From Butyrivibrio sp. (lineage in GTDB: Bacteria; Bacillota; Clostridia; Lachnospirales; Lachnospiraceae): a stretch of DNA of 38,369 nucleotides. Both the position numbers and the translations under genes were made by a program. The stretch is from NCBI GenBank assembly GCA_017615275.1, contig JAGAAO010000022.1, forward strand, positions 1-38,369, read 5' to 3'. Below the pieces are notes generated by a model. The model saw nothing but the letters and a program-made list of their open reading frames with translations. It was not told where the DNA came from and searched no databases. Below, in pieces: positions 1 to 38,369 of this stretch; position 1 is the stretch's first letter; the number at the start of each line of letters is the position of its first letter.

Positions 1-18
1 AAATAAATAGGCGCACTA

Positions 19-38
19 GCTGGAGGGTTTCCTCCAGC
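19..38. repeat. Hairpin near the window edge
   Basis: An 8-bp inverted repeat, GCTGGAGG and CCTCCAGC, is separated by GTTT. It sits inside a weaker outer pairing, AGGCG at 9-13 with CGCCT at 41-45. No T-run follows on the plus strand, so it is not a typical intrinsic terminator there. It could be the end of an upstream transcript or part of the element end. Confidence 0.4.
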
Positions 39-69
39 AACGCCTTTAGTGAAATAAAAATCCTTCCTT

Positions 70-106
70 TTGACACAAAGTAGAGCAGTCTAATGTCACA
101 GTGACA
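70..106 (+). promoter_or_regulatory. Possible promoter with an operator-like dyad
   Basis: TTGACA at 70-75 is followed after 15 bases by TAATGT at 91-96. The spacer is shorter than the optimum. A perfect 6-bp dyad, TGTCAC then GTGACA with one base between (94-106), overlaps the -10 element and the likely start site, which is where a repressor would bind. It would serve the two genes starting at 173 and 680. Confidence 0.35.
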
Positions 107-172
107 GATCAGAAGGACGACATTTCATGAGAGTGCTAACAATATACCAATTAAATTAATGGAAGTATAACA

Positions 173-664
173 ATGAAAAAAGAAGATTATACAGATTCAC
201 AAGAGTATTACCATACCATGGAGTATAAGGAAAAGCAATTAGGCTTGGATAATGAAAAGATAAATAAACTTAAAGAAATGCATACCGAAGAATATGAAGG
301 AACCTTAGATTTAAGTGATGACAATTGTTTTGAAAAATCAATATACAGGCATATTGAAGTTGATAAAATAGTGGGTTATGGAAATCATAATCCTTTAAAC
401 TGGTATGAGGCTCTCGATAATGAGGTTTGTCACAAACCCATAAGTTTTAAAAAATATGATAAACTATCATTCAGTGATTATATTAATTCAGACAAGATAA
501 ATGACCCGCCGAGTGTCATTGAGAAGAATGGTAAATATTTTATATATGGAGATGGAACACATAGACTTACAATTGCTAAAGTTACAGGATGCAAGACGGC
601 ATTTGTGATAGTTCATAAGTGCAAAAACGAACATAAATTAGAGAATGTGATAACAAAAGAGTAA
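173..664 (+). CDS. Hypothetical protein with a ParB/Srx-like motif
   Basis: A 163-residue soluble protein with no signal peptide or membrane segment. Near residues 121-135 it reads YFIYGDGTHRLTIAK. This resembles the ParB N-terminal/sulfiredoxin-like core, where a G-x-H-R motif follows a short strand and binds nucleotide in known members. The first 90 residues are acidic and unassigned. A weak purine-rich site lies ahead of the ATG. The next gene starts 15 bases after the stop, so the two are probably co-transcribed. Both are AT-rich and look like element cargo. The ParB-like fold is inferred from one motif, and the function is unknown. Confidence 0.7.
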   Translation: MKKEDYTDSQEYYHTMEYKEKQLGLDNEKINKLKEMHTEEYEGTLDLSDDNCFEKSIYRHIEVDKIVGYGNHNPLNWYEALDNEVCHKPISFKKYDKLSFSDYINSDKINDPPSVIEKNGKYFIYGDGTHRLTIAKVTGCKTAFVIVHKCKNEHKLENVITKE

Positions 665-679
665 GAGAGGAAAATCAGA

Positions 680-1408
680 ATGTGGAATATAGACAGTCAG
701 TATAACACTATTGCACATATTATTGAGACAGAGGATTTAAAGGAGTACGCAGAAGGTGGTATTGAGGCTTTTATAAAAGCTATGGTATTCAATGATAAAG
801 CTTTACAATACGACGTTGCGGTAGAAATAAAAAATATAATGTTTCATATGCCAACAGCTATTTTTTGGGGGAAAATGAGAAGGTATCTTTATGGTACTTT
901 CCGTAATTTCAGTGATCAGGTAAAATTTGCTTCAAAATTCAATAAGGACAATAAAAAATATGTTGCGTTCGTAAAAAAGCAAATAAACTTAATCAATATT
1001 CTCGAATCAGATTACAAGGTGGATTATTATGCTAATTTAACAAGATGCTATTTCCTTTGTGGTATGGATGATGCTTTGTATTTTCGTTTGGCAAAGATTA
1101 TCCAAAATTGTACGTCTGAAGAACTGGATTATGTGCGGGACGCTCATTATTATGATGTCTTTCAAAACAACGCATTGATATCTATGCTTATTATGCAGGG
1201 ACTTATTTCTCAAGAATACGATAAAGATAATAATACTTATTATGTCTTAAGTATATTTGGAAAACTATTAAAAAAATGCTCTTTAAATCTAGAAGACGAA
1301 GATAATAAAATAGATATTCCAATGATTTATAGCGAAGTCGAAGGAATTCCTCAAATGGAACCAATCAAATTTTCTGCTATTGATGGAATGATGAAGATAT
1401 TTAATTAG
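680..1408 (+). CDS. Hypothetical protein, cargo of the mobile element
   Basis: A 242-residue protein that I do not recognise. A clear ribosome site, AGAGAGG, stands 8-10 bases before the ATG. It appears mostly helical and soluble, with Tyr- and Phe-rich stretches in the centre (residues 110-165) and an acidic linker around 205-215. No catalytic motif was seen. It follows the ParB-like gene in a two-gene operon, and downstream is the HTH gene of the element. An adaptation or immunity role is possible but nothing in the sequence proves it. Confidence 0.7.
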   Translation: MWNIDSQYNTIAHIIETEDLKEYAEGGIEAFIKAMVFNDKALQYDVAVEIKNIMFHMPTAIFWGKMRRYLYGTFRNFSDQVKFASKFNKDNKKYVAFVKKQINLINILESDYKVDYYANLTRCYFLCGMDDALYFRLAKIIQNCTSEELDYVRDAHYYDVFQNNALISMLIMQGLISQEYDKDNNTYYVLSIFGKLLKKCSLNLEDEDNKIDIPMIYSEVEGIPQMEPIKFSAIDGMMKIFN

Positions 1409-1471
1409 CAACTATAATTGATGATGAAAAAGGAATTAGTTGACAAATGAAATAGGAATATAAGGATCTAT

Positions 1472-1876
1472 ATGGGACGCAAAAAGCTTAAACCGGATTA
1501 TGATCCGAAAAAAATAATGCAGGAACTTATTGATATAACAAAAGAGCTTTATGACAGAAAGCTTTCATACCGGCAGATTGGCAAGGAACTGGATCTTTCG
1601 GTATCCAAAGTTATAAAGCTCCTTATCACCGGTGGGGTTTATTCTTCGGATATTTGCCGGAAGATAAACCAACTATATGCTTCTGGCAAGACTATCCCAG
1701 AGATACAGAAAAGCCTGAACATCAGCAGGGCTTCTGTCCAGGCTTATCTGCCTTATAAGAAGTGCGTTTATAATGCTATGGAGCTGAGCCTTAACGCAGA
1801 GCGGATCAGGCGCTACAGGCAGAGGAAGAGGGAGAAAGAGAGTGTTACAGTTCCCAGTTCCGGTCTTTGTTCCTGA
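1472..1876 (+). CDS. Small helix-turn-helix DNA-binding protein
   Basis: A 134-residue basic protein with two HTH-like units. The first, around residues 31-53, reads SYRQIGKELDLSVSKVIKLL. The second, around 71-92, reads TIPEIQKSLNISRASVQAYL. Both resemble resolvase- or sigma-region-4-type helices. A basic tail, RRYRQRKREK, follows. The ATG has AAGGAT just upstream. The last 32 bases overlap the 3' end of the relaxase gene on the other strand, so the two converge. This arrangement suggests a regulator or accessory DNA-binding protein of the mobilization module. The exact role is not visible. Confidence 0.75.
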   Translation: MGRKKLKPDYDPKKIMQELIDITKELYDRKLSYRQIGKELDLSVSKVIKLLITGGVYSSDICRKINQLYASGKTIPEIQKSLNISRASVQAYLPYKKCVYNAMELSLNAERIRRYRQRKREKESVTVPSSGLCS

Positions 1877-3230
1877 GAGGTTCTGATCTGCCCGGTTCCT
1901 CAAGGAATTTTATGATGCTTTTTTCCATGGATTTGAGTCGATCATGCTCGGCTGCTTTGGCTTCGGAAGAAGCTAAGAAAGTCTTGCGGTCGGCTTCAAG
2001 TTTATGGAGGTGTTCTTCGATATCCTTTACTTTTAATGTAGCGGGATCTATGCCGCTGTTTTTCAGCCAGCTCTTTGCTCCTTCGAAGAGCCGGAGCTGG
2101 TAATCATGTTCTTTTTCGTACCTTTCTTTGTCCTTGGATTTTTCGTAATTATCCCCATATTTTTTGTTCTCTGTATACCGTTTGGCGACTGTCAGTATCT
2201 GGCGGAATTCCCTGATCTTTTTGTCAAGAGACGCTGCGCTTCTTTTATCCAGAGTAGCTCCGGTATCAAGCTCTTTTATACGGCTTCGGAGGTCTTCTCT
2301 TGACTGCAGGCCTAATGTCCCCAGCTCTTCGTATATGGCTGCTATACGATGTAGATTTTCCTTGTCTTCATATTTGGCAAGTCCGATGCTTTCGGCTTTC
2401 TTTTCGTCCGGAATGTTAACAAGTTTTGTGGGAACGGCACCTTCATTCCGCAAGTTCTTCAGAATAGGAGAGTGGCTGTTTTCTTCAATCCTTTCTTTTA
2501 TCCTTTCCTTAGTATAATCCGGTCCTAAGGTGTTGCCCCTTCCCCTTACAAACCTGTCCTTACCAAAGGGTCGGAATGAGATGTATTTTGCGGATCCTTC
2601 GCCGAATGTTTCGCCGTGGATTTCATAGCCTTTTTCTCTCATAAGTCTTAAGAATTCTTCATAGGAGAGTGCTGCTTTTATGCACTCATTTATATCTTTC
2701 TTGACCTGGGATTTCCAGGAATCTCCCTTTTTATCATGGTACCATTCATTATATGTTTTCCCGGTTTCCCTGAAGTCTTTTATGACTGATTTGTTGTGCT
2801 CGGCGCACAGCTCATCGCTTATGTCCCTGATACGGTAGTAGTTCTTGAAAGTAGAACGGAATTTGTGGTGCTCTATGTTATCAGTAGCTGAAAATATGAT
2901 GTGATTATGAATATGATCATGGTCTATGTGGGTGGCAAATACATAGGAATATCTGCCCTGCAGGAAACGGTCGGCAAGCTCTTTCCCTATCTGATGTGCT
3001 TCCTCGCCGGATATTTCTCCCGGAGCAAAGGACTGGATGAGATGATAGGCTAGATTCTGCCCGGGAGAGTTTGTCTTTCCGAGGGCAAATCTGAAGTCGT
3101 ACTCAGCCGTTTCCCTGCCACAGGCAAAGGTGGTCACCAGCACATTGTCATCTGTTTTATGGGGGTTGCAAATGTAGTCTATTGCCCTTCCGACGGTAGC
3201 ATTGATAGCATGGATTTTTGTAACTGCCAT
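1845..3230 (-). CDS. Relaxase / mobilization nuclease (MobA/VirD2-type)
   Basis: A 461-residue relaxase of the Pfam Relaxase family, probably MOBP class. Such enzymes nick one strand at oriT through a Tyr and pilot the DNA during conjugation. The candidate catalytic Tyr is in IDYICNP near residue 19. The metal-binding His cluster HIDHDHIHNH spans about 101-110, and the C-terminal half is charged and coiled. The N-terminus overlaps the mobC-like gene by 52 bases, a normal layout for this pair. No coupling protein or type IV secretion genes are visible, so the element looks mobilizable rather than self-transmissible. Confidence 0.93.
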   Translation of the reverse strand: MAVTKIHAINATVGRAIDYICNPHKTDDNVLVTTFACGRETAEYDFRFALGKTNSPGQNLAYHLIQSFAPGEISGEEAHQIGKELADRFLQGRYSYVFATHIDHDHIHNHIIFSATDNIEHHKFRSTFKNYYRIRDISDELCAEHNKSVIKDFRETGKTYNEWYHDKKGDSWKSQVKKDINECIKAALSYEEFLRLMREKGYEIHGETFGEGSAKYISFRPFGKDRFVRGRGNTLGPDYTKERIKERIEENSHSPILKNLRNEGAVPTKLVNIPDEKKAESIGLAKYEDKENLHRIAAIYEELGTLGLQSREDLRSRIKELDTGATLDKRSAASLDKKIREFRQILTVAKRYTENKKYGDNYEKSKDKERYEKEHDYQLRLFEGAKSWLKNSGIDPATLKVKDIEEHLHKLEADRKTFLASSEAKAAEHDRLKSMEKSIIKFLEEPGRSEPLRNKDRNWEL

Positions 3231-3520
3231 ATCTTGTCTATCTCCTTCTTTAGTTCATCTATATCCGATCGGTATACGCTCCGGGTTTCGTTGCAGCGGT
3301 GGGCTACCTGGTTAACATTGTTGGCTATGTTGCTCAGCAGATAGTTATACCGCTGTATCTCTGAAAAATCTATGTCAAAGACAAATCCGTCTCTTATCAG
3401 CTGACGGATCAGGGCTGACTTGCTTTTCTTACCGGACATCTTATATTTCTTATCCAAAAGGGCTGATTCCTCTTCAGTAAGATAGACTTGTATAGGGATT
3501 GTTCGTGTTCTTTTAAACAT
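3179..3520 (-). CDS. MobC-like relaxosome accessory protein
   Basis: A 113-residue protein with an N-terminal ribbon-helix-helix segment (RTIPIQVYLTEEESALL, then SKSALIRQLIRDG) and the MobC-like core SNIANNVNQVAH near residues 63-75. In known systems MobC binds oriT and helps the relaxase open the nic region. The ribosome site GAGAGG lies about 10 bases before the start on the minus strand. It overlaps the relaxase start by 52 bases, which implies translational coupling. The hairpin-rich oriT candidate lies just upstream of it. Confidence 0.88.
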   Translation of the reverse strand: MFKRTRTIPIQVYLTEEESALLDKKYKMSGKKSKSALIRQLIRDGFVFDIDFSEIQRYNYLLSNIANNVNQVAHRCNETRSVYRSDIDELKKEIDKIWQLQKSMLSMLPSEGQ

Positions 3521-3637
3521 TATGATTTACCTCTCTTTTTTATGATTTCCTGTTCTGATTTTGTCGGATTACATGCTTATGGTTATCGTGTATACAAGGT
3601 GGCTTTTTACTGATTCTGATGTTTGAAAAACAGGGGT

Positions 3638-3763
3638 TAGGGGATACGTCCCCTACAAGCGGAAACGGGTGAATTTCCCGAGGGTAAAATGCCGGTTTCC
3701 GGACACCCTGTCATGAAGGGTGTCATGCTTGCTCCCCGGAGCAAAGCCCGTTTGGGGCTTTGC
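3638..3763. other. Probable origin of transfer (oriT) with clustered hairpins
   Basis: Four inverted repeats sit within 126 bases directly upstream of mobC. TAGGGGA/TCCCCTA is at 3638-3655 with a 4-base loop, GACACCCT/AGGGTGTC at 3702-3724, GCTCC/GGAGC at 3731-3742, and GCAAAGCCC/GGGCTTTGC at 3741-3763. Two short open frames on the minus strand cross the area but have no credible start and run through the hairpins. Dense dyads next to mobC and relaxase genes are typical of oriT. The nick site itself cannot be assigned by eye. Confidence 0.6.
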
Positions 3764-4112
3764 ATTATTGGGCACAGCGGCCTGAAAAAGACTGTAAAAA
3801 ACAAAAAAACTGCTAAGGCTCTCTGAGTGGAGAACCATAACAGTTTTTGTTTGTATTTATTTGAGTTGGCAAGGATGATTGTAGCAGATATTCGACGGAG
3901 ATTCAAGGGGGGCGTGTTTTATTTCAGGTTTATTTCAGACGTTTTATTTTTGATCTTAAGTTAATTCCCCGGGATTCTGTTATGATTATGTTGATAATAT
4001 GCCGTTTCCCTGTGGTTTTCTGACATATATCTTCAAATTTTATAAAATTTTAATAATTTTCGCGTCCGAAATCGACTCTGTGCGGCATGTTATTATTTAT
4101 GACGGGGTAAGA
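3764..4112. other. Non-coding stretch between oriT and the sigma-like gene
   Basis: Roughly 350 AT-rich bases without a convincing gene. It contains runs of T and A and several weak promoter-like strings. It probably holds the promoter of the rightward genes that begin at 4141, but I cannot single out one pair of boxes. Confidence 0.4.
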
Positions 4113-4142
4113 ATCGGTGTTCATAGGAAAGGTGACACCGAT
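4113..4142 (+). promoter_or_regulatory. Dyad enclosing the ribosome site of the sigma-like gene
   Basis: ATCGGTGT at 4113-4120 pairs perfectly with ACACCGAT at 4135-4142. The 14-base loop contains the Shine-Dalgarno GGAAAGG, and the 3' arm includes the first two bases of the ATG at 4141. It could act as an RNA hairpin limiting initiation or as a protein-binding dyad. Confidence 0.5.
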
Positions 4143-4581
4143 GGATAAAAATGTTGTTCTGCCGGTTCAGATAGAGTTCGATGCTTTTATGCGAAAAACT
4201 ATCAGGAATGCGGTAAAGGGTTTGCTTAAGAAGAAAAAGAAGGAGTTCACAAGAAGGGAGGAAATGGTCGATGTTGATGATCTGACAGATGAGATGCTTA
4301 TGCCTGCGATAACGCCTGATGCTCTGAAAAATTGTGTAGATATCGGGGACATGGTTCTTTTCTTTGAACGGGATGATGTGGCTGAGGCTATGGGTCAGCT
4401 GAAGGATGAATATAAGCTGGCGATCGCGCTACGGTTTTTCTTGAAAAAGGATAATGAGAATGCCGGCAGGTTTATGGAGAAGGATCCTGATGCTTTTAGG
4501 AAATGTCTTAAGAGGGCTCTTATAAGTCTTGGGGAAGAATTGTCCGGGAAAGGAGGTAACGCACATCATGGGAAAAAGTAA
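4141..4581 (+). CDS. Sigma-70-like regulator of the mobile element
   Basis: Using the ATG behind GGAAAGG, the product has 146 residues; an in-frame start eight codons upstream has no ribosome site. The C-terminal third (LKDEYKLAIALRFFL, then FRKCLKRALISLGEEL) resembles sigma factor region 4, as in the short sigma-like proteins of Tn916-type and related elements. The N-terminal half has a Lys-rich stretch, LLKKKKKEFTRREE. It probably controls transcription of element genes. The next gene starts inside its last codons, so the two are coupled. The start codon lies in a stem, suggesting regulated translation. Confidence 0.75.
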   Translation: MDKNVVLPVQIEFDAFMRKTIRNAVKGLLKKKKKEFTRREEMVDVDDLTDEMLMPAITPDALKNCVDIGDMVLFFERDDVAEAMGQLKDEYKLAIALRFFLKKDNENAGRFMEKDPDAFRKCLKRALISLGEELSGKGGNAHHGKK

Positions 4582-4816
4582 GAAGAAAAGGAAGAAATCC
4601 GGGTACTTGTCCTATATGGATATCTGGCTCGCCTGCTGCGGTGATAAAGATGCTATGTACAAGGTCATCCAGAGATATGAATATGACGTAGAGAACTGCA
4701 TTATGAACCGCAGCACTCAGATGAATGTTCATCTGTCCAAAGAGGACTTTGAGGACTTAAGGCAGGAAGTGTATTATCTGATGCTCCGTGCCATGAAGAA
4801 GTTTGAGATTAAGTAA
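4568..4816 (+). CDS. HTH_16-like conjugative-element regulator
   Basis: An 82-residue product starting at the ATG behind AAAGGAGG, overlapping the previous gene by 14 bases. The text SYMDIWLACCGDKDAMYKVIQRYE, broken here by residue 14 or so, matches the helix-turn-helix domain family of conjugative transposons that resembles sigma region 2. The end, DLRQEVYYLMLRAMKKFEIK, completes that domain. A basic N-terminus, GKSKKKRKKSG, precedes it. With the upstream region-4-like protein it makes a split sigma-like pair, a usual regulatory unit in these elements. Confidence 0.78.
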   Translation: MGKSKKKRKKSGYLSYMDIWLACCGDKDAMYKVIQRYEYDVENCIMNRSTQMNVHLSKEDFEDLRQEVYYLMLRAMKKFEIK

Positions 4817-4876
4817 AAAAAATTAATGATGATTATATGAACACCGTTCTTTTCTTCGTCATTTTTACCGGTCCTA

Positions 4877-5361
4877 TAAAGCACATAAGCCTATGGTCTG
4901 ACAGTGCCTTGTTTCTTATGTGCTTTACGGGCTGATAAAGCATTTTATGAGTTGGTAAGTAAAGTGGTTTACGCCATAACTGAACCTTGACAATTGAATA
5001 CCATGTCCTGCAGAACGCAGGGGGCAGTGAGTTGTGATGCGGATACGCCACAATGGTTCTTCTTATATATGAAGAAAGACGGATTCATCTTGAGGGATCG
5101 GAGCGATGGATATCCGTACAAAATAAGGCTGTGGAGCCTTAGGACTTTGACGCTGCTCTTGATAATGATACTTTCCCATGGGAGGGAGCCGTGGAGGCTG
5201 GTGGAACACCAATGTGGCACTAACCTGGTGCCGCTGCAGGGCATTATTTTAAAAGCCAAATATGCGAAGCATATGGCTTTTACCTCGGAAATGCAGAGCA
5301 TTTTCGAGGTTACCCGTATAGGCGTTAAGGTCTGCTGATCTGTTCCTACTTATATAGTAGG
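4877..5361 (+). ncRNA. Candidate large structured RNA, class unassigned
   Basis: This gap is densely folded. Perfect or wobble-complete helices on the plus strand are: 4877-4889/4915-4927 (13 bp); 4959-4963/4968-4972 (GUGG loop); 5007-5011/5017-5021; 5032-5036/5049-5053 with inner GCG-GAUA-CGC; 5057-5062/5071-5076; 5125-5130/5135-5140 (GUGG loop); 5199-5203/5207-5211 (GAA loop); 5214-5220/5228-5234; 5251-5257 plus 5260-5265 with 5269-5281 (GAA loop); 5282-5294/5298-5310 (AGA loop); and 5345-5350/5356-5361. Open frames of about 110 codons on both strands have no ribosome site and an odd composition, so they are not genes. Its class (for example ROOL or GOLLD-like large RNAs of phage and mobile DNA) cannot be decided by eye. 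Confidence 0.55.
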
Positions 5362-5421
5362 CGGGAATTGATGGGCAGATGTTTCTGTGCCAAATATATT
5401 TCAGCGAGAGGAGCGTAAAGG

Positions 5422-5700
5422 ATGAAGAAGCACGATCCGGAAGAACAGGTGGAGTGTTCATATCAGGGGATGAAAATAGGTATACCCGTGAAGCTCTTTA
5501 CCAGCATGACCTTCAGGGTGGGACTTGACGGAAAAAAGTTTGTCCGCTATAAGGAAGGAGCCTATCTGTATTCGGTAAGCGAGAGGGAGTTCTTTGACAT
5601 CGCACATGAAGCAAAGGCTATTTACAAGAGGAACAGAATGGTGCTTGTCAAGCTTGAACTGGTGGACAAGTATATGGAGATGTTCAGGCAAAGAGAGTAG
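5422..5700 (+). CDS. DUF6462-like excisionase/DNA-binding protein
   Basis: A 92-residue protein. The core from about residue 38, KFVRYKEGAYLYSVSEREFF and then YKRNRMVLVKLELVDKYMEMFR, matches the small winged-helix family (DUF6462) that commonly precedes tyrosine recombinases in Lachnospiraceae elements. It is likely an excisionase-type directionality factor. The N-terminal 37 residues are less typical. GAGAGGAGCG ahead of the ATG is a good ribosome site. It stands between the structured non-coding region and the integrase, which fits that role. Confidence 0.75.
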   Translation: MKKHDPEEQVECSYQGMKIGIPVKLFTSMTFRVGLDGKKFVRYKEGAYLYSVSEREFFDIAHEAKAIYKRNRMVLVKLELVDKYMEMFRQRE

Positions 5701-5748
5701 GGTATGGAGAGGCTGTTTTTGGCATTTTTGAGATACTGAAAAAAAGAC

Positions 5749-5778
5749 TTGACTTTTTGGTAACTGAAAATGTATAAT
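5749..5778 (+). promoter_or_regulatory. Strong sigma-A type promoter
   Basis: TTGACT at 5749-5754, an 18-base spacer, and a perfect TATAAT at 5773-5778. It lies 29 bases ahead of the small DNA-binding gene at 5807 and probably also drives the integrase at 6026. Confidence 0.75.
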
Positions 5779-5806
5779 GTATTCATAGCGAAAGGGGGTG
5801 CACGGT

Positions 5807-5977
5807 TTGGCTAAACTAGGGAGACCTAAGAAAGATGTTCTCCGCGAGAACCAGGTGATGGTGCGGTTCACAGATGCAGAATACACAAAGCTTAAGGACT
5901 GTGCGGCCCAGAGTAACTTGACCGTGGCAGAAACCATAAGAAAAGGAATCGCTGACATAATCGGTTCCGAAAAGTAA
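5807..5977 (+). CDS. Small ribbon-helix-helix-like DNA-binding protein
   Basis: A 56-codon frame starting with TTG, spaced about 8 bases from AAAGGGGG. An in-frame GTG three codons upstream would overlap that ribosome site. The product begins AKLGRPKKDVLRENQ and continues VMVRFTDAEYTKLKDCAAQS, then VAETIRKGIADII. This is the layout of small Arc/CopG-type proteins of mobile elements, with GRPKK, a strand, then two helices. It is easily missed because of its length. It probably represses its own strong promoter or aids integrase regulation. The integrase begins 48 bases later. Confidence 0.7.
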   Translation: MAKLGRPKKDVLRENQVMVRFTDAEYTKLKDCAAQSNLTVAETIRKGIADIIGSEK

Positions 5978-6025
5978 GTCTTGTCAGTCATCTCTTCCTA
6001 CCTTCAGTGAAAGGAAGTACACAAC

Positions 6026-7258
6026 ATGGCAAAGGTTAGGAAAGATTCAAAGGGACGGGTACTGCATAAGGGGGAGTCATATAACAGGATAAAGGGTCTT
6101 TACTGTTATAATTTTACAGATCCTTCAGGTAACAGGATATTCATTTACTCCAGGGATCTCGGAGATCTTCGTGATCGTGAGGAAGAGATAGCAAAGAACA
6201 GGCTAGATAAGATTGATTTATATACAAGATCAAGGTCTGATCTCAACTATCTGTTCGACAGGTATATAGCGACCAAGACGGAACTCCGCAGCACGACGAT
6301 GACCAATTATGTATATACCTATGACCGTTATGTAAGAAACGGATTTGGCAAGAGAAAGATAAGTGATATAAAATACTCGGATGTGCTGATGTTCTACAAT
6401 TCGTTCCTTGAGAAAGGATTAAAGGTAAGTACGGTGGATTCGATGCACTGCGTTCTTCATCCTGCGTTCCAGATGGCTGTAAGGGACTGCATCATAAGGA
6501 TTAACCCGACCGATGGGGTGATGGCCGAGCTTAAGAAGAAGCTCAAGGGCAGATCCGAACCCAGGCATGCACTTACCATTGAAGAGGAAAGGGCATTCCT
6601 TAAATATCTGGAGAAGCCTGAGAATGAAAGGTGGAAGAGCCTGTTCATCGTGATGTTCGGAACGGGATGCAGGGTTGGAGAGATAATCGGGCTGAGATGG
6701 GAAGATGTCGATTTCGAGAAGAATACGATCTGCATCAACCACAACATCACATATTATCCGAGACATGACAATGATTACAAGTGTGAGTACAGGGTAGCAC
6801 TTCCGAAGACAGAGGCCGGCATCAGGACAATCCCTATGTTGGATAAAGTAAGGGAGACTCTGCAGAAGGAAAAGGCGTATCAGGAATCATCCGGGATGAA
6901 GTGCATTTCTGAGGTTGATGGTATGTCGGGTTTCATCTTCTTCAACCGGTTTGGTATGCTCCATAGCCCCAGTAGCATTAACAGGGAGATTAAACGTATG
7001 GTCGATGACCATAACGCTTCTGAAGAAGTTAAGGCTAGCAGGGAACACAGGGAGCCGGTACTTATACCAAAGTTCAGCTGTCACATAACAAGACATACTT
7101 TCTGCAGTCGGCTTTGTGAGAATGAGACTAATCTGAAGTGTATCCAGGAAGTGATGGGGCACAGGGATATCCAGACTACTATGAATGTATATGCAGAGTT
7201 CTCTGAGGCAAAAAAGCAGGAAGCATTCAAACAATTAAACAGTAGAAATGTTTTTTAG
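6026..7258 (+). CDS. Tyrosine recombinase / integrase (Tn916-like)
   Basis: A 410-residue phage-integrase-family protein that would insert and excise the element. It has an N-terminal arm-binding region with GLYCYNFTDPSGNRIFIYSRDL (cut here as GLYCYNFTDPSG), a core-binding SAM-like domain around 70-165, and a catalytic domain. The catalytic residues are visible: Arg216 in GCRVGE, His353 and Arg356 in HITRH, the His of MGHRD, and Tyr389 in MNVYAE. Length is normal for the family. A ribosome site, AAAGGAAG, precedes the ATG. The 3' end of this gene is repeated, degenerate, about 214 bases downstream. Confidence 0.95.
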   Translation: MAKVRKDSKGRVLHKGESYNRIKGLYCYNFTDPSGNRIFIYSRDLGDLRDREEEIAKNRLDKIDLYTRSRSDLNYLFDRYIATKTELRSTTMTNYVYTYDRYVRNGFGKRKISDIKYSDVLMFYNSFLEKGLKVSTVDSMHCVLHPAFQMAVRDCIIRINPTDGVMAELKKKLKGRSEPRHALTIEEERAFLKYLEKPENERWKSLFIVMFGTGCRVGEIIGLRWEDVDFEKNTICINHNITYYPRHDNDYKCEYRVALPKTEAGIRTIPMLDKVRETLQKEKAYQESSGMKCISEVDGMSGFIFFNRFGMLHSPSSINREIKRMVDDHNASEEVKASREHREPVLIPKFSCHITRHTFCSRLCENETNLKCIQEVMGHRDIQTTMNVYAEFSEAKKQEAFKQLNSRNVF

Positions 7259-7372
7259 GAAGAGTCCGTGACGGGCTCACCCAAAGTACACAAAATAGTC
7301 GTAAGTCCTACATTTGTTTGCGGTTTTACAAATATTCAGTGCCGGTCAGTGTGGGGCAGCGCCAAATGAAAA
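7223..7372 (+). repeat. Direct repeat copy 1, integrase 3' end and flank
   Basis: It spans the last integrase codons and the next 114 bases. Shared blocks with copy 2 include GGAAGAGTCCGTGACGG, CCTACATTTGT and AATATTCAGTGCCGGTCAG. Identity is high but not complete. It probably includes the attachment site or integrase-binding arms. Confidence 0.75.
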
Positions 7373-7436
7373 GGAAGGACAAACATGAATATGCAAGAAA
7401 TTGTAGCATGACAATTCCACAACTCCACTTTTATAG

Positions 7437-7590
7437 GCATTAAACAATTAAACAATAGATAGTTTTTTTAGGATAGGAAGAGTCCGTGACGGACTCACCA
7501 AAGGTACACAAAAAAGTCGTAAATCCTACATTTGTACACGGATTTTCAAATATTCAGTGCCGGTCAGTGCTGGTCAGCGACAAATGAAAA
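7437..7590 (+). repeat. Direct repeat copy 2, remnant of another integrase end
   Basis: It begins with an in-frame echo of the integrase C-terminus (KQLNNR then stop), followed by the same downstream DNA as copy 1. The dyad GTCCGT-G-ACGGAC is perfect in this copy. It is best read as the tail of an earlier related element at the same site. Confidence 0.7.
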
Positions 7591-7845
7591 ATCTGAATAA
7601 ATGCGGAGTATGCGGGACAATGCAACTTGAAGACAGCTTTTTGATAATGTTCCCGACATTGAAATCACTCAGCTAAGGAAAAGCAAGTAAAATCAAGGGC
7701 TTCCAGACTTAGAGTAAACTCAAAGTCATACAAAAGTACTACAAATATTCTAACAGGATATACCGCACTATACCGTGCTGTTCTAAATATCAGAGATTGA
7801 GCCATCCATTTTAGATGGATAAAACAAACTAAATAATGCAAGGAT
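7591..7845. other. Gene-free stretch after the repeats
   Basis: About 255 AT-rich bases with stops in all frames and no ribosome sites of note. A small dyad, ATCCAT/ATGGAT, lies at 7804-7820. It may be decayed element DNA. Confidence 0.4.
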
Positions 7846-7891
7846 AAAAGGACACTTTCTAAGAAGAAATTTTTAGAAGGTGTCCTTTTTT
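7846..7891 (+). terminator. Rho-independent terminator
   Basis: AAAAGGACACTTTCTAA at 7846-7862 pairs with TTAGAAGGTGTCCTTTT at 7873-7889, with a 10-base loop and one wobble. It runs straight into a T-tract. It would stop transcripts from the integrase side before the defence operon. Confidence 0.8.
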
Positions 7892-7933
7892 GTCTCTGTT
7901 ATGGTGAAAAAATTTTAAGGAGGTTTAAGACTT

Positions 7934-7981
7934 ATGTTTAGAACAGCGACAGAGCGTGAAACTGACCGAAAGGGGGTCTGA
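7934..7981 (+). CDS. Possible 15-codon leader peptide
   Basis: A tiny frame, MFRTATERETDRKGV, has a full Shine-Dalgarno AAGGAGG 10 bases upstream. Its stop codon lies inside the palindrome GGGGTC-T-GACCCC at 7973-7985. It sits upstream of the defence operon's own promoter, so a leader role for that operon is doubtful. It may be the start of a decayed gene. Confidence 0.2.
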   Translation: MFRTATERETDRKGV

Positions 7982-8014
7982 CCCCGAGCTTTAAAGAAAA
8001 ATAATACATAATGT

Positions 8015-8043
8015 ATTGAAAATCTTGCAGACATGTGCTATAG
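8015..8043 (+). promoter_or_regulatory. Promoter of the ATPase/TOPRIM operon
   Basis: TTGAAA at 8015-8020, a 17-base spacer, and TATAGT at 8038-8043. It leaves an untranslated leader of about 75 bases before the ATG at 8124. Confidence 0.7.
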
Positions 8044-8123
8044 TAGTTGTAGTAAAAATATTATGACGAAAGGGAATGTGTTGTACAATGTGGAAAAACA
8101 TAATATAACACGAGGAAAAAGAC

Positions 8124-9440
8124 ATGGGATTTTACTTATTACGTTTACGATTAAGTGGGATAAAGAATATATCAAAGGAAATAGAACTGGAGTTTTATAA
8201 TAAAGTGTTAGAAGGCTTTAATCCGGAAAAACACAGGGTTAAGGCTATATACGGGGAAAACGGGTCAGGAAAGACTGCTATAATGACAGCTATCAGTATA
8301 GCTAAAAAGGTGGCTTTTAGTCTGAATTATTTAAACCAAACAGAAACTCAGACATTACTTAGTGAGATGATAAATAAAGCAACAAAATCTTTTAGTATTG
8401 AGTTTGAATTTGTTAATTCTGTAAGAAAGAATCTTGATGTATATCAATATGGCTTTACGTTGACTCAAAACAAAAGAAAAGCATATGAGATCAGCCACGA
8501 AAAATTGAGTATTATAAAGAATTATACCAAAAATAAAAAGTATTCGACCTTGGTTGAAATCGAGAACGGACAGATAATCAGTGCAGATTTGGACAAAGAA
8601 AATTTTGAAGAGCTTAAGAAAAATACACAAAATCTTCTATCAGAAAGCTCGCTTATATCCAGATACTTTAATAGAGAAGCTGTTTATAGCAATCTTACTA
8701 TTGGAATTTGGCATACACTATTTTTTTTCTCATACATAAATGTTTATTTGGAAGAAGAGGATAAGCATGAAATGTATATGATAGGTAACAGTATTAATCT
8801 TAGGGACATTGATAGTGATAACAATACAGATATTGAAAATGTAAAAAATGAATCTAAGAAAGAAAAACAAATATCATATATGGATGCTAAAGGAAGAGAT
8901 ATAGTTTATAAAGAAGACTTTGTAATATATAAGAAAAAGATAGATAAACTGAGTAAATTCCTTGCTTTGTTTAAGAGTGACCTGAAAACGATAAAGATTG
9001 ATAAGCGTGATGACGGGGATACTTACAGGTGCGAGCTTATTTTGGATTATGGAAAATACAGTGTAAATCGTGAGTTTGAGAGCACCGGTATAAAGAAATT
9101 GATCAAGGTGTATGATGCATTAGTTAATGCGGACGAAGGAGGTATATCCTTTATAGATGAGATGGACTCCAATCTCAATGATGTGTATCTGTGTAAAATA
9201 ATAGAGTACTTCACAAAATATGGTAAGGGTCAGCTATGCTTTACCACACATAATCTTGATCCGATGTCTGTGTTAAAGAATAACAGAAATTCCATAGATT
9301 TCTTGTCAGGAGATAATAAGATAATACCTTGGAAAGTGACAGGAAATGCAGCTCCGGACAGGTACTACAGAAACGGTATGATAGAAGATATGCCGTTTAA
9401 TGTAGATGCTATAGACTTTATCGGAATGTTTGGGGAGTGA
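8124..9440 (+). CDS. AAA family ATPase, probable phage-defence component
   Basis: A 438-residue ABC/SMC-type ATPase of the AAA_15/AAA_21 group. Walker A GENGSGKT is at 44-51, a signature-like FESTGIKKL near 317, Walker B ISFIDEMD with Asp345-Glu346, and the switch His in TTHN at 376. The middle (90-290) is a family-specific insertion with charged helices. The partner gene begins 3 bases after the stop. ATPases of this type paired with TOPRIM or RloB-like proteins occur in abortive-infection and PARIS- or AbiL-like systems. The gene is clearly AT-rich compared with the polysaccharide genes. Its exact family is not settled. Confidence 0.85.
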   Translation: MGFYLLRLRLSGIKNISKEIELEFYNKVLEGFNPEKHRVKAIYGENGSGKTAIMTAISIAKKVAFSLNYLNQTETQTLLSEMINKATKSFSIEFEFVNSVRKNLDVYQYGFTLTQNKRKAYEISHEKLSIIKNYTKNKKYSTLVEIENGQIISADLDKENFEELKKNTQNLLSESSLISRYFNREAVYSNLTIGIWHTLFFFSYINVYLEEEDKHEMYMIGNSINLRDIDSDNNTDIENVKNESKKEKQISYMDAKGRDIVYKEDFVIYKKKIDKLSKFLALFKSDLKTIKIDKRDDGDTYRCELILDYGKYSVNREFESTGIKKLIKVYDALVNADEGGISFIDEMDSNLNDVYLCKIIEYFTKYGKGQLCFTTHNLDPMSVLKNNRNSIDFLSGDNKIIPWKVTGNAAPDRYYRNGMIEDMPFNVDAIDFIGMFGE

Positions 9441-9443
9441 CGT

Positions 9444-9956
9444 ATGGGGATACAGATAATACTATGTGTTGAGGCAGATAAAAAGGCTGAAACAGATGCT
9501 ATATACATAAAGGACACAATATACCGGTTCTACGAAATAGACAGAACTGTAAAACTAAGCTTTATATATATGAACGGAAAGACCAACTATGCTTCAAAGA
9601 ACGTTCAGAATAAAATAAATCAGTTATCAAAAGAGTATAAAAACGGTCAATCCGTAGTGATATATTGTGTGGATCTGGACAAGTATGAATCAAATCCTGC
9701 ACAGGCGAAGGAAAATGAGGATATAAGAGAATACGCTACAAGAAACAATTATGAAATGGTCTGGTTCTGTCATGATATAGAGGAAGTATATCTGGGAATT
9801 AGTGTTGATAAAAGGATAAAGTCTGGTGTTGCGATAGATTTCAGGAAGAAGGGGCTAATTTCAAAGATAGATTCTTTAAAATTAATGTCTAAAAAGGCAA
9901 TAAAGGGGACTAGTAATCTATTGTCGGTTATAGATAAGTATCTGAAGAGGGCGTAG
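9444..9956 (+). CDS. TOPRIM/RloB-like partner of the ATPase
   Basis: A 170-residue protein. The N-terminal strand IQIILCVEADKKAETDA supplies a conserved-type Glu. VVIYCVDLDKYE near residues 72-83 supplies an Asp-x-Asp pair, and MVWFCHDIEEVYLG near 111-124 looks like the third strand of RloB or DUF4435-type proteins. These features fit a compact TOPRIM metal-binding fold. It follows the ATPase by 3 bases with GGGGAG as ribosome site, so they are coupled. In related pairs this part is the nuclease effector, and the ATPase senses phage. The family call is an inference from motifs. Confidence 0.65.
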   Translation: MGIQIILCVEADKKAETDAIYIKDTIYRFYEIDRTVKLSFIYMNGKTNYASKNVQNKINQLSKEYKNGQSVVIYCVDLDKYESNPAQAKENEDIREYATRNNYEMVWFCHDIEEVYLGISVDKRIKSGVAIDFRKKGLISKIDSLKLMSKKAIKGTSNLLSVIDKYLKRA

Positions 9957-10085
9957 AACAGAATAACATGTATAATGGGGGATTGTCGGTTTTATACGGT
10001 TAAGGTTGGAACTAGAAAAGAAGAGATGTAATTAAATTATGAAGATTGTGTTTGTTAAGGATAGAAATTTAATAAAGGTGGAAGT

Positions 10086-11333
10086 ATGGGCATGCAACTG
10101 TTAATGTTCACACATGATTATCCAAAAGATTGTGGTGATACTGCATTTGTTTCAACGGAAATAGACTCTTTGTGTGAGAAATTTGATAAGGTTATTGTTT
10201 TTTGTACATCGGCTTCAAACGGAAAAGAAATAAATACTCCAAATAACTGTGTAGTATATTATTCAATTCCATATAGAAAAATCAGACGGTTAATAAGTAC
10301 TGTTTTTTCAAAATATTTTTTGAAAAATCTTGGATATTTAGTAGAAGAAATAAAAGATATAAAATCTGAAAAAAGAAATATCTCTTGCTTGAAAGAAGTG
10401 CTTCACTTCTTTCTCAGGGCATGTAATTACAGTAAAAGGATAGAACAAATAATCAATAAGGAAGGACACCCAGATGTTATATATTCCTTTTGGAGTGACT
10501 CCGAGGTTCTTGCTAGTATTATATGTGAAAAGAACACTCCGATCTGTACTCGTGTTCATGGATACGATTTATATGAAGAACGTAGAAAGTCATTACATCA
10601 GCCATTTAAGAAAGTGGTTGACAGGCGTATAAGCACTGTTTTTTTTATAAGTCAACAAGGTTTAAATTATTATAAAAGAAAGTACGCAACAAAGGGTAAT
10701 GCAAATTATATTTTGTCGTATCTTGGAGCTAAGTCAAGAAATAAAACATATACAAAGTATCCTATTAATAACATTATAAGAATAGTTAGCATATCAGATG
10801 TTATTCCTTTAAAAAGGGTGGATATGATTATTGATGCATTATCATTATTAGATAAAGATATTCATGTTCATTGGACACACATTGGAGATGGGCCTGAATT
10901 TGACAATATCAAATCGCTTGCAAATAAATCATTATCAACAAAAGACAATATTTCTTTTGAGTTCGTTGGAAATATATCTCATGAAAATGTTTTAGACTTT
11001 TTAGAGAGTAATATGTTTCATATTTTTATTAATACCTCTTCATCAGAAGGTGTTCCTGTTAGTATGATGGAGGCATTGTCAAATAGTATACCTATTATTG
11101 GTAATGATATTGGTGGTGTTAGGGAAATAGTTGATGAAACGACAGGAATTCTTCTTCCTGCCACTTCGACTTCAAAGGAGTATTCAGAAGCTATTGTTAG
11201 AATAGCAAAAATGTCAGCTGAATCATATGATACACTTCGGCAAGGTGCGTTCATAAAATGGAACAACTCTTTTAATGCAGAAGATAATAATTCTTTTTTT
11301 ACAAATGAATTATTTAAAATGAAACGAGTTTAA
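10086..11333 (+). CDS. Family 4 glycosyltransferase
   Basis: A 415-residue GT-B enzyme that would transfer a sugar from a nucleotide donor during polysaccharide repeat assembly at the cytoplasmic face. The C-terminal donor domain is clear: SSSEGVPVSMMEALSNSIPI near 320-340, then GNDIGGVREIV, the usual E-x7-E region. AAAGGTGGAAGT precedes the ATG. It is far richer in A and T than the glycosyltransferase genes after 12.7 kb, which suggests a separate origin. It lies upstream of the main locus promoter and of a broken cupin gene. Confidence 0.88.
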   Translation: MGMQLLMFTHDYPKDCGDTAFVSTEIDSLCEKFDKVIVFCTSASNGKEINTPNNCVVYYSIPYRKIRRLISTVFSKYFLKNLGYLVEEIKDIKSEKRNISCLKEVLHFFLRACNYSKRIEQIINKEGHPDVIYSFWSDSEVLASIICEKNTPICTRVHGYDLYEERRKSLHQPFKKVVDRRISTVFFISQQGLNYYKRKYATKGNANYILSYLGAKSRNKTYTKYPINNIIRIVSISDVIPLKRVDMIIDALSLLDKDIHVHWTHIGDGPEFDNIKSLANKSLSTKDNISFEFVGNISHENVLDFLESNMFHIFINTSSSEGVPVSMMEALSNSIPIIGNDIGGVREIVDETTGILLPATSTSKEYSEAIVRIAKMSAESYDTLRQGAFIKWNNSFNAEDNNSFFTNELFKMKRV

Positions 11334-11413
11334 TACCGTTATGATAGAGTATAAGGGCATGGGGGAAATACCAGGTTTTAGATTGTCGAATTCAAAAGGA
11401 TGGCCCTAACTTT

Positions 11414-11692
11414 TTGACGAAACATCTCATTATTACACCCGGTAAGCATATTTCTTATCAACGCCATAAACACAGGACTGAAACATGGACGTTTGTTGAT
11501 GGAACAGGCAGGTTAATTATTGATGGTGTTATAAAAATGGTAGGACGAGGAGTTATAGCGTATATTCGTCCGGGAATGAAACATGCAATTGCAGCAATCA
11601 CAGAACTTCATATTATTGAGGTTCAGATTGGAGATGAACTTACAGAAGAAGATATAGAAAGATTAGATTGGGAATGGGAGAATATGGAATAA
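11414..11692 (+). CDS. Cupin, mannose-6-phosphate isomerase type II-like, frameshifted at its 5' end
   Basis: The intact frame gives 92 residues from a TTG, with the cupin motif PGKHISYQRHKHRTETW and later RPGMKHAI. This is the C-terminal cupin of type II mannose-6-phosphate isomerase/GDP-mannose pyrophosphorylase-like proteins. Homologous-looking residues (WGKYQVLD) continue upstream of the TTG in the same frame to about 11360. The expected N-terminus MIEYKG starts at the ATG at 11341 in another frame. One base too many near 11358-11361 explains this, so the gene is probably broken or starts at the weak TTG. No strong ribosome site precedes either start. Confidence 0.6.
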   Translation: MTKHLIITPGKHISYQRHKHRTETWTFVDGTGRLIIDGVIKMVGRGVIAYIRPGMKHAIAAITELHIIEVQIGDELTEEDIERLDWEWENME

Positions 11693-11710
11693 ATTTGAAC
11701 TTATCGATAT

Positions 11711-11739
11711 TTGACATAAGGAAGACCATATAGTATAAT
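11711..11739 (+). promoter_or_regulatory. Consensus promoter of the polysaccharide operon
   Basis: A perfect TTGACA at 11711-11716, a 17-base spacer, and a perfect TATAAT at 11734-11739. It lies just upstream of the priming transferase. As most later genes overlap or abut, it may drive the run to about 33 kb. Confidence 0.85.
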
Positions 11740-11795
11740 TCAAAGATGGGTTGTTTATGATTATATGATTGTTTCGGAAAGGATTAAGTCGTTTT

Positions 11796-12605
11796 ATGTT
11801 GCTTCTGTGGGCATTCTGTTTGAGTGCTTTTATCATGATAATATTGGCTTTTATCAAGAAGCCGGATTATATATACAAGAGCGAACCGCATGAGCAAAAT
11901 CCTATGCAGGGGAAAAAGGTCCGTTTTGTTGAAGACGAATCGGATCCGATAAATGCGGACGGGCTGCACGGACATCTTGTTGCAGTAGGTGAAACATCAC
12001 ATAAGGCGGGTTTTTATGAGGCCGTAGTGAAGAGGTTTTTGGATATTGTTTTCAGTTTCTTTGGGCTTATATTATTAAGTCCCGTCTACTTAAGTCTGAT
12101 TGCCTGGATCTTTATAGACAATCCCGGACCGGTGTTCTTCAAACAAAAGAGAGTCGGTCAGGATAAGAGATATTTTAAAATCCACAAATTCCGTACGATG
12201 AAAATGAATGCTCCGCATGATGTGGCGACACATTGTCTTGGGACCTCGGAGCAATATCTTACCAAAGCAGGCCGGTTTATTCGTGAGCACAGTCTGGATG
12301 AGCTTCCGCAAATTTGGGATATTTTTGTCGGTAACATGTCTGTCGTCGGACCGCGTCCGGTTATCTGGAATGAAGATTCACTCATAGTGGAACGCGACCG
12401 TTGGAATGCAAATGACATCAAGCCGGGGCTTACCGGATGGGCTCAGCTTAACGGAAGGGACAATCTGACGAGCGTGGAAAAGGCTGAATTTGACGGTGAG
12501 TATGTCAGAAAAATGGGATTCATCATGGATTTCAGATGCTTTTTGAAGTCTTTAACGGTTGTATTTAAAAAAGATACGAGTTCGAAAAAAAATCGGTATC
12601 TGTAG
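11796..12605 (+). CDS. Priming sugar-phosphate transferase (polyprenyl-phosphate type)
   Basis: Bacterial sugar transferase family, which moves a sugar phosphate to undecaprenyl phosphate to start a repeat unit. From the ATG behind GGAAAGGA it has 269 residues; an in-frame TTG nine codons earlier is possible. One N-terminal membrane helix (MLLLWAFCLSAFIMIILAF), a linker, then the re-entrant helix FSFFGLILLSPVYLSLIAW. The catalytic core follows, with KQKRVGQ, KFRTMKM, SLDELPQIWDI, VGPRP and KPGLTGWAQLNGRD. It is the first gene after the perfect promoter. A second, shorter homologue lies at 35791. Confidence 0.9.
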   Translation: MLLLWAFCLSAFIMIILAFIKKPDYIYKSEPHEQNPMQGKKVRFVEDESDPINADGLHGHLVAVGETSHKAGFYEAVVKRFLDIVFSFFGLILLSPVYLSLIAWIFIDNPGPVFFKQKRVGQDKRYFKIHKFRTMKMNAPHDVATHCLGTSEQYLTKAGRFIREHSLDELPQIWDIFVGNMSVVGPRPVIWNEDSLIVERDRWNANDIKPGLTGWAQLNGRDNLTSVEKAEFDGEYVRKMGFIMDFRCFLKSLTVVFKKDTSSKKNRYL

Positions 12606-12709
12606 CAAAAGGGAAACTCACAGAATTGTTTAAGTGAGGGTGGTTGGTGTTTAAAAGAATCAGGTAGTAAGCAATCGCTTTTAAGTATTATTTGATAAGG
12701 GAAAAACTG

Positions 12710-13615
12710 ATGAGTAATGTCTGTGTTTTGATGTCAACCTATAACGGCGGGAAATACTTGTGTAAACAAATCGATTCTCTGGTTAGTCAAACGGATGTCA
12801 GTCTGACAATCCTGGTTCGTGATGACGGTTCATCTGACACAACGACAAAAATACTGGAGAGTTATAAGCAAAACGGAGTGTTGGATTGGTATTCCGGCGA
12901 AAACATCGGGTCCGCGAGGAGTTTTCTGGATTTGATTTTGTGGGCACCGGAATGCGACTACTATGCCTTGTGTGATCAGGACGATTACTGGTTTCCCGAG
13001 AAACTCTCGGTGGCGATTAATCGGCTTGAACCAATGGACAGATCGAAAAGCGCTTTATACTTTTGTAAAACAGCACTTGCTGATGAGAACCTTAATGCTG
13101 TTGAGAAAAAAGAAAAATGTGATTTCGTAGTTTTGGGAATGCCTGATGCGTTTATGTTTAACTACGCTAAGGGATGCACGATGGTTTTCAACCGGTTCCT
13201 TTTAGATCGGCTTCGAGAGTATGATCCCGAAACAATAGATATGCATGATATGTGGATATATAAGGTCTGTCTTGTCACCGGGAACTGTATTATCGGAGAT
13301 GAAACGCCTCACATGCTTTATCGGTTGCATGAAGATAATGTTGTCGGTGCCGCAAACAGTTTCAGAAAGACATGGAGAACCAGGCTCGGTTTTTTGAAAT
13401 CCAAACCGCATTTTCGCAGCAAGGTGGCACAGGAGATCCTCCGAGGTTATGACCGGTATCTCACAGCCGAAGAACGGGAGCAGTTACAGGTACTCGGAAA
13501 TTACAGAAGCAGTTTCCGGTATTGGATGAAAGCGGTATTCAGTCCGTCATATTCCGCGCCGTTCCTCAAATATACGATCCTTTTCAAACTCGCGGTTTTA
13601 TTCCGGGTGTTTTAA
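12710..13615 (+). CDS. Family 2 glycosyltransferase, rhamnosyltransferase-like
   Basis: A GT-A enzyme of 301 residues, taking the ATG behind AAGGGA rather than a TTG six codons upstream. The N-terminus reads VCVLMSTYNGGKYL, followed by LVRDDGSSD for donor binding and YYALCDQDDYWFPEKL, the DxD-containing metal site of this group. The C-terminal half lacks membrane helices and is typical of rhamnan or O-antigen transferases. It closely resembles the protein at 15953 in layout. Donor and acceptor cannot be told from the sequence. Confidence 0.9.
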   Translation: MSNVCVLMSTYNGGKYLCKQIDSLVSQTDVSLTILVRDDGSSDTTTKILESYKQNGVLDWYSGENIGSARSFLDLILWAPECDYYALCDQDDYWFPEKLSVAINRLEPMDRSKSALYFCKTALADENLNAVEKKEKCDFVVLGMPDAFMFNYAKGCTMVFNRFLLDRLREYDPETIDMHDMWIYKVCLVTGNCIIGDETPHMLYRLHEDNVVGAANSFRKTWRTRLGFLKSKPHFRSKVAQEILRGYDRYLTAEEREQLQVLGNYRSSFRYWMKAVFSPSYSAPFLKYTILFKLAVLFRVF

Positions 13616-13643
13616 ACTTAGTCGTGGCAAAGGGAAGTAGATT

Positions 13644-15119
13644 ATGTCTGTAAACGAAGGCCGAAAAAGTAAATCCGTTGCACTGAATTCGGTGTTTAAT
13701 GCCGCCTATATGTGCGTTAATACCCTGTTCCCGATCGTTGCAACGGCATATGTTGCGAGAAAATTGCTCCCGGGCGGTGTAGGCGATGTTACCTATGCAC
13801 AGACAGTCGTAAACTATTTTGTCCTGGTGGCGGCATTGGGGCTTCCGAACTACGGAGTCAAGACGATCGCACATGTTTCGGATGACCGTGAGGCTAGAAC
13901 GAAAGCCTTTCAGGAACTGTTCTTCATTAATCTGATCTCGACTGTTGTTTGCATCGCTGCTTATTATATTTTCGTAAATACTTTGCCTCATTTCTCGGAG
14001 AGACGGGAACTTTTCAACATAACCGGTATCACTCTGATCCTAAATGCGTTTGGAATCGATTGGTTCTACCAGGGAATAGAAGAATACAAGATTATTTCTA
14101 TGAGAGGGACCATTGTCCGGATTGTGTCTTTTCTTTTGATCGTGGCATTTGTCAGAGCGCCTGGAGACTATCTTAAATATGCCCTTATTCTGAGTATCGG
14201 CGTTGCGGCTAATAACATATATAATGTGTTGCTTGTCCGGAAGTTTGTCGGGCTAAAGCTTCGAAAGATTAATTTGAAACAGCATATCAGACCGATTCTT
14301 TTGCTGCTGGCTTCGGTTATTGCGGCGGAAATATATATGATGTTGGATACGGTTATGCTTGAATATTGTCACGGGTCGGAAACCGTTGCGTATTATACCA
14401 ATTCGGCGAAGATTGTCAGGGCAACGTATCTTTTGATCATTTCCATTGCCGCTCCGATTTATCCGAAAATCAGCTGGTACATTAAGAACCGTGATTACGA
14501 GAACAGTAACCGGTTACTGAACCGGTATTCGAAGCTGATCTACCTGATCGTGGTGCCGGCAGTCATAGGTTTGGTTTCGACGGCAGACAGGTTGATCCCT
14601 TTAATGTTCGGAAGCCGGTATGAGGAATCCGTCGGTGTAGCGGTTATCCTCGGAATACTGGTATTTGTTTTTTCAACGGCATACCTTTTCGGGCACATCA
14701 TTCTTCTGGCAGCAGGGGATGAGAAGCATATCCTGATTGCGACAGTGCTCGGAGCTGTGTCGAATGTCTGCCTTAACCTGATTCTGATCCCGGGATATAA
14801 GCAGTACGGCGCTGCCATAGCGTCTGTCAGTGCGGAGCTGATTGTCACATTTATGCTGATATTCTATTCGCGAAAGCTTTTGAATATACATTTCGGGATT
14901 CCGTATCTTGTAAGTGTTTTTTTGTCCGGTGCTATAATGGCCGCCGCTGTTCTCTTTTGCAACGGATTCCTGCCGCATACGGGACTTTGGACACTGGTTC
15001 TTGTTATCGGTGCCGCATTGATATATTTGAGTATGCTTATCCTTACGCGTAATGAAGTGATAAGGGAAGTGTTTACGAAACTAAGACGGAAAATTGCAGG
15101 AGAGCACATGAATGAGTAA
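13644..15119 (+). CDS. Oligosaccharide flippase (Wzx-like, MOP superfamily)
   Basis: A 491-residue membrane protein with about 12-14 predicted helices and the N-terminal pattern SVALNSVFNAAYMCVNTLFP typical of repeat-unit flippases. It would move undecaprenyl-linked repeat units across the membrane. The ribosome site AAGGGAAG precedes the ATG. The next gene starts eight bases before its stop. A second flippase lies at 19164, which is one more than a single Wzx/Wzy pathway needs. Confidence 0.9.
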   Translation: MSVNEGRKSKSVALNSVFNAAYMCVNTLFPIVATAYVARKLLPGGVGDVTYAQTVVNYFVLVAALGLPNYGVKTIAHVSDDREARTKAFQELFFINLISTVVCIAAYYIFVNTLPHFSERRELFNITGITLILNAFGIDWFYQGIEEYKIISMRGTIVRIVSFLLIVAFVRAPGDYLKYALILSIGVAANNIYNVLLVRKFVGLKLRKINLKQHIRPILLLLASVIAAEIYMMLDTVMLEYCHGSETVAYYTNSAKIVRATYLLIISIAAPIYPKISWYIKNRDYENSNRLLNRYSKLIYLIVVPAVIGLVSTADRLIPLMFGSRYEESVGVAVILGILVFVFSTAYLFGHIILLAAGDEKHILIATVLGAVSNVCLNLILIPGYKQYGAAIASVSAELIVTFMLIFYSRKLLNIHFGIPYLVSVFLSGAIMAAAVLFCNGFLPHTGLWTLVLVIGAALIYLSMLILTRNEVIREVFTKLRRKIAGEHMNE

Positions 15120-15972
15120 GAATGCAACTGATAGTCCGGTTTACGCCGGGATCATAACCTATAATCCGGATATTTCGCGGCTTAAGCTGAATCTTGAGGC
15201 GATTCTTCCGCAGGTTGATTGCGTCGTTATTGTGGACAATCATTCCGGCAATATCGGGGAGATTGCCTTTATTGCGAAAACTGATAACCGGATTATGCTG
15301 CTTCGGAACCGAAAAAACCGCGGGGTTGCTAAAGCTCTGAATCAGATTATGGGATTCGCAGATCAAAATCATGCGGAATGGGTTTTGACCTTGGATCAGG
15401 ATTCTGTTGCCGCCTGTGGATTGATAGAGCAGTACGTGAAATACACCCGTTTTTCGAAAATCGGCATGATGTCCTGTTTGGTCAGGGACAGAAATGCTGA
15501 AGGTCTGGTTGACGGATCGGAGAAGGCCGCCGGAAGAAGCCGGTACACGGTTGTCAAGCAGTGTATCACGTCCGGTTGTTTCACGAGGGTCAAGGCTTGG
15601 AAAGAGGCCGGCGGTTATGATGAGAAAATGTTCATCGACTATGTCGATTTTGACCTTTGCACCACACTCAGAGAGCGAGGATATGTTATCATCCGTCTGA
15701 ATTACGAGGGACTTCTTCACGAACTTGGAAACAGAAAGGTCGTCAGGGTCTTAGGCATGAAACATATTGCGATGAATCATCCCCCGATGAGAAAGTACTA
15801 TATCGTCAGGAATGTCATTTACCACGGAAAGAAGCACCGAAAATCTGTGGGCATACTTCATGAGGCAAGAGTTGTGCTTGGCTTTATTGTCCTTACTATT
15901 CTTTCTGAACCCAATAAGATGAAAAATGCAAAGGCTATATTGCGAGGTATTCATGATTCCCGAAAAATGTGA
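15112..15972 (+). CDS. Family 2 glycosyltransferase, RfbF-type rhamnosyltransferase
   Basis: A 286-residue GT-A enzyme. AGIITYNPDISRLKLNL begins the nucleotide-binding fold, VVIVDNHSGN follows, and VLTLDQDS gives the DxD-like site. GGYDEKMFIDYVDFDLC is the acceptor-side motif found in dTDP-rhamnosyltransferases. AGGAGAG stands before the ATG, and the first codons overlap the flippase by eight bases. The following gene overlaps its end by 20 bases. The rhamnose assignment rests on family resemblance only. Confidence 0.88.
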   Translation: MSKNATDSPVYAGIITYNPDISRLKLNLEAILPQVDCVVIVDNHSGNIGEIAFIAKTDNRIMLLRNRKNRGVAKALNQIMGFADQNHAEWVLTLDQDSVAACGLIEQYVKYTRFSKIGMMSCLVRDRNAEGLVDGSEKAAGRSRYTVVKQCITSGCFTRVKAWKEAGGYDEKMFIDYVDFDLCTTLRERGYVIIRLNYEGLLHELGNRKVVRVLGMKHIAMNHPPMRKYYIVRNVIYHGKKHRKSVGILHEARVVLGFIVLTILSEPNKMKNAKAILRGIHDSRKM

Positions 15973-16900
15973 AAATATAATAGCGGTTCTCCTGTCAAGC
16001 TACAACGGGGAAAAGTACATTGAGACACAACTTGATAGCATTATTAGTCAGAAGGTAGATGCCAAGGTGGAAATCATCGTACGCGACGACGGGTCGACGG
16101 ACGGCACGGTTGGGATTTTGAGACGGTATGAGGAAGAAAATGATAATATTACCGTTATTGAGGGCTCCAACATCGGCTTTATCAAAAGCTTCTTCACACT
16201 GATAAAAGAAGCTCCCGAAGCTGATTATTATGCCTTGTCTGATCAGGATGATAAGTGGCTTCCCGATAAGTTGCAATGTGCGATGACGGCAATCATCAAA
16301 GAAGAGGCCGCCCATCCCAGATTACCGATTCTGTATGGTTCTTCTTCATTCCTTGTGCTTGGCGATATGAAACCAATCCGGGAAACACAAAAGATGATTC
16401 GTCCAATGACTTTATATAACACTGTGATTCAGGATATCCTTCCCGGACATTCCCAGGTGTTCAACAGGGAACTGCAAAGAATCATTCGAGATATGCCTAT
16501 TGAGTATGATAGAATCTATGTCCACGATTTGTTCTTGACAAACATTGCCATGATTCGCGGGAAGGTTATATTTGATAATTGTTCCCACACTTTGTACAGG
16601 CAATACGAAGAGGCTGTTCTCGGGTACGGAATTGGTCCCGTGGAATGGTTACGTGTGAGGATGAAAAGGCTTCGCAAGGGAGACGGGCAAAAGATTGCCG
16701 GGCAGATGCAATATATTGTCGGTTTGGAGCAGGAGCACATGAAACCGAAGGTCAGGAAGGAATTATGCAGGTTCCTCGAATGCCGTAAGAATGTGTTGTC
16801 CCGAATCGGGTATATTGTGAGAACAAAACTGTATCGGCAGAAAAGGATAGAATCCTTCTTATTCCGCCTAGCGTATATCGCTGGAAAATACAACGATTGA
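15953..16900 (+). CDS. Family 2 glycosyltransferase
   Basis: Starting at the ATG behind GAGG it has 315 residues; an in-frame start nine codons upstream is less likely. The N-terminal IIAVLLSSYNGEKYIETQLD and EIIVRDDGSTDGT are classic GT2 motifs. DYYALSDQDDKWLPDKL carries the acidic metal-binding pair. The overall plan matches the gene at 12710, so the two may be paralogues adding similar sugars. Its stop is followed closely by the polymerase start. Confidence 0.9.
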   Translation: MIPEKCENIIAVLLSSYNGEKYIETQLDSIISQKVDAKVEIIVRDDGSTDGTVGILRRYEEENDNITVIEGSNIGFIKSFFTLIKEAPEADYYALSDQDDKWLPDKLQCAMTAIIKEEAAHPRLPILYGSSSFLVLGDMKPIRETQKMIRPMTLYNTVIQDILPGHSQVFNRELQRIIRDMPIEYDRIYVHDLFLTNIAMIRGKVIFDNCSHTLYRQYEEAVLGYGIGPVEWLRVRMKRLRKGDGQKIAGQMQYIVGLEQEHMKPKVRKELCRFLECRKNVLSRIGYIVRTKLYRQKRIESFLFRLAYIAGKYND

Positions 16901-16908
16901 GGTTGTGT

Positions 16909-18318
16909 ATGGTATATCTGTTGCTTGCGGGAATAGCATTGCTGCTTTTCCTGTCGTTCAAATTTATTGACCGAGATTTCATCAGCCCGGTGAATCTGTA
17001 TCTTCTGTTTTCTGCCTTGGCAGTAGCAGGAATGTTTCTATGCTATGTTGAATGGAAGGTGGATGAGTACGGGTTTAAAGCGTCGGCCGTTTATTTGGTC
17101 GGTTCTCTTTGTTTTGCTTTCGGGTGCTACCTCGCAAAGAGGATTTCTTCTAAACCCGTCAAAGTCAAAGAAAAACCTGAACTAAATGAGGATATGTCTG
17201 ACGAAGCTGATGGGCGAGAAGTAAAAAGAATTGAGATTGGCTATGTAAAGATTGCCATCATGTCTGCCGTGACTCTGGCAGCGTTGGTCGGAACTTGGAT
17301 CTGGCTGATCAAATTGGAGGAAGGTTCTTCGGATTATACGATTGCTCAGGCAATTAATTATCGAAGAACAATGGATATACAGGGAAAACTGGTCGGTGAG
17401 TATGCCAAGGGGCGTATTTGGATGCTTCTGACAGAGTTTTCCGGCGCATTTGCCAGTATTGCCATATTTGTTTTCGTTAGAAATGCCGTGAACAGGAAAC
17501 TGGTTAAGAGGGACATACTTCTTTGGATCCCGATCATGGTATGTATATTGGAGTTCCTTTCTTTGTCTAATCGTAGCGGAATTTTTGTAATGGCGTTTAC
17601 AGCGATTATATCATGGTTTGTCTCCATGAAAGTGAAATGCAGATGGAAAGAAACATTAAACAAAAAAGTGATTAAGACTGCGGCAATTGCGCTGGCAGTT
17701 TTCATTCCGGTTTTCTTTGGGTCCCTATTCATTGTTGGGAGGCATCTTTCACTCAAGCACTTCGGATATAAGGAGTATACTGCAATATATGTCTCCGGTG
17801 GAGTAAGATGTCTTGACTGGTACATGAAAGAGCCGACAGATCCGCCAAAACGCTTCGGGGAAGAGACACTCGTTGCTTTGCACGCGAATTTGTATTCACG
17901 TTTCGGTATCGGGGAAAATACTACCAGATATCTCGAATGGCGTAACCTGGACGATGAGCCGGTGGCTAATACATACACATCTTTTCGCCGGTTTTATCAT
18001 GATTTCGGAATTGCCGGGGTGGTGATTCTTACTTTGCTTCAGGGGCTGATCATCAGCGTACTGTATTATAAGATTCAAAGAAGGTCGGAAAGGGATAAAA
18101 TCAGCTTCGTTGAAGTCATGTATTGTTACTTAGCGCATACCACTGTTTATATTGCGATTGACGACCTTTTTTACAGCAGCTGGGCGTCTTTATACGGCAT
18201 AAAGATGACAATGATCATGTTCGCAGCATACTTCCTTATGTTCTGTATCATGCGTAAGGAAACCGGCGGTATTGCGATAGATTGGAAGAGGATTGGTGTG
18301 AAAAATGCAAAAGATTGA
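16909..18318 (+). CDS. O-antigen/capsule repeat-unit polymerase (Wzy-like)
   Basis: A 469-residue integral membrane protein using the ATG spaced six bases from TGAGG. It has about 10-12 hydrophobic segments and a long loop around residues 295-365 containing RFGEETLVALHANLYSRFG, the sort of extracytoplasmic loop seen in Wzy and oligosaccharide repeat-unit polymerases. It would join repeat units outside the membrane. Sequence conservation in this family is low, so the call rests on topology and position between transferase genes and flippases. It overlaps the next gene by 14 bases. Confidence 0.78.
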   Translation: MVYLLLAGIALLLFLSFKFIDRDFISPVNLYLLFSALAVAGMFLCYVEWKVDEYGFKASAVYLVGSLCFAFGCYLAKRISSKPVKVKEKPELNEDMSDEADGREVKRIEIGYVKIAIMSAVTLAALVGTWIWLIKLEEGSSDYTIAQAINYRRTMDIQGKLVGEYAKGRIWMLLTEFSGAFASIAIFVFVRNAVNRKLVKRDILLWIPIMVCILEFLSLSNRSGIFVMAFTAIISWFVSMKVKCRWKETLNKKVIKTAAIALAVFIPVFFGSLFIVGRHLSLKHFGYKEYTAIYVSGGVRCLDWYMKEPTDPPKRFGEETLVALHANLYSRFGIGENTTRYLEWRNLDDEPVANTYTSFRRFYHDFGIAGVVILTLLQGLIISVLYYKIQRRSERDKISFVEVMYCYLAHTTVYIAIDDLFYSSWASLYGIKMTMIMFAAYFLMFCIMRKETGGIAIDWKRIGVKNAKD

Positions 18319-19144
18319 AATCTCAGTTGTCATTCCGGCATATAATGCTGCCAATACCATTTGTGATGTGTTAGACAGCGTAAAGTATCAGACGCGGACT
18401 GACTACATAAGGGAAGTAATCATTGTCGATGACGGTTCTGTTGATGATACGGCTGCCCGGGTGGAGGCATGGAAACAGGAGAATAAAGACATGCCATTTG
18501 AAGTGATTCTGTTCTCTCAACCAAACGGCGGTGTATCGAAAGCACGTAACGAAGGGGTTCGGAGAAGCAAAGGGAATTACATCGCATTTCTGGATTCAGA
18601 TGATGTTTGGAATGAGACTAAGATTGAGATGCAATGCCGCATCATAGAAGACTATCCGCAGATCCGAATGCTGGGAACGGGATGGAAAGATCATAACCGA
18701 TACCCTGGCAGAAAAATCCGGAATAAAAAAGGGTATCAATTGTATGAAATGACAGTTCGGAGTGAATTATTTAAGTATTGGCCGAATACTTCCTCAATAT
18801 TAGTTCTGAAAAGCGATTTTCTCCAATCGGGCGGATTTGATGAAAGTCGCAGATACGGTGAGGACGGGGATCTGTTTTGCAAACTGGCAGGATTAAGAGG
18901 CCGAATCTATTACACCTCGGAAGAATTGGTTGATTGTGGCAAAGGAAAGAATACTTTCGGGGAAAGCGGGTTAAGTGAGGATATTCGAAAGATGCATCTC
19001 GGTTTTTTGCAGAACGTCCACAATTGCTATCAAAGAGGAAGCATTGATTTACTTGAAGGTATCATCTTCACTGTTTGGGAGTATATAAAATATTTTCGAA
19101 GAAATTACATAGTACTTTGGAGAAGGATACGGAAAATATTGTAA
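18305..19144 (+). CDS. Family 2 glycosyltransferase
   Basis: A 279-residue GT-A enzyme. EISVVIPAYNAANTICDVLD and EVIIVDDGSVDDT form the donor fold, GGVSKARNEGV is the usual helix, and YIAFLDSDDVW is the DxD motif. A conserved-looking DGDLFCKLAG lies near residue 194 in the catalytic C-terminal part. It overlaps the polymerase and is followed 19 bases later by a flippase. No membrane segment was seen. The sugar is unknown. Confidence 0.9.
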   Translation: MQKIEISVVIPAYNAANTICDVLDSVKYQTRTDYIREVIIVDDGSVDDTAARVEAWKQENKDMPFEVILFSQPNGGVSKARNEGVRRSKGNYIAFLDSDDVWNETKIEMQCRIIEDYPQIRMLGTGWKDHNRYPGRKIRNKKGYQLYEMTVRSELFKYWPNTSSILVLKSDFLQSGGFDESRRYGEDGDLFCKLAGLRGRIYYTSEELVDCGKGKNTFGESGLSEDIRKMHLGFLQNVHNCYQRGSIDLLEGIIFTVWEYIKYFRRNYIVLWRRIRKIL

Positions 19145-19163
19145 CAGGATAGAGGAAATACCA

Positions 19164-20591
19164 ATGGATCTGAAAAAAGCCGCTATCATTAATGCGGGGT
19201 CAAAATTTTTCATTATTGTTACGCAACTTATTACTACCGGGATACTGGGAAGAATTCTTTCTCCCATGGATTACGGAATTGTTGCAGTAATCGCAGTATT
19301 TTTCTACTTTTTTACGGGTATTTCGGATGTTGGACTTATTTCGGCTGTTATTCAGCACAAGGAATTGTCGAAGAAAGACTGTTCTCATATTTTTTCGGTG
19401 ACAGTTTATCTGGGAATAATTCTTGGTGGCCTGTTTATCGGAATCTCACGGATTCTGGTTATAGTATATGAAAGTAAGGTATACTGGTATCTCGGGCTGC
19501 TGTTGAGCATATCGGTACTTTTCAGTTCTATGAACGCGGTTCCTGGTGCAATTCTGATGCGGGAGAAGAGATTTTTACTTTCCGCATTCAGAAATATCCT
19601 CACAAGTGTAATCGCCGGCATTATTGCAATCATAATGGCGTTGAATGGTTTTAGATTCTATTCGGTGATTGTTCAGATGATCGTCGGGGCAGTTCTGACT
19701 TTTACATTTAATGCCCTGGTTAGTAAAGTTGGTTTTACACCGTTCCCGGATTTGAAACCGGTGAGGAAGTTGCTTCGGTTCTCCACTTTCCAAGTCCTTT
19801 ATGATGCCGTATTTTTTTTATCACAAAATATGGACAATCTTCTTGCGGGTAGAATTTTCGGAAAAGAAAAACTGGGATACTATAACAAGGCGTATTCCCT
19901 TACTCAATATCCGGTCAATAATATTTCGGGAGTCGTTTCTCCGGTTTTGCACCCGATTCTTTCGGATTATCAGTCTGATACGGAGGCGTTGTATCAGAAG
20001 ATTATGCCGGTCGTCCGGGTATTAGGTATATTGGGCGCATTCATTGCTCCTTTTTGTTTCTTTGAAGGAAGGGAAATGATACTTATTGTTTTCGGAAAGC
20101 AATGGACAGAGTCTGTTGTTTGTTTCCGAGTGTTTGCATTTTCCATATATGCACAAATGCTGAATCAGTGCATCAGTGCAGGCTTTCAAAGCATTGGGAA
20201 GACGAACCTGTTGTTCATCAATGAGGTAATCAATACCGGTATCATGTTGACCGCTATTCTGATTGGAATCTTCGCGTTCGAAGATATTTTTGGTTTGGCT
20301 TTATGTGTTTCTGTCGCATATATTATCCGGTTTTTCATTGCTTATTATATTTTGATTCGATTTGGTTTTCGTAGAAGTTATTTTTTGTTTCTCAGGGAGA
20401 TATCCCCAGAGATAATTATGCTTTTCGTGATGAATGGGGTAGCATTGTTCATCCCTGTGTCGGTTGATAATCTTTATCTGTCTTTCGTCATCAAGGGGGG
20501 AATAATGGTAGGATTGTATGCATTGTTGCTCTTTTCTTCGGGGGATTGGAAGCTGATCAGAGATGCGGTGTTTTCTTCAAAACGTGACTAG
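19164..20591 (+). CDS. Second flippase (Wzx/WzxC-like)
   Basis: A 475-residue MOP-superfamily exporter with a dozen or more helices. It starts LKKAAIINAGSKFFIIVTQL, and GILGRILSPMDYGIVAV follows, a signature of the WzxC/RfbX-like polysaccharide exporter family. AGAGGAAATACCA precedes the ATG. It differs strongly in sequence from the flippase at 13644. It may export a different lipid-linked product, or the locus may have merged two clusters. Confidence 0.9.
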   Translation: MDLKKAAIINAGSKFFIIVTQLITTGILGRILSPMDYGIVAVIAVFFYFFTGISDVGLISAVIQHKELSKKDCSHIFSVTVYLGIILGGLFIGISRILVIVYESKVYWYLGLLLSISVLFSSMNAVPGAILMREKRFLLSAFRNILTSVIAGIIAIIMALNGFRFYSVIVQMIVGAVLTFTFNALVSKVGFTPFPDLKPVRKLLRFSTFQVLYDAVFFLSQNMDNLLAGRIFGKEKLGYYNKAYSLTQYPVNNISGVVSPVLHPILSDYQSDTEALYQKIMPVVRVLGILGAFIAPFCFFEGREMILIVFGKQWTESVVCFRVFAFSIYAQMLNQCISAGFQSIGKTNLLFINEVINTGIMLTAILIGIFAFEDIFGLALCVSVAYIIRFFIAYYILIRFGFRRSYFLFLREISPEIIMLFVMNGVALFIPVSVDNLYLSFVIKGGIMVGLYALLLFSSGDWKLIRDAVFSSKRD

Positions 20592-20640
20592 GAAGTATAA
20601 CTTTTGGAAGGGAGACGAGAAGAAGGTTATCTCGAAAAAG

Positions 20641-21969
20641 ATGATGAAACTGGTTGAAAAACTTATGACCAAAGAAGAACGACTCTCCGTAATCGGGCTC
20701 GGATATGTCGGGATGCCTCTTGCACACGCATTTGCTTCAAAAGGCATGGATGTTATCGGATTTGACATTAACCGGGAGAAGATTAAGCTTTATCAGGCAG
20801 GGATCGATCCGACGAAGGAAATCGGAGATGATGCAATCGCCGAAACTAAAATTCGGTTCACATCGGATGAGGCGGATCTGCGAAAGGCTAAATTTCATAT
20901 TGTCGCCGTACCGACACCGATCAATTCCGATCATACGCCGGATCTGAATCCCGTAATCCTGGCATCGGAAGCCCTCGGAAGAAACCTGACAAAGGGGTCG
21001 GTTGTGGTGTATGAATCCACGGTTTACCCCGGTTGTACAGAGGATGTCTGTATTCCGATCCTGGAGAAACAGAGCAGCCTACGGTGCGGGGAGGGTTTTA
21101 AGGTCGGATACAGCCCGGAGCGGATCAATCCGGGAGATAAGCTTCATAAGCTGGAAAATATTACGAAAATCGTCAGCGGCATGGATGATGAGGCTTTATC
21201 TGAAATCCGTTCAGTTTATGATCTTGTAATTAAAGCCGGAACGTTTCCGGTGTCCAACATCAGGACGGCGGAGGCTGTAAAGGTTGTGGAGAACAGCCAG
21301 AGAGACATCAATATTGCTTTTATGAATGAGCTGGCGAAGGTTTTTGACCGGATGGACATCGATACCAACGAAGTTGTGGACGGCATGAATACAAAGTGGA
21401 ATGCACTTGGCTTCCGTCCGGGACTGGTCGGGGGGCATTGCATTGGCGTGGACCCTTATTATTTTACATATGAGGCCGAGAAGCTCGGGTATCACAGCCA
21501 GATCATTCTGAACGGGCGAATGGTTAATGATTCGATGGGCATATTCGTTGCGGACAAGGCTCTTCAATTGATGATAGAAGCCGGACAGGCGCCGCAAAAG
21601 AGCACGGTAGTCATCCTCGGATTGACCTTTAAAGAGAACTGCCCGGATATCCGAAACAGCAAGGTGGGAGATATAATTAAACATCTTCGGGAGTATGGGA
21701 TTTCACCGGTGCTTGCTGATCCCTGGGCAGATCCGGCGGAAGCGGAAAAGGAATACGGCGTTGCCATTACGCCGCTTAAGGAAGTCCATGATGCCGACTG
21801 CATTATTATGGCGGTGGCGCACAATGAATATCGGAGCCTCTCTTTGGAGGAGATTAATTCGATGTACCGAAAGAATCTCAAGAACTCCGAAAAAGTACTT
21901 TTGGATGTCAAGGGAATCCTTGACAGAAGTGCTGTAAATGCCTCCGGACTTCGTTGTTGGAGGTTGTAG
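20641..21969 (+). CDS. tviB: UDP-GlcNAc C-6 dehydrogenase (TviB/WbpO-like)
   Basis: A nucleotide-sugar dehydrogenase that oxidises C6 of a UDP-HexNAc to a uronic acid using two NAD. The likely start is the double ATG at 20641; an earlier ATG at 20563 would run into the flippase gene. The Rossmann motif is LSVIGLGYVGMPLAHAFA. YESTVYPGCTEDVC, GYSPERINPGD and VENSQRDINIAFMNELAK are close to the TviB/WbpO branch. The catalytic Cys lies in GGHCIGVDP, residue 267 from this start. Length, about 440, is normal. It begins the set making an amino-uronic acid donor. Confidence 0.82.
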   Translation: MMKLVEKLMTKEERLSVIGLGYVGMPLAHAFASKGMDVIGFDINREKIKLYQAGIDPTKEIGDDAIAETKIRFTSDEADLRKAKFHIVAVPTPINSDHTPDLNPVILASEALGRNLTKGSVVVYESTVYPGCTEDVCIPILEKQSSLRCGEGFKVGYSPERINPGDKLHKLENITKIVSGMDDEALSEIRSVYDLVIKAGTFPVSNIRTAEAVKVVENSQRDINIAFMNELAKVFDRMDIDTNEVVDGMNTKWNALGFRPGLVGGHCIGVDPYYFTYEAEKLGYHSQIILNGRMVNDSMGIFVADKALQLMIEAGQAPQKSTVVILGLTFKENCPDIRNSKVGDIIKHLREYGISPVLADPWADPAEAEKEYGVAITPLKEVHDADCIIMAVAHNEYRSLSLEEINSMYRKNLKNSEKVLLDVKGILDRSAVNASGLRCWRL

Positions 21970-22004
21970 CTAGCAGAATTGGACAGGAAGGAAAAATCTG
22001 AAAA

Positions 22005-23126
22005 ATGCAATTCAGAGACCTGAAAATACAATATAAGGCCTTGAAGGAAGAAATTGACGCGGGAATCGCGGCGGTTATCGACAGTTCGGCCTTTATCCTC
22101 GGAAAGCCTGTGACGGAGCTCGAGGAGAAGCTTGCCGCATATGTCGGACGGAAATACTGCGTGACCTGCGGGAATGGAACCGATGCGATTCAGCTTGCCC
22201 TTATGGCAATGGATATCGGACCGGAGGACGTGGTATTTGTTCCGGATTACACTTATTTTGCGACTGCCGGGGCACCTGCCATCCTCGGGGCAACGCCGGT
22301 TTTCACGGATATTGAGCCGGATACTTTCAATATGTCGCCGGATTCGCTGGAAGAGCAGATAAAAAAGACGCTTGCTGAGGGAAAAACTCCGAAAGCGGTC
22401 ATCCCGGCGGATCTGTTTGGACAGCCGTCGGACTATGACAGGATTCTGCCGATTGCCGAAAAATACGGATTGAAGGTTATAGAGGACGGAGCACAGGGCT
22501 TCGGAGGAAGCATCCGAGGGAAGCGAGCCTGCTCCTTCGGGGATATATCCATTACTTCCTTCTTCCCTGCAAAGCCTCTCGGATGCTACGGGGACGGCGG
22601 AGCGGTCTTCACGGATGACCCGCAGATTGACAGAAGGCTTCGAAGCCTTCGTGCTCTGGGAAAAAGTCCCGAGGACAAATACGATAACAGAGAAATCGGG
22701 ATCAACAGCCGTTTGGATACATTACAGGCTGCGATCCTGCTACCGAAGCTTAAGGCATTTTCAGAGTATGAACTTGAGGACGTGAACAAAGTGGCCGACC
22801 GGTACACAGAAAGACTTCGCGAAAAATACGTAACACCGAAGGTTTTATCCGCTTTTCAATCATCATGGGCACAGTATACGATCCTTTGTGAGAACGAAAC
22901 GCAAAGAACCGCTGTCCGGGAAGCATTAAATCGGAACGATATTCCGACGATGATTTATTATCCGAGGTGTCTGCATCAGCAGAAGGCATTTGCAGGTAGG
23001 ACGTTTTCAGATGCGGATTACCGTCATTCCATAGATGCTACTAAAAGATGTTTAAGCCTTCCGATTTATCCGTATCTGAAGGAAGAAGAGACAGATCGGA
23101 TCTGCGAGATAATGTTAACGCTGTAA
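22005..23126 (+). CDS. DegT/DnrJ/EryC1 sugar aminotransferase, WbpE-like
   Basis: A 373-residue PLP enzyme that transfers an amino group to a keto-sugar nucleotide. The family motifs are GNGTDAIQLALMA, VPDYTYFATAGA, VIEDGAQGFGG and SFFPAKPLGCYGDGGA, whose Lys is the PLP anchor. The FFPAKPLG-type motif and the adjacent dehydrogenase and oxidoreductase fit WbpE, which aminates C3 of UDP-GlcNAcA. It begins 35 bases after the dehydrogenase stop. The substrate is inferred from context. Confidence 0.88.
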   Translation: MQFRDLKIQYKALKEEIDAGIAAVIDSSAFILGKPVTELEEKLAAYVGRKYCVTCGNGTDAIQLALMAMDIGPEDVVFVPDYTYFATAGAPAILGATPVFTDIEPDTFNMSPDSLEEQIKKTLAEGKTPKAVIPADLFGQPSDYDRILPIAEKYGLKVIEDGAQGFGGSIRGKRACSFGDISITSFFPAKPLGCYGDGGAVFTDDPQIDRRLRSLRALGKSPEDKYDNREIGINSRLDTLQAAILLPKLKAFSEYELEDVNKVADRYTERLREKYVTPKVLSAFQSSWAQYTILCENETQRTAVREALNRNDIPTMIYYPRCLHQQKAFAGRTFSDADYRHSIDATKRCLSLPIYPYLKEEETDRICEIMLTL

Positions 23127-23141
23127 ACAAGGAGTTTTTCA

Positions 23142-24029
23142 ATGGCTTTATTATCTGTAATAACGCCGCACTATAATATGCCGGACACTCTCTGTAGATT
23201 AAGGGATTCCATTCCGAATGACGGATGGATAGAGCATATTGTTGTCGATGATAAATCAAACTGTGACGGAGAAAAACTGAATGAGGCAAAGAGCTATGTG
23301 ACGGCGCGGGGAAGCATCTGGGTAGACAATAAGTCTGATCAAAAGGGTGCCGGGGTTTGCAGAGACCTCGGGATCCAGAGGGCGACGGGGCGATGGATTT
23401 TGGTGGCGGACTCGGATGATTATTTCGTCGACGGTGCATTTGAAATAATAGCGAAATATATGGAGTCGGAGGAAGATATTGTATATTTTCCGCCGACCAG
23501 CGTAAAGGAACCGGAAAAAACTCTTTCCAACAGGCATATACCATACTTGAAGCTCGTAGCCGGGTATTCCTCAGGACAGAGTAAGAGAAGTGAGATGAGA
23601 CTGCGATATCTTTCTGTGCCGGACACATCGAAGCTGATCAGGCTTAATCTGATAAGGGATAATCACGTGAAGTCTTCGACAAGCCTTGTGGCAAATGATG
23701 TAATGTTTTCTGTTCAATGCGCATTTTACGCCAAAAGGATTAAAGCATCGGAAGAAGTCATCTACTGTATTACGGAAAGTGCCGGGACTTTAACCACAAC
23801 GAAGGATGTAAGCCGTTTTCGGAAGCGGGTTGATATTTATATAGAACAGAACGGATTCCTTCGGGAACATCTTCCTGCGGAAGACTATTCGGAAACATGT
23901 CTTTCCGCAAGGGGCCTGATTCGTCAGAGCTTAAGGGATTACGGCATCGGAGAGATGATTCGGACGGTGAAATGTCTTCGAAAGAATAAGGCTCCGATTA
24001 ATGTTTTTGCCAAGAATATCAAATTATGA
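23142..24029 (+). CDS. Family 2 glycosyltransferase
   Basis: A 295-residue protein with the GT-A start LLSVITPHYNMPDTLCRL, the donor loop HIVVDDKSNCDG and RWILVADSDDYFVDGAF carrying the DxD motif. It separates the aminotransferase from the oxidoreductase of the same pathway, so it may be the transferase that uses that amino-uronic acid. The next gene starts within its last codons. No transmembrane segments were seen. Confidence 0.88.
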   Translation: MALLSVITPHYNMPDTLCRLRDSIPNDGWIEHIVVDDKSNCDGEKLNEAKSYVTARGSIWVDNKSDQKGAGVCRDLGIQRATGRWILVADSDDYFVDGAFEIIAKYMESEEDIVYFPPTSVKEPEKTLSNRHIPYLKLVAGYSSGQSKRSEMRLRYLSVPDTSKLIRLNLIRDNHVKSSTSLVANDVMFSVQCAFYAKRIKASEEVIYCITESAGTLTTTKDVSRFRKRVDIYIEQNGFLREHLPAEDYSETCLSARGLIRQSLRDYGIGEMIRTVKCLRKNKAPINVFAKNIKL

Positions 24030-24040
24030 GGATACCAAAA

Positions 24041-25111
24041 ATGAAATATGCATTAATCGGATGCGGACGTGTCTCTCCGAACCACATTCAGGCGGCAAAG
24101 AATAACGGACTTGAGATTGTTGCTCTTTGTGATGTTGTTCCGGAAGCAATGAGGGAGAAGGCAGAGAGATTTGAACTTGGTTCTGTACCACAATATACTG
24201 ATTACAAACAGATGCTTAAGGAAGTTCAGCCGGAACTGGTAGCTATAGCGACGGAGTCCGGAAAGCATGCAGCTATAGCACTCGATTGCATCGATGAGGG
24301 ATGCAATGTGATCATCGAAAAGCCGATTGCTCTTTCTCTTGCAGATGCCGATGCCATCATCAGGAGCGGGAAGGAAAAAGGAGTAGCGGTTTGTGTGAGT
24401 CATCAGAACCGCTTTAATAAATCCATTCAATACATCAGAAAAACTTTAGAAGAAGGCAGATTCGGTCGCTTACTTCACGGGGCGGCCACCATTCGCTGGA
24501 ATCGTGGAAGGGAATACTATGACGCGGCATCATGGCGTGGCACATGGGCTATGGACGGGGGCTGTCTAATGAATCAGTGCATCCATAACATTGATCTTCT
24601 TTGCTGGATGATGGGAGATGAAATCGAAGAAGTGATCGCATACACAGACCGTCTGATGCACCCGTATATGGAGGCAGAAGATTTCGGAATGGCCATGCTG
24701 AGGTTTCGAAACGGAGCTTACGGGTTGATAGAGGGCACTGTTAATGTTTATCCGCGGAATATGGAAGAAACCTTAATCATTTTCGGGGAAAAAGGTACCG
24801 TTAAAGCAGCGGGTACGAGTGTTAATACTATTGCGGAATGGGCTTTCGCAGACTGTCCGGATGATCCGGAATACGTGAAATCAACTTATTCCGAGAATCC
24901 ACCGAATATATATGGGTTCGGACATACACCGCTATATGCGGATGTCATCGATTCCATCCGGAATTCGCGGACACCTTATGTAGACGGGGAAGCAGGAAGA
25001 AGAGCGTTGGAGGTGGTATTGGCCATCTATCAATCTGCGGCACTGCATGAGCCGGTCAGACTTCCTCTTGATAAGTGTTCTACTGTAGACTTTGAAGGAC
25101 GGTTCCGATAA
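24041..25111 (+). CDS. Gfo/Idh/MocA oxidoreductase, WbpB/WlbA-like
   Basis: A 356-residue NAD-dependent enzyme, taking the ATG behind GAGGAT; a start five codons earlier overlaps the previous stop. It reads KYALIGCGRVSPNHIQAAK, then GCNVIIEKPIALS with the EKP motif, and GGCLMNQCIHNIDLLCWMMG, which holds the active-site His. WbpB/WlbA enzymes oxidise C3 of UDP-GlcNAcA before WbpE aminates it. With the genes at 20641 and 22005 it completes the steps to UDP-GlcNAc(3NH2)A. The hexapeptide acetyltransferase (WbpD) of the classical pathway is not in this window. Confidence 0.85.
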   Translation: MKYALIGCGRVSPNHIQAAKNNGLEIVALCDVVPEAMREKAERFELGSVPQYTDYKQMLKEVQPELVAIATESGKHAAIALDCIDEGCNVIIEKPIALSLADADAIIRSGKEKGVAVCVSHQNRFNKSIQYIRKTLEEGRFGRLLHGAATIRWNRGREYYDAASWRGTWAMDGGCLMNQCIHNIDLLCWMMGDEIEEVIAYTDRLMHPYMEAEDFGMAMLRFRNGAYGLIEGTVNVYPRNMEETLIIFGEKGTVKAAGTSVNTIAEWAFADCPDDPEYVKSTYSENPPNIYGFGHTPLYADVIDSIRNSRTPYVDGEAGRRALEVVLAIYQSAALHEPVRLPLDKCSTVDFEGRFR

Positions 25112-25120
25112 AACCGATTG

Positions 25121-26095
25121 ATGCCTATGGAAACGAGTAAAGAAAAGTACATCACATTTGCTAATGCCAATGAGGATATCTGCATTTATAATAAACCTTT
25201 CTGGCTGGATGCGGTATGCGGTGAAGACAATTGGGATGCCGTTGTGGTTGAAAAAGACGGGGAAATTGTCGCAGCTGTACCGTATCATATAAGAAAAAAG
25301 TTCGGCGTCCGGTGCATATTGGAGCCGCAGCTTACACAATGTCTGGAGATATGGCTTAAACCGACGGAGAATCTGAAGCAGGAGCAGTTTCTGCACTATC
25401 AGTTCAGTACTATCGGGGAAGTTGTGCGCAAACTGTTGGAAGTCAAAGCGGATTTATATTATCAGACGTTTTCTTCAAAGCTTGATAACTGGATGCCATT
25501 TTGCTGGGAAGGGTTTAATCAGGAGACACGGTATACATTTTTGATCGAGAAGGGCCAAAGTGCAGAAGATATCGCGGCTCGGATGAGTCCTGCGGTCAGA
25601 CGTGAAATCAGGCAGGCATCGGAGAGCGGCTTAATAGAGGAATTGAGTGATATAGACATTTTTTATGAGTATCAGACTTTTGCATACTCAAGAAGGGGTA
25701 TGAAAAATCCTGTGTCAAAGAGTCTGACAGAGCGATTGTATGATATCTGCAAGGCAAGCAATGCCTGTAAAATACTGGCTGTGAAGGAAAACGGGAAAAT
25801 TTGCTGTGTCGGTTTTTATGTATATGACAGGGGAACTGTTTACGAATTGCTTTCAGGAACCGACCCTGACGAAAGAAATAAAAACTATAAAGCACTCATG
25901 ACATATGAAATGATCAAATATGCCATGGAGACCGGCCGTAACTTTGATTTTGAAGGGTCCATGGTTCAATCGATTGCCGAGAATAATCGTCGGTTTGGCG
26001 CTAAGATGGTTCCATACTATAAGATTTGGAAAACGAATACTAAGAATGTATTTAAGCGGTTGGCACTAAAAATAAAACTCGGCAATACTAGGTAA
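25121..26095 (+). CDS. FemAB/GNAT-like acyl- or aminoacyltransferase
   Basis: A 324-residue protein of the Acetyltransf_6/FemAB type. Starts at 25121 and 25127 are both possible, and neither has a strong ribosome site. ILEPQLTQCLEIWL near 70 and AARMSPAVRREIRQASESG near 150 match the FemAB layout, with VKENGKICCVGFYVYDRGTV and LLSGTDPDERNKNYKALMTY near the second acetyltransferase half, then FDFEGSM. It comes straight after the amino-uronic acid genes, so it might acylate the new 3-amino group or another residue. That is an inference from position. Confidence 0.72.
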   Translation: MPMETSKEKYITFANANEDICIYNKPFWLDAVCGEDNWDAVVVEKDGEIVAAVPYHIRKKFGVRCILEPQLTQCLEIWLKPTENLKQEQFLHYQFSTIGEVVRKLLEVKADLYYQTFSSKLDNWMPFCWEGFNQETRYTFLIEKGQSAEDIAARMSPAVRREIRQASESGLIEELSDIDIFYEYQTFAYSRRGMKNPVSKSLTERLYDICKASNACKILAVKENGKICCVGFYVYDRGTVYELLSGTDPDERNKNYKALMTYEMIKYAMETGRNFDFEGSMVQSIAENNRRFGAKMVPYYKIWKTNTKNVFKRLALKIKLGNTR

Positions 26096-26144
26096 AGAGA
26101 ATTTTGAGACAGGGAAGATGCATAAAGGTTAGGAGACAAGGTTT

Positions 26145-27959
26145 ATGCAGGCGATTATATTGGCGGCCGGAATGGGAAAACGGCTCAAGGAACTGACAAA
26201 ACATAACACAAAATGTATGGTGAAGGTGGGCGGAGTGATGCTCATTGAGAGAATGCTTTTACAGCTTGACTGTAAAGACCTCACCCGTATTGTGATAGTG
26301 ATCGGGTTTGAAGGCCGGAAGCTGCAGGATTTCATCGAAACTCTTTCAGTGAAAACACCAATCACATTCATTGAAAATCCGATTTATGACAGAACAAATA
26401 ATATATATTCCCTGGCACTTGCAAAGGATCGGCTCCGCGCGGAAGACACGGTTATTTTAGAGTCGGACCTAATTTTTGATGATGAAGTTTTGGATATGCT
26501 TCTGTCGGATCCGCGGGATACGCTTGCCCTGGTGGACAAATATGAGTCGTGGATGGATGGAACCTGTGTCAAGCTTGATGAGGAAAATCACATCGTAGAA
26601 TTCGTGCCAGGGTCAGTGTTCCGTTTTGATGAGGCTGATATATATTACAAAACCGTGAATGTATATAAGTTTAGCCGGCATTTTTCGGAAACTTATTATA
26701 TTCCTGCGTTGGAAGCATATCTGAAGGCTCTCGGGGAGAATGAATATTACGAACAGGTGCTCAGAGTCGTCGTTATGCTGAATGATTCTATCATTCAGGC
26801 AAAAAGGCTTTCCGGTCAGAAATGGTACGAGATTGATGATATTCAGGATTTAGATATTGCCGAGTCGTTGTTTGAAAAGGATGAAAATATCCGTTCACGA
26901 ATGATGAGCGAACGATATGGCGGTTATTGGCGTTATCCTAAGATGCTGGATTTCTGCTATCTGGTGAATCAGTTTTTCCCGACACAGCGGATGAAAGAGG
27001 AGATGGGAGCTGTCTTTGAGACGATGCTTACGGAATATCCAAGCGGAATGCGCGTAAACAGCCTGCTTGCAGGAAAATGCTTTGATGTCAGAGCGGAAAA
27101 CATAGCAGTCGGAAACGGAGCTTCAGAGTTGATAAAAAGTCTGATGGAGAGCTTTTCCGGTAAGACAGGATTTGTCAGGCCGACATTCGAAGAGTATCCG
27201 AACCGATATGATAGCGGGCGATCGGTTTTCTTTGACACAAAAAGTCCGGATTATTCTTATGGCGCGGACGAGCTTATTCGATTCTTCGGGGAACATCCGA
27301 TTGATAATCTGGTAATTGTGAACCCGGACAATCCAAGCGGAAACTACATCCCGAAGAAAGACATGTTAATGCTTGCCGCATGGTGCAGGGAAAGGGGCAT
27401 CAACCTTTTGATCGATGAATCCTTTGTCGATTTTTCCGACGAAGTGAATGCAACGCTGATAAATCGGGAGTACTTATCTGAATTCCCGAATCTGTATGTC
27501 ATAAAGAGTATTTCGAAGTCTTACGGTGTGCCGGGACTTCGTCTTGGAGTACTTGCTTCCGGGGATACAGGGAAGATTGAAGAGATCAGGAAAGATTTGG
27601 CGATATGGAATATCAATTCTTTCGCAGAGTACTTTATGCAGATATTGGAAAAGTATCGTAAGTCATACGAGGTTGCACTTGAACTGCTTCGAAAGGAACG
27701 ATCGAGGTTCATGAATGAGCTTGCAATGATTCCGGGAATTCGCGTCATTCCGTCTCAGGCGGATTTCGTGATGATAGAGTATAACGGAGATTCCGGGAGA
27801 TTGACAAGTATTCTTCTTGCCAAATACAACATTCTGGTTAAGGATTTAGAAAAAAAAATGCAGGGACAGTCCTATCTGAGGTTTGCTGTCAGAACAAAAG
27901 AAGACAACGAACGGCTTCTGTCGGCACTGCGTGAGATTATATCTGGAGAAATGTCATGA
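26145..27959 (+). CDS. Fused nucleotidyltransferase and PLP aminotransferase/decarboxylase
   Basis: A 604-residue two-domain protein. Residues 1-240 are a LicC-like NTP transferase: IILAAGMGKRLKELT, then KCMVKVGG, and ESDLIFDD as the metal site. Residues 255-604 are a fold-type I PLP enzyme close to HisC and CobD, with GNGASELIKSL, NPDNPSGNYIP and SISKSYGVPGLRLG, whose Lys458 is the PLP anchor. Similar fusions (PntC) make CDP-activated 2-aminoethylphosphonate, and CobD-like enzymes in capsule loci decarboxylate phosphoserine for CDP-ethanolamine. Either product would feed phospho-decoration. ATGA overlap with the next gene suggests coupling. Confidence 0.85.
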   Translation: MQAIILAAGMGKRLKELTKHNTKCMVKVGGVMLIERMLLQLDCKDLTRIVIVIGFEGRKLQDFIETLSVKTPITFIENPIYDRTNNIYSLALAKDRLRAEDTVILESDLIFDDEVLDMLLSDPRDTLALVDKYESWMDGTCVKLDEENHIVEFVPGSVFRFDEADIYYKTVNVYKFSRHFSETYYIPALEAYLKALGENEYYEQVLRVVVMLNDSIIQAKRLSGQKWYEIDDIQDLDIAESLFEKDENIRSRMMSERYGGYWRYPKMLDFCYLVNQFFPTQRMKEEMGAVFETMLTEYPSGMRVNSLLAGKCFDVRAENIAVGNGASELIKSLMESFSGKTGFVRPTFEEYPNRYDSGRSVFFDTKSPDYSYGADELIRFFGEHPIDNLVIVNPDNPSGNYIPKKDMLMLAAWCRERGINLLIDESFVDFSDEVNATLINREYLSEFPNLYVIKSISKSYGVPGLRLGVLASGDTGKIEEIRKDLAIWNINSFAEYFMQILEKYRKSYEVALELLRKERSRFMNELAMIPGIRVIPSQADFVMIEYNGDSGRLTSILLAKYNILVKDLEKKMQGQSYLRFAVRTKEDNERLLSALREIISGEMS

Positions 27960-30763
27960 GTTTTTCAACCATTTTTTTTACGATCATCATTAAACCACTG
28001 GAACTTTTGTTCGAAGTGGTTTATTATAATGCAAATAAACTCATCCATGACCCGGGCTTGTCCATAGTTTTCCTCAGCCTTGCCGTTAATTTTTTGATCC
28101 TGCCGTTATATCAGAAAGCGGACAAGATGCAGGAGGAAGAGAAAAAGGTTGAAGAAAAGCTGAAAGACGGGGTTAAGCATATAAAGAAAACCTTTCGGGG
28201 AAACGAACGCTTTTATATGATTCAAACTTACTACCGCCAGAACGGGTATAAGCCGGTTTATGCACTTCGGGGAGCAGTTCCTTTGCTGTTGGAAATTCCT
28301 TTCTTCATTGCGGCGTATCATTTTCTGTCGACGCTGAATTCACTTCATGGTATTTCTTTTGGCCCGATTGCCGATCTCGGAGCACCGGATGCAATGATTA
28401 CATGGGGAGACCTGACAATCAATGTTCTTCCGATCATCATGACGGTGATCAATATCATTTCCGGTGCGATCTATGCTGAAAGGCTTTCAAAAAGAGGAAA
28501 AATCCAGCTGGTGGTTTTGGCGGCAGTATTCCTTGTATTACTGTATGGTGCACCTGCGGGTCTGGTATTCTATTGGACTCTGAATAATCTGTTTTCACTT
28601 GTTAAGAATATCTTCTACAAACTGAAAAATCCAAAGCGTGTATTGCTTTTTCTTTTCGCTCTTGCCGGAGCGGGGGTTGCAATCTTTTCTGTAGTGCGGA
28701 CTGATTACGGAACCAGAAGACGGCTGTTTCTTCTGGTTGGGGCAGCGGTTCTGTTGATGCCGCTGGTTGTTTCCGAAGTCAAGAAAAGATTCAAAGTCGC
28801 GAAACAGCCGGAAGATTTGAACCAAAGAGATACTGTAAGCTTTCGGAGGATATTTTTCCTTTCAGGGCTGTATTTGTCAATCCTGTTGGGACTGCTGATT
28901 CCGGGAAATGTTGTCGCATCCTCGGTGTCTGAGTTTGTTGATGTTGATGTTCCCCATTCGCCGATCAGTTATGTCTGGGTGACGTTTCTGATCGGCGTCG
29001 GATATTTTATTGTTTGGTTTGGCGTTATATTTTTCATGGCCGACGTGAAGACAAGAAAGTATCTGGCAGGCGGAGTGTTTTGTTTTTCTACAATATGCAC
29101 TGTGAATTATATGCTGTTTAACAAGAAAGCGGGAACAATGTCTGACCTGCTTCAGTTTGACGAGGCACTTTTATATTCGAAAAAAGAGTATGCAATAAAT
29201 CTTTTGACACTTGCGGCAATTGTGGTACTTTGTGTCGTCTTAGTCAAATGGAACAAAAAACTCGTGTTCGCCTTACTTATGGCCGGCGTAATAGCGGTTG
29301 GAATTCCGGGCATCAAAAATATCATAAATATTAACAGAGATTATAAAACAACTCAGGAGCGAATCACACAAGCGGATAAATATCCGACGCTTACGTTCAG
29401 TAAAACCGGGAAAAACGTTGTTGTTTTAATGGTGGACAGTCTTGTGAGTTATTATGTGCCGTATATGTTTTATGAGAAGCCGGAACTAATGGAGGCTTTT
29501 GACGGGTTTACTTTCTATCCCAATACTATCTCATTTGGATGTCAGACTATTTTCGGTTCGCCCGGGCTGTATGGCGGATACGAGTATACACCGAAAGAAA
29601 TGAATAAGAGGGATCAGGAATTACTTGTTGATAAGCAAAACGAGGCGCTTAGGGTAATGCCTGCAATTTTCTATCAGGGTAATTATGCAGTGACGGTATG
29701 CGACCCGACCTACGCAGGATATAATGAGGTTCCGGACCTGACAATATACGATGAATATCCCGGGATGGAAACATATGTTACCATGGGGAGAGTCGGACAG
29801 AATGAATTGGCCCGCGAACGGATAGAAGAAACCAGAAGCCGGAATTTTTTCTTATACTCGGTTTTTGGGGTATGTCCGTCGTTGTTCCAGTTGAATATAT
29901 ACGATGGAGGGAATTACTGTTCCACGAGGACCGGTACGGAGGAAGAAAACCGGCAGCTTGTTCCGGGAGGACAGGTAATGGAGACTCTTTCTATTGCGAC
30001 CGGAGTTCACAGCGGATTTATGAAGCAATATAATGTCATGAATAATCTTGAGAACATTTCGGAAACGGTTGACGACGGGACAGATCATTTTATCATGATG
30101 AGCAACAGTCTTCCGCATAACCCGATGTTTGTTAAGGAACCGGAGTACGAACCGTTGTATTCGGTTGACAATACGGAATATGACAAAACACATCACATAA
30201 AAGATAACGGAAAAGGTGACTTAAAGGATTTTTATGACGAGGGCAATTACCCCAGATATCAGGCTAATATGACGGCCATGCTGAAACTCGCAGAATGGTT
30301 CTCTTATCTGAAAGAGAAAGGCATTTGGGACAATACCAGAATCATCATTGTTTCGGATCATGCAAGACGTCTCGGTGATTTGGCGGGAATGCGAAAGTAT
30401 TTCGGTTTTGAAGTGGATCGTAACGTTCCCGAGCATATGGATGAAACGGATTTTTCGGTGTTTAACTGCACGCTGCTCGTTAAGGATTTTGGCGCTTCGG
30501 GATTTGTTACGGATGACACGTTTATGACAAATGCGGATGTTCCGACCCTGGCATTCCGGACTCTGATTGACAATCCGATCAATCCGTTTACAGGAAAACC
30601 TATAGACAGTACATACAAAATGAACAATAGGATGGAGTTGTTCATGGGGAAGAATTACAGTGTATATTCGAACAATGGTTATACCTTCCAACCGGACCAC
30701 TGGTTCTCGGTTCGTGACAATATCTTTGACCTGGATAATTGGGAATACATTGGTTATCGCTAG
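27956..30763 (+). CDS. YidC-like membrane domain fused to a sulfatase-fold phosphotransferase
   Basis: A 935-residue protein. Residues 1-225 look like the YidC/Oxa1 insertase core: DPGLSIVFLSLAVNFLILP, an amphipathic charged hairpin, LRGAVPLLLEIPFFIAAYHF, and GAPAGLVFYWTLNNLFSLVK. Several more membrane helices follow (about 228-470). From about 480 an extracytoplasmic alkaline-phosphatase/sulfatase domain carries VVVLMVDS, GCQTIFGSPG with a Thr or Ser nucleophile candidate, and IIIVSDHARR. This is the fold of LTA synthase and phosphoethanolamine transferases. The start codon overlaps the stop of the fused cytidylyltransferase gene. It probably transfers a phospho-alcohol onto surface glycans, which is an inference. 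Confidence 0.85.
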   Translation: MSFSTIFFTIIIKPLELLFEVVYYNANKLIHDPGLSIVFLSLAVNFLILPLYQKADKMQEEEKKVEEKLKDGVKHIKKTFRGNERFYMIQTYYRQNGYKPVYALRGAVPLLLEIPFFIAAYHFLSTLNSLHGISFGPIADLGAPDAMITWGDLTINVLPIIMTVINIISGAIYAERLSKRGKIQLVVLAAVFLVLLYGAPAGLVFYWTLNNLFSLVKNIFYKLKNPKRVLLFLFALAGAGVAIFSVVRTDYGTRRRLFLLVGAAVLLMPLVVSEVKKRFKVAKQPEDLNQRDTVSFRRIFFLSGLYLSILLGLLIPGNVVASSVSEFVDVDVPHSPISYVWVTFLIGVGYFIVWFGVIFFMADVKTRKYLAGGVFCFSTICTVNYMLFNKKAGTMSDLLQFDEALLYSKKEYAINLLTLAAIVVLCVVLVKWNKKLVFALLMAGVIAVGIPGIKNIININRDYKTTQERITQADKYPTLTFSKTGKNVVVLMVDSLVSYYVPYMFYEKPELMEAFDGFTFYPNTISFGCQTIFGSPGLYGGYEYTPKEMNKRDQELLVDKQNEALRVMPAIFYQGNYAVTVCDPTYAGYNEVPDLTIYDEYPGMETYVTMGRVGQNELARERIEETRSRNFFLYSVFGVCPSLFQLNIYDGGNYCSTRTGTEEENRQLVPGGQVMETLSIATGVHSGFMKQYNVMNNLENISETVDDGTDHFIMMSNSLPHNPMFVKEPEYEPLYSVDNTEYDKTHHIKDNGKGDLKDFYDEGNYPRYQANMTAMLKLAEWFSYLKEKGIWDNTRIIIVSDHARRLGDLAGMRKYFGFEVDRNVPEHMDETDFSVFNCTLLVKDFGASGFVTDDTFMTNADVPTLAFRTLIDNPINPFTGKPIDSTYKMNNRMELFMGKNYSVYSNNGYTFQPDHWFSVRDNIFDLDNWEYIGYR

Positions 30764-30779
30764 AAGGAGTTGATTTTTT

Positions 30780-32012
30780 ATGCACTCTCATATATTTCTT
30801 TATATTGATCCCGGAACCGGGAGTATGCTTTTTACGATTTTAATCAGTGTTATCAGTGTGGCGATATATTTCCTGAGAGACATTTTTGTGAAACTTTGCC
30901 TTTGGTTTAGCGGAAGACATGCAGAAAAAAATTACGAAAAACTGCCGGTGGTGATTTTCTCGGACGACAAAAGGTATTGGAATGTTTTTGAACCAATCTG
31001 TGAAGAGCTGGAGTCAAGAGGGATTGATACGGTATATATGACCTCTTCTGAAGATGATCCCGCATTTAAAAAGCCGTATGAGCATATAAGGGCGGAGTTT
31101 ATCGGAAAAGGAAACAAAGCATTTGCCAAATTGAACCGGCTTAGCGCAGAAGTGGTGCTCTCAACGACTCCGAGCCTTGATGTGTTCCAGTGGAAAAGGT
31201 CAAAAAACGTTAATTGTTATATCCACATCGCGCATGCGGCGGATGACATCACAAAGTACAGGATGTTCGGAATCGATTATTATGATTCGATTTTACTTGG
31301 AGGAGAGTATCAGGGCCGACAGGTGCGGGCATTGGAAAAATTGCGGAATCTCCCGGCAAAGGACATCGAATACGTTGGTATGCCGTATCTGGACAGGATG
31401 AGACAGCGTCTTGATCAAACAGAAAGCGATTCAAAGGCGGGGAATAAAATAACGGTTCTTCTGGCCCCATCCTGGGGAGAAAGCGGGATTCTTTCAAAAT
31501 ATGGGGCGGAATTTGTGGAGAACCTGGCTGAGACAGGTTATGAAATCATTATCAGACCGCATCCGCAATCTTATGTTTCCGAAAAGGAAATGCTGGACGA
31601 GCTCCAAAAACGATTCGCCGATGTGCCGAATATTACATGGAATCGGGACAACGATAACTTTGAAGTATTAAGGCGGTCCGATATATTGATTTCGGATTTT
31701 TCCGGTGTTATTTTTGATTTTGCACTTGTGTTTGATAAGCCGGTCATCTATGCGGATACGGAATTTGACAAGTCGCCGTATGATTGTTATTGGCTTGACG
31801 AAGAGCTTTGGACCTTTGAAATTCTGCCGAAAATAGGAATGGAACTGAACACATTCAATCAGAAGGACATCCGGAAACTAATTTCAGAGTGCCTGCATCG
31901 TGAGGAATTCCGTCAGGGAAGAGAGCAGGCGAGAAGAGAAACCTGGATGCATATGGGGGAGGGTGCCCGGCGAACAGTGGATTATATCGTAGACCACCTT
32001 CGGTTTGAATGA
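30780..32012 (+). CDS. CDP-glycerol/ribitol phosphotransferase-like (TagB/TagF family)
   Basis: A 410-residue protein with an N-terminal membrane anchor (LFTILISVISVAIYFLRDIF) and a GT-B like catalytic part. VLSTTPSLDVFQW, IHIAHAADD, IIIRPHPQS and DILISDFSGVIFDFALVFDK are hallmarks of the glycerophosphotransferase family of teichoic acid synthesis. AAGGAG precedes the ATG, 16 bases after the previous stop. It could add or polymerise glycerol- or another polyol-phosphate on the lipid-linked glycan. The donor (CDP-glycerol) is a family expectation. Confidence 0.85.
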   Translation: MHSHIFLYIDPGTGSMLFTILISVISVAIYFLRDIFVKLCLWFSGRHAEKNYEKLPVVIFSDDKRYWNVFEPICEELESRGIDTVYMTSSEDDPAFKKPYEHIRAEFIGKGNKAFAKLNRLSAEVVLSTTPSLDVFQWKRSKNVNCYIHIAHAADDITKYRMFGIDYYDSILLGGEYQGRQVRALEKLRNLPAKDIEYVGMPYLDRMRQRLDQTESDSKAGNKITVLLAPSWGESGILSKYGAEFVENLAETGYEIIIRPHPQSYVSEKEMLDELQKRFADVPNITWNRDNDNFEVLRRSDILISDFSGVIFDFALVFDKPVIYADTEFDKSPYDCYWLDEELWTFEILPKIGMELNTFNQKDIRKLISECLHREEFRQGREQARRETWMHMGEGARRTVDYIVDHLRFE

Positions 32013-32031
32013 AAAATGTGAGGTATGATAA

Positions 32032-33219
32032 ATGGTATTCAGCTCGGCTATATTCTTGCTGATATTTTTGCCGATTGTCTTTGTCGGTAACCTTTTGATC
32101 TGGAAGAAACTATCAAACGCCTTCCTGCTCTTTGCAAGCCTTGTTTTCTATGCCTGGGGTGAGCCTTATCTGGTGTTGCTTTTGGTTGCTTCGATTATGG
32201 TCAATTGGGGCTGCGGGCTGATGTTATCGAGAATAACAGGGAAACTTCGGAATGCTGTTTTGTTTGTCGGAATCGTCTGCAATCTCGGGGCATTCGGGTA
32301 TTACAAATACGCCGGTTTTTTCGTAAGAGCATTAAACAACATTGTCGGCAGACAAGTTTTAACGGTTCCGGACATAGCACTGCCGATTGGCATCTCATTT
32401 TTCACATTTCAGGCCTTGTCTTATATTATAGACGTTTACAGAAATAATACGGAGGCATCCGCCAATCCGGTCAATGTGGCTTTATATATTTCCTTCTTCC
32501 CGCAGTTGATTGCAGGGCCGATTGTGAAATACAGAGATATCGATAAACAGATTGAAACCCGTTCGGCAAGCTGGATTGATGTTTCGGATGGGTTTAAACG
32601 GTTCATATACGGGCTCGGGAAGAAGGTTCTGATAGCAAATGTGCTCGGAAAGTGTGTTGACACAATCTATTCGTATGGTATCGCTGTGATAGATTGTAAA
32701 GCGGCCTGGATTGGTGCGTTGGCATATACATTTCAGATTTACTATGACTTTTCCGGTTATTCGGATATGGCAATCGGGTTGGGACAGATGTTTGGCTTCA
32801 GAATTCCCGAAAACTTTCAGTATCCGTATCTTTCGAGATCAATATCTGAGTTTTGGAGAAGATGGCATATTTCCTTAGGATTATGGTTTCGGGAATATGT
32901 TTATATCCCGTTGGGCGGAAATAGAAAGGGAACCATTCGAACGTATATCAATCTGATTATCGTTTTCTTTCTCACGGGGCTTTGGCATGGGGCAGCTGTT
33001 TCATTCGTAATCTGGGGATTGTATCACGGCATTTTTGTTGTTATTGAAAGACTCGGACTGAAAAAGACAATTCTGGATAAGTCAGTTATCATATCGAGAG
33101 TCTATACTTTTTTGGTCGTCACATTCGGGTGGGTACTATTTCGCGCAAAAGGCATCATGACCGGTGTGAGATGGGCTGGCACAGGCATTTATATTGGGGG
33201 AGGAGTTCCTTGCAGGTGA
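32032..33219 (+). CDS. MBOAT O-acyltransferase, C-terminally truncated
   Basis: A 395-residue AlgI/DltB-type membrane acyltransferase. It starts VFSSAIFLLIFLPIVFVGNL and has the family text FPQLIAGPIVKYRDI and WHISLGLWFREYVYIPLGGN. The active-site His is in LTGLWHGAAVSFV, then WGLYHGIFVV. Usual family length is about 470 or more. Here the frame ends soon after FGWVLFRAKGIMTG with the foreign tail GIYIGGGVPCR, because the DNA switches to rfbA near 33195. The usual SGNH/DHHW partner is absent. The protein is probably inactive or altered. Confidence 0.85.
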   Translation: MVFSSAIFLLIFLPIVFVGNLLIWKKLSNAFLLFASLVFYAWGEPYLVLLLVASIMVNWGCGLMLSRITGKLRNAVLFVGIVCNLGAFGYYKYAGFFVRALNNIVGRQVLTVPDIALPIGISFFTFQALSYIIDVYRNNTEASANPVNVALYISFFPQLIAGPIVKYRDIDKQIETRSASWIDVSDGFKRFIYGLGKKVLIANVLGKCVDTIYSYGIAVIDCKAAWIGALAYTFQIYYDFSGYSDMAIGLGQMFGFRIPENFQYPYLSRSISEFWRRWHISLGLWFREYVYIPLGGNRKGTIRTYINLIIVFFLTGLWHGAAVSFVIWGLYHGIFVVIERLGLKKTILDKSVIISRVYTFLVVTFGWVLFRAKGIMTGVRWAGTGIYIGGGVPCR

Positions 33220-33808
33220 TGCCGGAGCGATGGTCCTAGGTGATAACATCTTTTATGGTAATGGGTTCAGGACATTGCTTAAGGCAGCAGTTAATAATGC
33301 TGAAGTTAATAAGAGAGCTACGGTATTTGGATATTATGTACCGGACCCTGAAAGATTCGGTGTAGTAGAGTTTGATGAGACTGGGAAGGCTTTAAGCATA
33401 GAGGAGAAACCGAAGGAGCCAAAGTCTAATTATGCTGTGACGGGATTATATTTCTATCCGGCAGGAGTAAGTGATAGAACTAATCAGGTGAAGCCTTCAG
33501 CTCGTGGTGAGCTTGAGATTACAACTCTTAATGAGATGTATCTGGATGATGGGCTATTGGATGTTCAGTTATTAGGACGTGGATTCGCATGGCTTGATAC
33601 CGGGACTATGAGTAGTTTACTTGAGGCAGCCAATTTTGTGGAGATGATCCAGTCAAGACAGGGAATTACCATATCAGCTCCTGAAGAGATCGCATTTATC
33701 AATGGGTTTATAGATAGGGATAGACTTATGGAGAGTGCTAAAGCGTATGGGAAGAGCCCGTATGGAGAGCACTTGAAGAAAGTGGCTGAGGGGAAGGTTA
33801 GGTACTGA
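33194..33808 (+). pseudogene. rfbA: Glucose-1-phosphate thymidylyltransferase, 5'-truncated
   Basis: The frame encodes the last 204 residues of RfbA, which is normally about 290 and makes dTDP-glucose for rhamnose. AMVLGDNIFYGNGF, SIEEKPKEPKSNYAVTGLYF and RGFAWLDTGTMSSLLEAANF are textbook RfbA. The missing N-terminus held the nucleotide-binding GGSGTRL motif, so the product cannot be functional. The only start in the frame is a TTG created at the junction with the MBOAT gene. No rfbB, rfbC or rfbD is nearby. Confidence 0.85.
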
Positions 33809-33866
33809 ACGACGAAAGGCAAGTAATGAACGCAATAAATTTAGACAGGGTTGAGGAGGTGACAAG

Positions 33867-34163
33867 ATGGCAAAATCGTATGAGAATATAGTTTCAGATA
33901 TTAGTAATTATATCAGTAAATGTGGTGGAAAATACTCTGAATATTATTGTGGTATCACTAATGATGCAGAGAGACGTATATTTGACGAACATAATGTAGA
34001 TAAAAATGGAGTTTGGATTTATCGTACAGCTACTTCAGATGCAGTTGCAAGGGAAGCCGAAAAGTTTTTTTTGAATTCTGGTTGTAAGGGCGGAACAGGT
34101 GGTGGTAGTGATGACTGCAAAATAGTCTATTGTTATAAGATAACAAGTACTACAGAGCAGTGA
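33867..34163 (+). CDS. Small GIY-YIG-like hypothetical protein
   Basis: A 98-residue protein with an excellent ribosome site, GAGGAGGTGACAAG, before the ATG. GKYSEYYCGITNDAERRIFD and EHNVDKNGVWIYRT resemble the strand-helix start of GIY-YIG nucleases (Tyr, Gly-Ile, Arg, His), and AREAEKFFLNSG may supply the conserved Glu. A Gly-rich stretch, GCKGGTGGGSDD, follows. The resemblance is suggestive only. It sits between two ruined polysaccharide genes and may have entered with a mobile segment. Confidence 0.65.
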   Translation: MAKSYENIVSDISNYISKCGGKYSEYYCGITNDAERRIFDEHNVDKNGVWIYRTATSDAVAREAEKFFLNSGCKGGTGGGSDDCKIVYCYKITSTTEQ

Positions 34164-34269
34164 GTGTTTTTTTTTAGGACTGCCTCCATGTATTTATAAA
34201 AGATAATTTCTTGGTCGAAGGTAGCAAAACATATGGACAGTGTGGTGATGTTACAACATCATCAGAAAA

Positions 34270-34714
34270 ATGTTTTACATTTTGGAAGAGTTTGCTCTTG
34301 GCTTCTTAAGGGTACCAAAAGCTTTTAGCTAACTACAAGGGTGTATCTCTGGCTATGATCTAGACTGTAGTAGATGCCAATAATATCAGAAAGCAGTTTG
34401 TCGCTGACCAGATATTAGAGAAGAATCCAAAAGTTGTTGGTGTATACCGTCTTACTATGAAGTCCAACAGTGATAATTTCCGTGCATCTGCTATACAAGG
34501 TGTTATGGAGAACATAAAGGCTAAGAATGTACCGATTATCATCTATGAGCCCACTCTTGAGGATGGTAGTGAGTTTGCTGGCTGTAAGGTGGTTAATGAC
34601 AAGGTTAAGTTTAAGGCTGAGTCAGATGTTATTTTGGCTAACAGGTTTGATGTTGATGTGCTGGGGGATGTAGAAGAGAAGGTATATACTAGGGATCTGT
34701 TTAGGAGAGACTAA
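34270..34714 (+). pseudogene. ugd: UDP-glucose 6-dehydrogenase remnant
   Basis: The C-terminal part of Ugd is readable: LLANYKGVSLAMI, then a stop, then [52 protein letters not shown] and a [12 protein letters not shown] end. Frame changes near 34320 and an in-frame stop at about 34360 interrupt it. A faint echo of the catalytic region (LLKGTK for CLPKDTK) stands at about 34300. No start or ribosome site serves the last 85 codons. It is a decayed copy, distinct from the intact dehydrogenase at 20641. Confidence 0.8.
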
Positions 34715-34736
34715 ATAGTCTTTAATGGGGTGAGAA

Positions 34737-35771
34737 TTGATAGTGGAGAAGAGAAAAGGCTTTGTTGCAAAAAAGGATAAAACAAACAGGTCTATCATTC
34801 CTATGGATTCAGATGAATTCTTTCAATGGATGATTATAGCTGCCTATGCCGAAGGAAAACAAAAAGAATGGGATCAGCTCAGGCAATCTGGATTCAAAAG
34901 ACTGTATAAAAAGTTTTTTTATGATTTATTTAGAAATGGAATACCAAAATATTTAATAAAAACAGGAAAGAAATTATATCGTGCAAGACAAATAAAAAAA
35001 TCAGACCAGAGTAAATTAATGGTTGATATTAATGAAGTTACATTGGCTTTTTTTAAGATTTTTCTGTCTGAAGAGGAGATTTCTTCGCTAGACGTAATGA
35101 ATAATGGTGGTGGGTTAAAGTTTACCATTGAACATTTGTTTATGATGAAAATATATAACATGGAGGGATTTACAGACGAACAAAAAAGGAAAGTCCATAA
35201 ATTGATTAAGGAAAATAGTAATTGTAAGGTTTATGGTTTTTCTGAAAAAGATAGCCGTGTACCGCCTAAAGAGTACAGAGAAAATGGAAGATTAAATAGT
35301 AAAGCGGATGAGTACTTATATCTAGCTTTTGACAGAGATACCGCCATTCAAGAAAAACGCCCCTTTATTGGGCAACAGTACAGTATAGCTGAATTTAAAA
35401 CCAATAAAAATTTAGTTATGGCAGATTTGAGGGGCAAAGAGATCGACCTTAAACTATCGGATGTATCTTTTGCCTTTTTAGCTGATAAAATTAGTGAACC
35501 CAATACAGATGGTAAAGATGATTTTTATGATATAACTCAATATATGACACATATGCTTCAAAAACTCGGTTTTGATGGTATAGTATATAAAAGTGCACTA
35601 AAAAAAGATAAAGACAATATAGTAATATTTAATGAGACGAATGTGGATTTTATTTCGTCTGAAATAGTAAGCATTAAGGATGTGAGTGTTGATTATTCAA
35701 GGATACTTCCGTTTGATAAAAGGCAATTTAGCTTTACAAATACAAGTAAGAGAGAAAAAAATCGTAAATAA
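34737..35771 (+). CDS. RES-domain protein (putative NAD phosphorylase-type toxin)
   Basis: A 344-residue protein. KLYRARQI near 79-86, GRLNSKADEYLYLAFDRDTA near 183-202, and KLGFDGIVYKSALK then NIVIFN near the end match the RES domain, named for its Arg, Glu and Ser. Known RES toxins degrade NAD. The first 75 residues form a separate helical region with EFFQWMIIAAYAEG. No Xre-type antitoxin gene lies next to it, so it may be a lone effector or another branch of the family. The start codon in this frame is ATA-adjacent TTG at 34737, which is uncertain. The gene is AT-rich. Confidence 0.68.
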   Translation: MIVEKRKGFVAKKDKTNRSIIPMDSDEFFQWMIIAAYAEGKQKEWDQLRQSGFKRLYKKFFYDLFRNGIPKYLIKTGKKLYRARQIKKSDQSKLMVDINEVTLAFFKIFLSEEEISSLDVMNNGGGLKFTIEHLFMMKIYNMEGFTDEQKRKVHKLIKENSNCKVYGFSEKDSRVPPKEYRENGRLNSKADEYLYLAFDRDTAIQEKRPFIGQQYSIAEFKTNKNLVMADLRGKEIDLKLSDVSFAFLADKISEPNTDGKDDFYDITQYMTHMLQKLGFDGIVYKSALKKDKDNIVIFNETNVDFISSEIVSIKDVSVDYSRILPFDKRQFSFTNTSKREKNRK

Positions 35772-35799
35772 TTGAAATAGTGGTGTTGATATGTATAAT
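35772..35799 (+). promoter_or_regulatory. Possible promoter overlapping the start of the second sugar transferase
   Basis: TTGAAA at 35772-35777, a 16-base spacer, and TATAAT at 35794-35799. The -10 box covers the codons just after the ATG at 35791, so a transcript from it could not use that ATG. Confidence 0.45.
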
Positions 35800-36456
35800 G
35801 TGTGTCTGAGGGGAAGGTTAGGTAAGGGTGGCTTTTATGAGAGAGTGGTAAAGCGTGGGATAGACCTGGTGCTTTCGTTCTTTGGTCTTGTGTTGCTTAG
35901 CCCTGTTTTTTTGATACTATGTATAGCTATCAAGATAGATGATCCCGGTCTTGTATTTTTCGCACAGAAGCGTGTGGGCAAAAATAAGCAGTTCTTTAAG
36001 CTACACAAGTTCCGTTCGATGAAGATGTCTACACCGCATGATGTGCCCACACATATGTTGTCCAATCCGGACCAGTATATTACGAGAGTGGGGCATTTCT
36101 TAAGGAAGAGCAGTCTGGATGAGCTGCCGCAGATAGGGGATATATTTATCGGCAATATGTCTGTGATAGGTCCTCGTCCCGCACTCTGGAATCAGGATGT
36201 GCTAGTATCCGAGCGTGATAAGTATGGGGCAAATGATATTAAGCCCGGACTTACCGGTTGGGCGCAGATTAACGGACGTGATGAGCTGGAGCTTGCAGAT
36301 AAGGCAAAGTTGGACGGAGAGTATGCTGAAAAACTTGCTAGGGGAGGTATAAGTGCGTTCCTGTTTGATATAAAGTGCTTTGTAGGCACGGTTCTTTCCG
36401 TAATAAAAAGCGATGGTGTAGTTGAAGGTGGCACCGGAGAAATGAAGAAAAAATGA
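35791..36456 (+). CDS. Second priming sugar transferase, N-terminally chimeric
   Basis: A 221-residue member of the bacterial sugar transferase family. The core is complete: GGFYERVVKRGIDLVLSFFG, FAQKRVGK, KFRSMKMSTPHD, SSLDELPQIGDI, VIGPRP and KPGLTGWAQINGRDE. Compared with the homologue at 11796 it lacks the N-terminal membrane helix and linker. Its first 13 codons come from a copied piece of the rfbA end read in another frame. A promoter-like -10 overlaps the ATG, so translation may start later, for example at a GTG. Activity is possible because the re-entrant helix and catalytic part remain. Confidence 0.82.
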   Translation: MYNVCLRGRLGKGGFYERVVKRGIDLVLSFFGLVLLSPVFLILCIAIKIDDPGLVFFAQKRVGKNKQFFKLHKFRSMKMSTPHDVPTHMLSNPDQYITRVGHFLRKSSLDELPQIGDIFIGNMSVIGPRPALWNQDVLVSERDKYGANDIKPGLTGWAQINGRDELELADKAKLDGEYAEKLARGGISAFLFDIKCFVGTVLSVIKSDGVVEGGTGEMKKK

Positions 36457-36476
36457 TGGTTTTCTGATAACGGATT

Positions 36477-36496
36477 GGGCACCCTGACGGGTGCCC
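36477..36496. terminator. Hairpin between convergent genes
   Basis: GGGCACCC and GGGTGCCC form an 8-bp stem with a TGAC loop. It lies between the convergent sugar transferase and ATPase genes. T-runs are weak on both sides, so termination strength is uncertain. Confidence 0.6.
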
Positions 36497-36509
36497 GGTC
36501 TTGAAATTA

Positions 36510-37838
36510 TTAGTCTTCAATGAAATTTATTATCTGATCGAAATTAAAGTCAGTATTAATAATAGGGATTCCACCATATTCACCCTTAAGATATTTCACT
36601 AAAGTGTTACTGCTTTTTTGAATCCTATAAGGACCATCGGTTATTGCAGTGATAGTTTTGCTAAAATCTTTCGAAATGTTTATGGTATAAATATTATCCC
36701 GAAGATCATAATCATCTAAAAACATAGTATTATGAGTTGTAAGTATTAATTGTCCCTTAATGATAGGGACTATTTTTTTTACTAAATTTGAAACTAATAA
36801 ATCATGAATTCCAGTGTCTATTTCATCTATGGCAATAACAATATCTTTGACAGAAGTTCCCAAGAAAAGTGGTAACAGATCCAATAACTGGCGGATTCCT
36901 TCGGATTCACTTGTGTATTCTATATCTGCAATAGTATTTGAAAGTCTTTTCTTAAAATATAGAGAGTACTTGGCTTTTTTATCTTCAATTATCTCCTTTT
37001 TATAGTATGCGCTTTCAATATCATTGGATAAAGACGAAAAGTACATGCTTATAATTTTTTCAGTGGTTTCTAATTTTGATATTTCATTAAGATCTATTAC
37101 TCCCTCGGTGAAGGATGTGAGTAGAGATTTGAAACGTGCTAGGCTGACCTGTGAAGTATCGTGTTTTTTTAGGTGACAAGTAATATTATTAAAATACCCC
37201 AAAACGTTTTGTAACCGTTTATCAATATGAGATTTAATATAGTCATTAGAATAATCGTTCTTTAAATAAAATAAGATTGAGAGTATAGAGTGCTTTCCCC
37301 AATACTTTTTTGACAGGGTAGATAATTCATCTTGAAGCTCTATGTCAAAAATAGTAGGATTATATCGCTCATTATTGATTGTTTTTTCGAAATAAATACC
37401 TTTATTTTTTTGGATAGTATATTCTAGTTTCTCACTGATAATTTGAGAATCATTAAATTCAATATAATAGGAACCTATTTTACCCGTTAGCGAAAAAGTT
37501 ATTTCGATACTCATATTGGAAGAAGAATTAATAGTTTTGTATTCTTTTATTATATGAGCAATACTATAGTAATATAGCATGTTTTTTAAATCGAAGATTT
37601 TCTTTTGACTATCATTGTCTTCAAGCATATCCATTATTATTTTATGTGTATTAAGGGTATGCGTAGTTTCGGTAAGACAGTCTAAAGCTTCTACAAAATT
37701 AGTTTTCCCGGATCCGTTAGCTCCATACAATAATATGAGTTTTTTAGGGTTATTATTTTTGCCTACAAAGTTAAAAGTGGCATCAGTAAAGGATTTGAAG
37801 TTTTTTAAGTGTATTTCGCGAATCATGGTTTTTACCAT
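36510..37838 (-). CDS. RloA-like AAA ATPase, no partner visible
   Basis: A 442-residue ABC/SMC-type ATPase of the AAA_15/AAA_21 group. Walker A GANGSGKT is at 39-46, the signature SESEGIRQLLDLLP near 315, Walker B IVIAIDEID with Asp338-Glu339, and the switch His in LTTHN near 370. IHLKNFKSF at the N-terminus is typical. AAAGGG stands very close to the first ATG; a second ATG four codons in is also possible. These ATPases usually pair with an RloB- or TOPRIM-type gene, but the downstream hairpin follows only 14 bases after the stop. It may be a solo defence protein or a remnant of a pair. Confidence 0.85.
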   Translation of the reverse strand: MVKTMIREIHLKNFKSFTDATFNFVGKNNNPKKLILLYGANGSGKTNFVEALDCLTETTHTLNTHKIIMDMLEDNDSQKKIFDLKNMLYYYSIAHIIKEYKTINSSSNMSIEITFSLTGKIGSYYIEFNDSQIISEKLEYTIQKNKGIYFEKTINNERYNPTIFDIELQDELSTLSKKYWGKHSILSILFYLKNDYSNDYIKSHIDKRLQNVLGYFNNITCHLKKHDTSQVSLARFKSLLTSFTEGVIDLNEISKLETTEKIISMYFSSLSNDIESAYYKKEIIEDKKAKYSLYFKKRLSNTIADIEYTSESEGIRQLLDLLPLFLGTSVKDIVIAIDEIDTGIHDLLVSNLVKKIVPIIKGQLILTTHNTMFLDDYDLRDNIYTINISKDFSKTITAITDGPYRIQKSSNTLVKYLKGEYGGIPIINTDFNFDQIINFIED

Positions 37839-37909
37839 TTCCCTTTATGTTTGTGATGTGGTTGATTTTGCAAGAGATAAATATTGTCGGTATAACATGC
37901 GCTAAATAA

Positions 37910-37938
37910 ACTATATCATAACAATTAGAGCTCGTCAA
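37910..37938 (-). promoter_or_regulatory. Promoter of the RloA-like ATPase
   Basis: On the minus strand TTGACG (37933-37938), a 17-base spacer and TATAGT (37910-37915) give a near-consensus promoter about 72 bases before the start at 37838. The 24-base palindrome at 37951-37974 lies just upstream of its -35 box. Confidence 0.7.
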
Positions 37939-37950
37939 TTACTTTATAAA

Positions 37951-38051
37951 ATTTTGCTTAAAATTAAGCAAAATCCCGCAAAATACAGAAAATGACACAC
38001 AATATATTGTGTAAATGGATTAAAAAACAACGATATTTAGAAATAAATATC
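37951..38051. repeat. Three palindromes between divergent promoters
   Basis: ATTTTGCTTAA/TTAAGCAAAAT with 2 bases between (37951-37974), ACACAATATATTGTGT (37997-38012), and GATATTTA/TAAATATC with a GAAA centre (38032-38051). They fill the space between the leftward promoter at 37910 and the rightward one at 38053, where operators are expected. Confidence 0.6.
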
Positions 38052-38052
38052 A

Positions 38053-38081
38053 TTGACAGTTGAATAGGAACATGATAATAT
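38053..38081 (+). promoter_or_regulatory. Rightward promoter
   Basis: A perfect TTGACA (38053-38058), a 17-base spacer, and TAATAT (38076-38081). The next start codon is 279 bases away, so it may make a long leader or a small RNA. A dyad lies directly before the -35. Confidence 0.6.
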
Positions 38082-38359
38082 AGTTCTAAAGAAATGAAAG
38101 AAGCCGACAATATACCTTTTGTCAGCCCCAATCATAATGTTACTTTTTTCGACAAAAAATAGTTTATCATATGTTTGGAGATTCTGCAATATATATTTTT
38201 GGCTTCATTCAATTTCTTTAGTTTTAGCGAAAGCTTCCTGTATAATAAAAAAGTGTAGATAAAACAGTACAAAGTACTTAACAAAAATAGATACCTAGGT
38301 TAAACTGTCATTGCTGACCGGCCAGTTAGCAAATAACAGAGAAAGAAAGGTATCTACAT
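38082..38359. other. Leader region of the last gene
   Basis: No gene of size. On the minus strand a GCTGACAA/TTGTCGGC stem (38103-38126) is followed by a T-rich tract, resembling a weak terminator for leftward transcripts. TATAAT at 38241-38246 with a weak -35 may be a second rightward promoter. TAGATACCT (38288-38296) and AGGTATCTA (38348-38356) form a 9-bp dyad around the start of the next gene. Confidence 0.45.
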
Positions 38360-38369
38360 ATGAATTCTA
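38360..38369 (+). CDS. Start of a gene cut by the window edge
   Basis: ATGAATTCTA stands nine bases after AAAGAAAGG, a usable ribosome site. Only three codons are visible. Part of the ribosome site is in the arm of a 9-bp dyad, a layout known from some transposase genes, but the product cannot be identified. Confidence 0.4.

Follow-up and report, generated by a model that had tools for sequence, protein, structure and literature searches.

A gene in the 38,369-nucleotide stretch of Butyrivibrio sp. DNA analyzed here (hereafter the window) raises the question of what a YidC/Oxa1-type core does when it is joined, in one polypeptide, to a transferase-like domain of the alkaline phosphatase (AP) superfamily. 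AP transferases of the LtaS/EptA type carry a five-helix anchor in front of the AP domain and use phospholipid donors. The original prediction, made from the window's letters, proposed that the insertase fold may have been taken over in place of this anchor, serving either as an anchor itself or as a channel that presents the acceptor or the lipid donor.

The fusion protein and its two halves

The gene and the parts of its product are as follows:

27956–30763, plus strand: fusion of a YidC core, seven hydrophobic segments and an AP-superfamily domain, 935 amino acids (ORF reading, profile searches and relatives)
27956–28639, plus strand: YidC/Oxa1-type core, residues 1–228 (PF02096, 1.1e-23; PDB profile match to YidC, 3.1e-12)
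28088–28090, plus strand: codon of N45, the position of the YidC groove Arg (Asn in 73/73 fusions)
28640–29365, plus strand: seven hydrophobic segments, residues 229–470 (hydropathy scan)
29387–30754, plus strand: AP-superfamily (LtaS/EptA-like) domain, residues 478–933 (PF00884 in relatives; AP profile against the PDB)
29435–29437, plus strand: codon of D494, presumed metal ligand (73/73; role by motif position)
29546–29548, plus strand: codon of T531, presumed nucleophile (73/73; role by motif position)
30116–30118, plus strand: codon of H721, presumed active-site His (73/73)
30356–30361, plus strand: codons of D801 and H802, presumed metal ligands of the SDH motif (73/73 each)

Reading the frame from the ATG at 27956 to the stop ending at 30763 gives 935 codons without an internal stop, precisely the single frame that had been predicted. 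The YidC/Oxa1 core placed at its N-terminus is borne out as well: PF02096 matches residues 34–221 (E = 1.1e-23; 84.4 bits, cut-off 35), TIGR03592 reaches 86.2 bits, slightly above its cut-off of 84.3, and the core retrieves YidC from the PDB both as a single sequence (entries named YidC 2 at 7.4e-8, alignable across the entire core) and as a profile (3.1e-12).

The profile test of the other half comes out differently for the window protein, in which PF00884 stays at 19.4 bits, under its cut-off of 25, and for the family, in which all 29 scanned AP-domain members match it with E-values of 0.1 or lower, down to 5.8e-9. Against the PDB, the AP-domain profile finds phosphonate monoester hydrolase and sulfatases, followed lower down by LTA synthase 4uoo and YejM; the 4uoo match (1.2e-3) covers a short stretch, only around the DH motif. 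The C-terminal AP-superfamily domain of the original prediction nevertheless stands, with MVDS (D494), the Thr region (T531) and SDHAR (D801, H802) in place and with D494, T531, H721, D801 and H802 identical in all 73 aligned relatives, the window included. We take the roles of these five residues from the motif positions of LtaS/EptA enzymes, and by the placing of its Thr and its Asp/His motifs the AP half is a putative LtaS/EptA-like transferase. A type I (formylglycine) sulfatase was considered and rejected: the motif of that class is presumably C/S-x-P-x-R, and at this site the window reads GCQTIFGSP and the consensus of the 73 reads GxxTNFGxPALFGG.

Distribution of the fusion

How often such a fusion occurs was asked in two genome sets. 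The fusion lies in one frame in 8/200 genomes of the family, the window's own included (G000, G004, G022, G036, G049, G109, G169 and G184), among 12/200 that match at 1e-5, the remainder being a variant in G052 and three genomes, G081, G097 and G183, where the YidC part is matched weakly or over a short stretch. At 1e-20, 3/398 genomes of the phylum match, the window's own among them. A scan of a named genome collection returned at least 595 related stretches, the best 80 of which were kept and represent 77 loci; since the scan used two patterns, one gene may yield two stretches. Among the matches listed, many of the record titles refer to Lachnospiraceae, Oscillospiraceae or other clostridia and to rumen or gut samples, and one refers to an Eggerthellaceae MAG.

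In the loci fetched, 115 full-length fusion ORFs were read, amounting to 109 distinct sequences beyond the window's, all with the same domain order. That the fusion is an artefact of assembly or gene calling, an idea to which a suspicious junction elsewhere in the window (near 33.19 kb) might lend color, is thereby refuted and has a practically negligible probability; these 109 relatives, with the eight one-frame occurrences in the family, dispose of the assembly join against which the original prediction had cautioned.

The loci with a YidC–AP fusion (type 1) number 84 and include sets from the same genome (L024/L025/L028; L154/L155; L041/L051; L067/L088; L071/L107); L046 and L049, which are the same contigs as L020 and L022, and L091 and L093, which overlap L060 and L066, were left out of the counts. 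Of the 81 de-duplicated loci that contain a full type-1 fusion, 20 have two to four full copies. In L054, L060 and L066, three to four full-length YidC–AP fusions are arrayed with PF04464 genes between some of them, and the L054 array is followed by a gene for an LCP-type ligase.

Conservation of the core and comparison with housekeeping YidC

The YidC core is the best-conserved region of the protein, with a mean pairwise identity among fusions of 64%, compared with 50% in the AP domain and 33% in the middle, and with 37/228 invariant positions, compared with 36/456 and 6/242, respectively. Fourteen of the invariant core residues are polar or aromatic, and three, Y98, Y206 and W207, are common to all 30 housekeeping YidCs of the family examined. 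Over the same columns, these 30 proteins are 52% identical to one another and about 21% identical to the fusion core, which forms its own clade at 100/100 in a tree of 70 rows. Such conservation makes a mere anchor unlikely. That the core is only an extra membrane anchor or folding aid, in keeping with the passive domains that fusions often add, is therefore highly improbable, the more so as membrane segments exist without the core (see below).

At the groove position, the fusions have Asn (N45) in 73/73. According to one report, a positive residue in the groove is strictly conserved among YidC homologs, yet is not essential in E. coli (PMC8920935). The housekeeping YidCs of this family (L108:1207–2535 and 29 loci, L122–L150) mostly lack that Arg, having Tyr in 17, Asn in 5, Lys in 4 and Arg in 4. 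Loss of the groove charge was accordingly dropped as proof of repurposing, as 22/30 housekeeping YidCs also have neither Arg nor Lys there. Given that N45 does not discriminate, the core is filed here as a homologous domain, and membership among the insertases is not claimed. Better differences from housekeeping YidC are N166, present in 73/73 fusions where 30/30 housekeeping YidCs have Gln, and K217, present in 72/73 (Arg in one) where 24/30 have Gln.

It could also be proposed that the core still inserts or holds membrane proteins, which the AP domain decorates as they emerge. The core is homologous to YidC by PF02096 and by PDB profile, and the stretch behind the first transmembrane segment, the site of the YidC C1 hairpin, is well conserved among fusions. 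Such a protein-modifying insertase is, however, very unlikely in view of N166 and K217, the identity of about 21%, the location of the genes in glycan clusters and a separate YidC encoded by the window's genome beside a Jag-like gene, as we presume this neighbor to be.

Membrane segments and topology

Hydropathy counts between the core and the AP domain come to seven segments for 42 of 73 relatives, six for 27 and five for 4; with a laxer threshold the same relatives give seven in 64, six in 6 and five in 3. The short relatives L027, L028 and L107, and also L029, have five segments, and L026 has four. Stand-alone AP proteins, which are discussed below, have five (L151, L178) or four (L173). 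No relative of the middle region was found in the PDB, the better of two matches having E = 1.

The usual five-helix anchor has thus probably been kept, with the YidC core added in front of it, and the earlier idea that the core replaces the anchor is not supported, because segments, mostly seven, persist behind the core in the 73 relatives. Likewise, as regards the two roles suggested for the insertase fold, that of an anchor is disfavored by the seven segments that exist besides the core and by a core more conserved than the catalytic domain, whereas presentation of an acceptor or lipid donor survives insofar as the gene neighborhood is compatible with it.

YidC is presumably oriented with its C-terminus inside, and on this assumption the fusion core would end inside the cell, so that an odd number of segments after it would place the AP domain outside. 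The AP domain is probably outward-facing on this reckoning, against which weighs the even count of six in 27/73 relatives at the threshold used.

The PF04464 partner and a swapped fusion

The fusion gene is enclosed by two others on the same strand:

26145–27959, plus strand: nucleotidyltransferase fused to a CobD-like PLP enzyme (PF12804/PF00483 plus PF00155), with a 4-bp overlap with the start of the YidC–AP gene
30780–32012, plus strand: PF04464 (Glyphos_transf) partner (52.8 bits; cut-off 22.1), in which the stretch YIDPGTGSM lies at the N-terminus and a single hydrophobic segment is present

The partner starts 16 bases past the fusion stop, and this gap, together with the 4-base overlap upstream, makes the three genes look like one transcription unit. 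A PF04464 partner is found in 77/84 type-1 loci (in L081 only the gene start is present), and it lies within 200 bp of the fusion on the same strand in 70/73 loci where ORF calling found it. The tally depends on the method, being 72 loci by clustering, 73/84 by ORF-based HMMs and 77 in total by tblastn, which recovered the L081 start and the partners masked by antisense ORFs in L021, L072 and L090. No PF04464 partner was found in seven loci: L024, L025 and L028 (all from genome G004), L051 (a short contig), L075, L077 and L092.

In 78/78 aligned partners, H152, R259–Q263 (RPHPQ), D306 and S308 are invariant. At 30801–30827 of the window, the partner has the stretch YIDPGTG-M, each letter of which occurs in 76 or 77 of the 78 and which leads into the single hydrophobic segment. 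The partner profile, with three type-2 domains (see below) included, matches Cps3D (2.2e-9), TarL and TagF in the PDB. PF04464 enzymes act in the cytoplasm on glycan or polyol chains, and to our knowledge none uses CDP-choline or loads a group onto a lipid such as diacylglycerol.

A swapped arrangement, termed type 2, joins a YidC core to the PF04464 domain instead (PF02096 8.2e-31, PF04464 3.3e-11). It occurs in 7/200 genomes of the family, with one further case among the 398 phylum genomes (G595), and a stand-alone AP protein lies near it in 4/7 loci, adjoining in L151 and L173 and a few hundred bases off in L177 and L178. L029 combines a YidC core of the type-1 clade with an AP half that resembles the stand-alone type more closely (28% over 537 residues, 5.5e-60) than it does the window protein (25% over 140 residues, 2.7e-8). 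Taken together, the swapped fusion, the stand-alone AP proteins and L029 indicate that the core, the PF04464 enzyme and the AP enzyme form a recurrent set in which either enzyme may carry the core.

The 70-row tree places the type-2 cores in one group with housekeeping YidC (97/90). A reduced tree of 27 rows gives the same grouping at 100/99.8 and rejects a single clade of both fusion types (p-AU 0.019), with the reservations that a single row serves as the outgroup, that a long-branch warning was raised and that the groups tested were named after the 70-row tree had been seen. From these sequence comparisons, we lean toward recruitment of the YidC core twice rather than once. Among the papers listed by literature searches that covered few subscription papers, no report of either fusion was recognized; the component families are known, and their combination and the swapped fusion appear to be new.

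Activation genes around the fusions

The upstream gene of the window is predicted, on its domain content, to encode an enzyme that makes a CTP-activated alkanolamine phosphate. The best family for its PLP half is TIGR01140 (CobD) at 171.8 bits, under the cut-off of 290.55, which leaves the protein outside CobD proper; it carries SKSYGVPGLRLG, which we take to be the PLP-lysine motif. In the Campylobacter capsule enzyme Cj1436, serine phosphate is decarboxylated to ethanolamine phosphate (PMC12409886). By analogy with Cj1436, the window enzyme may make CDP-ethanolamine.

Activation genes were found by tblastn in 41/84 type-1 loci, 21 of the choline type (choline kinase, mostly with a LicC-like enzyme), 6 with the nucleotidyltransferase–PLP type, 2 with both, 5 of the aminoethylphosphonate type and 7 with a LicC-like gene only. 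The fusion thus does not always follow the fused cytidylyltransferase gene, a dependence that the original prediction had raised: this type is present in 8/84 loci, others have choline or aminoethylphosphonate genes, and in 43/84, many of them on short contigs, tblastn found no activation gene in the locus DNA examined. The HMM count of modules is 39/84, and the classes differ between the two methods for a few loci (e.g., L079, L101, L102). In the 38 loci flanked by 7 kb or more on both sides, HMMs find the partner in 35, a module in 21 and none in 17.

Two type-1 loci, L154 and L156, have PEP mutase, phosphonopyruvate decarboxylase and AEP transaminase, all above the NCBIfam cut-offs. Activation genes also accompany 5/7 type-2 loci, in L176 by a weak nucleotidyltransferase match only; among the genes tested there, those over their cut-offs are PEP mutase (L175 and L177) and AEP transaminase (L175).

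The frequency of choline kinase in the genomes drawn from the family served as a control: the gene was found in 85/200, in 58 over the cut-off. Four of the eight full-fusion genomes have it over the cut-off, within 4 kb of the fusion in G109, G169 and G184 and on another contig in G022; the fusion variant G052 and the short or weak matches G081, G097 and G183 were not counted. Three such placements would arise by chance with a probability of roughly 7e-8, a rough figure computed post hoc.

LicD was not found in 14/23 choline-type genomes, among which only G169 has a stated completeness (98%). It was found in the other 9, directly upstream of the fusion in G516, and the transfer may therefore be the work of LicD there; two LicD matches are also present in the window's genome, outside the window's contig. 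Choline-binding repeats were detected in 12/45 genomes searched, including 5/23 of the choline type, too few to serve as a general marker. G606 has 12 matches to these repeats and no LicD found, and G619 has 29 matches and three LicD.

A further reading of the gene pair is that of a teichoic acid-like polymerase, in which an anionic chain is primed by the PF04464 enzyme and lengthened outside by the AP enzyme in the manner of LtaS, with the activation genes serving a later side decoration. It accords with the polymerases Cps3D, TarL and TagF being the PDB matches of the partner, and with the 20/81 loci that hold two to four full fusions, three of which (L047, L054 and L058) have an LCP-type ligase gene close by. 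It is unlikely, however, given that genes for zwitterionic groups are recurrent and that the HxGH motif, presumably the signature of glycerol-3-phosphate-type cytidylyltransferases, was found by scanning in two loci only, L029 and L079.

Surroundings of the fusion in the window

From about 10 to 36 kb, the window encodes glycosyltransferases, a UDP-sugar dehydrogenase, a DegT aminotransferase, an MBOAT enzyme and a piece of RmlA, together with the following:

11769 and 35791: two Bac_transf-type priming transferases
13644 and 19164: two Polysacc_synt (Wzx-like) transporters

With Wzx-like transporters of its own, the cluster probably does not need the YidC core for glycan export. At 33180–33230, the MBOAT ORF (32032–33219) has an odd tail that meets an RmlA ORF (33194–33808) devoid of its first ~90 residues (model match from 91), and the meeting of two seemingly truncated genes near 33.19 kb is perhaps an assembly join or a deletion. 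Genes for AAA_21-type ATPases flank the glycan cluster (8124–9440 and 36510–37838). Beside it lie a relaxase gene (1845–3230, minus strand) and a Tn916-type integrase gene (6026–7258), perhaps the remains of a mobile element. There is also a gene for a RES-domain, toxin-like protein (34737–35771), with no obvious antitoxin, as judged by eye, among the small ORFs upstream.

A possible relay across the membrane

The locus suggests a previously unrecognized way to move ethanolamine-like, choline or phosphonate groups over the membrane for decoration of the surface. The reading that we favor, if tentatively and at somewhat below even likelihood, is a relay of two enzymes through which a surface glycan receives a zwitterionic phospho- or phosphono-group, the fusion protein being the outer half. 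It builds on what the sequences show: a conserved fusion in which the presumed active-site residues do not vary, its partner gene, the swapped arrangement and the activation genes. In the first step, the neighboring module would make the CTP-activated group. This may be CDP-choline or CMP-aminoethylphosphonate; for the window, CDP-ethanolamine is probable, made through decarboxylation of serine phosphate. The membrane-attached PF04464 enzyme would then shift the phospho-group from the CDP or CMP donor onto a lipid at the inner face, and the YidC-type core would let the polar head of this lipid cross the membrane through its groove. Finally, the AP domain outside would accept the group on T531 and pass it to the glycan. 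The substrates, the order of the steps, the topology and the lipid-crossing role are what we infer from the gene content and the domains.

E. coli YidC, Oxa1 and Get1, all Oxa1-family insertases, scramble lipids in vitro, according to a preprint (PMC10491306). This activity and the swapped fusions together make the lipid relay the most coherent reading. Carried further, it would mean that a bacterial machinery for decorating glycans has taken over the Oxa1/YidC fold, perhaps on two occasions, as a channel through which lipids pass, one core being shared by a cytoplasmic CDP-alkanolamine transferase and an outward AP transferase in a LicD-independent route for choline, ethanolamine phosphate or aminoethylphosphonate; this extended form is possible, though more conjectural.

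The strongest rival to the relay is that two separate decorations take place, with the PF04464 enzyme (or LicD) modifying a lipid-linked glycan in the cytoplasm, the AP enzyme adding another, phospholipid-derived group outside and the core serving only to dock the two enzymes to each other. As noted above, five-helix-anchored AP transferases take phospholipid donors and PF04464 enzymes work in the cytoplasm, on chains of glycan or polyol, and both would fit this reading, as would LicD in 9/23 choline-type genomes and the attachment of the core to one partner or the other. It is hard to square, however, with a core that is more conserved than the catalytic domain and has 14 invariant polar or aromatic residues, and we regard it as doubtful. 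Even if docking were all that the core does, a large family in which YidC is the best-scoring domain would consist of proteins that are not ordinary insertases.

If the relay holds, YidC-type proteins would gain a second role besides protein insertion, and candidates would be at hand for missing steps in the surface tailoring with phosphonates and phosphocholine. Zwitterionic surface groups, some of them resembling host lipids, would also be predicted in many rumen and gut clostridia.

Comparison with known systems

The nearest counterparts of the AP half are the LtaS/EptA-type enzymes, with which the fusion shares membrane segments followed by an AP domain whose Thr, Asp and His residues in the motifs do not vary; stand-alone relatives have four or five segments. 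It differs from them in the YidC core in front, usually in two extra hydrophobic segments and in a PF00884 score under the cut-off. GacH-type glycerol-phosphate transferases of streptococcal cell-wall glycans are likewise AP-superfamily enzymes that belong to a glycan cluster and act outside, and we know of no YidC core or PF04464 partner in these systems. With YidC, Oxa1 and Alb3, the fusion shares PF02096, a TIGR03592 score over the cut-off and an alignable whole core; it departs from them in the attached enzyme, its own clade at 100/100, an identity of about 21%, the fixed N166 and the nearly fixed K217.

In many loci, the genes beside the fusion resemble the Lic pathway (licABC and LicD) of pneumococcus and others, as they encode choline kinase, a LicC-like cytidylyltransferase and an EamA transporter, which we take to correspond to licA, licC and licB, respectively. 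In contrast to that pathway, LicD was not found in 14/23 such genomes (found in 9), and the locus has PF04464 and YidC–AP genes instead. Similarly, PEP mutase, phosphonopyruvate decarboxylase, AEP transaminase and a LicC-like nucleotidyltransferase are shared with the Pnt phosphonyl-tailoring clusters (Rice 2019, PMC6697681). In Pnt neighborhoods, that paper reports LicD-like phosphotransferases or glycosyltransferases and calls the later phosphonate steps unknown (PMC6697681). In the loci described here, it is the YidC fusions and the PF04464 genes that occupy that place.
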